DNA of 64,000 nucleotides from Dehalogenimonas sp. 4OHTPN. Lineage in GTDB: Bacteria; Chloroflexota; Dehalococcoidia; Dehalococcoidales; Dehalococcoidaceae. This document shows, piece by piece, positions 1 to 64,000 of the stretch. The translations under genes were made by a program, and so were the position numbers. The stretch covers positions 930,001 through 994,000 of the forward strand of contig NZ_CP159307.1 in assembly GCF_040448695.1 (NCBI RefSeq), written 5' to 3'. Positions within the stretch are counted from its first letter, which is position 1. Each line of letters opens with the position of its first letter. The notes beneath the pieces are model-generated. The model had not been told where the DNA came from. It searched no databases and saw only the letters and a list, made by a program, of their open reading frames with translations.

Positions 1-1172
1 TTTGGTGTATAGTCAAGGTCACAATCAGGGTCCGGCGTAGTATAGTTGATTGTCGGCGGGATTATACCATTTTTTATGACCAACGCGCAGATTGCGCACT
101 CAATCGCCCCAGCGCCGCCAATGAGATGCCCGAGCATTGACTTGGTCGAACTGATGGAGACTTTATAAGCGTGATCACCCAGCACCTGCTTGATAGCTGA
201 CGTTTCCATCTTGTCATTGAGCTGGGTCGAGGTTCCGTGGGCGTTGATGTAGTCAATCTCTCCGGGTTCGATCCCGGCTCGTTTGACGGCCATCTTCATG
301 GCACGGGCGGCGCCCTCCCCGGTCTCGATGGGCTGGACGATGTGGAATGCATCGCAGGAGTTGCCGTAGCCCAAAACTTCGGCGTAGATGTGAGCGCCCC
401 GTTTGAGGGCTGCCGTGAGCTCCTCCAGGACAACAACGCAGGCACCTTCGCTCATGACGAAGCCGGAGCGTCCGGCATCGAAAGGCCGTGACGCGTGGTG
501 CGGGTCGTCGTTGTTAGTTGATAAGGCGTTTAATGCGTTGAACGCGGCGAAAGCCAGGACGTTCATGCCGCTCTCAGTACCGCCGGCCAGCATGGTATCG
601 GCGCGGCCTTCACGGATTGCCTCATAGGCGGTGCCGATGGCATCGGAACCCGAAGAGCAAGCGGAGGTGGTGCAGAAGTTGGGTCCCTTTAAGCCCATGG
701 CGATAGCGATCTGGGCAGCGGCGATGTCCGAGATCATCATCGGGATGAGGAAAGGGGTGACCTTGGACGGCCCTTTTTCGATGCAGACTCTAGCCTGGTC
801 AAACAGTGTGGTCAGGCCGCCGATACCGGAGCCGACAATGACGCCGATGTCGTCGCCCTTACCGTCGGCGATATCCAATTTTGACTCCTCGACAGCCATG
901 CGCGCGGCGGCTACCGCCAGTTGGGCGAAGCGGTCCATCCGCCGGATGTCTTTCTTGTTGATGTAGTTGGCCGGTTCAAATCCCTTGCATTCTCCGCCGA
1001 AACGGGTTTCCAGGGATGAAGCGTCGAACAGGGTCAGCATCTCGATGCCGTTGCGGCCGTTTATCAAACCGTCCCAGGTGGTCAGAGTGTCAAGGCCGAG
1101 GGGGCTGACCATTCCGATGCCGGTGATGACCACTCGGCGGGAATAATCAGGTTTGAAACGGGTGTCCATCAT
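1..1172 (-). CDS. fabF: Beta-ketoacyl-ACP synthase II (3' end cut by window)
   Basis: Condensing enzyme of type II fatty acid synthesis; it elongates acyl-ACP with malonyl-ACP in the cytoplasm. The visible 390 residues cover nearly the whole thiolase fold. The nucleophile is Cys172 in TSACSSG, the two catalytic histidines are His312 (AHGTST) and His349 (GHLIGGAGA), and the conserved Lys344 precedes the latter. The C-terminal strand lies beyond the window edge. Two adjacent ATG codons could start the protein; a GAGGTG element lies about 10 bases upstream, and the outer ATG was chosen. No other fab gene is seen inside the window. A likely promoter lies nearly 400 bases upstream, so the mRNA would have a very long leader. 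Confidence 0.95.
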   Translation of the reverse strand, partial: MMDTRFKPDYSRRVVITGIGMVSPLGLDTLTTWDGLINGRNGIEMLTLFDASSLETRFGGECKGFEPANYINKKDIRRMDRFAQLAVAAARMAVEESKLDIADGKGDDIGVIVGSGIGGLTTLFDQARVCIEKGPSKVTPFLIPMMISDIAAAQIAIAMGLKGPNFCTTSACSSGSDAIGTAYEAIREGRADTMLAGGTESGMNVLAFAAFNALNALSTNNDDPHHASRPFDAGRSGFVMSEGACVVVLEELTAALKRGAHIYAEVLGYGNSCDAFHIVQPIETGEGAARAMKMAVKRAGIEPGEIDYINAHGTSTQLNDKMETSAIKQVLGDHAYKVSISSTKSMLGHLIGGAGAIECAICALVIKNGIIPPTINYTTPDPDCDLDYTP

Positions 1173-1671
1173 CGTGTTTACGTTCACCTCAATAGCGAAA
1201 CTGGCCTATTTATAGCACTTTTTGAATGATAGTTCAACGATTTCAGGGCTGTCCAGATCCGCGGATCCCGGGGTCGTGGAGCGTGTTGAAAAACGATTGA
1301 AACGATTCGTTGCCGGTTTGAAGTAGAGAGAATCGTTTTTGTTCATCTGCGAAAAGAGCCCTTTTTGGTGAAACGATACCAAAAAGCCGCGATCGGCCAG
1401 AAGAGGGGAACGGCTTTCGTCAGGTTGGGGAACAAAAACGGCTTTAGCCAGATTTTCGGAGCCCGAAACGCTGATTCCGGGAACGCCAGGTTGACCGGAG
1501 CCGCCAAAAAAGAAAGAAGAGCGCAGGAAGGCAGGCATAGAAAAAGGTACAGATGTGCTAATAATCATGCGGTTAATATAGCACAGGGGTTCCCAGTGAT
1601 TGTCAAGCGAGTCTTGTCGTTTTTGGCGAAAAATATTTCCAGTGGACGGCAGTCGGCAGTTCAGGTTGGGT
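1173..1671. other. Long gene-poor leader region upstream of fabF
   Basis: No convincing gene in about 500 bases. On the minus strand one open frame crosses it, but it lacks a well placed ribosome site and resembles no family I know. The region contains a perfect 9-bp inverted repeat (CTTTTTGGT at 1361-1369 with ACCAAAAAG at 1378-1386, 8-base loop). Several copies of AACGAT or its complement (ATCGTT) occur between about 1290 and 1377. These could be operator or leader-RNA elements for fabF; nothing beyond the repeats shows a function. Confidence 0.4.
1575..1606 (-). promoter_or_regulatory. Candidate fabF promoter, extended -10
   Basis: Read leftward, a consensus TTGACA (1606-1601) is followed by TATATT (1580-1575) preceded by TGC, an extended -10. 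The spacer is 20 bases, longer than usual, so the extended -10 may do most of the work. It points to fabF and lies downstream of the small upstream gene's stop. Confidence 0.5.
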
Positions 1672-1932
1672 TCAGCTGCTGATCCTGAATTCAAGTTGGG
1701 GATAAACCACGGGCACCAGTTTTTTTGTCTCTTCGGCGATCTCCTCCAGCCTTTCAGCCAAAAGAACCGACTGCATCTGCCCGTGATGCTTGTTGAAAGC
1801 CGAGGGGTCCAGAGCCATGCAGTGATACTGGTCGCGCAAGACGTAGTATTCTCCGGTCAGCTCGATCAGCCGCGCCTGGGCTTCTTCGCGGAGCTTATCT
1901 TCAGCCGGCATAACTTCGCTTTCATTTTCCAT
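1672..1932 (-). CDS. Small charged protein of unknown function
   Basis: An 86-residue protein that I do not recognise. It is acidic and predicted largely helical, with a central helix-rich stretch (about residues 9-70) and no signal peptide or membrane segment. Reality is supported by a strong ribosome site, GGAGG four to five bases before the ATG, and by regular amphipathic composition. It sits upstream of fabF in the same orientation but fabF has its own candidate promoter between them. It could be a small regulatory or adaptor protein; nothing in the sequence decides this. Confidence 0.65.
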   Translation of the reverse strand: MENESEVMPAEDKLREEAQARLIELTGEYYVLRDQYHCMALDPSAFNKHHGQMQSVLLAERLEEIAEETKKLVPVVYPQLEFRISS

Positions 1933-2093
1933 AAAATCCTCCGCTGTTATCGGATTATATGACTGATATGTCGAACTGTCACCGGTACCTTAGTAAGGGT
2001 ACGTTTGAGCCGGGCTATTCGTTGCACAGCACCGATGCAACAACCTATAATTGAGCCTTGTAGCACGACTTGCCTAATACCCGGAGGATGCAG

Positions 2094-2756
2094 TTGACGG
2101 CACCGATTATCGCCTTTGTCGGGCGCTCCGAATCAGGAAAAACAACCTTCATTGAACGACTGGTGCCGGAACTCAAAAGCCGGGGTTATAAAGCCGCCAC
2201 CGTCAAGCATGTGCCGCAGCATTTTCACCCGGCGGCACCGGTCCGAGATACCGAGCGGCATCTGGCCGCCGGAGCCGAAGCCACTATCGCGGCGACGCCT
2301 GGAGCGTTAATACTAACAAAGCCGTGCTCATCCGAGAACCCGCTGGATGAGATCGCCCGACTGCTGGGCGACGAATACGACATTATCATAGTCGAGGGAT
2401 TCAAAAACTCAGGGATACCGAAATTCGAGATTTGGCGCCGCGATGCCGGGACGCCGCTGGAGGACATTAAAAGCCGGGTAGCCGTTATTACCGACGACGA
2501 ATACCCCGATGAATCAGCCCGAAGGTTTCGCTTAAGCGAAGTCAGAGAAGTGGCGGACTTGATTGAAAAAGGATATATTCTGCCCAACTTGGATAGGATA
2601 TCGCTCAATGTTAACGGCGAATCGGTAGCCCTTTCCGCTTTTCCAAGAGAATTTATGACCAATATTGTTAACGCTTTGATCGCCAGCCTGAAAGGTGTGC
2701 CGCCAGTAAAGTGGCTGGAGATCAGATTGCGGCGCAGCGGAAATCACCCTGCATAA
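2094..2756 (+). CDS. mobB: MobB-like P-loop GTPase, molybdopterin guanine dinucleotide biosynthesis
   Basis: A P-loop NTPase of the MobB family (220 residues). In other bacteria MobB binds GTP and helps MobA attach GMP to molybdopterin. The Walker A motif GRSESGKTT is near the N-terminus, followed by the family's TVKH motif, and IIIVEGFK matches the Walker B/VEGFK region. The protein is longer than E. coli MobB, with a C-terminal extension of roughly 50 residues. I chose the TTG start because GGAGG lies six bases before it, whereas the in-frame ATG two codons upstream abuts that GGAGG. No mobA or moa genes are nearby. Molybdenum enzymes would be the customers, but none is encoded in this window. 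Confidence 0.85.
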   Translation: MTAPIIAFVGRSESGKTTFIERLVPELKSRGYKAATVKHVPQHFHPAAPVRDTERHLAAGAEATIAATPGALILTKPCSSENPLDEIARLLGDEYDIIIVEGFKNSGIPKFEIWRRDAGTPLEDIKSRVAVITDDEYPDESARRFRLSEVREVADLIEKGYILPNLDRISLNVNGESVALSAFPREFMTNIVNALIASLKGVPPVKWLEIRLRRSGNHPA

Positions 2757-2816
2757 TGCCTTCATACTTTCCTGATAACATGATGATACTACTAATCAGA
2801 AACGGAGTTGACCACA

Positions 2817-4103
2817 TTGGCCAAAAAGAAGCATAAGTCGCATTCCCACCCGACTCACACTCTGTCGGTAAAAGCACAATCTAAATTGGCCGCTCAAAAG
2901 AAGCGCCAGAAAATAACCCGGTGGATCGGCTTCGGCATTATCGGCGCAGTGGCGGCTCTCCTGGTGGTGGGCGGCGTCACCCAGTGGCTGCTTCCAGTCT
3001 ACCTGCCACTCCAGAAGACAGTGCTGACAGTAAACGGCACCAAATTCAATGCTCAATATGTAGCCCGCATGGTCAATTATTATACCGGCGGAGATCCGAC
3101 CTACTCATACCTTTTTATCGACCCGGTGATCGATCAGATAACCCAGAACGAACTGATGAAGCAGAGAGCCGCCGAACTCGGCATCACCGTTAGCGATGAC
3201 GAAGTCGCCGAAACCATTAAAGAGTCCGGCATCAAGAGCAATCCAACCACCCGCGATATCGTTTACAGTTCGCTGCTGGCGGAAAAGCTGACCGAGCAAA
3301 AATTCAAGGTAGAGATCGGCGCCGCCGGTCCGCAGCGCCAGGTCCTGGCGATGCTTCTTGAGAGCGCGGCTCAAGCCGAGGCGGTTAGGGCCCGGCTTCA
3401 GGCCGGCGAAAGCTTTGCCGACATCGCCGCTGAGCTTTCCCTGGACACCACCACGCTCACCAACAAGGGCGACATGGGCTTCCACCCGGAGGGCATCCTG
3501 GACGGCCTGCTGTCCGCCGACGGGTTGGAGGCGGCGGTCTTTGCCGCGGCCCAGGGTGATATCGGCTTTTTCTACGACGAAAACAAATCGAAGCAGTTGG
3601 GCTACTGGGTGCTCAAGGTAACCGAGAAAAAGACGGAGAACGAGGTCACTACCGCAAAGGTATCCGGTATATTGGTTCCAACCATCGAGAAGGCCGAAGA
3701 GATCCGGGCCAGGCTGACAGCCGGCGAGGACTTTGCCGCTGTGGCGAAGGAAGCGTCCCAGGACGCTACCACCAAGGACGCCGGCGGCGACCTCGGCACC
3801 CTGACCCAGGGTACCTCCACCGGGCCGGTCGCAGACTTCGTATTTTCCGAGGCCGCGGTCGTCGACCGGATTTCTGTCCCGGTACAGACCAAGGTTTCCA
3901 GCACCACCGGCGCCTACTGGCTGTATCAGGTCAAGGCGGTTGAATCCAGCCGCACTTTTACCGAAGACGACCTGGATACACTGGTCAACGCCGCTTTCTC
4001 AGAATGGCTGACGGCCATTAAAAACGACCCGGCTAACGAAATTGATACCGTGGAACTGACCGACGAACAACGCGACCTTATAGCCGAGCAGTCACTGGCA
4101 TAA
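2817..4103 (+). CDS. Membrane-anchored peptidyl-prolyl isomerase, SurA/PrsA type
   Basis: Likely extracytoplasmic foldase of 428 residues. A lysine/histidine-rich N-terminal tail of about 35 residues precedes one membrane helix (about residues 38-62: IGFGIIGAVAALLVVGGVT). Then comes a SurA_N-like helical domain (about 65-170) and two parvulin-type rotamase domains (about 175-270 and 275-375), each with the ADIAAELS / FAAVAKEAS signature and a GDMGF or GGDLG motif. The TTG start used here is nine bases after GGAG; another TTG three codons upstream directly abuts that site. It has its own terminator. Substrates are unknown; secreted proteins and lipoproteins elsewhere in the window are plausible clients. 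Confidence 0.85.
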   Translation: MAKKKHKSHSHPTHTLSVKAQSKLAAQKKRQKITRWIGFGIIGAVAALLVVGGVTQWLLPVYLPLQKTVLTVNGTKFNAQYVARMVNYYTGGDPTYSYLFIDPVIDQITQNELMKQRAAELGITVSDDEVAETIKESGIKSNPTTRDIVYSSLLAEKLTEQKFKVEIGAAGPQRQVLAMLLESAAQAEAVRARLQAGESFADIAAELSLDTTTLTNKGDMGFHPEGILDGLLSADGLEAAVFAAAQGDIGFFYDENKSKQLGYWVLKVTEKKTENEVTTAKVSGILVPTIEKAEEIRARLTAGEDFAAVAKEASQDATTKDAGGDLGTLTQGTSTGPVADFVFSEAAVVDRISVPVQTKVSSTTGAYWLYQVKAVESSRTFTEDDLDTLVNAAFSEWLTAIKNDPANEIDTVELTDEQRDLIAEQSLA

Positions 4104-4125
4104 CCGGACCGCGGGGCTGATCACG

Positions 4126-4172
4126 ATTACCCGCCCCGGGCAGACGCCTCGGGCGGGTAATTATTATATAAT
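4126..4172 (+). terminator. Rho-independent terminator after the foldase gene
   Basis: Perfect 11-bp stem, ATTACCCGCCC (4126-4136) with GGGCGGGTAAT (4151-4161), followed by an A/T-rich run. A perfect -10 hexamer TATAAT (4167-4172) is embedded in that run and may serve hom just downstream, although I see no good -35 in the hairpin. Confidence 0.75.
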
Positions 4173-4214
4173 AGGGCAGTTGACCAACCGGAACGTCTAG
4201 AACAAGGAACAACG

Positions 4215-5516
4215 ATGAGAAAAACCAGCATCGGAATCGGACTTATCGGTATCGGGGTTATCGGGGGCGCCGTAGCCCGGGTGCTGCGCGACCGGGCGGA
4301 CCGGCTGTCAGCCCAGGTCGGCGTGCCTGTTGAGCTGAGGCGGGTGAAAATCGCCGACATCGACCTGACCCGGCCTATCATCGCCGAATTCCCGCGGGAG
4401 CTGTTCACCACCGACGAGGCCGACTTCTGGGCCACGCCGGGCATAGACATCGTCGTCGAAGCTATCGGCGGCGAGTTTCCCGCATTTGAATATCTGGAAA
4501 AAGCCCTCCGGAGCGGTAAACACGTCGTCTCCTCCAACAAAGAGGTCATCGCCAAGCACGCCGCTGAACTACTGGACCTGGCGCGGAGGAACAACGTCGG
4601 CCTGCGCTTCGAAGCCGCGGTCGGCGGCGGCATCCCGCTGTTGCAGCCGTTCCAATACGATCTCTCGGCTAATGAAATTAAAGGCATCTACGCCATTATC
4701 AACGGCACCACCAATTACATCCTGACACGGATGGCCCGCGAGGGTATCGAATTTTCCGAGGCGCTGAAACAAGCCCAGTCCCTGGGCTACGCCGAGCGTA
4801 ATCCGGCAAACGACATCGAGGGGTTCGATTCGGTCTATAAGCTGTCCATCATGTCCATGCTGGCTTTCCAGACCGAGGTGAAGCCGGACGACATATACCG
4901 CGAAGGCATCACCAAGCTCGAAGCACGCGACTTTAAATACGCCGAAGAACTGGGCTTTGTCATCAAGCTATTGGCTATCGCCAAGGAGTCGGAAGGGGAG
5001 ATTGAACTTCGGGTGCACCCGGTGTTCCTGCCCCGGGACTACTTCCTGGCCAAGGTCGACGGCGTCTTCAACGCCGTGCTGACAACCGGGGATCTGGTGG
5101 GCGATGTCATCTTCTCCGGCCAGGGCGCAGGCCCGGCGCCGACCTCATCAGCAGTAGTCGCCGACGTACTGGCTTCAGCCCAGGAGGCGGCCTCAGGCGT
5201 GGGCAACCGCATGAGGTGGCGGCTTGACGGGGGCAAGCGGCTACGGCCGATGGCGGACATTAACACCCGCTACTACTTCCGGCTGAACGTGGCTGACAAA
5301 CCAGGCGTGCTGGCCCATATTGCCGGCATCTTCGGCGACAACAATATAAGCATTTCCTCGGTCATCCAGAAAGAAGTTGACGAAACCACCGAATCGGCCG
5401 AGGTGGTCATCATGACTCATCCAGCCAGGGAATCGGCTGTCCGCCAGGCCGTGGAAGCACTCGACCGTCTGGATACTATCAAGGCGGTCAACAATTTCAT
5501 TCGCGTAGGTATATAA
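4215..5516 (+). CDS. hom: Homoserine dehydrogenase
   Basis: Reduces aspartate semialdehyde to homoserine with NAD(P)H, the branch to threonine and methionine. The 433 residues show a Rossmann nucleotide site ([16 protein letters not shown]), the central catalytic domain with SSNKEVIA and EAAVGGGIP motifs and the family segment NGTTNYIL, and a C-terminal ACT domain (about residues 355-433, starting [18 protein letters not shown]) that usually confers threonine inhibition. Length matches the ACT-bearing class. AAGGA precedes the ATG by about seven bases. thrC follows in the same direction, making a short threonine-pathway unit without thrB here. Confidence 0.97.
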
Positions 5517-5518
5517 CT

Positions 5519-5562
5519 CAATCCGAAATCCGAATCTTAAATCCGAAACAAATTAGAACACA
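5519..5562. repeat. Degenerate AATCCGAAA intergenic repeat
   Basis: Three tandem imperfect copies of an ATCCGAA core fill the hom-thrC gap. The decamer GAAATCCGAA (5525-5534) recurs at 26015-26024 and, inverted, at 26107-26116. This looks like a dispersed intergenic repeat family rather than a promoter. Confidence 0.5.
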
Positions 5563-5572
5563 AAAGGATAGG

Positions 5573-6634
5573 ATGAACATGGCGAAACCGGGCGTGCTGG
5601 CGCATTACGGGAAATTCCTGCCGGTGACGGACAAGACGCCGCTCATCACCCTGGGCGAAGGCGACACGCCCCTTGTCCGGGCGCCTCGGCTGGAGAAGGA
5701 ATTCGGCGCCGGCGAGTTGCACTTCAAGCTGGAAGCCTGCAACCCGACCGGCTCTTTCAAGGACCGCGGCATGGTGATGGCCGTGGCCAAAGCTCTGGAA
5801 AACAGTTTCAAGGCGGTCGCCTGCGCCTCCACCGGCAATACTTCGGCTTCCGCGACAGCCTACGCCGCCGCGGCGGGCATTGAGAGCATCATTGTCATTC
5901 CCAAGGGCAAAATCGCCCTTGGGAAACTGGCGCAGGCCATCGTCTACGGCGCTAAAATTGTCATGGTTGACGGCAATTTCGACGACGCCCTCCGCATGGT
6001 GCGCGAACTCTGCGACAAGCAGCCGGTGGCCCTGGTAAACTCGGTCAACCCCAACCGAATCGAAGGGCAGAAGACAGCGGCTTTCGAGATCTGCGACAGC
6101 CTCGGCCGTGCTCCGGATCTGCTGTTCCTGCCGGTGGGCAACGCCGGTAACATCACCGCTTACTGGAAAGGGTTCAAGGAGTACCGCGACCACGGCATCA
6201 CCGCCGCGGCGCCTAAAATGATGGGGTTTCAAGCGGCCGGCGCCGCGCCTATCGTTCTCGGCCACCCGGTAGACAAACCGGAAACCATCGCCACCGCCAT
6301 CCGTATCGGCAACCCGGCTTCCTGGAAACAGGCTGAAGCAGCCCGCGACGAATCCGGCGGCGTCATCGACATGGTCACTGATGAAGAAATCCTCGAGGCC
6401 TACCACATCATGGCTGAAAAAAGCGGAATCTTCGGCGAACCAGCCTCCGCGGCGTCTTTAGCCGGCCTGATCAAGTTGAAGCGCCAGGGTACTGATTTCG
6501 GCGGGAAGAAGGTGGTTTGCGTAGTCACCGGCAGCGGCCTCAAGGATGCCGATACCGCTATCAAGGGCTTCTCAGGCAAATTTATCGAAGTGGCGGCGGA
6601 ACTGGCGGCTATAGAAAAGGCGCTCGGGTATTAG
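5573..6634 (+). CDS. thrC: Threonine synthase
   Basis: PLP enzyme that converts O-phosphohomoserine to threonine. The 353 residues begin with the substrate-loop region [11 protein letters not shown]. The PLP lysine lies in [10 protein letters not shown], and the phosphate-binding loop is PVGNAGN (after STGNTSAS, the asparagine region). [11 protein letters not shown] near residue 286 and [12 protein letters not shown] near the C-terminus are typical of the short class II-like bacterial and archaeal enzymes. AAAGGATAGG sits directly before the ATG. It follows hom with only a repeat-filled gap, so the two probably share a transcript. Confidence 0.97.
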
Positions 6635-6667
6635 CCACGGGTCACGGGTTTTGGATTGAGGCGGCGG

Positions 6668-6676
6668 TGGTATAAT
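6668..6676 (+). promoter_or_regulatory. Extended -10 promoter for the flavin-reductase-fold gene
   Basis: TGGTATAAT is a perfect -10 hexamer with the extended TGn element. No good -35 lies 16-18 bases upstream, which fits extended -10 promoters. It places the RNA start about 80 bases before the gene. Confidence 0.6.
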
Positions 6677-6763
6677 GAACCCTGGACAACGAACTAAAGA
6701 TTGCTTCATCTTTTTCCTTGGAATGAGTCCCGGCAGCGACGGGATAGATACGAGGTCGGCAGG

Positions 6764-7327
6764 ATGAAACAGGTATCAGAAAGCGTCGGCGCCTATTACC
6801 AGCACTATCCGCGCATCGCCGCGGTGGTATCGGCCTACAATGACGGCAAGGCTGATGCCATGACCTGTACCTGGCACACGCCGCTGTCTTCCAAACCGCC
6901 GCTGTTCGGCGTGCTGCTGACGCCGCGGCGTTTCACCTATCAACTCATCGTTGACAGCAAGGAGTTCGCGGTCAATTTTCTGCCCGCGGAATCGGCCCGG
7001 CTGCTGGCGGCCGTGGGCGGCAGCAAAGGAGCCATGGTGGACAAGTTCGCCACCTATAACATCGCCCGCGACATCCCGCTGAAAACCAACGCCCCGGTGC
7101 TGGCGGACGCTTACGCCGCCTACGAGTGCAAACTGGTGGAAGACAGGCCGTACGGCGACCACCAGCTGCTGGTGGGGGAGGTGGTGGCGACCCACTGGCT
7201 GGAAGAAGCCTTTTCCGAAGGCGGGTCGCTGGATTTAAAGGCAGCGATCCCGGCGTTTTACCTGGGCAACGATTCGTATATCACCAGGCTGAAGCCGGCG
7301 GTGGAGAAGATAGACCGCGGCAGATAG
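6764..7327 (+). CDS. Flavin-reductase-like FMN-binding protein
   Basis: A 187-residue protein of the flavin reductase-like, split-barrel FMN-binding family. Members bind FMN and act as flavin reductases or as partners of electron carriers. Visible family features are the N-terminal strand VVSAYNDGKADAMTCTW, the phosphate-contact region around KPPLFGVLLTPRRFTYQLI, and FAVNFLPAE. The ATG at this start has GAGG eight bases upstream; an earlier TTG in frame, closer to the promoter, lacks one. It stands alone between thrC and folE. The actual electron donor and acceptor cannot be read from sequence. Confidence 0.85.
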   Translation: MKQVSESVGAYYQHYPRIAAVVSAYNDGKADAMTCTWHTPLSSKPPLFGVLLTPRRFTYQLIVDSKEFAVNFLPAESARLLAAVGGSKGAMVDKFATYNIARDIPLKTNAPVLADAYAAYECKLVEDRPYGDHQLLVGEVVATHWLEEAFSEGGSLDLKAAIPAFYLGNDSYITRLKPAVEKIDRGR

Positions 7328-7423
7328 CTGCCGGCCAAAGTAATCATTCTTCGGTTAATAAAAATACTTACGGGAGATTTGCTCCATCTCGGCCGCGGCC
7401 GGGGTCAGGGAGCGACGGTGTTT

Positions 7424-7990
7424 ATGATGATCGATGAAGAAGCCATAAAGACGGCGGTCGAGAGCATATTAAAAGCCATTGGCGACGACCCTTCGCGCGA
7501 GGGACTGGCGGGCACGCCGCGGCGGGTGGCCCAGATGTACTCCGAGATTTTCGGAGGCATGCCGCAGAATCCGGTTGACGAGCTGCAGGTCGGCTACGAA
7601 CTGGGCCACCGCGAAATGGTCATTCTGCGCGACATACCGTTCTATTCCATGTGCGAGCATCACCTGCTGCCGTTCTCAGGCGTGGCACATATCGGCTACG
7701 TGCCGGGCGAGGACGGCCGGGTCGTCGGCATCTCCAAACTGGCGAGGGTGGTTGACATTATCGCCCGGCGGCCGCAGATCCAGGAGCGTATGGCCACCGA
7801 AATTGCCGACGCTATCATGGAAGGTCTTAAACCTGACGGCGTGGGCGTGGTTATCTCCGCGGAGCATATGTGCATGACCATGCGCGGCATCAAGAAGCCG
7901 GGGGCCAGGGTGGTCACCAGCGCGCTGCGCGGCATCTTTGCCAAGCGCCCGGCGACACGGGCGGAGTTCATGGCACTGATTCAGGATTAA
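7424..7990 (+). CDS. folE: GTP cyclohydrolase I
   Basis: Converts GTP to 7,8-dihydroneopterin triphosphate, first step of folate and related pterin synthesis. The zinc ligands are visible as the Cys-x2-His pair in [10 protein letters not shown] and the later cysteine in [10 protein letters not shown]; the family segments [15 protein letters not shown] and [10 protein letters not shown] are intact. The 188-residue length is normal for the short form. Start choice is open: AGGGAG is 11 bases before this ATG, 5 bases before an in-frame GTG two codons upstream, and another ATG follows directly. No other folate gene is adjacent. Confidence 0.95.
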
Positions 7991-8089
7991 CGTTTCCATC
8001 AATCGCAAAGGTATCGAGTACAGATGCAGGACAGGCGTCCAGGCGCCTGAGCATTACAAAGTTCCCATTACCCAATCCGGAGGACCGAT

Positions 8090-8512
8090 TTGCGTAAATT
8101 TATTGTGGTGATAACCGTCATCGTATTAGCGGCGGCGTTCGCCGGGTGTTCGGACGAACCGCTGATCACCGTACCGGGGCAAGTCATCAAGGAAATCTCA
8201 GCCGCCGAAGCTTACGCCATGGTTCAGCAAAACGCCGGCAAGGCGGATTTCATCATTTTGGACGTAAGAACGCCAGCGGAATTTGCCGCCGGGCATCTGG
8301 CCGGGGCTATTCTAATCGATTTCAATGCCGGAAGTTTCCGCACCGAGGTCGAAAACCTGGATAAGAGCAAACGCTACCTGGTTTACTGCCGAACGTCCAA
8401 CCGCTCAGGGCAGGCGGTGGCGGTGATGAAGGAACTGGGCTTTAAAGAGGTATACGATATGGACGGTGGTATCGTGGCTTGGGAAGCGGCGGGCTATCCC
8501 ACGGTGCAATAA
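8090..8512 (+). CDS. Rhodanese-domain lipoprotein
   Basis: A 140-residue exported lipoprotein. The signal peptide ends in a lipobox (AAAFAGC, lipidated Cys20). A single rhodanese domain follows with LDVRTPAEFAAGHL, the catalytic Cys100 in the loop CRTSNRSG, and the terminal DGGIVAWEAAGYP. Rhodanese domains carry sulfur as a persulfide; the outside location suggests sulfur handling or redox sensing at the cell surface. The start is TTG, six bases after GGAGG. It is monocistronic and faces a convergent gene across a small hairpin. Confidence 0.9.
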   Translation: MRKFIVVITVIVLAAAFAGCSDEPLITVPGQVIKEISAAEAYAMVQQNAGKADFIILDVRTPAEFAAGHLAGAILIDFNAGSFRTEVENLDKSKRYLVYCRTSNRSGQAVAVMKELGFKEVYDMDGGIVAWEAAGYPTVQ

Positions 8513-8533
8513 CGCGCGTAATTAACTTGACTC

Positions 8534-8560
8534 TCTCCTGTCGACCCACGGGATAGGAGA
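8534..8560. terminator. Hairpin between convergent rhodanese and nitrilase genes
   Basis: Nine-pair stem (TCTCCTGTC with GATAGGAGA, one G-U pair) around a nine-base loop, lying in the 52-base gap between convergent stops. No U-run on either side, so termination is only inferred from position. Confidence 0.4.
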
Positions 8561-8564
8561 TGCG

Positions 8565-9344
8565 TCAGGTCACCGGCACCACTTCGAATTCGGTTTGAAG
8601 CGGTGTTTTCTTTTCCATGTCCCAATCGAAGAGGAGGATGACGGAGCCCGGGCCGCAGTGGTTGAGCAGGCGTTTGCCGCCGACGACTACGACCGAGGCG
8701 GCATCCTCGAAATTTAGGGCGTGTTCGGTGCCGGTGCGGTTGCAGACCCAGACCGGCAGACCTGTCTCGAGGCTGCGTTTCTCCCAGCAACTCTCCGGCG
8801 GGCAAGGCGTCTCGCCCCAGTTGGCGGGCGAGATAATCAGTTCGGCACCTTTTTCGGCCAGTTCTCGGGCGATATGCGGCGGCCAGGAATCGGCGCAGAT
8901 CATGACGCCTAGTTTGAATTGGGGCAGGACGATAATGTCGGTGGTTTCGCCCTTGCGGGCCCAGGACTCGGTGGTATGGGACTCGTGGATGTTGACTTTG
9001 CGATATCTGCCGGCTGTTTTGCCAGCACCGGTCAGGGCGAATACGGTATTATGAAGGTGCCCGGTGGCCTGGTCACGCTCAGCGGTCGAGAGCAGCAGGG
9101 TCACTCCCAGATCATAGGCGACAGCGGACATATGGTCTATCCAGGCTTTGGACTGCTCGCCGATCCAAGCGGTGCCGATGTAGTCTTCGAAATGATAGCC
9201 GCTTTCGGCCAGTTCGGGGGTGACGATAAAATCGGCTCCCAATGCGGCGGCCAGGCGTACTGACCGCTCAATGAGGGCGCGGTTGGCCTCAAGTTTTCCG
9301 GGGCGGGGGTCAAGGTGCAGCAGGGCGACTCTAGTAAAAGGCAT
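8565..9344 (-). CDS. Carbon-nitrogen hydrolase (nitrilase superfamily)
   Basis: A 259-residue single-domain nitrilase-superfamily amidase. The Glu-Lys-Cys triad is visible: Glu44 in VTPELAESG, Lys116 in RYRKVNIH, and the nucleophile Cys150 in VMICADSW. Such enzymes hydrolyse amides, carbamoyl compounds or nitriles; the substrate cannot be told from this. The chosen ATG gives the normal N-terminus (FTRVALLHLD); its ribosome site is poor, and an in-frame GTG four codons upstream is an alternative. It is transcribed towards the rhodanese gene and lies behind the terminator of the adjacent two-component system, so it needs its own promoter. Confidence 0.85.
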   Translation of the reverse strand: MPFTRVALLHLDPRPGKLEANRALIERSVRLAAALGADFIVTPELAESGYHFEDYIGTAWIGEQSKAWIDHMSAVAYDLGVTLLLSTAERDQATGHLHNTVFALTGAGKTAGRYRKVNIHESHTTESWARKGETTDIIVLPQFKLGVMICADSWPPHIARELAEKGAELIISPANWGETPCPPESCWEKRSLETGLPVWVCNRTGTEHALNFEDAASVVVVGGKRLLNHCGPGSVILLFDWDMEKKTPLQTEFEVVPVT

Positions 9345-9372
9345 ATTTTTTTTCACTCGGATTCGATTAAGG

Positions 9373-9405
9373 GCAGTAAAGAAAGGGCGGGTCAAAGACC
9401 CGCCC
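9373..9405 (-). terminator. Rho-independent terminator of the two-component operon
   Basis: Perfect 9-bp stem GGGCGGGTC / GACCCGCCC with a three-base loop. Read leftward it is followed by TTTCTTTACTG, a U-rich tail, and lies just past the response regulator stop. Confidence 0.85.
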
Positions 9406-9422
9406 GGTCAGATGAGCGTATT

Positions 9423-10124
9423 TTATTCTGGCTTGGCTAACTGATAACCGGCGCCGATGCGGGTGAGCAGCAATTTGGGGTCGGAGGGGTTTTCCTCGAT
9501 TTTTTCCCGCAGGTGGCGGACATAAACCTTTAGGCTCTCGGCGGCGCCGGGGTATTCCTCGCCCCATAAAGCTTTCACCAGGACGGCGTGACTCACCGGG
9601 TGACCGACATGACGCATCAATTGCCCGAGGACGATGCCCTCAGTACGGGTGAGGTTGATGCGCCGGTCTTTAAGTTTAAGGTCGCGGATGGAAGGCCCCA
9701 GCGTCATAGAGCCTACGGTCAGCGGCAACTCCTCGGCCGATGTTTCCTGGCGGCGCATGACCGCCTTGACCCTGGCCAGCAGTTCCATCTGCCGGAAGGG
9801 TTTGATGATGTACTCATCGGCGCCGAGTTCAAGACCGCGGACGATATCGGTTTCGTCTCCCCGGGCGGTCAGTACGATGACCGGAACGTGACTGAAACGC
9901 CTGATGTCCTTGAGTACATTGAATCCGCTGGTGTCCGGCAAACCCAGATCAAGAATGACCAGGTCCGGGTTGTTTTTGTCCACCAGTTCCACGCCCTCCT
10001 GGCCGGAGTTAGCGGCCAAAAAGGTGGCCTGAGGCCAGCGGATCTTGAATGTCAGCGTTACCGCTTCGACGATTTCAGCGTCATCCTCAATCAATACCAC
10101 GGTCAACTCGGGTTTATTCACCAT
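9423..10124 (-). CDS. OmpR/KdpE-type response regulator
   Basis: Two-domain DNA-binding regulator of 233 residues. The receiver has the acidic pair at Glu13/Asp14-15, phospho-acceptor Asp59 in LVILDLGLPD, Thr86 and Lys108 (IIKPF), so it should be phosphorylated normally. A winged-helix DNA-binding domain fills about residues 130-233 (SLKVYVRHLREKIE recognition region). It lies two bases after the upstream histidine kinase gene and ends at a strong terminator, so the pair is one operon. KdpE is the nearest named family by overall look, but no kdp genes are present; target genes are unknown. Confidence 0.93.
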   Translation of the reverse strand: MVNKPELTVVLIEDDAEIVEAVTLTFKIRWPQATFLAANSGQEGVELVDKNNPDLVILDLGLPDTSGFNVLKDIRRFSHVPVIVLTARGDETDIVRGLELGADEYIIKPFRQMELLARVKAVMRRQETSAEELPLTVGSMTLGPSIRDLKLKDRRINLTRTEGIVLGQLMRHVGHPVSHAVLVKALWGEEYPGAAESLKVYVRHLREKIEENPSDPKLLLTRIGAGYQLAKPE

Positions 10125-10126
10125 TT

Positions 10127-11320
10127 CTACTCCATTTCAGCCGTCAGCGGCAGGGTAAAATAGAATGTCGTGCCGCAGTCTTTTTCGCTTTCAAACCAGA
10201 TATCCCCACCCTGCAGCGTGACCAACATTCTACATAACGCCAAACCGATGCCCATACCGTCATTGGGATCGGCATCATCGACGATACGGTAATAAGGCTT
10301 GAAAATATGAGCCTGTTCCAGCAGGGTCATGCCGCGGCCCGTATCGGCAACACTTAACCGCAGCATTTTACCACTAACCGCCGCGCCGATGGTAATCTGC
10401 CCGCCGCGCGGCGTGAACTTGCCGGCATTGTTGAGCAGGTTAAGCAGGATTTGCCGCAGCCGGTCCTCATCAGCCATAACCAGAGAGATGTCATCGTCAA
10501 TCTCCAGTTCTAGAGACTGATTTTTACGGTCGAATTGGGGCGATACCTGGGCGGCCAGGTCCAGGAGCAGCGGCGTGACATCCAGGGGCTGGGCATGGAC
10601 CTTCAAGACGCCCATCTCGCCGCGGGCGAAGTCCAGGAGGTCGTTGATGCGGCGCTCCAGGTTCATGGCGCCGCGGTAAATGTTTCCCGCCAGCCGCAGT
10701 TCATCCTCACCCTCGAGTATTTCAAGCAGCGCTTCGCCGGAAGCGATCAGGGGTGTCAGCGGTGTCTTGAGTTCATGCACCAGCGAACGGGTGAAATCCA
10801 CCCTTTTACTGATTTCAGTCTCAAGTGCCTGGCGCAACGATTTTTCCCGGTTATAGGCCTCCGTCAGAGTCGTAGCCTCGGCTTTACGGGCGGAAATATC
10901 CCTGGCAATCGAAAGCATGAAACGTTTGCCGTTAATTGAGAAGGTACTATAACTGATCTCAACCGGCTCATTTCGGCCTGAACTTGTCTGAAAAGTAGAT
11001 TCCAACACACCGGTCTGGCCGTCTTCAGGTTCATTGATGATGGCGGCCAATTCAACGGGCGGCTCCGGGAAGATGTCGGAGAAGGTCAGTCCCGGTATCG
11101 CTTCCACATGATAACCCAGCCGCCGGGCGGCCAGGGTGTTGGCTTCGGCAAGCACCGGGGAGCTGCCGGAACGGAATTCCCAGAGGAGCATCGCGTCGGC
11201 GGCGTTCTGGAAGATCAGGCGGAAATCGTGTTCATCTTTTTGATACCTGCAGCTTCCGACGGCGCCGCCGGAACCGACGGTTGGGGCCCTGTCTTCGGCT
11301 GCAGTCATATTGTCATTCAT
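10127..11320 (-). CDS. Soluble PAS-domain histidine kinase
   Basis: Sensor kinase of 397 residues without membrane segments. A PAS domain spans about residues 30-145. The phospho-acceptor His182 lies in SLVHELKTPLTP, and the ATPase domain shows the N box (LLNLLNNAGKFT), G1 (VADTGRGM) and G2 (GMGIGLALC). It probably senses a cytoplasmic signal and phosphorylates the regulator two bases downstream. I start it at the ATG ten or so bases after the predicted RNA start; an ATG further upstream lies inside the -10 element itself and cannot be used from that promoter. The signal is unknown. Confidence 0.92.
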   Translation of the reverse strand: MNDNMTAAEDRAPTVGSGGAVGSCRYQKDEHDFRLIFQNAADAMLLWEFRSGSSPVLAEANTLAARRLGYHVEAIPGLTFSDIFPEPPVELAAIINEPEDGQTGVLESTFQTSSGRNEPVEISYSTFSINGKRFMLSIARDISARKAEATTLTEAYNREKSLRQALETEISKRVDFTRSLVHELKTPLTPLIASGEALLEILEGEDELRLAGNIYRGAMNLERRINDLLDFARGEMGVLKVHAQPLDVTPLLLDLAAQVSPQFDRKNQSLELEIDDDISLVMADEDRLRQILLNLLNNAGKFTPRGGQITIGAAVSGKMLRLSVADTGRGMTLLEQAHIFKPYYRIVDDADPNDGMGIGLALCRMLVTLQGGDIWFESEKDCGTTFYFTLPLTAEME

Positions 11321-11336
11321 GCCTGTTATCAGTAAC

Positions 11337-11366
11337 ATTATACAGCCGTTGGAATACTAATGTCAG
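11337..11366 (-). promoter_or_regulatory. Promoter of the PAS kinase operon
   Basis: Reading leftward, CTGACA (11366-11361), an 18-base spacer and a perfect TATAAT (11342-11337). The RNA would start near 11330, leaving a leader of only about ten bases before the kinase ATG. Confidence 0.7.
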
Positions 11367-11381
11367 CAAAGGACAACTGAA

Positions 11382-11660
11382 TTGGTTACACCGGGAAACC
11401 GGCAAGATGAACCGCGCGATGAACAGATGATGGCCTGCCGCTGCGGTGAATGCGACTCCGGGCGGCGGCGCGGCTGCAACAGCAGCCGTTTGAGAGAGCT
11501 GGTCGGGGCTTTATTCGATGAGGCATTTCCCGGGCTTTATTGCCGACGGCCGCACCACCCAACCGATGCTGCAGGCTCGGAGCCTGAAGAGTGCCTCTGC
11601 GCTGATTGCAGTCTTAATGCCGGCGATGCTGTTTTTTATTGCCGCCGGGAATTGACTTAG
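11382..11660 (+). CDS. Small cysteine-rich protein, possibly DUF2769-like
   Basis: A 92-residue reading frame with ten cysteines, including CRCGEC near the N-terminus and CLCADCS followed by FYCRR at the C-terminus. The last pattern recalls small metal-binding proteins annotated as DUF2769, but the match is by eye and only partial. AAAGGA lies eight bases before the TTG start used; an ATG pair 15 codons in is an alternative. Its stop overlaps the stop of the convergent acetyltransferase gene. Role unknown; the cysteine spacing suggests a metal or Fe-S site. Confidence 0.45.
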   Translation: MVTPGNRQDEPRDEQMMACRCGECDSGRRRGCNSSRLRELVGALFDEAFPGLYCRRPHHPTDAAGSEPEECLCADCSLNAGDAVFYCRRELT

Positions 11661-12133
11661 CCGAGCTTTTTGTAGAATATGACCAGGTCATCGCCGCGGT
11701 CGTAAAAGTCGGGGATACGGGCTATCTCGGTATACCCGCAGCTGGCGTGGAAACGCCTTGTCCGGGCGTATTGCGGTGTGGAAGATGTTTCAAGCGTGAT
11801 CTGCCAGCCGCCGCGCTGTTTAACGGCTGTCTCGCAACGGCGCATCAATTCCCGCCCAATGCCGCGGCCCTGGGTTTCCGGGTCCACGGCCGCCCAGTAG
11901 ATTTCCCAGTTACCGCGGGAAAGCGGGGTACTGCCGTAGGTCGCATAGCCGACGGGACGGCCATCCACTTCGGCGACGACGGTATAGTAACCTGAACCTG
12001 CCGGGTTCGAGACTGAGCCTTCAAGCACTTCGTTGGCCACCGGCAGCTCATCAGGGGCGAATTCCGAAATCCGGCGGAGCATGGACTCAAGGGCCGGCAG
12101 GTCACCCGGGACGATGTCCCTGTAAACGATCAT
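11657..12133 (-). CDS. GNAT-family N-acetyltransferase
   Basis: A 158-residue acetyl-CoA-dependent acetyltransferase. The core motif A reads AAVDPETQGRGIGRELM, with the Q-x-x-G-x-G/A acetyl-CoA pyrophosphate loop, and the C-terminal part (FHASCGYTEIARIPDFY) is typical of GNATs acting on small molecules. It overlaps the upstream ATP-grasp gene by ATGA and is the last gene of the aminomutase operon. By analogy with AblA-AblB, where a GNAT acetylates beta-lysine made by lysine 2,3-aminomutase, a beta-amino acid or its conjugate is a plausible substrate. That is inference from context, not sequence. Confidence 0.88.
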   Translation of the reverse strand: MIVYRDIVPGDLPALESMLRRISEFAPDELPVANEVLEGSVSNPAGSGYYTVVAEVDGRPVGYATYGSTPLSRGNWEIYWAAVDPETQGRGIGRELMRRCETAVKQRGGWQITLETSSTPQYARTRRFHASCGYTEIARIPDFYDRGDDLVIFYKKLG

Positions 12134-13143
12134 CTTGCCTCCAGAGCGAAACCGATGATTTTTTCAATCATGCTCTGATAGCCTGTCCCCGCAGCGCCGG
12201 CCTGGCGTGCCGTTCCGGCGTCGGGGGACAGGTCCGGGTTGGCGTTGACCTCAATGACCACCGGACGGCCCGAGGCATCGAGCCGCATATCCACCCGGGC
12301 ATAACCGCGGCAACCGGCAGCGGAGCTTGCTGCCAGGGCGGTTTTTTGGAGTGCGGCCGCCAGTACAGGGTCAATATCCGCGGGACACTGGACGTTTGTA
12401 TTTTGAAAATACGCACTCCGGGGTTCCCATTTAGCGGCGAATGTGAGGATCCGGGGCAAGCCTTTGGGCAGCGTATATACAATTTCCGAAATTGGTAAGA
12501 CATCCCGGCTGGAGGCACCGAAAACCGTGGCGTTGAATTCACGGCCCGGGAGGAACTCCTCAACCAGAGCCGGCAAACCATCGTATTTTTCCACCATCGA
12601 TTTCACTTCGGTTATTAAAGCTGGAAGATCAAACACCACACTGGTTTCCGATAAGCCATGCGAAGCGTCATCGGAACGGGGTTTGACGATGCAGGGAAAA
12701 TCCAGCCTGAAATCCGAGAAGTCCTTGCCATCGCATAATTGCTGGATAGGCGTTGGAACCCCGGCCCTGCGCAGAACAGCGGCGGCAGCCGATTTATCGA
12801 GCGTCAACGCCAGGGCGGCTGACGGCGAACCGGTGAACGGTATCCCTGAAGCTTCAAGGTAGGCGGCGACGGCCGCTTCCGTCTCCGGCATGCCGGCGAA
12901 CCCTTCGAACAAATTGAAAATGACATCAGCTTGAATCGATGCCAGTATTTGTTCGGCCCGCTTGACCGGGGGCGGCAAGGGGTATTTACTCCAGTCGTGC
13001 TCGAGGCTGGTTAGCGCCTGGGCGATTGCGGCTACGGCGTCCATAACGCCGGTCTCAGCTTTAGATTCGCCGCGGGCGTCATAAAGCGACGGCACCGGCG
13101 CATTAAAGATCAAGGCAACCCGCAACGGTCCGGAACGGTTCAT
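12130..13143 (-). CDS. ATP-grasp ligase of D-Ala-D-Ala ligase fold (second copy)
   Basis: A 337-residue ATP-grasp enzyme. The ATP-binding segment FPCIVKPRSDDASHGLSE, the omega region VEEFLPGREFNATVFG and the metal-binding end ARVDMRLDASGRPVVIEVNANPD are clear. Such ligases join a carboxylate to an amine through an acyl-phosphate. It overlaps the upstream ATP-grasp gene by ATGA and the downstream GNAT gene by ATGA, so the three are translationally coupled. Dehalococcoidia are reported to lack peptidoglycan, so a role in a wall precursor is unlikely if that assignment holds. I infer it builds an amino-acid conjugate with the aminomutase product. Confidence 0.88.
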   Translation of the reverse strand: MNRSGPLRVALIFNAPVPSLYDARGESKAETGVMDAVAAIAQALTSLEHDWSKYPLPPPVKRAEQILASIQADVIFNLFEGFAGMPETEAAVAAYLEASGIPFTGSPSAALALTLDKSAAAAVLRRAGVPTPIQQLCDGKDFSDFRLDFPCIVKPRSDDASHGLSETSVVFDLPALITEVKSMVEKYDGLPALVEEFLPGREFNATVFGASSRDVLPISEIVYTLPKGLPRILTFAAKWEPRSAYFQNTNVQCPADIDPVLAAALQKTALAASSAAGCRGYARVDMRLDASGRPVVIEVNANPDLSPDAGTARQAGAAGTGYQSMIEKIIGFALEAR

Positions 13144-14147
13144 CGGAGCCCGGGATACCGGCTGATGGCGGCGGCAAGGATGGACCTGATCATCATCGGG
13201 TGGCTCCACCCCATCGCGGTCGCGATGATGAAAAGGTCGCTGTCGAGCGATAAGCCCGGGAGAGGATTGACTTCCAAGAAATGCGGCGTGCCGTCAGCGG
13301 CGATGCGGAAATCCATGCGGGTGAAGTCACGGCAGCCGAGGGTGCGGAAAACGGCCAGCGCCTGGGATTTGATGCGGTCGATCACTTCCGCCGGCAGCCT
13401 GGCCGGGTATTCGTAATCAACGAGGTTCCGGTAGTCACGCTTGACTTCCAGGGAATAGATGAAAGGGCCGTCTTTGCGCCGGGGTAAAATCCGCATCGGC
13501 ATCACCAGTGGCGGTGAGGCGGAGGCAATATTGCCGATGATGCCACAGGTCACCTCGTCGCCGTCAATGAACTCTTCGGCGATGACCGGAGAACCGTAGT
13601 TCTTGAATAACGCCTCTGCATGGTCGGCGACCTCGGCCGGATCAGCGGCCAGCGAAGTCAGGCGGATACCTTTGCTGGAACCCTCGAAGGCTGGCTTGAC
13701 GAAAGCCGGGAAGCGGAATCCGTGCCAGTCCGCCGACCGGGCTTGACCCGGGGCATCGAAAAAGCGCCAGGCGGGGGTGGTCACGCCGGCAGCCTGAACG
13801 ATTTGCTTGGTCAACGGCTTGTCGAGGGCGATTGAAAGCGTCTGCGGATCGGCGCCGGTGTAGGGAATACCGAGCATCTCCAGCACCGACGGAACCTGCG
13901 CTTCACGCGAACGATAGGCGCCTCTTCCTTCAGCGATGTTGAAGACGAAGTCTATCGGTTCCCGGAGGACGCTTAACAGGAATTGCTTGCCGCCGCCGAG
14001 CAACACCGGAGAATGACCCGACGCCTCAATGGCCGCTGAAATGAGACTCACCGTTTCGGCGGAATCATATTCTTCAAGGGCGTCGGCAGGGGCATCCGGG
14101 TCGGCGGCGATGGATTGTTTAAGGTCGTACGCCAGCCCTATCTTCAT
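13140..14147 (-). CDS. ATP-grasp ligase of D-Ala-D-Ala ligase fold (first copy)
   Basis: A 335-residue relative of the next gene. Seen are the N-terminal domain (KIGLAYDLKQ), the phosphate-contact loop FPAFVKPAFEGSSKGIRL, IAEEFIDGDEVTCGIIG, and the metal site FTRMDFRIAADGTPHFLEVNPLPGLS. The two copies differ enough to suggest distinct substrates or consecutive ligations. The start ATG lies inside the 3' end of the aminomutase gene (29-base overlap) with GAGGTAAAGA just before it. Both ends therefore overlap neighbours, a sign of a tightly co-expressed pathway. The reaction is not known from sequence. Confidence 0.88.
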   Translation of the reverse strand: MKIGLAYDLKQSIAADPDAPADALEEYDSAETVSLISAAIEASGHSPVLLGGGKQFLLSVLREPIDFVFNIAEGRGAYRSREAQVPSVLEMLGIPYTGADPQTLSIALDKPLTKQIVQAAGVTTPAWRFFDAPGQARSADWHGFRFPAFVKPAFEGSSKGIRLTSLAADPAEVADHAEALFKNYGSPVIAEEFIDGDEVTCGIIGNIASASPPLVMPMRILPRRKDGPFIYSLEVKRDYRNLVDYEYPARLPAEVIDRIKSQALAVFRTLGCRDFTRMDFRIAADGTPHFLEVNPLPGLSLDSDLFIIATAMGWSHPMMIRSILAAAISRYPGLR

Positions 14148-15417
14148 TCTTTACCTCAGTGACGGTCCAGCCAAGCGGAAGCTGCGGCGGCGCCGTAATT
14201 CCAACCTTCGGTCTTCGGGGTACCGGCGCGGGTTTGGGATTAGGAAAATGACTGATATGCCCTTCATAGTTACGAACCACCAGCTCATGGTCGGAACGGG
14301 TGAGGACATAGTTCGGCGTCAGCGGTATCTTGCCGCGGCCGTCCGGCAGGTCGATGACATAATTGGGGATGGCCAGGCCGGAAGTGTGGCCGCGCATGCC
14401 TTCGATGATGCGCAGGCCGACTTCCACCGGCGTCCAGAAGTATTCCGTGCCCTGGACCTGGTCGCACTGGAAAAGGTAGTAGGGGCGCACCTTGGCCTTG
14501 AGGAGTCCGTGGCACAGCTTCAACTGGGTATCGACGGTATCGTTGACGCCGCGCAGGAGGACGCTCTGGTTATTGACCTGGACGCCGGCGCGGAGAAGCC
14601 GGTCGCAGGCTCCAGCGGCCTCGGGCGTAATCTCGTTCGGGTGGTTGAAATGGGTGTTGAGCCAGATAGGGCCGTACTTGGACAGCATGGCGCAAAGCTC
14701 TCCATCTATACGCTGGGGCAATACCACCGGGAAGCGGGTGCCGATGCGGATGATCTCGACATGCGGGATCTGCCGCAAAGCCGAGAGTACTTTCTCAAGC
14801 TGCGGCGTGGATAGGGTCAGCGGGTCGCCGCCGGAGATGATGACATCGCGCACCTGGGGGGTCCGGCGGATATAGTCCAGCATCCGTTCGATCTCGGCCG
14901 GGGTATGAATCCAGCCGCCGTGTTGCCATTCACGCTTGCGGGTGCAGTGGCGGCAGAGCATGGCGCAGATATCGGTTAACACCATGAGCACCCGGTCCGG
15001 GTAGCGGTGCACCAGGCCGGGCACCACAGAGTCACGCTCCTCAGCCAGCGGGTCTTCATGACCGGCGCCGGAGGCCATCTCCAGACTAGAGGGCACGGCC
15101 TGGAGGCGAACTGGGTCACATGGGTCGTCCAGGTCCATGAGCGACAGGTAATAAGGGGTGACAGCCAGCGGAAAACGCGCCGATACGAGTTTGAGGCGGG
15201 TACGTTCTTTGACGGAAAGAGGAATAAACCGGGAAAGGTCTTCTATGGCGGTGATGCGGTTCCGGAAATGCCAGCGCCAGTCGTTCCACTGGGCGTCGCT
15301 GACATCGGGGTAAAACTTGCGGCGGAAAAGAGAAGGGTTAAGGGGAGGTTCGTCAGCTTCGGACGAGCACGAGGGGGGTTCAGCCTTGTCTTCGGCAATC
15401 AGAGATTCTTCGGTCAC
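14119..15417 (-). CDS. kamA: Lysine 2,3-aminomutase-family radical SAM enzyme
   Basis: Radical SAM, PLP-dependent 2,3-aminomutase (432 residues). The Fe-S motif is CAMLCRHC (Cys151, 155, 158). The PLP-binding lysine aligns with Lys363 in DGRGKIPL. Both aspartates that hold the side-chain amine in Clostridium lysine 2,3-aminomutase appear kept (Asp319 in FQCDQVQG, Asp356 in YVIDLP). In glutamate 2,3-aminomutase they are replaced, so L-lysine to beta-lysine is the best guess. The GTG start follows GAGGAG by seven bases and lies downstream of a good promoter, so longer forms are excluded. It heads an operon with two ATP-grasp ligases and a GNAT. Confidence 0.92.
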   Translation of the reverse strand: MTEESLIAEDKAEPPSCSSEADEPPLNPSLFRRKFYPDVSDAQWNDWRWHFRNRITAIEDLSRFIPLSVKERTRLKLVSARFPLAVTPYYLSLMDLDDPCDPVRLQAVPSSLEMASGAGHEDPLAEERDSVVPGLVHRYPDRVLMVLTDICAMLCRHCTRKREWQHGGWIHTPAEIERMLDYIRRTPQVRDVIISGGDPLTLSTPQLEKVLSALRQIPHVEIIRIGTRFPVVLPQRIDGELCAMLSKYGPIWLNTHFNHPNEITPEAAGACDRLLRAGVQVNNQSVLLRGVNDTVDTQLKLCHGLLKAKVRPYYLFQCDQVQGTEYFWTPVEVGLRIIEGMRGHTSGLAIPNYVIDLPDGRGKIPLTPNYVLTRSDHELVVRNYEGHISHFPNPKPAPVPRRPKVGITAPPQLPLGWTVTEVKNEDRAGVRP

Positions 15418-15449
15418 CTTTTTTCTCCTCGGGTATTTGAATAGCATTA

Positions 15450-15477
15450 ATTGTAGCAAACCTGCAAACGGCGTCAA
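15450..15477 (-). promoter_or_regulatory. Promoter of the aminomutase operon
   Basis: Leftward TTGACG (15477-15472), 16-base spacer, TACAAT (15455-15450). The GTG start lies about 30 bases beyond the -10, with GAGGAG between. It makes the four-gene operon independent of the upstream MFS gene. Confidence 0.75.
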
Positions 15478-15518
15478 TATTTCCCTAGCTTTGGGCCAGC
15501 TTTAGAATGAAAATATTT

Positions 15519-16940
15519 TTAAGGCGGCCAGGGCGGGTATGGCTCCGGCGGCCGTTTGACCTCGAAAGGTTGACCGACGGCGGCAGGCGAGGCCGGGGCG
15601 GCAGCCGATTGAAATGCCGGCTTAAGCTCGATTAGCCGCAACTCGGCCGGCACCAGCCTCGGCGGGAGCGGAAAAGGCTGGGAAGGAGACAGTGAAAGCT
15701 TGAAATCGGCGGCTTTGGTACCGTCAACGCGCGGCATGAGCAGCGCCGTGGCTAGAGCCCGTGCCAGTCCGGACAGCAGGAATAGCGTCAGGAAGCCGTG
15801 GCCGAAAAATTCCGGCATCCGCGGGGCGATGAGGCCGCCCAACAGCGCGCCGGTACAGATAGCCAGGCCGGAAACAGCGTTGTAGATAGCGATAGCCCGG
15901 GTCCGGCGCTCCGGCGCCGAGGCTTCGAAAAGGAAATTCGGCGCGGCCAGGTTAAAGCCGCTCCAAGAGAACCCGGAGAAGACCTGGATAACCAGCAGGT
16001 AAGGCAGCGACTGACCGCCCAGCCATAAGATGGGGTTCAGGGGTACCATCCAGGCGGTCAAGCGCACAATTTTAATATGACCGATCCGGTCGGCCAGGCG
16101 GCCCCAGAAGCCCATGAACAGGAAATTGGCCACTGCCGCGGCGGCGGTGACGACAACAAAGGTCCAGTAGCTGAAGCCCAGCTCCCGAAGCATGTAGACA
16201 GCGAAGAACGGTCCGGCCAGGTGGGTGGACAGCATCATTGCGGCAACAAACAGGCTGAAGCGGCCGGCCCGCGTGCCGGAGATGTTTTTAATCTCGCGCA
16301 GCGGCCGCCACGGCTCGGTACAGCGGCGGGGCGGCGGTTCCTGCATCCGGGAAAGGAAGAATGCCGAAGCCAGACGGAAGCAGACAGCCCCACCGAAGAG
16401 CAGACCGAAGCCGAACATCGCCTGGTGGGAGGACAACTGGAGGGCCGCGCCGCCCAGGATGAAACAGGCTAGGAGGGTCATGCCGCCGATTTTGTTGCGC
16501 CAGCCGAAGTAACGCCCGCGCAGGCCGGCGGGTACCAGGTCGGCCATCATGCCGCCCCAGGCCGGATTGCCCAGCGCCCCCAGCACGCTGCCCAGGGTGA
16601 ACAGGCCGATAAGCCACCACACCGCGGCGCCCTGGAAGAACTGGGGCATCAGGAAGAGCGGCAGCCACAACGCCGCCTGGGCCAGAGCCAGCGGCACCAA
16701 GAGGCTCTTGCGGCTGCGCAGCCGTTCGGAGATGAAGGGGGCGCCCAACTGCGACAGCGCCAGCGCCAGATTGGGCAGACTGGAGAGCAGGCCGATCTGG
16801 GCGGTGGAGGCCTTCAGCGCCAGGGCGAAGGGCGCCATGAAGTCCTGAGTCAGCCCCAGCATGGCGTTGTAGGCGGCGCCGTCGAGCACCGAATAGCGCA
16901 GGCTTTTATTTACGGCGGGGTCGGGCGAATACTGTTTCAT
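15519..16940 (-). CDS. MFS transporter
   Basis: Major facilitator superfamily permease of 473 residues with about 12 membrane helices. The motif-A-like loop FMGFWGRLADRIGHIK follows the middle of the protein, and an equivalent (SERLRSRKS) follows the second helix. The hydrophilic C-terminal tail of about 70 residues is rich in proline and alanine, and it ends YPPWPP. It begins one base after the stop of the ArsB-type permease, so the two are cotranscribed. The next gene downstream is the aminomutase operon, which has its own promoter. Substrate unknown; export of the neighbouring operon's product is possible but unproven. Confidence 0.88.
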   Translation of the reverse strand: MKQYSPDPAVNKSLRYSVLDGAAYNAMLGLTQDFMAPFALALKASTAQIGLLSSLPNLALALSQLGAPFISERLRSRKSLLVPLALAQAALWLPLFLMPQFFQGAAVWWLIGLFTLGSVLGALGNPAWGGMMADLVPAGLRGRYFGWRNKIGGMTLLACFILGGAALQLSSHQAMFGFGLLFGGAVCFRLASAFFLSRMQEPPPRRCTEPWRPLREIKNISGTRAGRFSLFVAAMMLSTHLAGPFFAVYMLRELGFSYWTFVVVTAAAAVANFLFMGFWGRLADRIGHIKIVRLTAWMVPLNPILWLGGQSLPYLLVIQVFSGFSWSGFNLAAPNFLFEASAPERRTRAIAIYNAVSGLAICTGALLGGLIAPRMPEFFGHGFLTLFLLSGLARALATALLMPRVDGTKAADFKLSLSPSQPFPLPPRLVPAELRLIELKPAFQSAAAPASPAAVGQPFEVKRPPEPYPPWPP

Positions 16941-16941
16941 A

Positions 16942-18195
16942 TTAGGACAGGAGGTATAACGTCAGGCTGCCTAAAAGGAGAGCCGCCGGTGTGACCAGGA
17001 GTCCCAGCTTGAAAAATGCTCCGGCGCTAATGTACAGACCGCGGCGGCGCAGCAGTACCAGCCACAGCATCGAAGAAAGAGAGCCCACGACGGCGATGTT
17101 GGGACCAAGAGCGCCGCCGAGGATTGCCTGGTATGGCAGGCCGGGGTTCTGAGCTACGGCCTCGGGGGCGCCGGAAAGGGTGGTTACTGAAATCATCATC
17201 GCCGGCCAGTTGTTTATGACATTTGAGGCGGCGGCGGTGGAAATTGAGGTGGCCAGACCGGCCGCCAGTCCGCCGCTGCCCAAGAGTCCGTCGAAAAGAC
17301 CAGCCAGCGCCGCGGTGGCGCCGCCGATTTCTAGCCCCTTGACCAGCACTGCCAGAGCGGCGACGAAGGGTAGAATTGACCACGAAATGGAATGTGCCAG
17401 CTCCCGCCATTTCAGGATGTGCTTAATCGAACCGATTGCCAGCAGGGTTCCAGCCCCGGTCAGGACCGGCAGCGACAACGGCCAGCCGTTTAAGGAGAAA
17501 ACGATGTACCCGGCGATAATGCCGCCCAGTACCATGATGACAGCCCGCAGCATCGGACGTCCGGCCGTAGAAGGGGAGGGGACGGCAAACGTCCGGCCGG
17601 TCTCGCGGCGGAAGATTAAAAGGAACACAGCGGCGGTTACGCCGGTGACCACCAGTCCCGGCAGCAGAAGGTGGGCCAGGTAGTCGCCGAGCCGCAGGTC
17701 GAAGGCGTCGACGGCCAGCAGGTTTACCGGGTTGGCCACCGGCAGCAGGAAAGAGGCGGCGTTGGCGACGAAGGCGCAGGCGAAGACATAAGGCAAAGGG
17801 TCCAGGTTGAGGCGCCGGGTTAAAAGGAAGACTACCGGCGTCAGCATCAGCGCCGTGGCGTCATTGGACAGCAGGCTGGTAATAATCACGCCGACACCGA
17901 AGACGATGAGTAAGAGATTACGGCCGTTCCCACCAGACCAGACGGCCGCTTTTTCGGTGACGGCTTCCACCAGGCCGGCGGCTTCGGCGACCGCGGCTAC
18001 TACCATCAGGCCGAGGAAGAATCCCAGGACGTTCAAGCTGCTGGGGACGGCAACTGCGGCGTCACCGAGATTTATTATACCCAGAACGACCATGGCTGCG
18101 GCGCCGAGGCAGGCGATGAAAGCCTCCGAGCAGCGGAAGGGCCGGAAGATGATTCCGGCAATGGTGAGGCCGAAGACGGCCAGGCTGGGGAGCAT
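16942..18195 (-). CDS. ArsB/NhaD-type anion permease
   Basis: A 417-residue membrane protein of the ArsB/NhaD (ion transporter) superfamily with about 11 helices. Typical are the polar intramembrane segments SLLSNDATALMLTPV and ANAASFLLPVANPVNLL, and their second-half counterparts TAAASNVINNWPAM and GGALGPNIAVVGS, which reflect the inverted repeat of the fold. Members extrude arsenite or exchange Na+/H+ or organic anions. No arsR, arsC or arsA is nearby, so arsenite specificity is not supported. The ATG has no clear ribosome site. It is the first gene of a two-gene unit with the MFS transporter. Confidence 0.83.
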   Translation of the reverse strand: MLPSLAVFGLTIAGIIFRPFRCSEAFIACLGAAAMVVLGIINLGDAAVAVPSSLNVLGFFLGLMVVAAVAEAAGLVEAVTEKAAVWSGGNGRNLLLIVFGVGVIITSLLSNDATALMLTPVVFLLTRRLNLDPLPYVFACAFVANAASFLLPVANPVNLLAVDAFDLRLGDYLAHLLLPGLVVTGVTAAVFLLIFRRETGRTFAVPSPSTAGRPMLRAVIMVLGGIIAGYIVFSLNGWPLSLPVLTGAGTLLAIGSIKHILKWRELAHSISWSILPFVAALAVLVKGLEIGGATAALAGLFDGLLGSGGLAAGLATSISTAAASNVINNWPAMMISVTTLSGAPEAVAQNPGLPYQAILGGALGPNIAVVGSLSSMLWLVLLRRRGLYISAGAFFKLGLLVTPAALLLGSLTLYLLS

Positions 18196-18505
18196 AAATA
18201 ATCGGCGTCGGGAATGAAAAGGCGGCCCCGGGGGCGTCTTCTCAATAGCGGACTGGCTATGGCGTCTGCGGCTTAGCGCCGATGGGGCAGTATGGCGGCG
18301 GAGGGTTCCGGTTGCTGCTTACCACGGGGGGCAAGTGCGCGAGGCGTTTATCCTTTTGGCCTTAACTCCTCGGTTACCACAAAACCTGTCACCCCCGGCA
18401 GCCGGGGGCCTCCTCCGACAGATGGAAACGATATTAGCACTATTCTTTGGCCCTTGCAACAGCTATTTGAGCGCCTGCCGGAGGGTCTGTTACACTAGTG
18501 ATTCC
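18196..18505. other. Structured gene-free region between divergent transporter genes
   Basis: About 310 bases without a gene and with many local inverted repeats. The strongest is CCCCCGG-CAG-CCGGGGG (18392-18408), enclosed by CTGTC (18386-18390) and GACAG (18417-18421). CGAGG and CCTCG arms also flank a T/C-rich loop near 18340-18372. Because mntP follows, a manganese-sensing yybP-ykoY riboswitch was looked for, but its conserved GGGGAGUA and GCAAGACC elements are not present in recognisable form. The predicted mntP promoter lies downstream of the hairpins, so they would not be in that transcript. Confidence 0.4.
18467..18496 (+). promoter_or_regulatory. mntP promoter, near-leaderless
   Basis: TTGAGC, 18-base spacer, TACACT. 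The -10 ends only nine bases before the mntP ATG and there is no Shine-Dalgarno sequence, so the mRNA would start at or within a few bases of the start codon. Confidence 0.5.
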
Positions 18506-19066
18506 ATGGATTTCCTCGCCGTATTCCTGATTGCCCTCGGCTTGTCCGCCGACTGTTTTGCCGTGTCCGTCTGCGGCAGTATCAGTATGGGCTCAGCCCT
18601 CGACCGAACCAAGGCACTTAAGGTAGCGGCCTCCTTCGGCTTTTTCCAGGCAGGCATGATCCTGGCCGGGTTCCTGGCCGGCAACACCGTGGTTGAACTT
18701 ATCGAGAGCTTCGACCACTGGCTGGCTTTCGGCCTGCTGGCTTTTATCGGGGTCCGGATGATTAAAGAATCCTTCGAGAAAGAAGCCGAATGCGAGGTAG
18801 TAGATATCTCCCGGGGAAAAGCCCTCCTTAGTTTATCGGTGGCCACCAGTATCGATTCGCTGGCGGCCGGGCTGACTTTCGCTTTCGTTGAGACCGGCAT
18901 TCTCGGACCTGCCGCCGTGGTCGGTCTAACCGCCTTCGTTGTTACTTTAATAGGCATCGGAATCGGCCGCCAGGTGGGTGACCTCGCCGGCAAACGCGCC
19001 GAGCTTTTCGGCGGGCTAGTGCTTATCGGCATCGGCATTAAGGTATTGATCGAAGGCTTATTTTAG
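18506..19066 (+). CDS. mntP: Manganese efflux pump MntP
   Basis: Small six-helix membrane protein (186 residues) of the MntP family, exporting Mn2+. Two homologous halves are visible, each opening with the acidic signature: GLSADCFAVSVCGS in helix 1 and VATSIDSLAAGLTFAF in helix 4, whose aspartates bind the metal. The start is set by the conserved N-terminus MDFLAVFLIALGLSADC; in-frame codons upstream would add an unrelated tail and precede the predicted promoter. No ribosome site is evident. No Mn-responsive regulator is adjacent. Confidence 0.93.
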   Translation: MDFLAVFLIALGLSADCFAVSVCGSISMGSALDRTKALKVAASFGFFQAGMILAGFLAGNTVVELIESFDHWLAFGLLAFIGVRMIKESFEKEAECEVVDISRGKALLSLSVATSIDSLAAGLTFAFVETGILGPAAVVGLTAFVVTLIGIGIGRQVGDLAGKRAELFGGLVLIGIGIKVLIEGLF

Positions 19067-19361
19067 AAAATAGAAACCAAGAGATGCCCCAAATCCTCAC
19101 TCGAGGCTGTTCGGCAAATTAACATAACGCACCGGTACCAAGTACTCATCTTTCATTTATTAATACGGCAAATAAATAGACGGCAATGCCGTATAACAAT
19201 ACCATCAAGACATATCTCGGATGTTCCCCTCCGCAACATTTACGCCTGTAAAACGGGAAACAAGTTTGAAACATTAGCGTTGACAGGATATAATATCTTT
19301 GTTATCATCTTAATTACCCTTTGGTAAATGACTGCCGTATTTTCGGCACCGCAGGTGGAAC
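19067..19361. promoter_or_regulatory. Regulatory region of the glutamate synthase operon
   Basis: No gene here. A textbook promoter sits at 19280-19308: TTGACA, 17-base spacer, TATCAT. Immediately upstream two GAAAC half-sites (19257-19261 and 19268-19272) lie 11 bp apart, matching repeats before amtB and glnA. At the expected RNA start lies an inverted repeat TTACC-cttt-GGTAA (19314-19327), a possible operator. Further up is the near-palindrome ACGGCAATGCCGT around 19180. Together these suggest activation from the upstream repeats and perhaps repression at the downstream site. Confidence 0.65.
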
Positions 19362-19826
19362 GTGAAGAAGCTTCAGATCAAGAAGGAAATCTGCATCGGC
19401 TGCGGCCTGTGCCGCGTCTACTGCGCCACCCAGCACTCCAATTCAAAGGACATACTTAAGGCCTTCCGCAAGGAAACCACCAAGCCGGTACCGCGGCTTA
19501 AAGTAGAGCGGCAGAACGAGACCAGCTTCTCTGTGCCTTGCCGCCACTGCGACGAACCGTGGTGCGTCTATTCCTGCCTGACCGGCGCCATGACCAAAGA
19601 TCCGGTCACCGGGGTAGTCACCTCCGATCCGGACAAGTGCATCGGCTGCTGGACCTGCGTCGTTTCATGCCCGAACAGCGCCCTGGTCAAGGACAAGACG
19701 ACCAAGGTGGTCAAGAAGTGCGACTTTTGCCCCGGTCTGGAGACCCCGGCCTGCGTGGCCAATTGCCCCAATGAGGCAATAGTCCTTATCGAAGTTCAGG
19801 GCCAAACGGCGGCCGCCGAGAAGTAG
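19362..19826 (+). CDS. Multi-cluster ferredoxin-like Fe-S protein of the glutamate synthase operon
   Basis: A 154-residue electron carrier of the DmsB/HycB-like type with four cysteine clusters: CIGCGLCRVYC near the N-terminus, then CRHCDEPWC-x3-C, CIGCWTCVVSC-P, and CDFCPGLETPAC-x3-C, enough for up to four [4Fe-4S] clusters. The start is GTG after AGGTGG. It opens the operon, eight bases before hisH. It probably feeds electrons to the FMN subunit of the split glutamate synthase, directly or with the flavoprotein two genes downstream, in place of the usual GltD. The donor is not shown by the sequence. Confidence 0.88.
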   Translation: MKKLQIKKEICIGCGLCRVYCATQHSNSKDILKAFRKETTKPVPRLKVERQNETSFSVPCRHCDEPWCVYSCLTGAMTKDPVTGVVTSDPDKCIGCWTCVVSCPNSALVKDKTTKVVKKCDFCPGLETPACVANCPNEAIVLIEVQGQTAAAEK

Positions 19827-19833
19827 CAAAACC

Positions 19834-20448
19834 ATGATCGCCATCATCGATTACGGGGCCGGCAACCTGCGCTCGGTGGCTAACGCCGTCGCATTATTGG
19901 GTTACGACGGCAGGGTTACCAGTTCGCCTCGCGATGTCATGTCAGCCGAAGGGGTCATACTGCCTGGGGTCGGCGCGGCCGCCGATACGGTAGTCTCGCT
20001 CAAGTCCCACGGGCTTGACCAAGCTATCAAGGAAATCATCATTAAGGGCACGCCGTTCTTAGCCGTATGCGTCGGGCTGCAGGTACTGTTTGAGGAAACA
20101 GAAGAGGGCGGCGGCTGCCAATGCCTGGGACTGCTGCCGGGCAAGGTTAAAAAGCTGCCATCCAGGGTCAAGGTGCCGCATATAGGCTGGAACAACGTTC
20201 GCCAGGCGAAACCGCACTACCTATTCGACGGTATCACCGACGGTGCCTTTTTCTATTTTGTCCACAGCTATTACGCCGAACCAGTATCCGATACCAACGT
20301 CATCGGCGCCACCGATTACGGTCTGACTTTTGCCAGCGCCGTGGCCTTCGGCAACACCATGGCAACCCAATTCCATCCGGAAAAGTCCGGCGCCGCAGGC
20401 CTTAAAATGTATGATAATTTCCTGAAAAGAGCGATTAGGGGAAACTGA
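19834..20448 (+). CDS. hisH: Imidazole glycerol phosphate synthase, glutaminase subunit
   Basis: Class I glutamine amidotransferase (204 residues) that releases ammonia for HisF in histidine synthesis, which also yields the purine intermediate AICAR. The N-terminus IAIIDYGAGNLRSV is typical. The nucleophile is in PFLAVCVGLQVLF (most HisH have GICLGMQ here), and the His/Glu pair is in TQFHPEKSG. It overlaps the next gene by one base. hisF is in the same operon but three genes away, separated by glutamate synthase genes; no other his gene is seen in the window. Confidence 0.93.
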   Translation: MIAIIDYGAGNLRSVANAVALLGYDGRVTSSPRDVMSAEGVILPGVGAAADTVVSLKSHGLDQAIKEIIIKGTPFLAVCVGLQVLFEETEEGGGCQCLGLLPGKVKKLPSRVKVPHIGWNNVRQAKPHYLFDGITDGAFFYFVHSYYAEPVSDTNVIGATDYGLTFASAVAFGNTMATQFHPEKSGAAGLKMYDNFLKRAIRGN

Positions 20449-21740
20449 TGAAAACGAAGTATCTCATCATCGGCAACTCGGCCGGGGGTATCGGCGCCGC
20501 GGAAGCCATCCGCGAAGTGGACAAGGAAGGCATCATCACCATCGTCGGCGAAGAACCCTATCCAGCCTACTCCAGACCGCTCATCTCCAAGTTCGTCTCC
20601 GGCGAGCATACCCCGGAAACCATGGGCATCCGCTCGGCCAGTTTCTACGAGAATAACCGGATTGATGTCGTCCTGGGCCACAAAGCCTACAAGATGGATA
20701 CCGCCGCGAAAACGGTAACGCTTGACGACGGCACCGAGATCAGCTATGCCAGGCTGCTGCTGGCCACCGGCGGCAAACCCATCGTACCCAAGATGGAAGG
20801 TATGGGCAAGGCCGGCATCTTCAATTTCATCAACCTGGCCGACGCCAAGAAGGTCGAGGAGTACCTGCCCAATGTCCGCCGCGCCGTGGTCATCGGCGGC
20901 GGCTTGATCGGCATTTCAGCCACCGAGGCGCTGGTCAAGCGCGGCGTCAAGGTCACCGTCGTCGAGATGAAGTCATACCCCTTAAACACCATCCTCGACG
21001 AGCCGGCCGGGCGTATCGCCGAGTATGCCATCAAAAAATACGGCGTCAACATGATGACCGGCCGCACCGTCGCTAAGATCCTGGGCGAAGACCGGGTAAC
21101 CGGCGTGGTTTACGATGACAGCCACGAGATGGTCTGCGATATGGTCGTCGTCGCCGTCGGTGTTTTTCCCAGGGTTGAACTGGCCCAGGGGGCCGGCATC
21201 ACCGTCAACCGCGGCATTGTCGTTGACAATCACATGATGACCAGCGTGCCGGATGTCTATGCCTGCGGCGATGCCTCGGAAGCTTTCGACTACGTATACG
21301 GCGCGGGCAGGCTGTCGCCGGTTTGGCCTAACGCTTATATCGGCGGTCGGGTTGCCGGTTATAACATGGCCGGATTGCCAACGCGCTACCGCGGAGGCAC
21401 CGCCATGAACTCCTTGAATTACTTTGGCCTGGAGATGGCCACCGCCGGCATGGCTTCGCCGCCGTCGCCGGAGGGTTACGAGGTCATGGTCAAGAAGAGC
21501 GAGGACACCTACCGCAAGCTGGTGATTAACGTCGAAGACAAACTGGTGGGCATGATCTTCCTGGGAGACATCGACAAAGCGGGCGTTTATTTCGGGCTGA
21601 TGCGCGACCGCATCCAGGTTACCGCATTCAAGAAAAAACTTCTGGCCGAAGACTTTGGCCTAGCCCTTCTGCCCAAGGAAGTCATCGAGGAGCGACTGAC
21701 CGGCGCCACCGCCGGCCGGGTCAAGGTCGGCGAGGCCTAG
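20448..21740 (+). CDS. FAD/NAD(P)H-dependent oxidoreductase, NirB-N/NADH oxidase type
   Basis: Flavoprotein of 430 residues with two dinucleotide sites: FAD (YLIIGNSAGGIGAAEAI) near the N-terminus and NAD(P)H (RRAVVIGGGLIGISATEAL) near residue 145. The FAD-contact segment DVYACGDASEA is present. The family includes NADH oxidases, rubredoxin reductases and the N-terminal part of nitrite reductase. Unlike GltD, it lacks the N-terminal Fe-S domain, which the separate Fe-S protein at the head of the operon could supply. I infer that it is the NAD(P)H-oxidising arm of the split glutamate synthase. A 68-base gap follows. Confidence 0.85.
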   Translation: MKTKYLIIGNSAGGIGAAEAIREVDKEGIITIVGEEPYPAYSRPLISKFVSGEHTPETMGIRSASFYENNRIDVVLGHKAYKMDTAAKTVTLDDGTEISYARLLLATGGKPIVPKMEGMGKAGIFNFINLADAKKVEEYLPNVRRAVVIGGGLIGISATEALVKRGVKVTVVEMKSYPLNTILDEPAGRIAEYAIKKYGVNMMTGRTVAKILGEDRVTGVVYDDSHEMVCDMVVVAVGVFPRVELAQGAGITVNRGIVVDNHMMTSVPDVYACGDASEAFDYVYGAGRLSPVWPNAYIGGRVAGYNMAGLPTRYRGGTAMNSLNYFGLEMATAGMASPPSPEGYEVMVKKSEDTYRKLVINVEDKLVGMIFLGDIDKAGVYFGLMRDRIQVTAFKKKLLAEDFGLALLPKEVIEERLTGATAGRVKVGEA

Positions 21741-21808
21741 ACCAATAACCAAGATACAAGAAGCAATAAACAAACAGCGTTGACGGCTAAACATCGGAGA
21801 CTTCGAAA

Positions 21809-22951
21809 ATGAAAAATTTAACCAAAGTTAGCAATTACTTCGGGGACGGCAAGGTCATTGACGCCTGCTCCATCTTCGGCATGATGGACACATCAGGCAA
21901 ATGCTTCTCCGGGCGAGACATAACACGGGCTATCGCCAACATGCACGACCGCGGCAACGGCCTGGGGGGCGGCTTCGCCGTCTATGGCCTGTATCCGCAG
22001 TATCCGGATTATTACGCCTTTCACATCATGTACGACTCTAAAGAAGGCAAGAATTGCACCGAGGCTTTCCTCAACGAGAATTTCAACGTCCACCATTCCG
22101 AGGAGGTGCCAACCCGGCCGGTAGCCGCCATCAAGAACCCGCCGATGGTCTGGCGCTACTTCCTGGACGCCGACCGCAGCCTGCGGGAGGGGAAACTGTC
22201 CCCGGACGACTACGTGGTCGAAAAAGTCATGCACATCAATTCTGTCATCGAAGACTCTTATGTTTTCTCCTCCGGCAAGAACATGGCCGCCTTCAAAGGC
22301 GTAGGCTATCCCGAGGAGATTTCCGAATATTTCTGCTTGGAAAACTACAACGGCTACCTCTGGACGGCCCACGGCCGTTTCCCGACTAACACCAAAGGCT
22401 GGTGGGGCGGCGCCCACCCGTTCAACATTCTTGACTGGACGGTAGTTCACAACGGCGAAATCTCCTCTTACGGCATCAACCGCCGCTACCTGGAGCAATT
22501 CGGCTATCACTGTACGTTACAGACCGACACCGAGGTGGTAGCCTATGCCGTCGATTTACTCGTCCGTAAACATAACCTCCCCATTGAACTGGTAGCCGAG
22601 ATCTTTGCCCCGCCGCTGTGGAGTGAGATAGAGCGCCGCCCCGCCAGAGAGCAAGAGCTTTTAAGGGCACTGCGCCAGGTCTATGGATCGTTACTTATGA
22701 ACGGCCCGTTCACCATCATCCTGGCCCATGAGGGCGAAATGATCGGACTGACCGACCGCATTCGGCTGCGGCCGCTGACCGTTGGCGAGAAGGGCAGCAT
22801 GCTGTATCTATCTTCCGAGGAAGCGGCCATTCGTCTTATCTGCCCGGATCTGGACCGTGCCTGGATCCCGATGGGCGGCGAACCGGTCATCGGTTCTCTC
22901 AAACACCCGCTCGGCACCGCTAAAGAGGCCGTCGCCGGAGGGGTGGCTTAA
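21809..22951 (+). CDS. Glutamate synthase amidotransferase domain protein (GltB1 type)
   Basis: Class II (Ntn) glutamine amidotransferase of 380 residues. A propeptide of 19 residues should be cut so that Cys20 ([11 protein letters not shown]) becomes the N-terminal nucleophile. [19 protein letters not shown] and [10 protein letters not shown] are the family's glutamine-binding segments. It corresponds to the N-terminal domain of bacterial GltB, encoded separately as in archaea. It delivers ammonia to the FMN protein one gene further on. hisF starts one base after its stop, so the two are coupled. Confidence 0.92.
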
Positions 22952-22952
22952 G

Positions 22953-23711
22953 GTGCTTACCCGCCGCATCATACCCTGCCTGGATGTCACGGGCGGGCGG
23001 GTGGTCAAGGGGCAGAGTTTCCTCAACCTGCGCGACGCCGGCGACCCGGTAGCCCTGGCCAAGTATTACTACGAACAGGGGGCTGACGAGCTGGCTTTCC
23101 TTGACATAACGGCAACTGTAGAAAGCCGGAAAACCATGGCCGGTATCATCGCCGAGTTATCTAAACACGTTTTCATGCCGCTGACTGTAGGGGGCGGCAT
23201 ACGCACTATCGCCGATATGCGGGAGATGCTGCTGTCAGGCGCGGATAAGGTAGCCATCAACACTGCCGCGGTGGCTCGGCCGGAATTGATCACCGAGGGG
23301 GCGTTAAAATTCGGCAGCCAGTGCATTGTGGTAGCCATTGATGCCAAGCAGGCCGGCGCCGGCAAGTGGGTGGTGCGTACCCATTCCGCCACCCAGGCTT
23401 CCGGGTTGGACGCCGTTGCCTGGGCCAGAAAGGCGGCGGAGATGGGCGCCGGCGAACTGCTGGTTACCAGCATTGACAGCGACGGGCAGAAAAAGGGCTA
23501 CGATAACGAACTCAACCGGGCTATCTCGGAATCGGTACCGGTTCCGCTTATCGCCTCCGGCGGCGCCGGGACGCTGGAACATATTTTTGAAGCCTTCGAT
23601 TCCGGCCGGGCTGACGCCGCCCTGGCCGCCAGCATTTTCCATTACGGAACTTATTCTATATCGCAGGTCAAAGACTATCTCGCCCAGAAGGGCATTGCCG
23701 TCAGGCGCTAA
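22953..23711 (+). CDS. hisF: Imidazole glycerol phosphate synthase, cyclase subunit
   Basis: TIM-barrel cyclase (252 residues) that combines PRFAR with ammonia from HisH to give imidazole glycerol phosphate and AICAR. The two catalytic aspartates are in [14 protein letters not shown] and [13 protein letters not shown]; the phosphate sites are LTVGGGIRT and IASGGAGT. The GTG start is set by GGAGGGG nine bases upstream and by the conserved start TRRIIPCLD; longer in-frame forms run into the preceding gene. It sits between two glutamate synthase subunit genes, an unusual arrangement. Confidence 0.95.
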
Positions 23712-23721
23712 GGAGCCAATT

Positions 23722-25227
23722 ATGAGAACGTTAGTACCCGCCAGGTTTATTGTCGAGCGCGACGCCAGCAAATGCATCAAGTGCCAGGTATGCGTCAACC
23801 AGTGCAGTTTCGACAGTCACTACTGGGACGCCGAAGACGACGAGGTCAAGGTTCGCCCGGGCAAATGTGTCGGCTGCCACCGTTGCGTTATGTTTTGCCC
23901 TACAGGAGCCATCAATATCCGCCGCAGCCCGCTGGAATATCGGGAGAACTACAGCTGGGAGCCGGAATATATTGAGGATATTCAGAAACAGGCCGAACAA
24001 GGCGGCATGCTGCTCACCGGCATGGGCACCGACAAACCCCACCGCATCTACTGGGATCACCTGGTGTTGAACGCCTCCCAGGTGACCAACCCGTCCATCG
24101 ACCCGCTGCGCGAGCCGATGGAGCTTACGACCTACCTGGGCAGCAAGCCTGACAGGATCGAAATCGACCCTTCAACCGGCAACCTGGCGACGCGGCTGGC
24201 GCCCCAGGTTAAACTCAACGTGCCGGTGATGTTTTCGGCCATGAGCTACGGCGCCGTGTCCCTGAACGTCCAGCAGTCGCTGGCCCGCGCCGCCGCCGAG
24301 ATAGGCACCATGTGGAACACCGGCGAGGGCGGCCTGCACCCCAGCCTGGTCAAGTACGCCAATAATACCACCGTTCAGGTAGCCTCCGGCCGCTTCGGCG
24401 TCTATTCGGAATACTTGAAGACCGGTCGTATCGTCGAGATCAAGATCGGCCAGGGAGCCAAGCCGGGCATCGGCGGTCATCTGCCGGGTGAGAAGGTTTC
24501 GGCTGAAGTGTCATTAACACGCATGATCCCCCAGGGTACCGACGCCCTGTCGCCGGCGCCGCAGCACGATATCTACTCCATCGAGGACCTGTCTCAGCTT
24601 ATCTATGCCCTTAAGGAAGCGACCAATTACCAGAAGCCCATTTCGGTCAAGATCGCCGCGGTCCATAACTCGGCGGCCATCGCCTCCGGCATGGTCCGGG
24701 CCGGCGCGGATATCATCGTCCTGGACGGCATCCGGGGATCCACCGGCGCCGCGCCCAAAGCGATCCGCGACAATGTCGGCATCCCCATAGAGCTGGCTCT
24801 GGCCTCGGTTGATACCCGTCTTAGGGCCGAGGGTATCCGCAACCAGGCTTCGCTGGTGATTTCCGGCGGCATCCGTTCCTCCGGCGACGTGGCTAAGGCT
24901 ATCGCTTTGGGCGCCGACGCGGTCAACATCGGCACCGCGGCGCTGGTGGCTCTGGGCTGCCGCGTTTGCCAACAGTGCTACACCGGTAAATGCGCCTGGG
25001 GCATCTGTACCTCGGACCTGAAACTGACCAAGCGTATCAACCCGGAACTCGGGGCGCGGCGGCTGGTCAATATGCTGCGGGGTTGGGCGCTGGAGATTGA
25101 CGATATGCTGGGCGGCATGGGCGTCAACGCCATAGAAAGCCTGCGCGGCAACCGGCTGCATCTTCGCGGCATCGGCCTCAATGAAAAAGAACTCGAGATT
25201 CTCGGCGTAAGGATGGCAGGTGACTAG
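23722..25227 (+). CDS. Glutamate synthase FMN/Fe-S domain protein (GltB2 type)
   Basis: Catalytic core of a split glutamate synthase (501 residues). Two [4Fe-4S] motifs at the N-terminus (CIKCQVCVNQC and CVGCHRCVMFCP) precede the FMN-binding TIM barrel, with MFSAMSYGAVS, GEGGLHPSL, GQGAKPGIGGHLPG, and DGIRGSTGAAPK. A further cluster motif (CRVCQQC, TGKCAWGIC) lies near residue 415. It makes glutamate from 2-oxoglutarate and ammonia channelled from the amidotransferase. AGGAG precedes the ATG by six bases. The next gene starts just after its stop. Confidence 0.93.
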   Translation: MRTLVPARFIVERDASKCIKCQVCVNQCSFDSHYWDAEDDEVKVRPGKCVGCHRCVMFCPTGAINIRRSPLEYRENYSWEPEYIEDIQKQAEQGGMLLTGMGTDKPHRIYWDHLVLNASQVTNPSIDPLREPMELTTYLGSKPDRIEIDPSTGNLATRLAPQVKLNVPVMFSAMSYGAVSLNVQQSLARAAAEIGTMWNTGEGGLHPSLVKYANNTTVQVASGRFGVYSEYLKTGRIVEIKIGQGAKPGIGGHLPGEKVSAEVSLTRMIPQGTDALSPAPQHDIYSIEDLSQLIYALKEATNYQKPISVKIAAVHNSAAIASGMVRAGADIIVLDGIRGSTGAAPKAIRDNVGIPIELALASVDTRLRAEGIRNQASLVISGGIRSSGDVAKAIALGADAVNIGTAALVALGCRVCQQCYTGKCAWGICTSDLKLTKRINPELGARRLVNMLRGWALEIDDMLGGMGVNAIESLRGNRLHLRGIGLNEKELEILGVRMAGD

Positions 25228-25228
25228 C

Positions 25229-25993
25229 ATGACCGAAACCGTTGAGACCCCCAGGATGGTAAAGATTGACACCGCCGGCATCTACTACCGCGATTTGAAC
25301 GCCCGGCTACGTAAACTGGTCGATGAAGGCGTCGACCAGATCGTGCTGCAAAATGTCTGCGGACAGCGCTATATCGCCTCCGACCTTTCGCGGCCGGTTG
25401 ACATTAAGATCTGCGGCACCCCGGGCAATGACCTGGGCGCCTTCATGAACGGCTCGCGAATCGAGGTGTTTGGAAACGCTCAGGACTGTATGGCCAACAC
25501 CATGAACGCTGGTGAGATTATCATCCACGGCCACGCTGGAGATATCTGCGGCATGGCCGCCCGCGGCGGGAAAATCTTCATCCGCGACTATGTCGGCTAT
25601 CGTGCCGGCATCCACATGAAGGAGTATCAGGACAAAAAGCCGGTTATGGTCGTCGGCGACACCGGCCAGGACTTTATGGGAGAGTACATGGCCGGCGGCG
25701 TGCTGGTGGTCCTGGGCCTGGGTCTTAAAGAAGGCCAAAAGCACAAGGCCAACTTCATTGGTACCGGCATCCACGGAGGCGTCATTTACATATCGGGCGA
25801 GGTAGAGCAACACCAGCTTGGCAAAGAGGTCGGAGTGGCGGAACTCGACGAGCATGACCGGGAGATTCTTGGCGGACTTGTGGCCGAATACTGCGAACAT
25901 TTCAAGCGCGACGCTGAGGCCATCATGCGGCGGCCGTTCCAGAAACTCTATCCCAAATACCTGCGGCCTTACGGCCGGATGTACTCCTACTAA
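25229..25993 (+). CDS. Glutamate synthase GXGXG-domain protein (GltB3 type)
   Basis: A 254-residue protein equal to the C-terminal right-handed beta-helix of bacterial GltB, here a free subunit. The repeating glycine pattern is visible in GNAQDCMANTMNAGEIIIHG, HAGDICGMAARGGKIFIRD and later GGVIYISG. In full-length GltB this domain is structural, linking the amidotransferase and FMN domains. A good ribosome site overlaps the end of the previous gene. It is the last gene of the operon. Confidence 0.92.
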   Translation: MTETVETPRMVKIDTAGIYYRDLNARLRKLVDEGVDQIVLQNVCGQRYIASDLSRPVDIKICGTPGNDLGAFMNGSRIEVFGNAQDCMANTMNAGEIIIHGHAGDICGMAARGGKIFIRDYVGYRAGIHMKEYQDKKPVMVVGDTGQDFMGEYMAGGVLVVLGLGLKEGQKHKANFIGTGIHGGVIYISGEVEQHQLGKEVGVAELDEHDREILGGLVAEYCEHFKRDAEAIMRRPFQKLYPKYLRPYGRMYSY

Positions 25994-26005
25994 AAGCCCG
26001 AGGGC

Positions 26006-26116
26006 GCGAAACACGAAATCCGAAAAATAGGATTGAGGGTATCAAAGCACTAAGATACATTGACCGCAAGAATTTTGGCGATTAGAATTTGCTTCGTGTT
26101 GCGATATTCGGATTTC
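26006..26116. repeat. Inverted pair of GAAATCCGAA intergenic repeats
   Basis: GAAATCCGAA at 26015-26024 and its complement at 26107-26116 bracket the gap before the nitrogen-type regulator; surrounding bases (CGAAACACG / CGTGTTGCG) also partly pair. It is the same repeat as in the hom-thrC gap. Confidence 0.5.
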
Positions 26117-26120
26117 AATT

Positions 26121-26783
26121 TTGTTTAACATCCTGATACTGGCCGAGGAGAACGACAAAACCCGGGAACTGAAGAACCGGCTGTCCCGGGAGGGTTATGT
26201 TTGCCTGCTGATGCCTCCCGGCGAAGAACCGGAGAAGCTGGCCGCCCAGCACACGGCGCGGCTGGTGGTCGTCGACGTCGGCGCCGAAGATGACATCCCG
26301 ACCCTGGACACCGCCGGCGAAAGCAAGGGACCAATGCTGGTTGCCGCCGTTTTTCGCCAGCGTTTGGCAGAACTTGGCGCCCGGGATGACGTCGACGACT
26401 TCGTGTTGAAGCCTTTCGATGTCGATGAACTGTTGACCCGCATCCGGAAACTCGCAGCCCGGGCTAAAGCTACGCCACCGTCTGACATCATCGTCGCCGG
26501 CGATCTCATTATCGATACCGCCCGCTGTGAGGTATCTTTAGCCGGCGCCCCTATAGATCTGACTTTCCGAGAATATGAGCTGTTAAAATTTCTTGCCACC
26601 AACCGAGGCCGAGTTTTTTCTCGTGAAGTGCTTCTCAATAAAGTCTGGGGGTACGAGTACTTTGGCGGCGACCGAACGGTGGACGTCCATGTCCGCCGCC
26701 TGCGTTCAAAGATAGAAGAATTCGGCCAGATATACGTAGAAACGGTAAGAAACATCGGATACCGCTTTAAACGAAATTTGTAA
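26121..26783 (+). CDS. Orphan OmpR-family regulator with atypical receiver, GlnR-like
   Basis: A 220-residue regulator: receiver domain (about 1-115) and winged-helix domain (about 125-220) with RTVDVHVRRLRSK and ETVRNIGYRF. In the receiver Asp52 and Lys97 (VLKPF) are kept, but the usual Thr/Ser is absent (MLVAAVF), so normal phosphorylation switching is doubtful. No histidine kinase is adjacent. It lies between the glutamate synthase operon and amtB. Actinobacterial GlnR is likewise an orphan OmpR-type regulator of amtB, glnA and glt genes. With the 11-bp repeats nearby I infer a nitrogen regulator. The TTG start is uncertain, with a weak GGA upstream. Confidence 0.8.
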   Translation: MFNILILAEENDKTRELKNRLSREGYVCLLMPPGEEPEKLAAQHTARLVVVDVGAEDDIPTLDTAGESKGPMLVAAVFRQRLAELGARDDVDDFVLKPFDVDELLTRIRKLAARAKATPPSDIIVAGDLIIDTARCEVSLAGAPIDLTFREYELLKFLATNRGRVFSREVLLNKVWGYEYFGGDRTVDVHVRRLRSKIEEFGQIYVETVRNIGYRFKRNL

Positions 26784-26879
26784 TTATCTCCATCCAAGCG
26801 GCTGCAGCCCCCATCGTTACTTCAATACTTTTTACTAACACTAAATCAACCAGAACTTATATCAAAGCCCGTTTTTTCT

Positions 26880-26939
26880 GAAACATATCCGAAACATATT
26901 GTTAATCCCTTCGTAATACCATCGAAATCAGCACTTAAT
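26880..26939 (+). promoter_or_regulatory. Six 11-bp-phased half-sites upstream of the first amtB
   Basis: Five-base half-sites start at 26880 (GAAAC), 26891 (GAAAC), 26902 (TTAAT), 26913 (GTAAT), 26924 (GAAAT) and 26935 (TTAAT), every one 11 bp after the last. The layout equals the actinobacterial GlnR box (gTnAC-n6-GaAAC repeated). The array ends about 40 bases before amtB, upstream of candidate -10 sequences (TAGACT at 26950 or TAGTAA at 26958), as expected for activation. Confidence 0.7.
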
Positions 26940-26980
26940 ACTGCGCTGGTAGACTGGTAGTAATAAACGAAGGGAGGTAT

Positions 26981-28192
26981 ATGTCATTGAACTCAGGTGA
27001 TACAGCCTGGATTCTGGTTTCAACTGCCCTGGTGATGCTGATGACCCCCGGGGTAGCCCTGTTCTACGGCGGAATGGTGCGGAAAAAGAACCTCATCTCA
27101 ACTCTGATGATGAGTTTCGCCGTGCTGGCCCTGGTTTCCATCCTATGGGTCGTCTTCGGTTACACCCTGGCTTTCGGCCCTGATATCGCCGGATTTGTCG
27201 GCGGTCTGGACTTCCTGGGACTAAAAGACGTCGGCATGGAAGCCACCAGTTACTCCATCCCCGATTTGCTCTACATGATGTTCCAGGGCGTTTTCGCCGT
27301 TATAACCGTAGCTCTCATCACCGGCGCGGTAGTGGAGCGGATCAAGTTCTCAACCTTGATGGTTTTTGCCGTCGCCTGGCTGGCGCTCATCTACGGGCCG
27401 GTTGCTCACTGGGTCTGGGGCGGCGGCTGGCTGGCGCAGCTCGGTGCTCTGGATTTCGCCGGCGGCACAGTGGTTCACATCAACGCCGGAGTTTCAGCGG
27501 CGGCCCTGGTAGTCCTTCTCGGAGCCCGCAAAGGTCTCGGCAGGGAACCCATGGAGCCAAACAATATTCCCATGGTCATGCTCGGCGCAGCCTTGCTGTG
27601 GTTCGGCTGGTTCGGCTTCAATGCCGGTAGTTCTTTGGGAGCTAACGGCGGAGCAGCCAACGCTTTCGTTACCACCAACACTGCGGCGGCGGCGGCGGCC
27701 CTGGTCTGGATCCTACTGTCATGGCGCACCCGAAAACCCACCCTGCTTGGCGCGGTGACCGGTGCCGTGGCTGGTCTGGTGGCGATTACCCCGGCGGCTG
27801 GGTTCGTCTCGCCCATGGCGGCTATCGCCATCGGCGCGGTAGCCGCGGCTGTTTGCTATTTCGCCATGAATTTCAAAGCCAAGATTGGTTTCGATGACTC
27901 GCTCGACGTCATGTCGGTGCACGGCGTTGGCGGCATTTGGGGCGCTTTGGCCACTGGCATTTTCGCCAACGCGGCTATCGGGGGTGTGGATGGAGCGTTG
28001 GCTGGCAACCTGGGACAACTCTGGAATCAGATTATCGCCGTCGGGGCAGTCATGGCCTACTCTTTTATCGGCACGCTTGCTATTGGCAAAATCCTGGATA
28101 AGACCATGGGCCTGCGGGTCAAAGAGCTTGAAGAGGTAGTCGGTCTTGACCTTTCACAACACGGCGAGCGTGCTTACGGGGGGATAAAATAA
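26981..28192 (+). CDS. amtB: Ammonium transporter (first copy)
   Basis: Amt/Mep/Rh channel of 403 residues and about 11 membrane helices. The twin histidines of the pore are in GGTVVHINAG and SVHGVGGIWGAL; the signature GAALLWFGWFGFNAGSS is intact. There is no signal peptide, unlike E. coli AmtB. GGGAGG lies just before the ATG. A PII gene follows without a gap, and the PII T-loop normally plugs this channel when nitrogen is plentiful. The upstream half-site array suggests nitrogen-dependent activation. Confidence 0.97.
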   Translation: MSLNSGDTAWILVSTALVMLMTPGVALFYGGMVRKKNLISTLMMSFAVLALVSILWVVFGYTLAFGPDIAGFVGGLDFLGLKDVGMEATSYSIPDLLYMMFQGVFAVITVALITGAVVERIKFSTLMVFAVAWLALIYGPVAHWVWGGGWLAQLGALDFAGGTVVHINAGVSAAALVVLLGARKGLGREPMEPNNIPMVMLGAALLWFGWFGFNAGSSLGANGGAANAFVTTNTAAAAAALVWILLSWRTRKPTLLGAVTGAVAGLVAITPAAGFVSPMAAIAIGAVAAAVCYFAMNFKAKIGFDDSLDVMSVHGVGGIWGALATGIFANAAIGGVDGALAGNLGQLWNQIIAVGAVMAYSFIGTLAIGKILDKTMGLRVKELEEVVGLDLSQHGERAYGGIK

Positions 28193-28531
28193 ATGAAAAA
28201 GATAGAAGCCATCATCCGCGAAGAACGACTGGACGCCGTAAAGAAGGCGCTGGAGGAAATGGGACTCATCGGCATGACGGTTACCGAGGTATCGGGCAGA
28301 GGCCAACAGAAAGGCATACCGCTTCAGTGGCGGGTCGGCGAATACCGGGTGGATTTTCTGCCCAAGCTCAAGGTAGAGATTGTTTGTCATGGCGATGATT
28401 GCGGCGCCGCCGTCGAGGCCATCATGAAAGCGGCAAAGACCGGACGCATCGGCGACGGAAAGATTTTCGTCCTGCCGGTAGAATCCGCCCACCGCATCCG
28501 GACCGGCGAGACAGGTCAAGCAGTAATTTGA
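28193..28531 (+). CDS. glnK: PII signalling protein (first copy)
   Basis: PII trimer subunit (112 residues) that reads ATP/ADP and 2-oxoglutarate and blocks AmtB. The T-loop carries Tyr51 ([10 protein letters not shown]), the usual uridylylation site, though the loop sequence before it (KGIPLQWRV) differs from the enteric RGAEY form. The C-terminal signatures [11 protein letters not shown] and RIRTGETG are present. Its ATG follows the amtB stop directly, with GGGGGG nine bases upstream. It ends at a strong hairpin. Confidence 0.96.
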   Translation: MKKIEAIIREERLDAVKKALEEMGLIGMTVTEVSGRGQQKGIPLQWRVGEYRVDFLPKLKVEIVCHGDDCGAAVEAIMKAAKTGRIGDGKIFVLPVESAHRIRTGETGQAVI

Positions 28532-28562
28532 CCGCTTAGTGCTGTCCGGGTAAAGATAGGTG

Positions 28563-28608
28563 GTGGACGGCTCGGTGGTTAGACCGAGCCGTCCACTTAT
28601 TAATATTT
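28563..28608. terminator. Bidirectional terminator between glnK and prsW-like gene
   Basis: Perfect 14-bp stem (28563-28576 with 28583-28596) and six-base loop, followed by TTATTAATATTT on the plus strand, between convergent genes. Confidence 0.85.
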
Positions 28609-28612
28609 CGGA

Positions 28613-29476
28613 CTACCTTCCTGGTGCAGGGGCTGCTTGTTCGTCACCTTCAGCCGCCAGTTCCAACAGGTTTTCCAGCGCCACCGGTATCGCCGGTGTG
28701 AGGCGGGCCTGATGGTAAAGCGCCAGCAGCGTACCCAAGCTTAGAACGCCAACGGTTATCATTCCAGTGTAGGTCAGTGCGTCTGGCAGCCGGAAGAGGC
28801 TGAAAGCATTCCAGGCTGTATGTAGAAGGACTGCCAATACAAAGGCGCCCAAAACCCTGGCATTAACAGTAACGCTGCGGAATTTGACTCTTTGGCCCCA
28901 AAGCACGGCGCAAACAATACCTGTCCAGGCGGCATGACCCGCCGGAGACAGTAAACCGCGGATAAGTAACACTTGTTCCACCGCCGCCGGATCGCCCTGG
29001 CTTTCGATCAGGGCGGCCAGGCCGTAGCCCATTGTTTCTAAGGCAGCAAAACCCATGCCGGCCGAGATACCAAAGAGAAGGCCGTCAGCCTGGTGATGAA
29101 AACGCCAGGCGAGAAACAGCAATATGGGCAGAATCAGTTTTGAGGACTCCTCAATGATTCCTATCTTAAGCAAGCCGAGCAGGTCAGCTTCTCGGAGAAC
29201 GGCGTAATGCAGAAAGCCGGCGGCAATAATTCCCAGCGCCCCGCCGACTAGGAAACAAACCCCCAGGAGAAGAACCGGTATATTACGATCCCGAACATGC
29301 TCATAAAAGAAGACCACGTATGCCAGGGGCACGATAAATGCGCCGAGCATGATGACGGTTGGGAAAAAATTCGGGTTCCCCGTCCAGCGCAACGCAGCGT
29401 TAGCGCCGAAGAAGAGCAATACGCCCACCACCAGGATCCAGATCCAGGCTTTACGGAAAATATACGAACTTATCAA
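28613..29476 (-). CDS. PrsW-family intramembrane metalloprotease
   Basis: A 287-residue membrane protein with about eight helices. The PrsW/CPBP-type motif EE is in LKIGIIEESSKLILP, and later histidines occur in helices (SPAGHAAWTG, LLHTAWNAF), consistent with a buried metalloprotease site. PrsW of Bacillus cleaves the anti-sigma factor RsiW; the target here is unknown and no anti-sigma gene is nearby. The TTG start is favoured by AGAGG five bases before it and lies just after a -10 element. It is transcribed against the amtB-glnK pairs that flank it. Confidence 0.85.
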   Translation of the reverse strand: MISSYIFRKAWIWILVVGVLLFFGANAALRWTGNPNFFPTVIMLGAFIVPLAYVVFFYEHVRDRNIPVLLLGVCFLVGGALGIIAAGFLHYAVLREADLLGLLKIGIIEESSKLILPILLFLAWRFHHQADGLLFGISAGMGFAALETMGYGLAALIESQGDPAAVEQVLLIRGLLSPAGHAAWTGIVCAVLWGQRVKFRSVTVNARVLGAFVLAVLLHTAWNAFSLFRLPDALTYTGMITVGVLSLGTLLALYHQARLTPAIPVALENLLELAAEGDEQAAPAPGR

Positions 29477-29494
29477 AGCGTCCTCTGGCCGACA

Positions 29495-29500
29495 ATTATA
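29495..29500 (-). promoter_or_regulatory. -10 element of the prsW-like gene
   Basis: Leftward TATAAT 19 bases before the TTG start; no clear -35. It lies about 80 bases from the divergent repeats of the second amtB. Confidence 0.5.
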
Positions 29501-29580
29501 CAGGGTTAATCTTGAAGGAAAAACCCGCAGCAAGGCATTTATAAAAAGGCAGGGGCTTCTTTCGACCGGTGAAATCATGT

Positions 29581-29596
29581 GTAATCTGTTGGAAAC
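29581..29596 (+). promoter_or_regulatory. GlnR-box-like pair upstream of second amtB
   Basis: GTAAT (29581-29585), six bases, GAAAC (29592-29596): one a/b half-site pair with the same 11-bp step as the array before the first amtB. A GAAAT at 29571 is offset by 10 rather than 11. TAAAAT (29607-29612) or CATATT (29619-29624) may be the -10. Confidence 0.6.
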
Positions 29597-29643
29597 ACTT
29601 CCGCAGTAAAATCCAGCGCATATTGTTGCAGGGAGGTTTCGAT

Positions 29644-31211
<1,568 letters not shown>

Positions 31212-31241
31212 CAGCGGTTTGAATCCTTAAACCGGCAGCTT

Positions 31242-31283
31242 GTAATCCTTTGGAAATATACCACCGGTAGAATTATCTAAAAT
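31242..31283 (+). promoter_or_regulatory. glnA promoter with GlnR-box-like pair
   Basis: GTAAT (31242-31246), six bases, GAAAT (31253-31257), then TAAAAT (31278-31283) as -10. The half-site pair covers or abuts the -35 position, where no good hexamer exists, as expected for an activated promoter. Confidence 0.65.
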
Positions 31284-31317
31284 AATCCGGCGAGCGAGCT
31301 GGAATGGAAGGAGATTT

Positions 31318-32754
31318 ATGAATCCGAAAGAAGTGCTCAAGTATTGTCAAGACAACTGCATCCAAATTGTGGACTTCAAATTCAACGACCTGCCTGGTCT
31401 GTGGCAACATTTTTCAATACCGGTGAGCGAACTTGATGAAGATATCTGGGAAGAAGGAATCGGGTTTGACGGCTCCTCCATCCGGGGTTTTCAGGCGATC
31501 AACGAGAGCGATATGCTGCTGATGCCGGATGCCAGCACCGCCATCCTGGATCCGATGCTCGAGGTGCCTACCCTCTCCATAATTTGTGATATTTTTGACC
31601 CAACCTCGGGGAAGCCATATACCCGTGACCCGCGTTTTATCGCGCGAAAAGCCGAAGCGTATCTGAAGACCACCGGCATCGCCGACACCAGTTATTGGGG
31701 TCCGGAAATGGAGTTCTTTATCTTCGACAACGTCCAGTTCGAGCAGAACGAACACACTGCATTCTACAATGTCGATTCAGTTGAAGGTTCATGGAACACC
31801 GCCCGGGCGGAAAATATTGACGGCGACGGCAATCCTCATAACCTGGGGTACAAACCCCGCTACAAAGAGGGCTACTTTCCTGTACCTCCCCATGATTCGT
31901 TGCAGGACCTGCGCAGCAGGATTATCCTTAAAATGATGGAAACCGGCATTCCAATCGAGGTCCATCACCATGAAGTTGCCACCGCGGGCCAGTGCGAGAT
32001 TGATATGCGTTTCAGTACCATGGTCAAGATGGGAGACCAAATGCAGTGGTACAAATATATCGTTAAGAATATGTGCCGGAAAGACGGCAAAGTCGCTACT
32101 TTCATGCCTAAACCGCTTTTCAAAGACAATGGCTCCGGTATGCACGTCCACCAGTCTTTGTGGAAGGATGGCGTGAACCAGTTCTTTGATAAAGACGGCT
32201 ACGCTCTTTTATCACAGACTGCCAAATACTATATCGGCGGTTTGTTGAAACACGCCGACGCCCTGATGGCTATCTGCGCCCCGACAACTAACTCCTACAA
32301 ACGACTAGTGCCGGGTTATGAGGCCCCGGTCAACCTGGTGTACTCCGCCCGCAACCGGTCGGCGTCGGTGCGCATACCCATGTATAACGCTAACCCGAAG
32401 TCCAAGCGTTTGGAGTTCAGATGTCCGGATAATACCGCTAATGGCTACTTATGCCTCGCGGCGATGATGATGGCGGGCTTGGACGGCATTCAAAACAAGG
32501 TTGACCCCGGCAAGCCCCATGACATGAACCTTTATGAATTGCCCAAAGCCGAAGCTAAAAAGATCCGAACCGTGCCTTCGTCGCTGGACGCCGCGCTTGA
32601 TGCCCTTGAAAAAGACCACGATTTCCTGCTGCAAGGAGGCGTGTTCACAAAAGATGTCATAGAGGTCTGGCTGGACTATAAACGTACCCAGGAAGTGGAT
32701 GCCATCCGACTGCGGCCGCACCCCTGGGAGTTTCATTTATATTTCGACATTTAG
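31318..32754 (+). CDS. glnA: Glutamine synthetase type I, beta-like
   Basis: Makes glutamine from glutamate, ammonia and ATP. The 478 residues include the latch region [11 protein letters not shown], the metal and glutamate sites [14 protein letters not shown], the ATP loop [18 protein letters not shown], and NRSASVRIP. The longer length and the segment [11 protein letters not shown] near residue 400, equivalent to the adenylylation Tyr of enteric GlnA, mark the beta class. No adenylyltransferase gene is in the window, so modification is only possible. Strong GGAG before the ATG; own terminator. Confidence 0.96.
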
Positions 32755-32769
32755 GTCGTGCTCAATGAG

Positions 32770-32800
32770 TAAGCCCTCTCGAAAGAGAGGGCTTATTTTG
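32770..32800 (+). terminator. Rho-independent terminator of glnA
   Basis: Perfect 11-bp stem TAAGCCCTCTC / GAGAGGGCTTA closed by a GAAA tetraloop, followed by TTTT. Confidence 0.9.
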
Positions 32801-32835
32801 CCTGAGATGTTTATAGAAGCGCGAAAAAATCGTGA

Positions 32836-34899
32836 TTATGTTGCCAGGTCGGCCAGGGCCCGGCTCCAGCCCTCTGGGCCGACCCCTTTGGCAAACACCA
32901 GATTGACCAGCTTTACTTTTGCCCAGCGCAGAGATTGGTTCTGGACCAGAACCGGGCGATCAACAGCAGCCAGCATGGACACATCATTGTCTGAGTCACC
33001 GACGCCGGTAGTGATGACCGCCCCGTAATTCAGCTTATACAGCTCAGTCAATAGTTTCACCGCCTTGCCTTTTTCGTTGCCGCCGGAGACGGTGTAAAAA
33101 CGGCCTCCGAAAGCATGCGACAGGCCCGCTTTTTTAAGCTCGGCGAGCAAGAATTCGACAGTCTGGCGTCCCCCGTGCAGCTTAATCGTTTCCGTATATT
33201 CGCGATGCTTCGCCGCCTCGGCTGCTTTCAAACCAAGGCCGGTTTCCCGGGCGATATCTTCGACAGTCAGATCGCCAAAGCAGGCTATGTCAAGCGTTCC
33301 CATCCAGGCGTTTTTCGCGAGTTTGGCCTTGACGTTTTCGATTACATGATTCAATTTTAATTTCAGTTCCTGATAAGGCACTCCCATTTCGATGACCAGG
33401 TAATCGTCGCATACCCGATCATACGAAAACGGTAAGCGGAAATATGACTTGGGGATAAAAACCGCTGATCCGTTTTCGACGATAAATGGATCGGTAATCC
33501 CAAGCTCCTGCCGCAACGTGACTTGCTCTTCACGGGTTTTGGAAGAACAGAAAATAATAGGGATATCTCTGGCTTGAAGCCGGCGAAGCGTGGTTAAAGC
33601 AGGAGCGTAGGAATATGAAGTGGGATGCAGGAGAGTTCCGTCAAGGTCCGAAAACACCACCAGCCGCGCCGCTACGTTAGGCCCGCGCCCGCCGATTATC
33701 GGCAGCGGCTGACCTTCAGGCACGAACAACCGGGGATATTCTTGCGATAGAGATGCGGAGAATTTGGACAGATCCGCTTTTTGGGGCGGCGGCATCAAAC
33801 GCACCTTAATCGGTTCCTCATCAGGTTTAATGATGCCCGCTTCCACAAGCTCAGTAAGGATTGCCTTTTTGGTTTTTTCCTGGCACAGCAGACTGTGATA
33901 GATTACCGACAGACTTGGCAACATCATCTCCAGCACCACATGCTCATCCCCTTTGTCAGCGTGAAGGTGCGGGTTGACTGTCTCGGTTTGAAATACTTCA
34001 ACACCTTTCTCAGACACTTCTTTGTCGGTGATGGGCAAAAGCCCGCTGAACAGTTCGAAAATGGAGATCAGCTCCTGAGTCTCCACGGCATAGCCTGTAC
34101 CGTAGGTAAGCCGCTCAGCTAACGCGACGCTCATTGCATGCTCTCCGGCGTTGCCGGTTTTAATAACTTCGGTCTCGAAACGCCCCATTGCTGAAACAAG
34201 GTTGTTCAAATGTTTGTTGGTGATCTCAGATACCCGGCCCCATTTTTTAAAATAGAGCTCTCCCATTATCTTGGGTTTGTAGCGCCATTGAATCCGCGTC
34301 ATTGCGTAGGGTGATTTTGCCAGGCTGAAAGCCGCAGCATAGTGTTTGACGTATTCCAGGGCTGATCCGGGTATGTAATTGTCGGTGTCAATGAACCCGA
34401 TAAACTCCTTGCCCAGGAGTTTAGCCAGCAGGATACCAAGGATCATGCCCTCACTCTTACCGTTTCGGATCAGTTTATCGTCTCCCAGAATGTGATGATA
34501 ACCAGCATCGGCTAATGCCCTGGCTACAGCAGGATCTTTCTGGTGCACTATCATTGCCTGGCGGCGGGTCACCTGGCAAAAGCGGTTCAGGATTTCGTGC
34601 TCAATCCTAAAGGTATCTATCTCGCCTCGCTGAGAGTTGGATAGAACGATGATAAAAGAGTCATGAGGGATAGCCGAGAGAACACCTTCGAAGACTTTCA
34701 GGTCCTCGTTTTTTATCGGCAGAACTATGGCCAGCTTTTTTTCGATTTCATCTATAGATTCTCGCTCGATCTTCTGGACCTCGGCAGCTTCGTTGATTTG
34801 AGGGTTTTTAACGCCTGAATCCAGTTCGAGCACTCGGCGGACGCCGTACAAGGAAATCGAACCCATGTGTTCAGTCTGACGGGTGCGTTCTAAACGCAT
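32836..34899 (-). CDS. mgsD: Bifunctional mannosyl-3-phosphoglycerate synthase/phosphatase
   Basis: Two-domain enzyme (687 residues) making the compatible solute mannosylglycerate from GDP-mannose and 3-phosphoglycerate, then removing the phosphate. The N-terminal GT55-type synthase (to about residue 400) has AIVLPIKNE and the metal motif FIDTDNY. The C-terminal HAD phosphatase has FSDLDGTLLHP, FCSSKTREE and VGDSDNDVSML. The same fusion is known from Dehalococcoides, where the single protein does both steps. GGAGG precedes the ATG by seven bases. It is monocistronic between the two glutamine synthetase genes. Confidence 0.95.
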   Translation of the reverse strand: MRLERTRQTEHMGSISLYGVRRVLELDSGVKNPQINEAAEVQKIERESIDEIEKKLAIVLPIKNEDLKVFEGVLSAIPHDSFIIVLSNSQRGEIDTFRIEHEILNRFCQVTRRQAMIVHQKDPAVARALADAGYHHILGDDKLIRNGKSEGMILGILLAKLLGKEFIGFIDTDNYIPGSALEYVKHYAAAFSLAKSPYAMTRIQWRYKPKIMGELYFKKWGRVSEITNKHLNNLVSAMGRFETEVIKTGNAGEHAMSVALAERLTYGTGYAVETQELISIFELFSGLLPITDKEVSEKGVEVFQTETVNPHLHADKGDEHVVLEMMLPSLSVIYHSLLCQEKTKKAILTELVEAGIIKPDEEPIKVRLMPPPQKADLSKFSASLSQEYPRLFVPEGQPLPIIGGRGPNVAARLVVFSDLDGTLLHPTSYSYAPALTTLRRLQARDIPIIFCSSKTREEQVTLRQELGITDPFIVENGSAVFIPKSYFRLPFSYDRVCDDYLVIEMGVPYQELKLKLNHVIENVKAKLAKNAWMGTLDIACFGDLTVEDIARETGLGLKAAEAAKHREYTETIKLHGGRQTVEFLLAELKKAGLSHAFGGRFYTVSGGNEKGKAVKLLTELYKLNYGAVITTGVGDSDNDVSMLAAVDRPVLVQNQSLRWAKVKLVNLVFAKGVGPEGWSRALADLAT

Positions 34900-35050
34900 T
34901 GCGATACCTCCGGTTGGTTGATTGAACGGGCCGGCTGATCAGGAGCCGGCATAGACGAAAGGAGGGAACGTTGATCCTGATTTTTGAACTCCCAATTATA
35001 ACACCGGGATGAACGATGGTAAACCAGTTCCCTAATAAGCATGCCCAAGT

Positions 35051-35078
35051 TTGTTTTAACACGCCAGGTTGTTATAAT
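35051..35078 (+). promoter_or_regulatory. Promoter of second glutamine synthetase gene
   Basis: TTGTTT, 16-base spacer, TATAAT, giving a leader of about 20 bases before the ATG. No 11-bp half-site pair like those before glnA is visible. Confidence 0.65.
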
Positions 35079-35106
35079 CGGCGTGAAGAATTCAGGAGGG
35101 GTGTCA

Positions 35107-36459
35107 ATGGTCAAATCGCGCAGCGATTCCGTCGAATATGTCCTGAAACGCGTCAAAGAGGATAAAGTCAAATTTATCCGTTTGTGGTTCACCGATATCC
35201 TTGGGCAGCTTAAAAGCTTCGCCATCACGGTTGGGGAGCTTGAAGGAGCTCTGGAAGAGGGCATGGGTTTTGACGGGTCGTCTATCGAGGGTTATGCCCG
35301 TATTGACGAAAGCGACATGATCGCCTTGCCGGACCCAGACACATACAAGCCGCTGCCCTGGCGGCCTAAAGACGAAGCGGCGGTGGCCCGCATGTTCTGC
35401 GATATCAAGAAACCTGGCGGCGAACAATTCGAGGGGGATCCCCGCTACGTCCTCAAGCGGATGCTTAAACGCGCCGCGGAGGCCGGCTATGTTTACTACG
35501 TCGGGCCGGAGCTGGAATATTTTTACTTTAAAGACGAGAACCGCGACCAGAAAAGCACCGAGTTTCTCGACCAGGGCGGGTATTTTGACTTAACTCCATT
35601 GGACGTTGCCACCGACCTGCGCCGCCAAACAGTCCTGACTTTGGAGAAGATGGGTATCGCCGTGGAGTACTCTCACCACGAGGTTGCCCCATCCCAGCAT
35701 GAAATCGATATACAGTACACCGACGCCTTGACCATGGCTGACAATGTCATGACCTACCGGCTGGTGGTAAAGGAAATCGCTAGGCAGAACGGCGTCTACG
35801 CCTCATTCATGCCTAAACCGGTCTTTGGCGTCAACGGCAGCGGCATGCACTGCCACCAGTCGTTATTCAAAGGAGAGAACAACGCGTTTTTCGATTCTAC
35901 CGATCCTTACCACCTCTCGGCGATAGCCCGCCACTATATCGCGGGTATCTTAAAACACGCTCCTGAGTTTTGCGCCGTAACCAACCAGTGGATCAACTCT
36001 TACAAAAGGTTGGTTCCCGGCTATGAAGCTCCGGTCTATCTCTCCTGGGCCCGCCGTAATCGTTCCGATCTGGTTCGGGTACCGGAATACCGCCCCGGAA
36101 AAGAGAGATCAACCCGCATCGAGTTACGCTCGCCTGACCCGGCATGCAATCCGTATTTAGCTTTCGCAGTAATGCTAGCCGCCGGCCTGGAAGGCATCGA
36201 GAAGAGGTACGAAGCGCCTCAACCGATAGAGGAGAATGTTTACGAGATGACCGACCAGGAGCGACACGAACGTGGCATCGCAACGTTGCCCGGCAGCCTC
36301 GACGCGGCAGTCTGCCTTCTGGAGAACAGCGATTTGATGCGCCAGACTCTCGGCGATCATGTATTCAATGCGTTTATTGAAAACAAACGCATTGAATGCG
36401 ACAAATACCGCATACACGTGACCGATTGGGAACGTGAACGATACCTGCCGATACTCTAG
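35107..36459 (+). CDS. glnA: Glutamine synthetase type I, alpha-like
   Basis: Second glutamine synthetase, 450 residues. Active-site segments match the first copy (GFDGSSIEGYAR, SHHEVAPSQHEID, KPVFGVNGSGMHCHQSLF, RRNRSDLVRVP), but the beta-class insertion is missing and the segment at the adenylylation position reads NVYEMTDQERHERG. It resembles the alpha class, which is usually feedback-inhibited rather than adenylylated. GGAGGGG lies five bases before the ATG, which is also the first usable codon after the promoter. Differing promoters suggest the two enzymes serve different nitrogen states. Confidence 0.95.
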   Translation: MVKSRSDSVEYVLKRVKEDKVKFIRLWFTDILGQLKSFAITVGELEGALEEGMGFDGSSIEGYARIDESDMIALPDPDTYKPLPWRPKDEAAVARMFCDIKKPGGEQFEGDPRYVLKRMLKRAAEAGYVYYVGPELEYFYFKDENRDQKSTEFLDQGGYFDLTPLDVATDLRRQTVLTLEKMGIAVEYSHHEVAPSQHEIDIQYTDALTMADNVMTYRLVVKEIARQNGVYASFMPKPVFGVNGSGMHCHQSLFKGENNAFFDSTDPYHLSAIARHYIAGILKHAPEFCAVTNQWINSYKRLVPGYEAPVYLSWARRNRSDLVRVPEYRPGKERSTRIELRSPDPACNPYLAFAVMLAAGLEGIEKRYEAPQPIEENVYEMTDQERHERGIATLPGSLDAAVCLLENSDLMRQTLGDHVFNAFIENKRIECDKYRIHVTDWERERYLPIL

Positions 36460-36474
36460 AACCCGGAAAGAATA

Positions 36475-36512
36475 AAGGGGACGGCCAGGACGCTCGTCCC
36501 CTTAACTTTATC
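36475..36512 (+). terminator. Likely terminator of second glutamine synthetase gene
   Basis: Nine-pair perfect stem AAGGGGACG / CGTCCCCTT with an 11-base loop, followed by AACTTTATCT; a moderate U-rich tail. Confidence 0.6.
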
Positions 36513-36587
36513 TATGGCAGAGGTTGCAAACAGACGCCAATTTTTTCATAACACTTTCCGGTTACTGCGTTGAAACGGGAAGAAGGA

Positions 36588-36593
36588 TATAAT
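36588..36593 (+). promoter_or_regulatory. -10 element of the Hint lipoprotein gene
   Basis: Perfect TATAAT about 30 bases before the ATG; the -35 is not obvious. Confidence 0.5.
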
Positions 36594-36622
36594 GGAATTG
36601 GTGCGTTCCGGAAGCAAGGCGA

Positions 36623-37519
36623 ATGAAAAGAACTCTCCTGTTCGCGTTAACCGCAATCATTATAACGGGCGTTGCGTCATGCACCCCTCCGACTTCTCCA
36701 ACAACTTTAACGCCTACCGAACTCCGCTACCGGCTACTGGACGCGTTTCCTGACATCTTCTGGTGCGACCCTGATTTCTTTCCCATCGGCAGTCTGGAAA
36801 GAGAACTGCAAAACGCCATCAACCAGTTCGAAGGTATTCGCTCCCACACCGAGGAGTTCGATGCCATAGTCCAGCGCATCGGGCTGAAACATAAGCTCAA
36901 TTACACCAGCGAGGAGCAACTGTTGGTCTACCGTCAGCACAAACTATTGAATCTGGCTGTTATTGAATTTCTGCCAGCAAGCCACGGTTTTAATTTCGTT
37001 ATTCTGGTTGGGCGAGAAGAGCAAGGTGAGCGAATATTCGGCAATATTGCCACTGACGGCCGAACCAGTGTGACACGGCGAGAACCGAGTTACAATACCT
37101 GTCCGATTTGTCTCGCTGAAGGCACACTTGTTGGCACACCTAATGGCCTGGTGGCGGTCGAAGACCTCGCGGTTGGCATGGAGGTTTGGACGCTAGGCGA
37201 TAATAACCAGAGGGTGGCCGCGCCAATTCTGGAAATCGGGATGACACCGGCTCCGGCGTTCTTCAAATTACTGAAATTCACCCTTGCCGATGGCCGCAGC
37301 CTGACCGCGTCGGCTGGCCACCCGGCAATTAACGGTGACGTGTTGGGGGAGTTTAACTACGGCGACGTTTTAGATGGATCGGTCATCGTTGGCATTCAGG
37401 TCATTTCTTATCATGGTAGCACCTATGACATATTGCCCGCCGGTACAACGGGCTATTACTGGGCTGATGGGATACTCCTGGCCTCCACTCTAAAAGATCA
37501 AACTCCTCCTGTCTCTTGA
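36623..37519 (+). CDS. Lipoprotein with a C-terminal Hint (hedgehog/intein) domain
   Basis: A 298-residue protein. The signal peptide ends at a lipobox (TGVASC, Cys20). Residues about 30-155 form an alpha+beta domain that I do not recognise. From Cys163 the sequence is Hint-like: CLAEGTLVGTPNGLVAVEDL, block B with Thr228 and His233 (LTASAGHPAI), and a final strand YYWADGILLAS where inteins have hhxHN. The penultimate His and terminal Asn of inteins are absent, so splicing is unlikely; N-terminal thioester formation at Cys163 is possible. Only about ten residues follow the domain. Self-cleavage or ester transfer at the cell surface is a guess. Confidence 0.78.
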   Translation: MKRTLLFALTAIIITGVASCTPPTSPTTLTPTELRYRLLDAFPDIFWCDPDFFPIGSLERELQNAINQFEGIRSHTEEFDAIVQRIGLKHKLNYTSEEQLLVYRQHKLLNLAVIEFLPASHGFNFVILVGREEQGERIFGNIATDGRTSVTRREPSYNTCPICLAEGTLVGTPNGLVAVEDLAVGMEVWTLGDNNQRVAAPILEIGMTPAPAFFKLLKFTLADGRSLTASAGHPAINGDVLGEFNYGDVLDGSVIVGIQVISYHGSTYDILPAGTTGYYWADGILLASTLKDQTPPVS

Positions 37520-37544
37520 CAACCGTTCTGGAGCCTCATACGAT
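37516..37544 (+). promoter_or_regulatory. nadE promoter, near-leaderless
   Basis: TTGACA, 17-base spacer, TACGAT. The -10 ends eight bases before the nadE ATG and no Shine-Dalgarno sequence is present. Confidence 0.6.
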
Positions 37545-37552
37545 AGCTGTAT

Positions 37553-39298
37553 ATGAGACAGCTGCGAATCGCACTCGCCCAGATTAACTCCACCGTCGGC
37601 GATTTCAAAGGGAACGTCCGGCTGATTGTAGATAATATCGAAAAAGCTCGGGCCGCCGGCACCGATATTGTTGCCTTCCCGGAGCTGGCTGTACCCGGTT
37701 ATCCGCCTGAAGACCTGTTACTTAAACCCAGTTTCATTGACGCCAACATCAAGGCGCTGGACAAAGTAACCGCCGCAACCCGCGGCATTACCGCCGTTGT
37801 CGGCTTCGTCGATCGCAAATCGGATTTGTATAATGCGGCTGGTATTATCCATGACGGGCGGCTTGTAGCTATCTATCATAAAATACACCTGCCCAACTAC
37901 GGAGTCTTCGACGAACAGCGCTACTTTAACGCCGGGAAAGCCTGCCCGGTATTCGGTGTGGCTGGCGTAGGAGTAGGTTTCAATATCTGTGAAGACATCT
38001 GGTTCGAAACCGGACCGGCTACCGCCCAAGCAGGCGCCGGCGCCGAGGTTATTCTAAATATCTCGGCCTCGCCTTACCATCACGGCAAGCATCATTTCCG
38101 GGAGCGCATGCTCAGCGCCCGCGCCATTGATAACGCGGCTATCGTGGCTTTTTGCAATATGGTTGGCGGTCAGGATGAACTGGTCTTCGACGGCGCGAGT
38201 GTCATTTTCGACGAGCGCGGCAACACCGTCGCCCGGGCACGTCAATTCGAGGAAGAGTTGCTGGTGGCTGACCTCGATGTTGGCAGTGTGTTCAATAAAC
38301 GGCAGCAAGATCCGGTACAGTCCAAAAAGAATGTAGAATTGAGTTGCGGCTGTCCCGGTAAGCGCATCGAAGTAGTTGGGTCAAAAGCGAGTGCAGGGCA
38401 CACCGCGCTGGAAAAACAGGTTTCGGCATTACTCGAACCCGAGGCTGAAGTATACAAAGCCCTGGTGCTCGGCACCCGGGATTATATACATAAAAACGGG
38501 TTCAAAGGTGTCGTCATCGGGCTGTCCGGAGGCGTCGATTCATCGATCGTTGCTACCATCGCCGTCGATGCCCTCGGGAGAGACGCCGTCCACGGGCTGA
38601 TTATGCCATCGCGTTTCTCATCGCCCCTTTCCGCTGAGTATGCTGAACAACTGTCGGTAAATTTGGGGATACAAACCCAAAAAATATCCATCGAACAGGC
38701 TTATCAGGCCTACCTCGACAGTCTTTCAGGTGTCTTTTCCGGCATCGAGCCAGACGTCACTGAGGAGAACATACAGGCCCGTATCCGCGGCAACCTGTTA
38801 ATGGCATTGTCCAACAAATTTGGATGGCTGGTACTTAACACCGGTAATAAGAGTGAAGTCGCCACGGGCTATACGACTCTTTACGGCGATATGGCTGGAG
38901 GCTTCGCTATTATCAAAGACGTACCCAAAACACTGGTTTACCAGCTTTGCCAATATCGCAACCATTCGGCCGGATTCGATCTGGTGCCTCAAGGCGTGCT
39001 GAAACGCGTTCCGTCAGCCGAGCTGCGGCCGGGGCAAACCGACCAGGACTCGTTGCCGCCCTATGACCTGCTGGACCCGATACTCCTGGCCTATGTCGAG
39101 GAGGACAAGAGCGTGGAGCAGATTGTTGGTCAGGGGTACGACGAGAAGACAGTCAAAAAGGTTGCCCGGCTTGTCGACGGCAGTGAGTATAAACGGCGGC
39201 AGGCGCCACCGGGAATTAAGATCACACCCAAGGCATTCGGCCGTGACAGGCGGCTGCCCATCACCAACAAATTTAGGGAGTGGGGAGACTTTAAATGA
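37553..39298 (+). CDS. nadE: Glutamine-dependent NAD+ synthase
   Basis: Final step of NAD synthesis: amidates nicotinic acid adenine dinucleotide with glutamine. The N-terminal nitrilase-type glutaminase (about 1-270) has the triad Glu44 (FPELAVPGY), Lys110 (YHKIHLPNYGVFDE) and Cys146 (NICEDIWF). The C-terminal synthetase has the ATP-pyrophosphatase loop GLSGGVDSS and LNTGNKSEVATGYTTLYGD. Length 581 is normal. No ribosome site precedes the ATG; its promoter sits right next to it. The following small gene overlaps by ATGA. Confidence 0.96.
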   Translation: MRQLRIALAQINSTVGDFKGNVRLIVDNIEKARAAGTDIVAFPELAVPGYPPEDLLLKPSFIDANIKALDKVTAATRGITAVVGFVDRKSDLYNAAGIIHDGRLVAIYHKIHLPNYGVFDEQRYFNAGKACPVFGVAGVGVGFNICEDIWFETGPATAQAGAGAEVILNISASPYHHGKHHFRERMLSARAIDNAAIVAFCNMVGGQDELVFDGASVIFDERGNTVARARQFEEELLVADLDVGSVFNKRQQDPVQSKKNVELSCGCPGKRIEVVGSKASAGHTALEKQVSALLEPEAEVYKALVLGTRDYIHKNGFKGVVIGLSGGVDSSIVATIAVDALGRDAVHGLIMPSRFSSPLSAEYAEQLSVNLGIQTQKISIEQAYQAYLDSLSGVFSGIEPDVTEENIQARIRGNLLMALSNKFGWLVLNTGNKSEVATGYTTLYGDMAGGFAIIKDVPKTLVYQLCQYRNHSAGFDLVPQGVLKRVPSAELRPGQTDQDSLPPYDLLDPILLAYVEEDKSVEQIVGQGYDEKTVKKVARLVDGSEYKRRQAPPGIKITPKAFGRDRRLPITNKFREWGDFK

Positions 39299-39501
39299 GA
39301 ATCCAGAGTATTGGTATTAAACGGGCTCTTTGGTTACGGTTAGCTATCATAGTGATAGGCATTATTCTCTCAGGTTTAGCGCTAATGATTTTAGGTCATA
39401 GCGAAATACTTGCTTTGTTTTTCGGGATTGCAGGTTTTATTTTGACTTGCGTTGGAGTAGTACTCTCCTTTTCGTGGCTTTGGCGGAATGATGAAAAATA
39501 A
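39295..39501 (+). CDS. Small two-helix membrane protein
   Basis: A 68-residue protein with two predicted membrane helices (about 12-34 and 40-62) and short charged ends. Unknown family. It overlaps the nadE stop by ATGA, so translation is probably coupled. Its N-terminal pattern K-x2-LWLRL-x2-I-x-IG recurs in the tiny protein two genes downstream, suggesting that they are duplicated relatives. Confidence 0.6.
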   Translation: MRIQSIGIKRALWLRLAIIVIGIILSGLALMILGHSEILALFFGIAGFILTCVGVVLSFSWLWRNDEK

Positions 39502-39574
39502 TTGTGGTCGCGACTGTCCGTTCGGAAGTGCTAAAGTGAAAGACTATTGTCAGGTCTGCCGAAAGCTTGATTAA
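39488..39574 (+). CDS. 28-residue CxxC microprotein
   Basis: A very short frame encoding four cysteines as C-x3-C (NNCGRDC) and C-x2-C (DYCQVC), a plausible zinc or Fe-S knuckle. It overlaps the end of the preceding membrane-protein gene and ends two bases before the next. GCGGA abuts the paired ATG codons. It is shorter than gene finders usually accept; the ordered cysteines and exact packing between two related genes are the only support. Confidence 0.4.
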   Translation: MMKNNCGRDCPFGSAKVKDYCQVCRKLD

Positions 39575-39576
39575 TC

Positions 39577-39786
39577 ATGATCAAACCAGGGTTATGGCTG
39601 AGGCTGGGTGTAATATGGATTGGCGCTCTTGTCTTCAGCGCTTCTTCAACAATGGTGGTATCTGATTTTGATAAAGCGTTGAGGGTCGCATTTATCGGGT
39701 TCGTCACTATGGGATTTGGATCAATCAGCGCATTTTTTTGGATGCTTGATCATGACGGAGAAGAAGCGCACAAACGGCGGGATTAA
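39577..39786 (+). CDS. Small two-helix membrane protein, relative of the gene two upstream
   Basis: A 69-residue protein with two predicted helices (about 8-28 and 36-57) and an acidic/basic tail. It shares the LWLRL-x2-I-x-IG start and an aromatic-rich end (FFWMLDHD) with the small protein that overlaps nadE. No family recognised. The ribosome site is weak, so coupling to the microprotein upstream is possible. Confidence 0.55.
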   Translation: MIKPGLWLRLGVIWIGALVFSASSTMVVSDFDKALRVAFIGFVTMGFGSISAFFWMLDHDGEEAHKRRD

Positions 39787-39807
39787 GTATTGGTAACGGA
39801 GAGATAA

Positions 39808-40833
39808 GTGGCAATATGGCGCGATAAAGTCAAAGCCGGGTCTATTGCCTGGCTTCTCGAACCGGACGCCGAGAACCTCGCAGTCAGATACCTGGCACTA
39901 CGTGACCTGACGGGGTTGTCGTATACCGATCCTGAATTGGCGAAAGCAAGGGAAGACGGATTTTCAACCGGCCCCATTGCCAAGGTGCTTGAGGCTCAGC
40001 GGCCCGGTGGCTACTGGGTAAAACCAGGTCCGGGATACAGTCCAAAATACACCGGCACAGTCTGGTCGCTGGCACTGTTAGCGCAATTGGGAGCCGATGT
40101 GGCAGAACCCCGGGTATTGCGGGCGGTAGAATATGTTCTGGAGAAAACAGTGGCTCCGGTCGGCTGGTTCAGCTACAACGGGACCAATTCAGGATTAATA
40201 CACTGCCATGCCGGCTATCTTGGCGAATCTATGCAAATGCTCGGGCTCGGGGATGATCCCAGGATGAAAAAGGCGATCGAACTTCAAGCCCGCCTGATTA
40301 CGGGAGAAGGTATTGCTGAAGGCGGGAGTGATAACCCCCTCAGGTATTACCGGTATACATTCGGGTCAAATTTTGTTTGTGGTGCCAATGGAGGCAAACC
40401 CTGCGCCTGGGGCGCAGTAAAAGCAATGAAAGCCATGACCGCGGTCCCGGAGCACGAACGGACCCCAATAATGGTTGAGGCTATCAACAAAGGAATCGCT
40501 TTCTTATTGGGAACAGACCTGACAAAATGCAATTATCCATACCGGGAAGGTGGAAAAGTCAGCGCAAACTGGTTGAAATTCGGCTTTCCGAACTTTTATA
40601 TCTCCGATATGCTGGAGGTGCTTGAAATTCTATCCCGTATTGGCAGGGGCGGTGATCCTCGGCTTCAGAACGTCTGGCAACTGGTGATGGATAAACAGGA
40701 TGCCGCGGGACGCTGGCCTATGGAGTACTCCTACAACGGCAAGATGGCATCGGATATTGAGGCGAAGGGCAAGCCCAGCAAATGGGTTACGCTGCGGGTG
40801 TTGAGGACTTTGAAGGCGGCTTTTCCCAATTAG
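39808..40833 (+). CDS. Prenyltransferase/squalene-cyclase-like alpha/alpha toroid protein
   Basis: A soluble 341-residue protein with helical-pair repeats of the terpenoid cyclase/prenyltransferase fold: AQRPGGYWVKPGPGYSPKYTGTVWSLALLAQLG, GWFSYNG and DAAGRWPMEYSYNG carry the G/W-rich QW-like turns. The acidic DxDD motif of real squalene cyclases is not seen, so it is probably not a cyclase. GTG start, six bases after GGAG. Its stop overlaps that of the convergent methyltransferase gene. Related proteins are often annotated only as nitrogen-fixation or hypothetical; function unknown. Confidence 0.72.
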   Translation: MAIWRDKVKAGSIAWLLEPDAENLAVRYLALRDLTGLSYTDPELAKAREDGFSTGPIAKVLEAQRPGGYWVKPGPGYSPKYTGTVWSLALLAQLGADVAEPRVLRAVEYVLEKTVAPVGWFSYNGTNSGLIHCHAGYLGESMQMLGLGDDPRMKKAIELQARLITGEGIAEGGSDNPLRYYRYTFGSNFVCGANGGKPCAWGAVKAMKAMTAVPEHERTPIMVEAINKGIAFLLGTDLTKCNYPYREGGKVSANWLKFGFPNFYISDMLEVLEILSRIGRGGDPRLQNVWQLVMDKQDAAGRWPMEYSYNGKMASDIEAKGKPSKWVTLRVLRTLKAAFPN

Positions 40834-42668
40834 GCGCACTGCCACTTCCGGCAATCCTGGCAATTTCCGTCGGGCCGCCAATTCGTTGAGACAGTCGGGT
40901 GTACGCCGAGCTTGAGAAGGAGTCCCTGCATCAAGCAAACCGGCAATCCGACGACATTCAAATAACAACCTTTGATGTGGGAAACAGGATTGAAGGCTTT
41001 GTCCTGAATACCGTAAGCCCCGGCCTTATCCAGCGGACTGCCAGTCTTTACATAATGCTCTATCTCTTCATCCGTGTAGTGCCTCATTGTGACCAGGGTG
41101 GTGCTGAAACCGGCTATATCTTCCCCGTTTGCCGCGTCGGTGACGGCGACACCGCTGACGACGCGATGAGTTTTCCCGCGGAGCTTTCGCAGCATCGCCG
41201 TCGCTTCTTCCGCTGAACCTGGTTTACCAAGGATTTCATCGCCCGAAACGACGATAGTGTCCGCGGCGATAATGGTGCCGGCGCCATACCGTTCGGCGAC
41301 GGCCGCGGCTTTGTTTACAGCATGAGCCTTTGCCTGCTCCTCCGGCGACAAACCTTCGGTCAGCGCCTCGGCGATTTCAGACGCGGCCACCTCGAATACA
41401 AGCCCCATCGCCGTCAGTACTTCACTGCGCCGAGGCGAAGCTGAAGCGAGCACCAGTTTCTGTCGGGCGTGAAAATTCTTTTCTTTATTCTCGTCGAGTA
41501 TCAGCGTCGCCAATGTCTCCACGTGGTAGGTCTGGGGAAACAGGTCGACCGGAGATATGTCGTTAACGGCATAAGGTCCGCGGGTCAGCACCCGCAGGTC
41601 GCAGGCCAAGGCTTCGGGGTTGCAGGAGACATACACCAGACGCTTCGGCGGGTAGAAGCTAAGGGATTTCAGGACGGCCGGATGACAGCCAGAGCGTGAC
41701 GGGTCGATGATGATGGCGTCAGCCAGCCGGCCGAGGTGAGGCAGCACCGATTCGGTTTTTGCTTCCAATAGTTCGATGTTTGGGATGTCGCGAACATTGA
41801 CCCGAGCGTCCTTGACCGCGGCTCCGGACTCCTCGATAGCGATGACCTTCTTAGCGTAGGGCGCAAGCAGAGCGGCGAACGTGCCAACACCGGCGTAAGC
41901 GTCAATAATCGTCTCGCTGCCCGACAGTTGCAGCCTGGTGCGGATGAGGTCAGCCAATCTTTCCGCCTGGGGTGTGTTGACCTGGAAGAACGCAGGTGAA
42001 GACACCCTGAATTTACGTCCGCTCATAACCTCAAAGTAGTGCGGCTGACCGGTGGTCACAGTAATCTCCGGATTCAGCATCCGCGGCTGGATAAGATAAT
42101 CGTCGGTGTTGATGCCGTAGCGGATGGAGAACTGGGTGGTTTCGGCGCAGCGGCCGAAAAGAGCAGCCATGAGGCTGTTGATACCCTCAGCCATGATCGG
42201 GCACTGATCGATCGGCACGAAACGGCGGCTAACCCGGTTGATAAAACCGATTTGGTTGATACGGCGGCGTACCGTTAACCGGGCGTGGTTGCGGTAGCCG
42301 AACTCATCAGGAGAGGCCTGCACCGGTTGGACGCCTGCTGAGTCGAGCCCTTGAGACTTAAGCGCCCGGCGAACCAGTTCTTGCTTGAGTTCAAGCTGGC
42401 GGGAATACCTGATATGCTGCCACTGACAGCCGGAGCATTCACCGAATTTTTCACAAACCGCGGACCGCCGGTCGGGTGAAGCTTCAATGACCTTTTCTAC
42501 GACAGCATCGAGTCCAGTGTGGCTGATGCGGATGACCCTTGCTTCGACCGTCTCCCCAGGTATACCGCCGAAAACCGAGACTCGGAACCCCTGGTATGCC
42601 GAAGCAGCCTCGCCGAATTCTCCAATGCCTTCGAGTTTGACCTTAATACTATCGAATTGTTCGACCAT
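40830..42668 (-). CDS. Fusion: TrmA-type RNA uracil methyltransferase with Maf pyrophosphatase
   Basis: A 612-residue two-enzyme protein. Residues 1-395: TRAM domain, [4Fe-4S] cysteines 72, 78, 81 and 156, the SAM site IIDAYAGVGTF, and catalytic Cys349 in YVSCNPEALACD, as in RlmD/TrmA 5-methyluridine enzymes. From about 403: a full Maf domain with LASASPRRSEVL, AADTIV and AGAYGIQDKA, which hydrolyses non-canonical nucleoside triphosphates. The C-terminus ends in a cysteine-rich tail (NCQDCRKWQC). No stop or frameshift separates the halves. It starts 12 bases after the typA stop, probably in one operon. Confidence 0.92.
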   Translation of the reverse strand: MVEQFDSIKVKLEGIGEFGEAASAYQGFRVSVFGGIPGETVEARVIRISHTGLDAVVEKVIEASPDRRSAVCEKFGECSGCQWQHIRYSRQLELKQELVRRALKSQGLDSAGVQPVQASPDEFGYRNHARLTVRRRINQIGFINRVSRRFVPIDQCPIMAEGINSLMAALFGRCAETTQFSIRYGINTDDYLIQPRMLNPEITVTTGQPHYFEVMSGRKFRVSSPAFFQVNTPQAERLADLIRTRLQLSGSETIIDAYAGVGTFAALLAPYAKKVIAIEESGAAVKDARVNVRDIPNIELLEAKTESVLPHLGRLADAIIIDPSRSGCHPAVLKSLSFYPPKRLVYVSCNPEALACDLRVLTRGPYAVNDISPVDLFPQTYHVETLATLILDENKEKNFHARQKLVLASASPRRSEVLTAMGLVFEVAASEIAEALTEGLSPEEQAKAHAVNKAAAVAERYGAGTIIAADTIVVSGDEILGKPGSAEEATAMLRKLRGKTHRVVSGVAVTDAANGEDIAGFSTTLVTMRHYTDEEIEHYVKTGSPLDKAGAYGIQDKAFNPVSHIKGCYLNVVGLPVCLMQGLLLKLGVHPTVSTNWRPDGNCQDCRKWQCA

Positions 42669-42680
42669 CAGACAGTCATG

Positions 42681-44516
42681 CTACTCGTCGGCTTCTTCAG
42701 GACCGCCGCGGCCGGCGCGCTTGCGGTCATGCGCTGACAGCAACTTCTTGCGCAGACGGATGTTTTTGGGCGTAACCTCAACCAGTTCGTCATCCTCGAT
42801 GAAGTCGAGCGATTCCTCCAGCGACATCTTGACCGGGGTGGTTAGTTTCAGGGCGATGTCGGAAGTTGACGACCGAATGTTGGTCATTTTCTTTTCTTTA
42901 CAGACATTGACCACCAGGTCGGAGCCTCTGGCGTGCAGTCCGACGATCATCCCCTCGTAAACCTCGGTCATCGGGTCGATGAATGTCAGGCCCCGGGCCT
43001 GGGCGTTGTTCAAGCCGTAAGTCACCGCGGTGCCGGCCTGGGCGGCGATGAGCACGCCCGAACGGGTGGTGCCGATCTCACCCTGCCATGGTTCATAGTT
43101 AAGGAACAAAGTGTTCATCACGCCGCGGCCGCGTGTGGTGGTCAGGAATCCGCTGCGGAAGCCGATGAGGCCGCGGGTGGGTATATGATATTCCATGCGC
43201 ACGTTGCCCATGTCGTCATGGTGCATATTGGTCATTCGGCCTTTGCGCTTGGCCAGCATCTCGGTCAGGTCGCCGATGCACTCATCGACAGTGTCAACCG
43301 TCAGAGATTCCATCGGCTCCATCACTTTGCCGCCGACCGTCTTGGTTATCGCTTCCGGCTTGGACAACTCCAGCTCGTAACCCTCGCGTCGCATGGTCTC
43401 GATGAGGATTGATAAGTGAAGTTCGCCGCGTCCGGAAACCAGGAAGACATCAGGCGAATCCGTATCCTCGACGCGGAGCGATATATTGGTCTCCAGTTCG
43501 CGATACAGACGGGCTCGAAGCTGGCGTGAAGTGCAGTATTTACCTTCACGGCCGCCGAACGGTGAAGTATTTACACCAAAGGTCATTTTCACCGTCGGTT
43601 CGCCGATGGTGATGCCGGGCAGGGCCTCCGGCTGCTCCGGGCTGGCAATGGTATCGCCGATGCTGACATCTTCCATACCGGTGACCGCCACGATATCGCC
43701 TGCTTCGGCTCTTTCGACTTCCAGCCGGCCGAGGCCCATGTGGGTGAAGACCTCGTTCACGGAGTAGCGATGGTCTTCACCATGCTTATCGATTACCACG
43801 ACCGAGTCCCGGGGCGAGATGCTGCCGCGGTGGATGCGGCCGATGGCAATGCGTCCTTTGTGAGTGGAATAGTCCAGGTTGGAAACCAAAAGCTGCAGCG
43901 GGCCTTCTTCGATTTCCGGCGGCGGTATGTTTTTCAGGATACATTCAAAGAGAGGTACCAGGTCGGCACCCACGGCATCAGGATCGGTAGTGGCGTAGCC
44001 GCCCCGGGAGGTCGAATAAATGACCGGGTAGTCCAATTGAGAATCCTCGGTCGCCAGCTCCAGGAACAGATCCTGGGTCATCGCCAGAACTTCCTTGATG
44101 CGGCGCGTCGGCCGGTCCATCTTGGTGATGACCACTATGGGTTTTAATTTCTTGTCCAGCGCCTGCTTCAGCACGAAGCGCGTCTGGGGCATCGGCCCGT
44201 CGACCGAATCGATAAGTAGAAGGCAGCCCTCGGCCATGTTCAAAACACGCTCCACTTCGCCGGAGAAATCGGCGTGGCCGGGAGTGTCGATGATGTTGAT
44301 CTTGTGGCCTCGGTATTCCACCGCGGTATTCTTGGCCAGAATGGTGATGCCTTTTTCACGCTCGAGGGCGTTGCGGTCCAAGATGAGTTCGCCGACCTCC
44401 TGGTTCTCGCGGAAAACGTGGCTCTGTTTCAGCAGCACGTCAACCAGGCTGGTTTTGCCATGGTCAACGTGGGCGATGATGGCTATGTTGCGGATATCGT
44501 CGCGGTACTTGGGCAC
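42681..44516 (-). CDS. typA: Translational GTPase TypA/BipA
   Basis: Ribosome-associated GTPase of the EF-G family (611 residues) needed for growth under cold or stress in several bacteria. G1 is AHVDHGKTSL, followed by IDTPGHADF and VITKMD. The TypA C-terminal domain (GRMTNMHHDDMGNVRMEYHIPTRGLIGFRS region) is intact. GTG start with AAGGAG five bases upstream. A promoter about 130 bases before the start gives a long leader. The methyltransferase-Maf gene follows closely. Confidence 0.96.
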   Translation of the reverse strand: MPKYRDDIRNIAIIAHVDHGKTSLVDVLLKQSHVFRENQEVGELILDRNALEREKGITILAKNTAVEYRGHKINIIDTPGHADFSGEVERVLNMAEGCLLLIDSVDGPMPQTRFVLKQALDKKLKPIVVITKMDRPTRRIKEVLAMTQDLFLELATEDSQLDYPVIYSTSRGGYATTDPDAVGADLVPLFECILKNIPPPEIEEGPLQLLVSNLDYSTHKGRIAIGRIHRGSISPRDSVVVIDKHGEDHRYSVNEVFTHMGLGRLEVERAEAGDIVAVTGMEDVSIGDTIASPEQPEALPGITIGEPTVKMTFGVNTSPFGGREGKYCTSRQLRARLYRELETNISLRVEDTDSPDVFLVSGRGELHLSILIETMRREGYELELSKPEAITKTVGGKVMEPMESLTVDTVDECIGDLTEMLAKRKGRMTNMHHDDMGNVRMEYHIPTRGLIGFRSGFLTTTRGRGVMNTLFLNYEPWQGEIGTTRSGVLIAAQAGTAVTYGLNNAQARGLTFIDPMTEVYEGMIVGLHARGSDLVVNVCKEKKMTNIRSSTSDIALKLTTPVKMSLEESLDFIEDDELVEVTPKNIRLRKKLLSAHDRKRAGRGGPEEADE

Positions 44517-44648
44517 AGAATCTCCTTATAAAACGGCACGGTAGAACACTCGGTGGAACGCAAGAATGACGCTCGTCAGAAGCGTCTAGATTCGGAAGCG
44601 GCGGCGCCGCAGCGAGGCAACAGACCGAAGCAGGTACATCTAACATAC

Positions 44649-44677
44649 ATTTTAACGTTTATTAGGCAGGATGGCAA
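44649..44677 (-). promoter_or_regulatory. typA promoter
   Basis: Leftward TTGCCA, 17-base spacer, TAAAAT, leaving a 5' leader of about 125 bases. Confidence 0.65.
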
Positions 44678-44687
44678 CCTATCTAGA

Positions 44688-44716
44688 TTGACTACTCAAG
44701 ACCGCAGTATTAAACT
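44688..44716 (+). promoter_or_regulatory. Promoter of the DrrAB-type exporter
   Basis: TTGACT, 17-base spacer, TAAACT; RNA start near 44723, just ahead of the AGGAG site of the ATPase gene. Confidence 0.65.
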
Positions 44717-44738
44717 TACCGAGTTCTAGGAGATATAT

Positions 44739-45716
44739 TTGGCGGACAGCACCTCACGTTTAGCCGTTGAAACCTCAAATCTTGTTAAGACCTTCGGTGC
44801 CGTAAAGGCTGTTGACGGCATTGATATGGCGGTTGCCGCCGGATCTGTATACGGTTTTCTGGGGCCGAACGGCGCCGGTAAAACTACAACTATCAGAATA
44901 CTGGCTACCCTTCTGCGCCCAGATTCCGGCGAAGCCAGGATCTTTGGCCATAATGTGGTCAAAGAAGCGGACGAGGTACGTCGGCGGGTCAGCCTCACCG
45001 GGCAGTTCGCTTCAGTGGACGAGGATTTAACCGGTCGAGAAAATCTTGTTCTACTGTCTCGCCTTCAAGGTTACAGTTGGTCTCAAGCTAAGAAAAGGGC
45101 TTGGCAGCTCTTGGAAGCCTTCAAGCTATCCGAAGCCAGCGAACGTACAGTTAAAACATATTCAGGCGGTATGAGGCGGCGGATAGATATCGCCGCCAGT
45201 ATTGTCGTGACTCCGGACCTGCTTTTTTTAGATGAACCAACTACCGGCCTGGATCCCCGCAACCGCAACCAGGTTTGGGATATTATACGCTCACTTTCCG
45301 GGCATGGCTGCACTATTCTATTAACAACCCAATATCTTGAGGAAGCCGATCAACTGGCTGACCGCATCGCCGTTATCGACAACGGCAAGATTATAGCGGA
45401 GGGTACCAGCGGGCAACTCAAAGCCATGGTCGGCACCAGAGTCTTTCATCTCCGACTGGCTGATCCAGGGCGGCGTTCGACCGTCTTCGATATATTGTCG
45501 TCGCAACATGGCAGCGCCGTCCGGCTCGAATCTGACGACGCCGAGATTTCCGTCCGTGTGGAAGACGCTGACACGGCAGCCAGGATATTATGGAATCTAT
45601 CAGAAATCGGTATCGGGACAACCAGTTTTTCTTACGATCAACCCAGCCTGGATGAGGTATTCCTGACGTTGACCGGCCATACTTCTGGCATCGTCCATAA
45701 CAAGGACCCACAGTAA
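44739..45716 (+). CDS. ABC transporter ATPase, DrrA type
   Basis: ATP-binding subunit (325 residues) of a drug- or lipid-export ABC system. Walker [11 protein letters not shown], signature YSGGMRRR, Walker [13 protein letters not shown], and the C-terminal extension of DrrA/CcmA-like ATPases (about 235-325) are visible. TTG start six bases after AGGAG. The permease gene overlaps its stop by one base (TAATG). Substrate unknown; such pairs export antibiotics, lipids or polyketides. Confidence 0.92.
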
Positions 45717-46543
45717 TGAACGACCAGCTTGGATTTCAGCCCAATACCTTGCAGACAGTCATATCAATAAAAGAAAGACCGCCGCGCCTCGCGGCGATTT
45801 CAACTGTTCTCGCTTTCAGTTGGCGGGCGCTGCTGAAAATCAAACACGTTCCGGAACAGCTTTTTGATGTTACCGCTTCGCCGGTGATTTTCCTCTTGAT
45901 GTTTACTTATCTATTCGGCGGCGCCCTAGCCGGTTCTACCGGTGAGTATCTTCAATTCGTCCTGCCGGGTATCCTGGTGATGACGGTAAGTCTGATAACG
46001 ATATATACAGGGCTGGGGATCAATCAAGATATTAAAAAAGGGGTTTTTGACCGGTTTCGCTCGTTGCCAATCTGGCGGCCCGCGGTTATCGTTGGAGCGC
46101 TTCTGGCTGACGCCGCTCGTTACACCATGGCTTCCATGGTGATGATTCTTTTGGGAGTGGTACTCGGCTACCGCCCGGAAGCAGGCTTGCCGGGCGTACT
46201 GCTGGCGGTCGGGCTGCTTCTGATTTTTTGCTCGTGCTTGTCCTGGATCTGGATTGCCCTGGGTTTGGTGATGCGGACTCCGGAGTCCCTTATGGGCGTA
46301 ACCATGATGATTTTGTTCCCTTTGACCTTCGCCAGCAACGTCTTTGTATCGCCTCAGACCATGCCTGGCTGGCTTGAAGCTTTTGTGAATGTCAATCCGA
46401 TCACCCACCTGGTGACCGCGGTCAGGGGCTTGATGTCCGGGCAGGCTGATGCGGGAGAGACAATTTTGGTATTGGCAGTGAGTCTGGGGCTTCTGGCTGT
46501 TTTCGGCCCACTGGCTATCAAAGCTTACCGTAGAAAGCAGTAA
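45716..46543 (+). CDS. ABC-2 type permease, DrrB type
   Basis: Membrane subunit (275 residues) with six predicted helices and an N-terminal cytoplasmic stretch of about 45 residues. The ABC-2 signature region is FASNVFVSPQTMPGWLEAFVNVNPITHLVTAVRGL, typical of DrrB. It pairs with the ATPase encoded just upstream to form an exporter. It ends eight bases before the stop of the convergent response regulator gene; no terminator is seen between them. Confidence 0.92.
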   Translation: MNDQLGFQPNTLQTVISIKERPPRLAAISTVLAFSWRALLKIKHVPEQLFDVTASPVIFLLMFTYLFGGALAGSTGEYLQFVLPGILVMTVSLITIYTGLGINQDIKKGVFDRFRSLPIWRPAVIVGALLADAARYTMASMVMILLGVVLGYRPEAGLPGVLLAVGLLLIFCSCLSWIWIALGLVMRTPESLMGVTMMILFPLTFASNVFVSPQTMPGWLEAFVNVNPITHLVTAVRGLMSGQADAGETILVLAVSLGLLAVFGPLAIKAYRRKQ

Positions 46544-46550
46544 AAACCCA

Positions 46551-47186
46551 TCACTCCGGTGTGCCGCCGCTGCCTTTGCCATATAATTGATCAAAGTATT
46601 CCGGGTAGAGTTTTTTAGCACAGGCAGGGCAGATGCCATGGGTGAAGTCAGCTTCGGAGTGTTCGGTGATGTAGTTCTCGACAGATTGCCAGAAACCCTT
46701 GTCATTGCGGACCTGTTTACAGCTGGCGCAAATTGGTATCAGACCCGAAAGCACTTTAACCTTGTCCAAAGCCTCCTGAAGCTTACGGATAAGCTCCTGC
46801 CTCTCCGCTTCAGCTCCGGCTTTATATAAAGCCATTTCCACCGAAGCCCTTAGGTCAGCTTCGTTGAAGGGCTTGGTCAGAAACCCCAGCGGCTCGGCGA
46901 GTTTTGCTTGAGCGAGGGTTGCCGGGTCGGCGTATGCGGTCAAATAGACCGCCGGAACCGAGAACCGGCGGCGCAGTTCTCCAGCCGTGGCTATGCCTGA
47001 GTGCCCACCTTTAAGGACGATATCCATAAGTACCAGATCAGGTTTAAGTTTTTCCGCAATCCGCAGCGCTTCTTCGCCGGTGGCGGCCACCGCGACTACA
47101 TCGTACCCCATGCCTTCAAGGCTGCTCCTGATATCTTCCGCGGTGATGGCCTCATCCTCAACCACCATTAACCTGGCTTTAGCCAT
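46551..47186 (-). CDS. Response regulator with C-terminal zinc-ribbon-like segment
   Basis: A 211-residue protein: receiver domain (1-125) with VVEDEA, phospho-acceptor Asp in LVLMDIVLKG, Thr/Lys in LTAYAD and LTKPF; then a coiled segment (AEAERQELIRKLQEALDKVK) and a C-terminal part with CASC and CPACAKKL, likely a metal knuckle. There is no DNA-binding domain. Its start overlaps the end of the kinase gene by eight bases, so they form a phosphorelay pair; GGGAGG lies nine bases before the ATG. Output is probably protein-protein. Confidence 0.9.
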   Translation of the reverse strand: MAKARLMVVEDEAITAEDIRSSLEGMGYDVVAVAATGEEALRIAEKLKPDLVLMDIVLKGGHSGIATAGELRRRFSVPAVYLTAYADPATLAQAKLAEPLGFLTKPFNEADLRASVEMALYKAGAEAERQELIRKLQEALDKVKVLSGLIPICASCKQVRNDKGFWQSVENYITEHSEADFTHGICPACAKKLYPEYFDQLYGKGSGGTPE

Positions 47187-50100
47187 GATTGGGTCCTCCC
47201 TGCTCAAACACGAAACTGAACTCGGTGCCCGCGTCCCTCTTAACAGTCATTTTACCGCCAAGCTGATGTTCGGCCAGCGCCGTAACCAATCTCAAGCCCA
47301 GCGAGCGGCCGCCGCGGGCGTCGAAGCCTTCCGGCAGACCGATCCCATTATCTTTGACTGAAAGCGAATAGCGGCTGTTCTCAATTTTCAGCGATACTAT
47401 AATTTCCCCCCGGCGGCCGTCCGGGAAAGCGTATTTCAAGGAATTTGTAACCAGTTCATTGATGATCAATCCAATCGGCACGGCGGTATCAAGGTCGAAA
47501 GCCGCTTCGGTAATCTCCGTGGATATCCTGACTATACCTGGCGACATAGAGTAAGCGTGGCTTAGATTGTGAACAAGTTCCTGAGCATAGTCCCGGATAT
47601 TGATGTGCGCCAGGTCGGCAGATTCATATAGCTTATTATAGACGAGGGACATGCTCTTGATCCGCTCTTCGCTCTCACGCAGCATCTGGCGTGTGGGTTC
47701 GTCGGAGACGAAACGGCTTTGCATCTTAAGCAGACTGGAGATCACCTGCATATTATTCTTGACGCGGTGATGGATTTCCTTGAGTAAAAGTTCTTTTTCT
47801 TCTAAAGCCCGCTTGATTCTTGCGGCCGATTTCTTGCTTTCAGTGATATCGCGGGCGATTGAGGAGAATCCGATGACTTTCCCGGCAGTGTCGTTGACTG
47901 GGGAAATGGTGACGGCAACATCAATGACGGTTCCATCCTTGTGGTTTCTCAAGGTTTCAAATGAAATGCTCTGGCCTGACCGCTGGATTTGCCCCAGTAC
48001 GTTATCAATCGAAGTAATATCGCCATCCGGCATCAACAGTTCACTGGTATGGCCGAGCATTTCCTCCGCCGAGTATCCAAAAATCCTCTCCGCGGCTTTG
48101 TTCCAGCTGGTTATCCGGCCTGCCAAATCTCGGCCGATCATGGCATCGGCGGAGAACTCAACGATGGTTGCCAGCCTTGATTTCGCCTCCCAGGCTCTTT
48201 GCCGTTCGGTTGCGTCGGTAAAAATAGTCGCGAAACCCTGTTGACCCCACGGAGCGATAGAAATATCAAAATAGCGGTCAAGCGGCGGAAAGTAGGTTTC
48301 CAAACGTGCCGGTTGCCCCGAGAGAGCTACCTCGGAATATTCAGAAAGGTAAGGCGCTTCTTGAACCCCGTAGGCTTCAGTGGCTGTTTTACCCAATATT
48401 GCCTCGCGGTCAATACCCAGTATTCTCTCTAACTGGAGATTGGCATCGATGATCCGGTAGTTTACCGGATGACCGGAATCGTCAAATATCAGGTGGTGAA
48501 GCGCGACGCCCTCAGCCATATTGTTATACAGCGACCGCAGGCGCGATTCGCTTTCCTGCAGCGTGGTTTCGATTTTTTTCCGTTCGGTGATGTCTTTGAT
48601 GATATGGACTGAACCGATGCAGTTTCCGCCGCTTCCCAGGAGCGGCGATGTCGAAACCTCGACATGGCGGCCGAGCGCCGGTTCCGGAAATTCAGCCGTG
48701 GCCTGGCGGCACTCAGTCAAAGTGCAAATATGGGGGCACCCGGGTATCGGCTTATCAGTGCCATGGATAATCTCATAGCAGTGCCGGCCAACCAAAGAGC
48801 CGCCGGACATGCCGGATAAGGCGGCAAAAGACCGGTTTGCCCTGACGATCCGATGGTCGGCGTCGATGATAGCGATTGCGTCGGTAATCGAATCAAATGT
48901 AGTTTCCCAATCTGAGGCGGCTTTTTTCAACTGCGTTTCGAACCGTTTCCGCTCGGTAACCACATCAAAAACGGCAACGAAATATCCGGGTTCCGGACTA
49001 TACACTGAGATATCAAACCACATATCGAGAACTGGGAGATATGTCTCAAAAGCTTCCGGAATGCCTGTGGCGGCGACTCTACCGTAAATCTCAAGTAATT
49101 CCGGATTAGTTTGGCGTATACCCGGAATTACCTCGGTGACCCGTTTTCCTATGACATTCTTAAGCCCGGTCAGCTCGCCAAAGGTATGGTTAACGTTAAG
49201 GTAGACAAAATCAACTGGTAAATCATCCTCCAGAATAATGCGGCAATGAGAAAAGCCGTTCAACATATTCTCGAATAGCGAGCGATACAGCTCTTCACTC
49301 CTGGTCAGGGCTTGCTCCGCTGCTTTGCCTTCGGTGATATCTTTTAGAAAGATCACGCGATTTCCTTTGGAGCCATGTTCGCCACCCAGGTCTGTGACCC
49401 CAGCTTCTAGATGACGGCCAGTGGGCGTCTTGAGGCATAGTCCGGCCGGAGTTGAAATAGTTTCGGCGATGGCAGCAAACCAGGGCGCTTCGCTTATCAG
49501 AGCCTCCAGTCGCAGGCCGAGCGAAATCGGTTGGCTTGCCTCAATCATCATCACGGCAGCCCGGTTAAAATCAACGATCCGGTTGTGTTTGTCGATTATC
49601 AGCATACCGTCAGGGATGGCGTCCAGGACAACGTTGTAGGCAACCGGCATGATATCCAGCAGGCGCCACCGTAAAATGGCGAAGAGAAACAGCAGGCCGG
49701 AAAATGAGAAGGCGACTCTGGTCAGATCGAAGGCGGGCAGAGGATTAATGTCGAAAACGTAAAGAAAACCCATCACCCAGGGCACTATCGCGCCGATAAC
49801 CACCAGAGCGGTACGCGGTTGGAAATCCTTGTTTGCATTAAAAGCGAAACGGACGACGAGCAGGCTTCCGGCAAGAACGCACAGACTTGTGTAGCCAATA
49901 TTGGAGAACCAGAACCAGGGTCCATGAATATAGTAAATCAAATTTGAGCCCGCGGGACCCGGTTCGAAGGACGTCCAGATCAGGCTGTGGGCTTCATTGG
50001 TGGCGGTCAATATAAGAGTTAAGACGGGTATGATGAATGCCAGGCTGATATTTCGTCTGGTGATCCAGCGCTGCTGCCCGGTGTAAGACAGCGCAAATAT

Positions 50101-50364
50101 GACGAACAACACCGGCACGCTTAAACCGCCGATATACTCCAGTTTTGAAAGGAGAACTTTCACATCGGTGGCTGTTGCCGACACTTCCAACATGCCGAAA
50201 AAACACCATATGGAAGCAGCGGCCATCAACCATGAAAGCCAGTAACCGGCGGCTGATTTACGGCGTCGCCAGGCCGCCCCGCCGGCGATGGCGCAAATCA
50301 CAAAAGATAGGAAGTATACTATGGTGTAGGGAGTAAGGATGAACGCAGGTGAAACAGGCGGCAT
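47179..50364 (-). CDS. Large membrane PAS sensor kinase (HisKA_2 type)
   Basis: A 1061-residue sensor. About seven membrane helices in residues 1-230 form a 7TM histidine-kinase input domain. Several PAS domains follow (about 250-330, 350-470, 480-600, 610-730, 740-860; redox, ligand or flavin binding not assignable). The kinase core is HisKA_2 type: phospho-acceptor in EIHHRVKNNMQVISSLL, and an ATPase domain with NELVTNSLKYAF and VKDNGIGLPEGF. It probably phosphorylates the adjoining regulator. The ATG is preferred over a TTG two codons earlier because of the GAAGG spacing. Confidence 0.92.
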   Translation of the reverse strand: MPPVSPAFILTPYTIVYFLSFVICAIAGGAAWRRRKSAAGYWLSWLMAAASIWCFFGMLEVSATATDVKVLLSKLEYIGGLSVPVLFVIFALSYTGQQRWITRRNISLAFIIPVLTLILTATNEAHSLIWTSFEPGPAGSNLIYYIHGPWFWFSNIGYTSLCVLAGSLLVVRFAFNANKDFQPRTALVVIGAIVPWVMGFLYVFDINPLPAFDLTRVAFSFSGLLFLFAILRWRLLDIMPVAYNVVLDAIPDGMLIIDKHNRIVDFNRAAVMMIEASQPISLGLRLEALISEAPWFAAIAETISTPAGLCLKTPTGRHLEAGVTDLGGEHGSKGNRVIFLKDITEGKAAEQALTRSEELYRSLFENMLNGFSHCRIILEDDLPVDFVYLNVNHTFGELTGLKNVIGKRVTEVIPGIRQTNPELLEIYGRVAATGIPEAFETYLPVLDMWFDISVYSPEPGYFVAVFDVVTERKRFETQLKKAASDWETTFDSITDAIAIIDADHRIVRANRSFAALSGMSGGSLVGRHCYEIIHGTDKPIPGCPHICTLTECRQATAEFPEPALGRHVEVSTSPLLGSGGNCIGSVHIIKDITERKKIETTLQESESRLRSLYNNMAEGVALHHLIFDDSGHPVNYRIIDANLQLERILGIDREAILGKTATEAYGVQEAPYLSEYSEVALSGQPARLETYFPPLDRYFDISIAPWGQQGFATIFTDATERQRAWEAKSRLATIVEFSADAMIGRDLAGRITSWNKAAERIFGYSAEEMLGHTSELLMPDGDITSIDNVLGQIQRSGQSISFETLRNHKDGTVIDVAVTISPVNDTAGKVIGFSSIARDITESKKSAARIKRALEEKELLLKEIHHRVKNNMQVISSLLKMQSRFVSDEPTRQMLRESEERIKSMSLVYNKLYESADLAHINIRDYAQELVHNLSHAYSMSPGIVRISTEITEAAFDLDTAVPIGLIINELVTNSLKYAFPDGRRGEIIVSLKIENSRYSLSVKDNGIGLPEGFDARGGRSLGLRLVTALAEHQLGGKMTVKRDAGTEFSFVFEQGGPNHG

Positions 50365-50427
50365 GGTCAAACCTTCATGCCGGCGGCGGTTGGGTGATAT
50401 CAGGTTGAGGATCCATTAATCTGCCTA

Positions 50428-50456
50428 ATATTATTCATAGCCCGCCAAACTGTCAA
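50428..50456 (-). promoter_or_regulatory. Promoter of the membrane sensor kinase
   Basis: Leftward TTGACA (50456-50451), 17-base spacer, TAATAT (50433-50428), with about 55 bases of leader. Confidence 0.7.
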
Positions 50457-50480
50457 TATCCTAACAAGCATGAAAATTGA

Positions 50481-52832
50481 TTATTTCAGGCGCAGCATTG
50501 TAGCCCCGTCGCCGCCCTGATCACGCGGGGCGGCGGAGAGCGAGGACACCAGTGGATGCCTGGCTGCCAGTTCACGGACAATGCTTCGCAAAACCCCGGT
50601 GCCGTGCCCGTGAATAACACGAACTTCCGGGAGATTGGCGGACGCGGCATCGTCTAGGAATTCGTCAAGCATAGGTGAAACGTCTTCGGCCCTTCTGCCT
50701 CGGAGGTCAAGTTCCAGCCTGGCGTTTCGGCCTGAAGAAAAGACCTGGACCGCCGGCCTGGGATCCTTTGATTTCCCGGTCAACCTGGTGACGCCTTCCC
50801 TGCCCAGTTTAAAACGCAAAGGGCCGGAAGACACTTCCACCTGGCCGGTTCTCTCATTCTGTGAAAGTACCACCGCTTCGACCTCAGCTTCTTTCAACCA
50901 GACACGGTCGCCGGCGGCGATTTGACCTTCGTCTATGTCCGGCTTATCGGAGTCCGTCGCCTGCCAGATGCCCTTTTTCAACCGCTCCCTGACGTCCTCA
51001 GACACGTTCCGCGCCAATATGAGAGCCGCTTCCGATTTCTGACGCTCCAAGGCGTTACGGGCCTGCTTCAGGTCTTTTTGAAGCGCTGCCACTTCTTCTA
51101 TGACATTGTCTCGGGCTTGCCGGATGATGGCCTGTTTTTCTTCTCTATATGTTTTCAGTTCCAACGCTAATGCCCGGTTCTGCTTTTGGAGAAGTTCCTT
51201 TTCACGTTCCAGGGATTTTTCAATATCGGTCAGGCGTTTTTTTTCAACCTGCAGTTCAGCCAGAAGTTGTTCCAGCTGCCGGGTGCCTTCAGTCAGCATC
51301 GCCTCGGCCTGCCCGATAACCTCGGCTGGAATTCCGAATCTGGCGGCGGTTGCGATGGCGTTGGAGCCGCCGGGCATTCCGAGAGTTAAATGGTATGTTG
51401 GAGCCAGCGTTTGCGGGTCGAAATCGAACGAGGCGTTTTGCATACCTGGGGTTACGTGGGCGAATACTTTTAGGTCGGTAAAATGAGACGTCGCCCCGCC
51501 GATCACTCCTTTGGCCAGAAGATGCAGCAGGACCGCTCTTGCGATTGCTGAACCTTCCTGGGGATCGGTGCTGGCGCCGAGCTCATCGAGTAGTACCAGA
51601 CTTTTTTCCTTCAGGTTGTTGAGGATCCGGGCGATATTGCTCATGTGGCCGGAGAAGGTAGACAACGCCGCCTGGACGCTTTGTTCATCGCCGATATCGG
51701 CAAAGATGCCCCTGAAAACCGGCAGTCTGGTTTTATCCCCAGCCGGGACAGGCAACCCTGCCTGGGTCATGAGGCACAGCAGGCCAATCATCTTCAGCGC
51801 CACCGTTTTGCCGCCGGTGTTGGGGCCGGTGATGACTAAAATAGAGAAATCTTTGCCTAATTCGATGGATAATGGGACCGCCCCGGCTCCCAGCAGCGGG
51901 TGACGGGCGGTGTCAAGCCGAATCATCACCGGGTCAGTCGCCGAAGGCTCATAAACCTCTACCTCACGGGCTCCGGCGCGCTTGGCGTATTGGGCTTTAG
52001 CCAACGCGAAATCGATTTTGGCTGCGGCGTAAAGGCTATTTTCGATGGCAGGCGCCAGTGCTCCCAGCTGAGCCGAGAGCTCGGTCAGGATACGCTCGAT
52101 CTCCCGCATCTCCTCGATTTCAAGTTCTTTGAATTCATTGCCGAGATCGAGCGTGGCGAAAGGTTCGACGAAGACTGTGGCGCCTGAATTGGAAACATCG
52201 TGGACGATACCCTTAATTTCACCTTTGTGCTCCGCCTTGACCGGGATGGCGAAGCGGCCTTCGCGCTCAGTGATAATGGGTTCCTGGATATAACGGCGGG
52301 TATTATCCGACTGGATGAAATCCTGGAGGCGTTCCATGACCTCAGCCCGTTTCGTCCGCAATCGGAGCCGGATGAGGCTCAATCTTTCGGAAGCGTGAGG
52401 TAACAGGCTGCCCTCAGGCGAAATGGCTTTGTCCAGGCTCTTTTCCAGATAGGCAAAATCACCGATGTCGGAGGCGGCCTGGTTCAACAGCGGAGTTGAA
52501 GCTGCTGTCTCATCCAGTTTGCTCTTCAACCGGCGCAGCAGACCGAGGGATTTACGGATTTCTGCCAGGATTTTCGGCTCCATCACCCGTCCCAGCGCGG
52601 CATAATGTGCTGGTTCCGCTATGTCGGACAATCCATGAATGGAGAATCCAGGTTCCAGTTCCAGGAGACGCCGCGCTTCCGCGGATTCGGCCAGGCGGAG
52701 CTTGATTTGATCAAGCTCCGCCGACGGCAGCAGTTCAAGAGCCAGGGCGCGGGAAGTCGAGAAAGAACAATAGCCGGAGACGATTTCCCTGATGCGGGGG
52801 AATTCGAGGAGGGTCAGATCTTTCTCATGCAC
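50481..52832 (-). CDS. mutS2: Endonuclease MutS2
   Basis: MutS-family ATPase (783 residues) acting on recombination intermediates or collided ribosomes. The core ATPase has Walker A ITGPNTGGKTVALK and LVLLDELGASTDPQEG. A long charged coiled coil follows (about 515-640), then the KOW-like segment and the C-terminal Smr nuclease domain (LELDLRGRRAEDV and VIHGHGTGVLRSIVRE). The only start in frame near the conserved N-terminus is GTG. It lies at the predicted RNA start without a ribosome site. Confidence 0.95.
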   Translation of the reverse strand: MHEKDLTLLEFPRIREIVSGYCSFSTSRALALELLPSAELDQIKLRLAESAEARRLLELEPGFSIHGLSDIAEPAHYAALGRVMEPKILAEIRKSLGLLRRLKSKLDETAASTPLLNQAASDIGDFAYLEKSLDKAISPEGSLLPHASERLSLIRLRLRTKRAEVMERLQDFIQSDNTRRYIQEPIITEREGRFAIPVKAEHKGEIKGIVHDVSNSGATVFVEPFATLDLGNEFKELEIEEMREIERILTELSAQLGALAPAIENSLYAAAKIDFALAKAQYAKRAGAREVEVYEPSATDPVMIRLDTARHPLLGAGAVPLSIELGKDFSILVITGPNTGGKTVALKMIGLLCLMTQAGLPVPAGDKTRLPVFRGIFADIGDEQSVQAALSTFSGHMSNIARILNNLKEKSLVLLDELGASTDPQEGSAIARAVLLHLLAKGVIGGATSHFTDLKVFAHVTPGMQNASFDFDPQTLAPTYHLTLGMPGGSNAIATAARFGIPAEVIGQAEAMLTEGTRQLEQLLAELQVEKKRLTDIEKSLEREKELLQKQNRALALELKTYREEKQAIIRQARDNVIEEVAALQKDLKQARNALERQKSEAALILARNVSEDVRERLKKGIWQATDSDKPDIDEGQIAAGDRVWLKEAEVEAVVLSQNERTGQVEVSSGPLRFKLGREGVTRLTGKSKDPRPAVQVFSSGRNARLELDLRGRRAEDVSPMLDEFLDDAASANLPEVRVIHGHGTGVLRSIVRELAARHPLVSSLSAAPRDQGGDGATMLRLK

Positions 52833-52838
52833 GCGCGT

Positions 52839-52866
52839 ATTGTATCACCATAAATAGCCCTGTCGA
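52839..52866 (-). promoter_or_regulatory. mutS2 promoter, leaderless
   Basis: Leftward TCGACA (52866-52861), 16-base spacer, TACAAT (52844-52839). The GTG start codon begins seven bases after the -10, the normal position of the first transcribed base. Confidence 0.65.
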
Positions 52867-52988
52867 AACGTCAAGATCCATTGGGCCAGTTATCATAGTA
52901 CTATATACTGGCCACATCCGGCGTAAACGGTACCAAATGGTGATTATCAAGCTAGCGCCGCTGCGTTAAACTCCTATCTGACTATATC

Positions 52989-53017
52989 CGAAGCGTGTCG
53001 AACCGGTTAACGCTTCG
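52989..53017 (+). other. Leader hairpin before the subtilisin-type protease gene
   Basis: Perfect inverted repeat CGAAGCGT / ACGCTTCG with a 13-base loop containing the palindrome AACCGGTT. It ends ten bases before AGGAGG and could affect translation or mark an operator. Confidence 0.4.
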
Positions 53018-53038
53018 CGTCCTGCCAGGAGGAATATG

Positions 53039-54634
53039 ATGAAAATTCTAAAATTGACGATCATGGCGGTTTTGGCCTTGATCCTCTCAACACCCGCCGC
53101 CGCACTAGCCGCGACGCAGCAATACGATGGGGAAAACTTTGTCGGGCAGGACACAATCCTGGTAGCCTTCCGACCCGGCGCAGCGGCCTCCGACATCGCG
53201 GCGCTCCACCGCCAGTCCGAAGCTCATGTCGCCGACACTATCCCCGGCATCGGCGTCCATATCCTGTCCTTCAGCCCCGGCAAGGCCGCTGGTATGCTTA
53301 AGGTCTACCAGAACAATCCAAACGTCCTCTACGCCGAATATGATTCCACCGCCGTTGCCGACGATGTTCCCAACGATCCCTCGTTTTCCAGCCAGTGGGG
53401 TCTGACTAAGGTCAACGCTTCCCAGGCCTGGTCGGTGACCACCGGGTCGAGCGCTGTGGTTATCGCCATCCTGGATACTGGTATTGACATGAACCACCCG
53501 GACCTGGCTGGCAAGATCAAAGGCAGCATCAATTTCTCCACCAGCGCTACTGAATCAGACGTCAAGGGGCATGGCACCCATGTCGCCGGCATCGCAGCCG
53601 CCATCACCAACAACAGTCTGGGTGTTGCCGGTTTGGGCTACAATGCTTCGCTCCTTAATGTAAAAGTACTTGGCGATGACGGCTACGGCTCCTATTCCGG
53701 CATGGCCAAGGGGATCATCTGGGCGGCGGACAACGGCGCCAGTGTCATTAACATGAGCCTGTCCGGCGCTTCCGCCTCCTCGACTCTGGAAAACGCGGTC
53801 AATTATGCCTGGAATAAAGGGGTTATCGTCGTTTGTTCCGCTGGAAACAATGCTAATTCAGTACCGGTTTATCCCGGATATTACGCGCAGGCATTCTCGG
53901 TGGCCTCAACCGACAGCGCCGACCGTCTTTCTTCATTCTCAAACTTTGGTGATTGGGTGGATGTCGCCGCGCCAGGATCCAGCGTCTATTCCACACTAAT
54001 GAGCAACGGCTACGGGTATAAAAGCGGGACATCTATGGCAGCTCCGTTCGTTGCTGGCTTAGCCGCGCTGTTAATGGCATCGGCTTCGGATATCAACGGC
54101 GATGGCAGAATAAACGATGAGGTTAGGGCAATAATCGTAGCAAATTGTGATGCAATCGGGGTTAACGGGATCGGCGCCGGCCGAATCAACGCCGCAAAAG
54201 CTGCCGCCGCTGTTCCCGTACCGCCGCTCGGAGAGGAACCAGCGCCTGAACCTCCACCGGCGCCCACTCCAGAACCGCCCACGGCGCCGGCTCCTGAACA
54301 GCCGGTGGTGAAGCCGATGTGGGTGGACGGAATAACCTTCACCGTCAGTGGGAAGAACCTGGTCATCAAAGCCAAGGTTGTTAGTGAAGCCGGTGCTGTT
54401 GCCGGGGCAAGTGTTTCGATGGCAATTACCAATGGAAGCCAGTCGTGGCAGTTCAAAGGCACAACTGATAGTGCCGGATTGGTGACTTTCACATTGTCCA
54501 AAGCTGTCGCCGGGACATATATAGCCAGTTTAACCATGGTCTCCGCGGATGGATATGAATGGAATGCTCTAAACGGCATAAACCTGGCGTCCCTCATTCT
54601 TGCGCCGCCGACTAACGGAAAAAGCAATAAGTGA
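53039..54634 (+). CDS. Secreted subtilisin-type serine protease
   Basis: S8 peptidase of 531 residues. A signal peptide (about 1-25) is followed by an inhibitor-like propeptide (about 35-105). The catalytic triad is Asp146 (AILDTGID), His178 (GHGTHVAG) and Ser333 (SGTSMAAP), with oxyanion Asn271. After the catalytic domain a proline-rich linker (about 395-425) leads to an Ig-like/carboxypeptidase-regulatory-like domain. There is no obvious membrane anchor. Of two adjacent ATGs the second has the better spacing from AGGAGG (six bases). A 16-bp hairpin follows. Confidence 0.94.
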   Translation: MKILKLTIMAVLALILSTPAAALAATQQYDGENFVGQDTILVAFRPGAAASDIAALHRQSEAHVADTIPGIGVHILSFSPGKAAGMLKVYQNNPNVLYAEYDSTAVADDVPNDPSFSSQWGLTKVNASQAWSVTTGSSAVVIAILDTGIDMNHPDLAGKIKGSINFSTSATESDVKGHGTHVAGIAAAITNNSLGVAGLGYNASLLNVKVLGDDGYGSYSGMAKGIIWAADNGASVINMSLSGASASSTLENAVNYAWNKGVIVVCSAGNNANSVPVYPGYYAQAFSVASTDSADRLSSFSNFGDWVDVAAPGSSVYSTLMSNGYGYKSGTSMAAPFVAGLAALLMASASDINGDGRINDEVRAIIVANCDAIGVNGIGAGRINAAKAAAAVPVPPLGEEPAPEPPPAPTPEPPTAPAPEQPVVKPMWVDGITFTVSGKNLVIKAKVVSEAGAVAGASVSMAITNGSQSWQFKGTTDSAGLVTFTLSKAVAGTYIASLTMVSADGYEWNALNGINLASLILAPPTNGKSNK

Positions 54635-54655
54635 CTAATAGCTGATAGAACAAAG

Positions 54656-54691
54656 AAGAATCAGGGAGGCCGACCGGCCTCCCTGATTCTT
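54656..54691. terminator. Bidirectional terminator between convergent secreted-protein genes
   Basis: Perfect 16-bp stem (54656-54671 with 54676-54691), GACC loop; A-rich on one side and T-rich on the other, so it can serve both strands. Confidence 0.85.
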
Positions 54692-54712
54692 TAGTCTGAA
54701 TCGTCTTAACTG

Positions 54713-56032
54713 TTATGGCTTTTTGCCTTTGCCTGGATTGTCCTTGTCTTTCTCATACCCGGGAGTTGGATCAGCCGGTCCTGGATTCTCAACTTCGCCG
54801 CCCTGGTTATTGGCATCGTCAAGATCTGACTGGAGATCACCGGTGTTTCCGCTGGCTAGAGCGCTGTTAACTTCACTGATTATATCTCCGGCAGACATTC
54901 CAAAGTCATCACCGAAGTACGCAGCGTTCAAGAGGGCGGCTACCGCCTGCCGCAGCAGGGTTTTGGCCCAGCCATACTCACCGGAACCCCCGAAATTCAA
55001 CGCTTCGAGTAGGGTGCTGTCGCCGAGGCTGCCGAAATTGTCGAGATCGAAAATCCCGCCTAAGGTGTCGCCGGTGGAGTAACCGGTCCACGCAGCAGGA
55101 TGGGTCTTCCAGAATCCGGGGCTGAGACCCTGGCCGTCACCAGGTTCCTCATCATCACCGCCGCCGCCGCCCGGGATAGTGATGATAACTATCGCATCGT
55201 CGGTGCGGGTCTGGAGGGTGTCAGTTTCCGTGAGTGTGACAGTATTAACGAGATTAGACGTACCTTCCGTGGCAACGGAAACATTGGTTATTGTCGCGCT
55301 AAAAGTCAAAACTCCGGTATCGGTAAAGGATACCGGGAAAGTCTGAGATGTGTTGTAGGTGAAACCATCCGGAACTGTAACCGCATCAGTCAATGACGCA
55401 GATTCATCAACCAGGAAAATGGTCGGCGTGGCTGGCAGGCTGAAATCAGCTTTGGGTTCCGGACCGAAAGCCTCTCCAAGGTGTCCGGAGTGGTTGGTAA
55501 TGGTCACACGGACGGAATTACGATAGATTGCGCCTTCAATAGGTGTGAATTCGATTAAATAGTCATATGTTCCGGTATCACCGGCAGCTAATTGGGCGGG
55601 GGTTATAGTTTGGGTGGCGCCGCCCAGCGGCTGGAACTGTCCGGCTCCGACCTTGTATTCAACTTGGTCAATAAGCATCAGGTTTTCGGTCGCTACCGCA
55701 CCGCCATTGGTCACGGTAATCGTACCGCGGACGCCATAAACGTTGTTAACCGTTGGGTCACTTCGTGTGGCGGTGACTGTGTAAGTTACATCTTCGCTGT
55801 CATCTTTGCCGAGTTCGATTGCCTCGGGGCTGACGGACTTGGTTACGGTCCAATCGTATGTCCAAGTTTGTTCCCAGAAACCGGTTGCCGTTTTGCTGGC
55901 GCTCAATGTCGTGCCGCTTTGGCCTTGGTTTTCATTCACCATGGTTCCTGGCTTGGCCAGCGCCGGGATGGCAACACTCATAGCTAAAACCGCCGCTACA
56001 GCGGGAATCAGGAATCTCTTTAATGCTTTCAT
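54713..56032 (-). CDS. Secreted beta-rich protein with GFWKTH motif
   Basis: A 439-residue exported protein of unknown function. A signal peptide (KALKRFLIPAVAAVLAMSV, cut after ALA) is followed by two or three beta-sandwich-like repeats (about 60-300) rich in Thr/Val, a Gly/Asp/Glu hinge (GGGGGDDEEPGDG), and a C-terminal region opening with LSPGFWKTHPAAW, a motif I have seen at the C-terminus of assorted secreted proteins. The tail is rich in Asp, Lys and Pro (YEKDKDNPGKGKKP). A surface-layer or adhesion role is only a guess. GGAGGAG lies before the ATG. The leader contains a terminator-like hairpin. Confidence 0.8.
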   Translation of the reverse strand: MKALKRFLIPAVAAVLAMSVAIPALAKPGTMVNENQGQSGTTLSASKTATGFWEQTWTYDWTVTKSVSPEAIELGKDDSEDVTYTVTATRSDPTVNNVYGVRGTITVTNGGAVATENLMLIDQVEYKVGAGQFQPLGGATQTITPAQLAAGDTGTYDYLIEFTPIEGAIYRNSVRVTITNHSGHLGEAFGPEPKADFSLPATPTIFLVDESASLTDAVTVPDGFTYNTSQTFPVSFTDTGVLTFSATITNVSVATEGTSNLVNTVTLTETDTLQTRTDDAIVIITIPGGGGGDDEEPGDGQGLSPGFWKTHPAAWTGYSTGDTLGGIFDLDNFGSLGDSTLLEALNFGGSGEYGWAKTLLRQAVAALLNAAYFGDDFGMSAGDIISEVNSALASGNTGDLQSDLDDANNQGGEVENPGPADPTPGYEKDKDNPGKGKKP

Positions 56033-56049
56033 AAAACTCCTCCTTTTTA

Positions 56050-56087
56050 TGAAAATAAAAACCGGCCATATATCCACAGGCCGGTTT
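56050..56087 (-). promoter_or_regulatory. Terminator-like hairpin in the leader of the GFWKTH protein gene
   Basis: On the minus strand AAACCGGCC (56087-56079), 11-base loop, GGCCGGTTT (56067-56059), then TTATTTTC, all about 20 bases before the start codon. The form is that of an intrinsic terminator inside a 5' leader, i.e. a possible attenuator. No known riboswitch consensus was recognised upstream. Confidence 0.5.
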
Positions 56088-56428
56088 CACTACTTGCTCC
56101 CCGCTGTCCAAGTGATCCAAATACAGACGGCGGTTCAACGCTTCCTGATCATCAGAATTAATTTAAGACTCTATACTCGGTTGTTCACACCTCCGTTTAG
56201 ACGCCTGCTATACTAACATCCCCTGAGGGTCATGTACATACGTCAAAATACGTAATTTCCATTCAGATCAGTGGCGCACGATCACTCTCTATAACTGTAA
56301 AGCCAAACATGGATTGGGTCAAGATAACCTAAACTTACTAAACCTTACCAGAAGTAGGCATACAAGTAGACATAACAAAATAGGCGGATACTTGGAAGAT
56401 ATTTGCTGAGTCAAAGATATGAAAAGAA
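56088..56428. other. Gene-free region upstream of the GFWKTH protein gene
   Basis: No gene supported. It holds a 5-6-5 inverted repeat TACGT-caaaat-ACGTA (56239-56254), a possible dimeric-regulator site. On the minus strand it also carries A/T-rich stretches (TATAGC near 56208, TATAGA near 56172) that could be -10 elements. The part next to tRNA-Asp is A+T-rich and otherwise featureless. Confidence 0.4.
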
Positions 56429-56505
56429 TGGCGACCCCGATGGGATTCGAACCCACGATCTCCACCGTGACAGGGTGGCATGTTAGACCGCTACACCACG
56501 GGGCC
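56429..56505 (-). tRNA. tRNA-Asp (anticodon GTC)
   Basis: Complete cloverleaf of 77 bases including an encoded CCA. The acceptor stem GGCCCCG pairs with CGGGGTC (one G-U). The anticodon arm is CCACC-CTGTCAC-GGTGG, giving GTC, and the T arm has GTTCGAATC. The discriminator is G, as usual for tRNA-Asp. Confidence 0.97.
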
Positions 56506-56640
56506 GCGCGAAGAAAGAGTGTACCAATTCACGCCTCCGGGTGTCAACAAGTTAGAGGCTGTCTTCCTCCCAATGAATCGGTATCCGGTTCTCCTAACCC
56601 CGTCTTGATACACTGAATCTGGCGGGTGTATGATTGGGGC

Positions 56641-56865
56641 ATGCCTAAATTTGAATTTGCCGGTGGCTTCGCATGCTTAGCAATCGGGGTGTTTGCCATA
56701 GGTTCAGGGCATCTAGAACCCTGGTCTTTGTTTCTGTTGTTGCTAGGCTTTGGATTAGTGCTAATCGCAACGGGGGTTGAAATCCTACTAAAAATCGGTA
56801 TCATTTCCGTTTTAGCCTCCTTAATTCCTCTCGCAGTTGGATTACTCGCCGCGTTTGCGAAATGA
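56641..56865 (+). CDS. Small hydrophobic membrane protein
   Basis: A 74-residue protein with two or three predicted membrane helices covering most of its length (FACLAIGVFAIGSG, LFLLLLGFGLVLIATGVEILL, VLASLIPLAVGLLAAF). No family recognised. GGGG lies a few bases before the ATG; an in-frame GTG five codons upstream is also possible. Base composition is more A+T-rich than the flanking core genes, and it lies between tRNA-Asp and a transposase gene, so it may be acquired DNA. Confidence 0.45.
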   Translation: MPKFEFAGGFACLAIGVFAIGSGHLEPWSLFLLLLGFGLVLIATGVEILLKIGIISVLASLIPLAVGLLAAFAK

Positions 56866-56923
56866 GCGAAATGACACATGCCACCAAAGCAATTGAAACG
56901 ATAATTAAAGGATTTTCCATATT

Positions 56924-57253
56924 GTGTTAGACCCCGATAAAGCCGAATTACTCCACCAACTTACTAATATAGACCACATTAGTTTCAAAGTAGGCGAGAG
57001 GTTTTTCAAAGAACTAGACGAACATATATATTGGCTGACAGAGGTCAAAGAAGGCAGAACAACTACGCCGAGTGATTCAATCCCTGATACGGACTGGGGC
57101 AACCCCGAAGAAGTTAAAAAATTGAGCCTCATGTTAGACGTAATTCCTTCTTTAGTTGCTCGGATAATTCGTGACAATAATCTGCTTCTACTCCGCTTAG
57201 TGGCTCCCCAATTCCTAAACGATGATAAAACATCTCCCGAATCCTCAAATTGA
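56924..57253 (+). CDS. Hypothetical protein of the tRNA-Asp-adjacent insert
   Basis: A 109-residue acidic protein without signal or membrane segments; predicted mainly helical (DKAELLHQLTNIDHISFK, VKKLSLMLDVIPSLVARII). Not recognised. GTG start; AAAGGA is 11 bases upstream, rather far. A+T-rich like its neighbours. It could be a cargo gene of the insertion. Confidence 0.5.
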   Translation: MLDPDKAELLHQLTNIDHISFKVGERFFKELDEHIYWLTEVKEGRTTTPSDSIPDTDWGNPEEVKKLSLMLDVIPSLVARIIRDNNLLLLRLVAPQFLNDDKTSPESSN

Positions 57254-57286
57254 AATAAATGTAAATCTTGAACTTAGTACTAACCA

Positions 57287-58300
57287 TCACATCACCACCC
57301 TATCATGATTAGTTACCCGCCTAGTTTTCGGCTTGCTGATAGGCTTTTCCCGTTTCCGATAGGTCACGCTTTCAGGCTTGATAATGACCCTGATTTTCTG
57401 GGTCTTGGTGTCTACCACGTCCCGCCAATTGCTGAACGGCGATTTTAGCCCTGATACTTCGGCGGGGGTCTTATCTTCAAGGCTCATATGGGGACGTAAA
57501 TAGTTGTAAAAGAATATCCAGCCCTGAAGATTCAGATTGGCGGTCTTTAGGCTTTTGAACGTACGGCTTACTTTGTGCTTTTCCTTGAGCGAACTGTTCC
57601 ACCGCTCAACGACGTTTGTATCTTGCCCTGCCTTGCCCTCAAACGGCTTGCTTGGCATATGACTAGTCTTTTCGCCAAATACTAGGCCGACCATTTCGGG
57701 GTAGGCTACATAGCCATCGGTTAAGACTACTTTGGGTGATTTGCCCGCCCGTTCCTTTGCTCGTTCAAAAGCAATTTGAATATCCCTTGCCGTTCGGCTA
57801 CGGGAAATACGGGTTGCCAAAGCGAATCGTGATTCCTGGTCTATCACAGCAACGCACCAGTACTTTTGACCCGCAATCTTGACCACAGTTTCATCGGCTA
57901 CCCAAGTATTACCCACGTTTGGCCTATCGTCCTTGACCCCGTTCAAGGCGATTTGGGTGTATTCGGTGACCCACTTGTAAACTCCAGCATCGGTGACAGT
58001 CCGCCCTGTCCGTTGTTTGATATAGCCCACAATGTCATTCAATGATGACCCCGTATGGTACATATAGACCGCCGACGCTATATCTTCCGGCTTGAAACGG
58101 CCTAACGGCAGACAATCGTTATTAACAAACGACCGCCCACAATTCCGGCAAAGCCACTGCTGGACTTGCCGTTTAGTCCCATTCCGTACCACTTTGGGGC
58201 TATGGCAGAACTTACACTCCACATAGTCAACTTTGGCAGACCCTGTTAGTATCTGATTCATAGCGTTTGTTATCTCCTTCACTGCTTCTCTTATTTTCAT
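57287..58300 (-). CDS. DDE transposase with zinc ribbon, IS6-like
   Basis: A 337-residue transposase. The N-terminal zinc ribbon (Cys29, 32, 51, 54: CKFCHSP / CRNCGRSF) and a helix-turn-helix precede an RNase-H-like core with Asp136 (VADET), Asp195 (VVLTDGY) and Glu232 (NVVERWNSS), spaced as in IS6/IS240-type DDE enzymes; RPHMSLEDKTPAEV follows. It appears intact. GGAG lies six bases before the ATG, and a TTGACA (58357-58352) may be its -35. I could not find convincing terminal inverted repeats or target duplications, so element ends are not defined. Confidence 0.85.
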   Translation of the reverse strand: MKIREAVKEITNAMNQILTGSAKVDYVECKFCHSPKVVRNGTKRQVQQWLCRNCGRSFVNNDCLPLGRFKPEDIASAVYMYHTGSSLNDIVGYIKQRTGRTVTDAGVYKWVTEYTQIALNGVKDDRPNVGNTWVADETVVKIAGQKYWCVAVIDQESRFALATRISRSRTARDIQIAFERAKERAGKSPKVVLTDGYVAYPEMVGLVFGEKTSHMPSKPFEGKAGQDTNVVERWNSSLKEKHKVSRTFKSLKTANLNLQGWIFFYNYLRPHMSLEDKTPAEVSGLKSPFSNWRDVVDTKTQKIRVIIKPESVTYRKREKPISKPKTRRVTNHDRVVM

Positions 58301-58389
58301 TGCCGTCTCCGTTCAGGTTTTAGCCTAAACGTATGACGGAGATAAAACCCCTGTCAAGACCTAGTTAGGAATACCCGGTATCCGGGCTG

Positions 58390-58418
58390 TTGTTTGCCTA
58401 TATGCCTTGTGCTATAAT
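58390..58418 (+). promoter_or_regulatory. Strong promoter of the rpsF operon
   Basis: TTGTTT, 17-base spacer, perfect TATAAT with extended TGC. RNA starts near 58425, about 40 bases before the apparent rpsF start. The palindrome CCCGG-tat-CCGGG (58374-58386) lies directly upstream. Confidence 0.8.
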
Positions 58419-58464
58419 ACCCAAGTTCTTGCGATTACAAGCAAAAATTGGGAGGAACAATACT

Positions 58465-58815
58465 ATCGCTGTCAAAGAAAAGAAGGTCCAGCCGGTTACA
58501 GAGCTTTTACGCTCCAGGACTGAGCCGGTCCGCAATTACGAATTGGTAGTCATTTACCGTCCTGAATTGGTGAAAGAGAAGCTTGATGCCGGGCTGGATC
58601 ACATCGCCAAGCTGGTGGCCGAAAAAGGCGGCTCTATCGCTTCAACCGAGCCGTGGGGCAAACGGAAACTAGCCTATCCCATCAAACACCAGACCGAGGG
58701 TATCTATTTCCTGGTGAAGTTCAGTGCCGTATCTTCTCTAACGAAGAAGATCAACAATGACCTTCGTCTTTCAGAAGACGTGCTGCGCCATTTGATTATT
58801 TGCCCTGGCAAGTAG
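58465..58815 (+). CDS. rpsF: Ribosomal protein S6, apparent AUC start
   Basis: 30S protein S6 (about 117 residues) with the usual core RNYELVVIYRPEL, WGKRKLAYPI and EGIYFLVKF. From the RNA start to the first beta strand, the only ATG/GTG/TTG codon in frame is a TTG about 20 bases before GGGAGG, with no ribosome site of its own. GGGAGG lies nine bases before ATC-GCT-GTC-AAA, which would read Met-Ala-Val-Lys if initiated at AUC. An ATG further upstream precedes the promoter. So the start is probably AUC, or a sequencing change from ATG. ssb and rpsR follow as usual. Confidence 0.9.
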   Translation: MAVKEKKVQPVTELLRSRTEPVRNYELVVIYRPELVKEKLDAGLDHIAKLVAEKGGSIASTEPWGKRKLAYPIKHQTEGIYFLVKFSAVSSLTKKINNDLRLSEDVLRHLIICPGK

Positions 58816-58849
58816 GACGTACCCGTCGCGCAGCTGAGGAGACGTATTG

Positions 58850-59251
58850 ATGGTCAGTCTAAACAAGGTCATGATTATCGGTAATGTCGGCGGAGATCCG
58901 GAGATGCGGTTTACGCCTAGCGGACATCCGGTGACTTCGTTTCGCGTGGCTGCCACCAGGAGATGGGACTCCCCCGATGGGGAACGCAAAGAAGAAACCG
59001 AATGGTTCAGCGTGGTCGCCTGGAACAAGTTGGCTGAGCAGTGCAACCAGCTACTGGCAAAAGGTCGGTTGGTTTATGTCGAAGGCCGTTTGCAGACCCG
59101 AACCTGGGATGGTCAGGACGGTCAGAAGCATTATAAGACTGAGGTAATCGCTAGCACCGTCAACCTCTTGGATAAAAAGCCCGCCGCCGCCGACGAAACC
59201 AGCAGCGCCGAACCCACCGGTGATATTACGCCGGAAGATATTCCCTTTTAA
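58850..59251 (+). CDS. ssb: Single-stranded DNA-binding protein
   Basis: OB-fold SSB (133 residues), binding single strands during replication and repair. The fold runs from LNKVMIIGNVGGDPEMR to TVNLLDKK (about residues 3-110), including ETEWFSVVAWNKLAE. A short Ala/Asp-rich linker ends in the acidic tip DITPEDIPF that recruits partner proteins. GAGGAG lies eight bases before the ATG; a TTG one codon upstream is less likely. It sits between rpsF and rpsR as in most bacteria. Confidence 0.96.
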   Translation: MVSLNKVMIIGNVGGDPEMRFTPSGHPVTSFRVAATRRWDSPDGERKEETEWFSVVAWNKLAEQCNQLLAKGRLVYVEGRLQTRTWDGQDGQKHYKTEVIASTVNLLDKKPAAADETSSAEPTGDITPEDIPF

Positions 59252-59287
59252 TAAGTAAAATTACAGATCGGATATAGGAGTAAATAA

Positions 59288-59704
59288 TTGGTAACTTCAC
59301 GTGATTCAGGCGCTCGGCCTCAGGGACGTCCGGGCGGGCGTTTTGGCGGTCGCGGCCGTTTTCAGCAGCGGCGTAAAGTGTGTGCTTTTTGCGCCGATAA
59401 GAACATCATTATTGATTACAAAGATACAGCCAGGCTTTCGCGGTACATCTCCGAGCGCGCCAAGATCGATCCGCGCCGCCGCAGCGGTACCTGTGCTAGG
59501 CACCAGCGGGCATTGTCAGAAGCCATCAAGCAAGCTCGGATCATAGCCTTGCTGCCGTTCGTCCCGGAGCATATCAGAAAATCCGGCACCTCCTGGATGA
59601 TGAGCCCTTCAGCGCCGAAAGCAGCCGAAGCCGCGCCGGAAGCTAAGACAGAAAACGCCGCTCCGGTGGTGGCTGCGACAACCGAAAACCCGGCAACGGC
59701 GTAA
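59288..59704 (+). CDS. rpsR: Ribosomal protein S18 with long C-terminal extension
   Basis: 30S protein S18 (138 residues). A Gly/Arg-rich N-terminus precedes the core [34 protein letters not shown]. The CxxC plus CARHQ cysteines mark the zinc-binding (C+) form. The usual protein ends near residue 90; here about 45 more residues rich in Ala, Glu and Pro follow ([15 protein letters not shown]). The TTG start is seven bases after TAGGAG. Confidence 0.95.
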
Positions 59705-59735
59705 ACCACTCCTGAACATCAAGTGAGGATATAAA

Positions 59736-59876
59736 GTGCCCAAAAGGACTTATCAACCGAAAAAGATTCCCCGCAAACGGGAACATGGTTTTCTTGCCCG
59801 AATGTCTAGTCGGGGCGGCCGCGATGTGCTGAAGTCGCGCCGGGCTAAAGGCCGTAAAAGGTTAATTGTCGTCTAG
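59736..59876 (+). CDS. rpmH: Ribosomal protein L34
   Basis: Tiny basic 50S protein of 46 residues: starts [18 protein letters not shown] and ends GRKRLIVV, the standard L34 pattern. GTG start with GAGG eight bases upstream. It heads the conserved group rpmH-rnpA-yidD-yidC-jag; the next gene, rnpA, begins 37 bases downstream. Confidence 0.95.
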
Positions 59877-59913
59877 CTTCCACCTTTCTCCGGTAATAGC
59901 TGGCGGAGGGTGC

Positions 59914-60246
59914 ATGGTCCGTGAAACACGCCTTAGAAGACGGGAAGATTTTCAGAGGGTGCTGTCCGCCGGGCGATCCAAATCTGACTCATTGCTGATA
60001 CTTAAAACCGCGCCGGGCAGCACAGAGTCAAGCCGTATCGGTATCGTAACCAGTAAAAAGCTCGGTTGCGCCGTAGTCCGAAATCGAGTTCGCCGGCGGC
60101 TTCGGGAAATATTGCGGAAGGCTGAGATCAAAAACAGCATCGACGCAGTATTTATCGCGAGATCATCTGCCGCTTCTGTGCCTTATGCCGAGCTGGAGGC
60201 CAGTGCCTGTAATCTGATGAAGCGGGTTGGGCTGGTTAGCAGTTGA
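59914..60246 (+). CDS. rnpA: Ribonuclease P protein component
   Basis: Protein subunit of RNase P (110 residues), which with the rnpB RNA cuts 5' leaders from tRNA precursors. The RNA-binding motif is [37 protein letters not shown] opens the fold. Start at ATG just after GGCGGAGGG; longer in-frame forms overlap rpmH. rnpB was not found in the window. Confidence 0.93.
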
Positions 60247-60248
60247 CG

Positions 60249-60467
60249 ATGAAAAAAGTGGCCCTGGGATTGATCAGGCTGTATCAGAACAGCCTTTCAA
60301 AGGTATTACCTCCGTCTTGCCGTTTTCAGCCAACCTGCTCACAATATACCTTTGAAGCTATTGAACGGTTTGGCTTTGTCAAAGGCGTTTGGTTGGGCCT
60401 GAAACGTTTGGGGCGCTGCCATCCTTTTAACAAAGGCGGTTACGATCCGGTGCCGGATCACGCTTGA
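60249..60467 (+). CDS. yidD: Membrane protein insertion efficiency factor YidD
   Basis: Small YidD protein (72 residues) that aids YidC-dependent insertion. The signature [23 protein letters not shown] with its three cysteines, then [15 protein letters not shown], is clear. An amphipathic N-terminal helix ([14 protein letters not shown]) should associate with the membrane. ATG two bases after the rnpA stop. Confidence 0.95.
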
Positions 60468-60478
60468 AGGAGACTAGG

Positions 60479-61558
60479 TTGCGGAATATTTGGAAAATCG
60501 GTTTTATTATTGCCTTAATAACCGCGCTGGCTGTCGGCGGCAGCGGATGCACCGGAGGGCAGAGAGCCCTGGGTTGGAGCGGGGTGACTCTAGCCGGCAA
60601 CGAATTATATTGCGGAACCACCGATGGCCGGCTGATCTCGCTCAATTCCAGCACCGGGACGGTTCGCTGGCAGGTGAATCTGGAAAACGCTACCGGTATT
60701 TACGGTTCTCCGCTCGTCGTCGGTGATACCGTTTATGTGACTTCATACGGAGGCAGGGTATTTGCTGTCAACGCCGCCAGCGGAGCTCTCAAATGGTCGT
60801 CGCCGACGCCCGAAGAAGTAAAATTGCCGGACGCGATTATCAGCGGGCTGGCTGAAAGCAACGGGCGTCTTTTCTACGGCAGCACCGAAGGATCGGTATA
60901 TGCCATCAACTCAGCCGACGGCAAGGTTGTCTGGAGTTTCAAAAACGGCGATAAAATTTGGGCGACGCCTCTGGTTCACAAAGGCGTGGTATATATCGGT
61001 TCGTTTGATAAAAAAGTCTACGCCATCTCAGAAACCGACGGGCGGGAGTTATGGGTTTTTGAGGCTGGAGGCGTCTTTACTTCAGCCCCGGTTATTTTTA
61101 ACGATACGCTGATTATCGGCTCACTTGACCGTAATCTCTATTGCTTGGACAGCGCTTCCGGAGCCGAGTTATGGCGCTTCTCCGCCGGCAAGTGGTTCTG
61201 GGGCAGCCCAGCAGTCCTTGGAGGTCAAATTTACGCGCCAAACACCGACGGGAGCGTTTATGTTCTCGGCGGTGGGACGGGTCAGTTGATTCAGGAACAT
61301 GACTTCGGAAGCCCGTTTGCCGCTTCGCCGTCCATTGCGAATGGCCAGTTAGTAGTAGCGGCCGCTGAGGATGGGAAAATCGTTGTTATCGACGATGGTT
61401 CACAGCAGACCCGGGAACTTGCCATACTGGATACTACGATCAGAGCGCCGCTGGCTTCTTCCGGCGAAATCGTCTTTATTCACAGCCAGACCAACGAAAC
61501 AATTTTCGCTGTTAACGCATTGACCGGCGCCCGTGTATGGGAATACCGGGTGTCCTGA
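60479..61558 (+). CDS. PQQ-type beta-propeller lipoprotein, BamB-like
   Basis: Exported lipoprotein of 359 residues. The signal peptide ends in VGGSGC (lipid Cys near residue 24). Seven or eight blades follow, each with the pattern Y-GT-DG-hhhhN-G-hhW (for example YCGTTDGRLISLNSSTGTVRW, VYAINSADGKVVWSF). No PQQ ligands or enzyme site are evident, so the propeller is probably a scaffold. TTG start six bases after AAGGAG. Its place between yidD and yidC hints at a role in membrane protein insertion or quality control, by analogy with BamB. Confidence 0.88.
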   Translation: MRNIWKIGFIIALITALAVGGSGCTGGQRALGWSGVTLAGNELYCGTTDGRLISLNSSTGTVRWQVNLENATGIYGSPLVVGDTVYVTSYGGRVFAVNAASGALKWSSPTPEEVKLPDAIISGLAESNGRLFYGSTEGSVYAINSADGKVVWSFKNGDKIWATPLVHKGVVYIGSFDKKVYAISETDGRELWVFEAGGVFTSAPVIFNDTLIIGSLDRNLYCLDSASGAELWRFSAGKWFWGSPAVLGGQIYAPNTDGSVYVLGGGTGQLIQEHDFGSPFAASPSIANGQLVVAAAEDGKIVVIDDGSQQTRELAILDTTIRAPLASSGEIVFIHSQTNETIFAVNALTGARVWEYRVS

Positions 61559-61570
61559 AGAGGTAATTGA

Positions 61571-62524
61571 GTGAGTATTGGAGATATCTGGGATCTAATA
61601 ATTCTTGACCCGTTGATCAACGGGATGATCTGGCTTTCCAGTATCCTTTTCAACAATTTCGGTTTGACGGTTATCGTCCTGACCGCCGTTATTTTCGCGG
61701 TGATGTATCCCTTGACGATGAAGCAAATGCGCGCGGCCAAGGCGATGCAGGAGTTGCAGCCGAAACTCCAGGCTCTTCAAAAGAAATACGCCAAAGACAG
61801 GCAAAAGCTCGCTCAAGAGCAGATGCAGCTGATGCGGGAGTCTGGCGCCAGCGCCACCGGCTGCCTTGTGCCGATGCTTATACAGATGCCGATCTGGATA
61901 GCTTTGTATCAGGCTATTATCAGGGTGCTAGCGGTAACGCCCGAAGATTTCCTGAGCCTTTCCAGGCATTTATACGACTGGGCTGTGGTCTATGAGACCC
62001 TCCCGCTGAACAGTACCTTTCTTTGGATAGACCTCTCCACCCCGGATTACATTCTGGCGCTTCTCGTGGGCGCGGTGATGCTCTTGCAGCAGAAAATGAC
62101 CACGCCTCAGTCTGCAGATCCAAAGGTTGCGGCGCAGGGCAAAATGATGCTCTTCATGATGCCCGCGATGTTTGTTTTCATTTCGATTACTTTCCCGGCC
62201 GGCCTGGCGCTGTACTGGCTGACATCGAGTATATTGAGGGTTGTGGTCCAGTTCTTCGCCACCGGTCCCGGCGAGCTGAAGCCCTGGTTTCAGGGTTTAA
62301 TGAGCAGGCTGGAGCGGGACCGCGGATACAAAGACCGTGTTTCGAAAAATGAAAAATCACCTGAATCAGCCACGCCAAAAGTGGTGGTTGAGCAGGCTGA
62401 GGAGATTGTGAATGAAGGAAATCGAGGTAAGGGGGCGGACGGTGGAAGAGGCGGTAACCCGCGGCCTGGAACGACTAAAAGTCAGCCGGGAAGAGGTGGA
62501 GATCGACGTCGTAAACGAAGGTAG
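61571..62524 (+). CDS. yidC: Membrane protein insertase YidC
   Basis: Oxa1/YidC insertase (317 residues) of the short type without the large periplasmic domain. About five helices; the hydrophilic groove is set by LTMKQMRAAKAMQELQPKLQ between the first two conserved helices and by GCLVPMLIQMPIWIALYQ and FPAGLALYWLTSS. There is no cysteine lipobox. The C-terminal tail of about 60 residues becomes Gly/Arg-rich (GRGGDRRRKRR) and its last 113 bases overlap the jag gene in another frame. GTG start after GAGG. Confidence 0.95.
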   Translation: MSIGDIWDLIILDPLINGMIWLSSILFNNFGLTVIVLTAVIFAVMYPLTMKQMRAAKAMQELQPKLQALQKKYAKDRQKLAQEQMQLMRESGASATGCLVPMLIQMPIWIALYQAIIRVLAVTPEDFLSLSRHLYDWAVVYETLPLNSTFLWIDLSTPDYILALLVGAVMLLQQKMTTPQSADPKVAAQGKMMLFMMPAMFVFISITFPAGLALYWLTSSILRVVVQFFATGPGELKPWFQGLMSRLERDRGYKDRVSKNEKSPESATPKVVVEQAEEIVNEGNRGKGADGGRGGNPRPGTTKSQPGRGGDRRRKRR

Positions 62525-63101
62525 CCACGGACTTTTCGGTATCCGGACTGAAGAGGCCATTGTGGTGGTAAGGACCAGACAACCCGCGGCACCGGTTTCG
62601 GCCACCCGTGCCGCCGATGCCGTAGCCGTTACCACGCGGATCATTCAAGATCTGATAGACCACATGGATCTCGATGCCGGCGTTGAGTACTTGCCGGATG
62701 CGATGGTCACTGAAGAAACGGGAAATGAATCGGGAATGGTTTTTGATATTCTCGGTGAAGATCTGGGCCTGCTTATAGGCCGCCACGGTCAGACCCTGGC
62801 AAATTTCCAGTATCTGGTCAGAATCCTGGTGGCTCAACGTATTGGAGACTATTTACCGATCGTGGTGGACGTTAACGGCTACCGACAAAGGCGTTTTAAG
62901 TCCCTTGAAGTGTTAGCTCGGCGGACGGCGGAGCAGGTGCGCCAGCGCCGGATGCCGTACTCGCTGGACCCAATGCCGCCTTTTGAGAGGCGCATTATTC
63001 ACATGGTGCTGGCCGGTGATCCCGAAGTGACCACTCAGAGCGTAGGTTTTGGGGAAGAGCGAAAAGTTGTTGTTGTCCCCCGGGAAGAATCTCTAAAATA
63101 G
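62412..63101 (+). CDS. jag: Jag/KhpB RNA-binding protein
   Basis: RNA-binding protein of 229 residues: Jag_N domain (1-50, KEIEVRGRTVEEAVTRGLE and GLFGI), a type II KH domain (about 80-155, with LIGRHGQTLANFQYL) and an R3H domain (about 160-225, PMPPFERRIIHMVL). Partner of KhpA in other bacteria, affecting envelope and division mRNAs. GAGGAG is seven bases before the ATG, inside yidC; the conserved N-terminus confirms this start. Confidence 0.94.
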   Translation: MKEIEVRGRTVEEAVTRGLERLKVSREEVEIDVVNEGSHGLFGIRTEEAIVVVRTRQPAAPVSATRAADAVAVTTRIIQDLIDHMDLDAGVEYLPDAMVTEETGNESGMVFDILGEDLGLLIGRHGQTLANFQYLVRILVAQRIGDYLPIVVDVNGYRQRRFKSLEVLARRTAEQVRQRRMPYSLDPMPPFERRIIHMVLAGDPEVTTQSVGFGEERKVVVVPREESLK

Positions 63102-63127
63102 AAGTTGTTATCCATTTGGCTTGTTTC

Positions 63128-63156
63128 TTGAACGCAGCTTTATCCTGTGATATGCT
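63128..63156 (+). promoter_or_regulatory. ileS promoter
   Basis: TTGAAC, 17-base spacer, TATGCT, placing the RNA start near 63163, just before the T-box leader. Confidence 0.55.
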
Positions 63157-63169
63157 TCCTGTCAACAGC

Positions 63170-63424
63170 GTTGACGGAGAAGAGTAAGCCCGGCGCTTTC
63201 CATCAGCGAGCCTGATACGGTGCGAGCAGGCTGGAAATAGGGCGGAAAATCCCTCCTGAGCTTCCAGGCGAAAGTCCAGGGTGTCTGGGTGATTAGTTTT
63301 GGACGAGTGCCAGCCGTTATCCTGGCAAGGCATGTTTGTGCCAGAAAAGAGCGCCCCGATTCATCGGGGAACAAGGGTGGTACCGCGGTTAATCCCGTCC
63401 CTTATGGGCGGGATTTGGTTTTTA
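63170..63424 (+). promoter_or_regulatory. T-box leader (isoleucine) of ileS
   Basis: The T-box sequence AAGGGTGGTACCGCGG lies at 63373-63388, just before the terminator hairpin ATCCCGTCCC / GGGCGGGAT and its T-rich tail. Upstream are the AGTA element (AGAGTAAGCC near 63182) and stem I elements (AGCGAG, GGTGCGAGC). ATC, an isoleucine codon, at 63249-63251 (GGAAAATCCC) is the likely specifier. Uncharged tRNA-Ile would pair here and at the T-box bulge, favouring antitermination. Confidence 0.93.
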
Positions 63425-63436
63425 TAAGGAGGCGCA

Positions 63437-64000
63437 ATGTTTTTACCAGTAAGCAGCCGGGTTAGCTTTCCAGAAATCGAAGAAAAGATCCTGAAGCTTT
63501 GGACGGCTGGAGATATTTTCAAACGCTCGGTTGAAAGCCGGAACGGGCGGAAACGCTTTACCCTGTACGAAGGACCACCCACGGCTAACGGCAGACCCGG
63601 CATTCATCATGTCCTGTCGCGTGTTTTCAAAGACGTAATGCCGCGCTATAAAACCATGAAAGGGTATTATGCACCCCGCATCGGCGGATGGGATACACAT
63701 GGACTGCCGGTGGAACTCGAGGTTGAGAAAGCTCTCGGTTTCAAGAGTAAGACCGACATTGAGAGTTTCGGCATCGCTGAATTCAACAAGAAGTGCCGGG
63801 AAAGCGTCTTCAAGTATGTCGAAGACTGGAAAGGATTGACCGAGCGCGTCGGCTACTGGGTCGATCTGGAGCATGCCTACATAACCATGAACAATGAGTA
63901 TATCGAAACCGGGTGGTGGGTGGTAAAACAGTTGTGGGATAAGGGACTCGTTTATCAAGGGCATAAAGTTACCCCTCACTGTCCCCGCTGCGGTACATCG
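63437..64000 (+). CDS. ileS: Isoleucyl-tRNA synthetase (5' part, cut by window)
   Basis: Class I synthetase that charges tRNA-Ile. The first 188 residues are visible: [18 protein letters not shown], then [20 protein letters not shown], where GIHH is the HIGH-type signature, and [11 protein letters not shown], all typical of IleRS. The editing domain and KMSKS lie beyond the edge. AAGGAGG lies a few bases before the ATG. The T-box leader with an isoleucine specifier confirms the assignment. Confidence 0.97.

Follow-up and report, generated by a model that had tools for sequence, protein, structure and literature searches.

We describe a four-gene operon that encodes a lysine 2,3-aminomutase (KamA), two ATP-grasp ligases (LigA and LigB) and a GNAT acetyltransferase, and which we read, at about even odds (roughly 0.5), as a route for biosynthesis of an N-acetylated small peptide or amide containing beta-lysine. 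The parts of this reading differ in strength: a single pathway that uses beta-lysine is very likely, ligation to a peptide or amide is probable and a role of the product as a compatible solute is tentative. Because AblB is missing from the host genome, the D-Ala site of the ligases is replaced and no MurC match in the family reaches the cut-off, the operon appears to serve neither peptidoglycan synthesis nor the known osmolyte pathway. The protein families are already known; their combination and its putative product appear to be new.

Operon layout

All four open reading frames lie on the minus strand at 11657–15417 of the window (the whole 64,000-nucleotide stretch of DNA that was analysed), in a complete host genome of 1.75 Mb. 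KamA, a radical-SAM/PLP enzyme of 432 aa (14119..15417), starts with GTG at 15417, and reading of the sequence places GAGGAG seven bases upstream, at good spacing. It is followed by LigA (335 aa, 13140..14147) and LigB (337 aa, 12130..13143), the first and second ligases of the D-Ala-ligase fold, and by the GNAT acetyltransferase (158 aa, 11657..12133; PF00583, 57 bits). The original prediction had every junction overlapping, by 29, 4 and 4 bases, and this was borne out for KamA/LigA (−29), LigA/LigB (−4) and LigB/GNAT (−4), with the ATG start of LigB located within the overlap with the LigA stop.

KamA retains the residues for lysine

KamA passes the cut-off of TIGR00238 (329 versus 199 bits) and scores 458 bits against the Clostridium subterminale lysine 2,3-aminomutase (2A5H). 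Both aspartates expected to bind the side-chain amine are present in the host protein as D293 (in QCD) and D330 (in VID; 2A5H numbering). From the structure of lysine 2,3-aminomutase, we take these two to be the aspartates for the lysine side chain and K337 to be the PLP lysine. The CxxxCxxC cluster cysteines, R134, D293, D330 and K337 are kept in 91 of 91 cassette KamA proteins, and these residues argue for beta-lysine as the likely starting compound, as had been proposed.

Other family assignments were rejected on score, with KamA falling below the equivalog cut-off of AblA (472 versus 525 bits) and below the cut-offs of EpmB, which acts in EF-P beta-lysylation (243 versus 369 bits), glutamate 2,3-aminomutase (452 versus 650 bits) and arginine aminomutase. 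The C-terminal CxCxxC zinc tail is absent from all 91 cassette proteins and present in 41 of 49 KamA proteins of other loci, mostly from fermenters; C268 is usually replaced in the cassette form. A quick KamA tree, in which support was low, put most of the fermentative and AblA-like proteins to one side.

The ligases have a conserved catalytic core and an altered acceptor site

LigA and LigB score 102 and 83 bits against PF07478 (cut-off, 24 bits), and the best PDB match of their structural models (pLDDT 92.1 and 94.5) is Ddl in both cases, with Z of 32 and 34, respectively. Nine catalytic ATP/Mg residues (K97, K144, E180, E187, K215, R255, D257, E270 and N272) are invariant in 17 of 17 LigA and 15 of 15 LigB proteins, so both ligases should, on this comparison, be active enzymes. 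While they resemble Ddl/Van ligases in fold and in all of these catalytic residues, they differ at the positions that hold D-Ala in DdlB and are linked to KamA and GNAT instead of mur genes. The replacements are constant in LigA (Y216 to R and L282 to D) and in LigB (Y216 to W, G276 to D and L282 to G), and the LigB pattern is nearly always kept across a wider set of 88 proteins. DdlB E15 was left out of this comparison, its alignment to the N-terminal region of LigA and LigB having shifted between runs. At the acceptor-carboxylate position, the acidic residue of LigA would be a good fit for basic acceptors, beta-lysine among them.

Among the matches listed, the best Ddl/Van scores are 152 bits for LigA and 123 bits for LigB, far below the equivalog cut-off of 243 bits. 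MurC gave no match above cut-off in the 11 genomes of the family sample described below and none whatever in the host genome. On these scores, together with the changed acceptor residues and the MurC result, we reject a peptidoglycan role and identity as D-Ala-D-Ala ligases; the findings agree, indirectly, with the earlier expectation that the ligases do not make ordinary D-Ala-D-Ala.

Conservation and co-occurrence of the cassette

The family sample comprised eight Dehalogenimonas-like and three Dehalococcoides-like genomes. KamA with an adjacent LigA occurs in all 11, and the full KamA-LigA-LigB-GNAT set in all eight genomes of the host's genus. The −29 overlap of KamA and LigA recurs in 8/8 Dehalogenimonas-like genomes, with the other two junctions ranging from −16 to +2. 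The three Dehalococcoides-like genomes keep KamA-LigA alone; LigB was not detected in them, each having one ligase match at E ≤ 1e-40.

A wider gene-order survey covered 80 loci collected by KamA similarity. The closest of these carry the ligases, mostly in the order KamA-LigA-LigB-GNAT, and come from Dehalococcoidia, SAR202, Acidobacteria, Deltaproteobacteria, Riflebacteria/Ozemobacter and Omnitrophota, while ligases were absent from the loci of Bacteroidales, Clostridium and other fermenters among the 80. The search for the four-gene order across genomes found it throughout the genus sample, in many other Dehalococcoidia and in remote lineages as well, and its conservation in dozens of genomes indicates that the arrangement is more than chance. 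LigA is the most constant partner of KamA across loci, and GNAT is missing from L036, L188, L189 and the Dehalococcoides-like genomes. LigB and GNAT form a single protein in SAR202 (L054) and Ozemobacter (L065) based on Pfam domains, and a LigB:GNAT fusion is probable in L162 based on a pairwise match. The partners of LigA vary, and the second substrate may therefore differ between lineages.

At the level of whole genomes, a LigA profile had strong matches (E ≤ 1e-40) in 67 of 301 Chloroflexota genomes. For samples of three other phyla, the corresponding counts at E ≤ 1e-60 were 107/297, 50/297 and 73/398. KamA (E ≤ 1e-80) was present in 39 of 40 LigA-positive versus 5 of 40 LigA-negative genomes (Fisher p = 7e-16, on raw counts that include shared ancestry), and the difference was significant within each of three phyla (13/14 versus 3/14, 13/13 versus 1/13 and 13/13 versus 1/13). 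All 13 genomes whose ligases sit apart from KamA have an unlinked KamA. Such unlinked copies have the cassette form, with the tested catalytic and substrate residues in 17/17 and the zinc tail in none. Gene order, the LigB:GNAT fusions and genome-wide co-occurrence together lend indirect support to the original prediction that the four products act in one pathway.

Relation to known osmolyte pathways

The nearest named family of the GNAT protein is RimI, at 48 bits and below the cut-off of 86, and TIGR03827 (AblB) is not among the matches listed. AblB was also missing from the host genome and from 77 of 80 LigA-positive genomes. The remaining three, all Dehalococcoides-like (for example, L018), show neither LigB nor an adjacent GNAT and encode a fused AblA-AblB protein (757 and 344 bits). 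Within the family, beta-lysine thus seems to have two alternative uses, one through the ligases and GNAT and the other through AblB, and this alternation hints at related roles.

As had been suggested, the operon differs from AblA-AblB, with KamA below the AblA cut-off and AblB confined to those three genomes. It shares a KamA-type lysine 2,3-aminomutase and a GNAT acetyltransferase with the AblA-AblB systems of methanogens, Methanoperedens and L018, but differs by two added ATP-grasp ligases, a KamA without the zinc site, the absence of AblB and a GNAT of another family that is linked or fused to LigB. The Methanoperedens kamA-ablB genes have an MscS neighbour (PMC11337218), and an MscS channel gene likewise follows one full cassette (L210).

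By analogy, the nearest functional precedent for an osmolyte route that pairs a ligase with an acetyltransferase would be the Ngg/AsnO pathway of N-acetylglutaminylglutamine amide (NAGGN), where Ngg performs both the acetylation and the joining of glutamine (PMC8070244). The shared elements are an acetyltransferase and a peptide-bond-forming activity, which there make an acetyl-dipeptide osmolyte, and the LigB:GNAT fusions mimic the architecture of Ngg. The cassette differs in having two Ddl-fold ligases and a beta-amino acid that KamA would supply. No asparagine-synthase amidotransferase was seen among its recurrent neighbours, and no Ngg-type model among the NCBIfam matches listed for the four cassette proteins.

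Neighbouring genes

Directly upstream of KamA is an MFS transporter gene (15519..16940, minus strand). A gene of the same family adjoins the cassette in 11 loci, on the same strand in ten, and is absent from most cassettes; the transporter is a probable, though unproven, partner that exports or imports the product. Downstream of GNAT are genes for a PAS/HisKA sensor kinase (10127..11338, minus strand), found in all Dehalogenimonas-like genomes, and for the OmpR-type response regulator paired and conserved with it (9423..10124, minus strand), which together are possible regulators of the operon. A histidine kinase and response regulator also lie near the cassette in Dehalococcoides-like genomes, L036 and L173-178, and histidine kinases adjoin it in L036, L113-115 and L173-178. 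Osmotic clues are few, namely the MscS gene of L210 and a GntR/TrkA_C regulator gene that precedes the cassette in L188. The pyrimidine, ATP synthase and methyltransferase genes among the other neighbours looked like housekeeping genes.

In eight loci of one strongly supported LigA clade, LigA-LigB follow genes for pyruvoyl arginine decarboxylase and/or agmatinase. GNAT is usually there too, five of the eight loci add a gene of the deoxyhypusine-synthase family, and sister loci have KamA. In most of the loci read, KamA in these genomes is an unlinked copy behind a MerR-like regulator. Substitution of arginine decarboxylase for KamA was considered and rejected, as all of these genomes keep KamA elsewhere. 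GNAT-HDAC genes, whose products belong to the histone deacetylase/acetylpolyamine hydrolase superfamily, lie beside eight KamA cassettes. Polyamine-gene linkage (eight loci) and transporter neighbours suggest roles other than that of a solute.

Alternative readings

The polyamine links raise an alternative in which the ligases take amine acceptors (agmatine, putrescine, homospermidine or beta-lysine) and form an aminoacylated, acetylated polyamine, or a mimic of one, that replaces or modifies polyamines. We consider this unlikely, despite the eight decarboxylase- or agmatinase-linked loci, five of them with a deoxyhypusine-synthase gene, and the eight GNAT-HDAC neighbours, given that pyruvoyl arginine decarboxylase is absent from Dehalococcoidia and the other KamA-cassette genomes tested, that the polyamine-linked genomes retain KamA and that the polyamine genes may share an operon with the ligases and nothing more. 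Distinctly unlikely is an operon that works as AblA/AblB do. The presence of KamA and GNAT in the same operon matches that logic, but the scores of both proteins and the distribution of AblB speak against it, as do the greater constancy of LigA, the cassettes that lack GNAT and the fusion of GNAT to LigB, not KamA.

A small peptide secreted through the adjacent MFS transporter, for instance as a metallophore or antimetabolite, would be in keeping with the 11 MFS-linked loci and with the Fur-like gene and ABC transporter that follow KamA-LigA in Dehalococcoides-like genomes. It is nonetheless quite improbable, since most cassettes have no MFS gene, no gene for dedicated resistance or uptake accompanies them consistently, and the breadth and core-like character of the module are not those of secondary metabolism. 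The D-Ala-D-Ala ligase fold itself might point to an envelope component, either a peptidoglycan-like peptide or a lipid or S-layer modification; this is very improbable considering the MurC result in the 11 family genomes, the changed acceptor residues and the occurrence of the module in phyla that would be expected to have normal peptidoglycan, with canonical Ddl separate.

Proposed pathway

Returning to the acetylated beta-lysyl product, we infer the use of beta-lysine as substrate, the order of steps, the identity of the other units, the site of acetylation and the role as follows. Judged by its conserved residues, KamA would isomerise L-lysine to beta-lysine. Beta-lysine would then enter a first amide bond, which LigA would make in the manner of D-Ala ligases: ATP would turn a carboxylate into an acyl phosphate, which an amine would attack. 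That LigA acts first is suggested by the minimal KamA-LigA pair, which occurs in several lineages. LigB may join a second unit by a further ATP-dependent amide bond, and GNAT may acetylate the remaining amine as a cap. The product would most likely be retained intracellularly, acting as a compatible solute or as a stress solute that resembles polyamines. A two-component system would control its synthesis, and the GNAT-HDAC enzyme of some lineages may remove the acetyl group again. Of the possible roles, we favour a cytoplasmic compatible solute, with a polyamine-like conjugate as its main rival.

Significance

Our search of the literature on beta-lysine with Dehalococcoidia, Dehalogenimonas or ATP-grasp found no paper on this operon. 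In the excerpts of three sources, ectoine and mannosylglycerate are the only osmolytes named for these genera (PMC12415852, PMC4918011 and PMC13390484), so that, as far as these excerpts go, the operon seems to have escaped notice. More broadly, it is possible, although doubtful, that paired D-Ala-ligase-like enzymes make a widespread and so far unreported class of N-acetylated beta-lysyl peptides or amides in Chloroflexota, Acidobacteriota, Firmicutes and other phyla, which would serve as compatible solutes of a new kind or stand in for polyamines. KamA genes of many anaerobes are usually read as lysine fermentation genes or as the osmolyte gene AblA; a large and coherent set of them would belong to a different, ligase-based pathway, with a product that is undescribed in the literature searched. 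If true, this would correct many annotations of 'D-Ala-D-Ala ligase' and 'lysine 2,3-aminomutase' and account for the persistence of Ddl-like ligases in organohalide-respiring bacteria that have no cell wall. It would also add a class of metabolites relevant to the stress physiology of organohalide respirers and to bioremediation.

Genes adjoining the cassette

Between the cassette and the downstream PAS/HisKA sensor kinase gene lies a small Cys-rich ORF of 92 aa (window 11382-11660, plus strand), which is kept in five genomes of the genus; for a homologue of this ORF, a Pfam match was not found. At eight of the compared loci (L037:9848-11587 and homologues), the cassette is adjoined by a GNAT plus histone-deacetylase-like protein, 579-595 aa long in most of them.

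Related ligases in other settings

Additional Ddl-like ligases are encoded on the same contig of the window's genome, one at ~1.614 Mb, overlapping at its end with a preceding gene whose product carries a HEAGH-type metallopeptidase motif (the pair at L117:5675-7766), and another at ~1.664-1.666 Mb, divergent from a gene for a 445-aa radical-SAM protein with weak similarity to KamA (the pair at L118:6683-9366). A LigA-like half was found inside proteins of 716-743 aa (loci L165 and L166, and Firmicutes matches of the LigA search), and LigA homologues (32-46% identity) occur on six putative viral contigs listed in IMG/VR (L233-L238). At further loci (L170, L193, L194, L198-L201 and L211), the ligase pair directly follows genes for pyruvoyl arginine decarboxylase and/or agmatinase, accompanied in most by a GNAT and in some by a deoxyhypusine-synthase family gene; these loci possibly represent a polyamine-linked form of the pathway.

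AblA-AblB fusion in Dehalococcoides-like genomes

In the Dehalococcoides-like genomes (G001-G003; loci L018-L020 and L116), AblA and AblB form a single fused protein of 764-784 aa. The portions consulted of published osmolyte accounts of these genera mention neither this fusion nor N-epsilon-acetyl-beta-lysine. With this fusion, these genomes probably encode the making of N-epsilon-acetyl-beta-lysine.

Follow-up and report, generated by a model that had tools for sequence, protein, structure and literature searches.

A predicted GlnR-type activator array of six phased half-sites in front of amtB in Dehalogenimonas sp. 4OHTPN

Between a stand-alone OmpR-type response regulator gene and the genes amtB1-glnK1 of Dehalogenimonas sp. 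4OHTPN lie six 5-bp half-sites with a step of exactly 11 bp (Table 1). With good confidence they can be regarded as a GlnR-type activator array at a promoter lacking a -35 element, which is read by the adjoining regulator. The evidence comprises the sites and their phase, a fixed distance of 10 bp (n10) to the -10 element, the missing -35 element, conservation in relatives, the identity of the target genes and the kinship of the regulator to GlnR. Most likely this regulator turns on ammonium uptake under nitrogen scarcity. Literature searches found no description of GlnR in Dehalococcoidia or of nitrogen control in Chloroflexota, and how these organohalide-respiring bacteria switch their nitrogen genes at the level of transcription appears to be undescribed in the literature searched. 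Two things seem to be new: the occurrence of a GlnR-type nitrogen regulon in Dehalococcoidia, and an operator of six contiguous sites that is fixed in one family. The same half-sites and a GlnR-type system in another phylum suggest an old common origin or transfer. Unless stated otherwise, positions refer to the window, the whole analysed stretch of 64,000 nucleotides.

Table 1 Features of the nitrogen gene region in the window, with the evidence for each
Feature	Position	Strand	Evidence
Candidate sigma-70-type promoter of the regulator gene, TTGACC-n17-TAGAAT	26060..26088	+	consensus scan, 10/12 matches
Orphan OmpR/PhoB-type response regulator, GlnR-like, 220 aa	26121..26783	+	Pfam Trans_reg_C 96 bits
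Half-site 6 (distal) GAAAC	26880..26884	+	sequence, genus alignment
Half-site 5 GAAAC	26891..26895	+	sequence, genus alignment
Half-site 4 TTAAT	26902..26906	+	sequence, genus alignment
Half-site 3 GTAAT	26913..26917	+	sequence, genus alignment
Half-site 2 GAAAT	26924..26928	+	sequence, genus alignment
Half-site 1 (proximal) TTAAT	26935..26939	+	sequence, genus alignment
Extended -10 TGG-TAGACT, 10 bp past half-site 1	26947..26955	+	invariant TG.TA.A.T in 8 genus members
amtB1, ammonium transporter (target)	26981..28192	+	Ammonium_transp 431.9 bits
glnK1, PII protein	28193..28531	+	P-II 107.9 bits; co-transcribed with amtB1 by position
Two-site operator and -10 of amtB2, GTAAT-n6-GAAAC-n10-TAAAAT	29581..29612	+	pattern match; kept at amtB2 in the genus
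amtB2, ammonium transporter (target)	29644..30873	+	profile match
glnK2, PII protein	30873..31211	+	profile match
Two-site operator and -10 of glnA, GTAAT-n6-GAAAT-n10-TAGAAT	31242..31273	+	pattern match; kept at glnA in G083, G068
glnA, type I glutamine synthetase (target)	31318..32754	+	TIGR00653 667 bits, above cut-off

The half-sites had been described in an earlier note as six in number and exactly phased before amtB, and its letters and coordinates proved correct to the base. The half-site pattern KWAAY matches at 0.66% of positions. When both strands of the window were searched with steps of 6-22 bp, the only run longer than three was that of the array's six. When the intergenic region was shuffled 20,000 times with dinucleotides preserved, step 11 yielded four sites in a row on one occasion and five on none. 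Furthermore, four consecutive phased half-sites exist in the whole 1.75-Mb genome at the array alone, as its three registers, while a reversed control pattern gave no such run. A chance origin of the array is rejected on the shuffles, the whole-genome uniqueness and the conservation described below.

Ten bases (26940-26949) separate half-site 1 from the hexamer TAGACT (26950-26955), with a TG at 26947-26948; these elements are absent from the earlier note. A -35/-10 consensus scan called no promoter at this -10 and found no recognisable sigma-70 -35 element there. The candidate promoter of the regulator gene is weak because one site was found against 1.1 expected by chance. The hexamer TACCAT (26917-26922) was considered as an alternative -10 and set aside as a coincidence, as it lies inside the array and a comparable mid-array match was listed for only two other genus members.

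A comparison of 94 distinct amtB upstream regions of Dehalococcoidia bore out the proposed phasing in relatives: half-site pairs are concentrated at distances of 11, 22 and 33 bp (80, 69 and 63 of the 94 regions) on the sense strand only, the antisense strand giving 6, 2 and 2. In 70 of the 94, exactly 10 bp lie between the sites and a TANNNT hexamer. In a grid of steps from 9 to 13 and gaps from 7 to 13, counting runs of three or more half-sites of the strict pattern, the combination of step 11 and gap 10 contained 52 regions, 46 of them with four or more sites and 8 with six or more. All other combinations reached at most 7 regions, and neither the antisense nor the shuffled controls of the grid contained runs of three or more. 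Since close relatives are present among the rows, all these values are sequence counts and not independent events. The four-site consensus of the class is GTAAC-n6-TTAAC-n6-GTAAT-n6-GAAAC-n10-TANACT, in which the conservation within the sites, but not that of the spacers, is inflated because the rows were picked for having sites.

These data also bear on the idea that the array consists of phased A-tracts which bend the DNA or act as UP-elements without a dedicated protein. AA steps do repeat at nearly one helical turn upstream of the -10. However, the conserved letters are a strand-specific G/T-W-A-A-Y and not A-tracts, the spacers are weakly conserved, the antisense strand is without signal, and n10 remains constant while the number of sites varies between targets. 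An array without a dedicated protein is barely credible.

All eight members of the genus and all three genomes of the sister genus possess exactly six phased sites, n10 and a -10 before amtB, so that the phase, whose loss in relatives would have spoken against the earlier note, is retained. In the alignment of the eight genus members, TG.TA.A.T and the G.AA cores of the half-sites make up most of the invariant columns. In the rest of the class, sorted by lineage, four sites are usual and one further six-site case was found (L090). Outside the class, six sites are already known for GlnR at amtB of S. coelicolor (PMC5826061), which corrects the earlier note where it sets six apart from the usual number.

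A narrower version of the activator array would be that the proximal two to four half-sites work alone and that the distal two are relics or chance. This would agree with the class norm of four, with the two sites that serve amtB2 and glnA here, and with the dispensable site a2 of S. coelicolor (PMC5826061). Six sites in phase in all 11 family members and invariant G.AA cores of sites 5 and 6, next to flanks that drift, argue against it, and we consider it unlikely.

The joint occurrence of arrays and regulator orthologues gives a mixed picture. Among 20 class genomes compared, five are without a clear orthologue of the regulator, and two of these (G030, G050) keep phased arrays before amtB; several others have the orthologue, and the anchored array is absent before the amtB examined. 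Regulators may have diverged, or the amtB in question may be a second copy. In G050, where the best regulator match is weak (159 bits), six near-identical half-sites precede amtB (L279, C8:62482-62781), five times GAAAC and then GAAAT in 11-bp phase, followed by n10-TACATT.

The regulator is an orphan: its neighbours are the gene of a glutamate-synthase GXGXG protein and amtB, and no kinase gene adjoins it. Its best PDB matches are 8hig, 8hih and 8hml. We take these to be GlnR, a name that is missing from the molecule names given in the PDB; the assignment rests on how the GlnR activation complex is described (PMC10704036) and on what is generally known of these entries. With M. tuberculosis GlnR (the 8hih sequence) as query, the regulator scores highest of the genome's 19 OmpR-type genes (106 vs 93 bits), and the two are reciprocal best matches. 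A tree of 30 proteins, midpoint-rooted and of small sampling, sets GlnR and the Dehalococcoidia family apart from RegX3, 7e1b and six paralogues with a support of 100/98. The likeness of the half-sites to the GlnR box (gTnAc-n6-GaAAc, PMC10704036), recognised in the earlier note, is borne out, and the adjoining regulator is closest to actinobacterial GlnR. The receiver domain stays under the Pfam cut-off (20.5 vs 30.2 bits). Asp52 is present in the regulator, is replaced in 5 of 18 relatives, and the acidic pair is lost in several. This degeneration and the replacement of Asp52 point to a control other than ordinary phosphorylation, as has been described for GlnR (PMC10704036). Orthology is claimed only within Dehalococcoidia, since profile scores merge with those of paralogues at about 175 bits. 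At seven loci from outside the class, neither amtB nor glnA was a neighbour in any.

Further operators were searched for in the genome by pattern. KWAAY-n6-GWAAY-n10-TANNNT has two matches, one before amtB2-glnK2 and one before glnA; a reversed control pattern also has two, so that the count alone is not significant while the location is. The tighter GTAAY-n6-GAAAY-n10-TANNNT keeps both matches, with none for the control. The looser KWAAY-n6-KWAAY-n10-TANNNT matches five times. Two of these matches fall in the amtB1 array, amtB2 and glnA have a single one apiece, and the fifth (1349703-1349734 of G000), beside which no nitrogen gene was recognised, was treated as chance. From the matches at amtB1, amtB2 and glnA, the regulon predicted here would therefore consist of the three operons beside the regulator and would lie, including the regulator gene, within about 6.6 kb.

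In relatives glnA is preceded by two-, three- or four-site versions, and a second subtype of type I glnA also has an array in two members of the genus. G068 has four sites in front of nifH (447 bits, exceeding the NCBI cut-off), and a PII-like gene comes after nifH. Since strain WBC-2 is reported to be the only Dehalogenimonas with nif genes (PMC13390414), G068 is probably this strain or a near relative. In G098 of the sister genus, arrays are located before a nifB-type gene, matching the radical-SAM part of the model, and before a second GlnR-like regulator. The former (L249, minus strand, from 2485) has four phased positions, one of them off consensus (TAAAT), and n10-TATAGT; the latter (L250, minus strand, from 1110) has three sites. 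This second regulator groups with actinobacterial GlnR (97/87), apart from the amtB-linked family, and is possibly an auto-regulated second copy. A strict two-site match in G124 (947554-947585) was set aside as it appears to be inside a coding region. Genes for taking up ammonium, making glutamine and fixing nitrogen are the targets to be expected of a nitrogen regulator.

Direct repeats of 11 bp in place of the -35 element are also known from class II promoters of the PhoB/Pho box type, from which the array differs in letters, targets and regulator subfamily. As operators of the OmpR family commonly have such repeats, it has to be weighed whether a different member of the family, e.g. a phosphate regulator, reads the array as a PhoB-type operator. 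About 18 other OmpR-type paralogues are present in the genome, one of which could in principle bind, and cross-talk of this kind exists at S. coelicolor amtB, where PhoP competes with GlnR (PMC5826061, PMC10704036). Against this, the array is flanked by the regulator gene and amtB, its letters agree with those of GlnR sites (gTnAc/GaAAc), the targets assigned with confidence are nitrogen genes (glnA, amtB, nifH, nifB), and the reciprocal best match of GlnR is the neighbouring regulator and not a paralogue. A different reader is thus very unlikely.

The actinobacterial GlnR regulon, with its 8HIH complex, is the closest known system to the GlnR-type array proposed here. Both have an orphan OmpR-type regulator whose receiver is degenerate, half-sites of 5 bp, commonly four, that follow one another head to tail with n6 spacers, and the targets amtB, glnK and glnA. 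In contrast to Actinobacteria, the host belongs to Dehalococcoidia, the regulator gene is the immediate upstream neighbour of amtB, some relatives have nif genes among the predicted targets, and the a/b alternation is looser, since TTAAT and GTAAT are allowed and position 5 is T as often as C. In S. coelicolor, a member of a different phylum, amtB likewise has six GlnR sites, in three boxes a3-b3, a1-b1 and a2-b2, the largest number described for one GlnR promoter (PMC5826061). Here all six sites form one uninterrupted series in 11-bp phase, which is fixed across the family.

In the mechanism proposed, the six 5-mers would be the half-sites of one operator for the adjoining regulator, which would bind with one winged-helix DNA-binding domain per half-site, head to tail on a single face of the helix, while the receivers would contact one another in the bound stack. 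When nitrogen is limiting, the stack would activate rather than repress, by recruiting RNA polymerase to the promoter with its extended -10 (TG-n-TAGACT) and no -35. The position of half-site 1, ending 10 bp upstream of the -10, would place the proximal domain where sigma region 4 is otherwise expected, and amtB1-glnK1 would be turned on. Through the two-site versions the same regulator would act on amtB2-glnK2 and glnA. Several dimers may load cooperatively, as suggested in the earlier note, and the neighbouring regulator would be the protein that binds.

GlnR of Actinobacteria holds RNA polymerase with four protomers (PMC10704036). A head-to-tail assembly of six protomers may form on amtB in the 11 family genomes and would exceed in size the solved M. 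tuberculosis GlnR complex with its four protomers. Array length (six, four or two sites) may then set the strength or order of activation of amtB1, glnA and amtB2; this reading as a whole we put forward tentatively and with more doubt than confidence. At S. coelicolor amtB three boxes allow a faster and stronger induction, and when they were reduced to two, induction at 60 minutes fell from 300-fold to 45-fold (PMC5826061). The analogy predicts that amtB1 with its six sites would be induced sooner and to a higher level than glnA and amtB2 with two each. With n10 fixed and two, four or six sites occurring naturally, these promoters offer a clean system for studying how operator length tunes activation.

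Some features of the surrounding genes are added here. The glutamate synthase directly upstream of the regulator (20448-25993) is apparently encoded as separate modules, i.e. an oxidoreductase, a glutaminase-like protein, a ferredoxin plus synthase protein and the GXGXG protein, with no matching array before them. The two amtB-glnK pairs (26981-28531 and 29644-31211) are diverged from each other, start 2.7 kb apart and are separated by a PrsW-family protease gene on the minus strand (28613-29707). The amtB2 operator overlaps the 5' end of this open reading frame as listed, and the true start of the frame is probably located further downstream.
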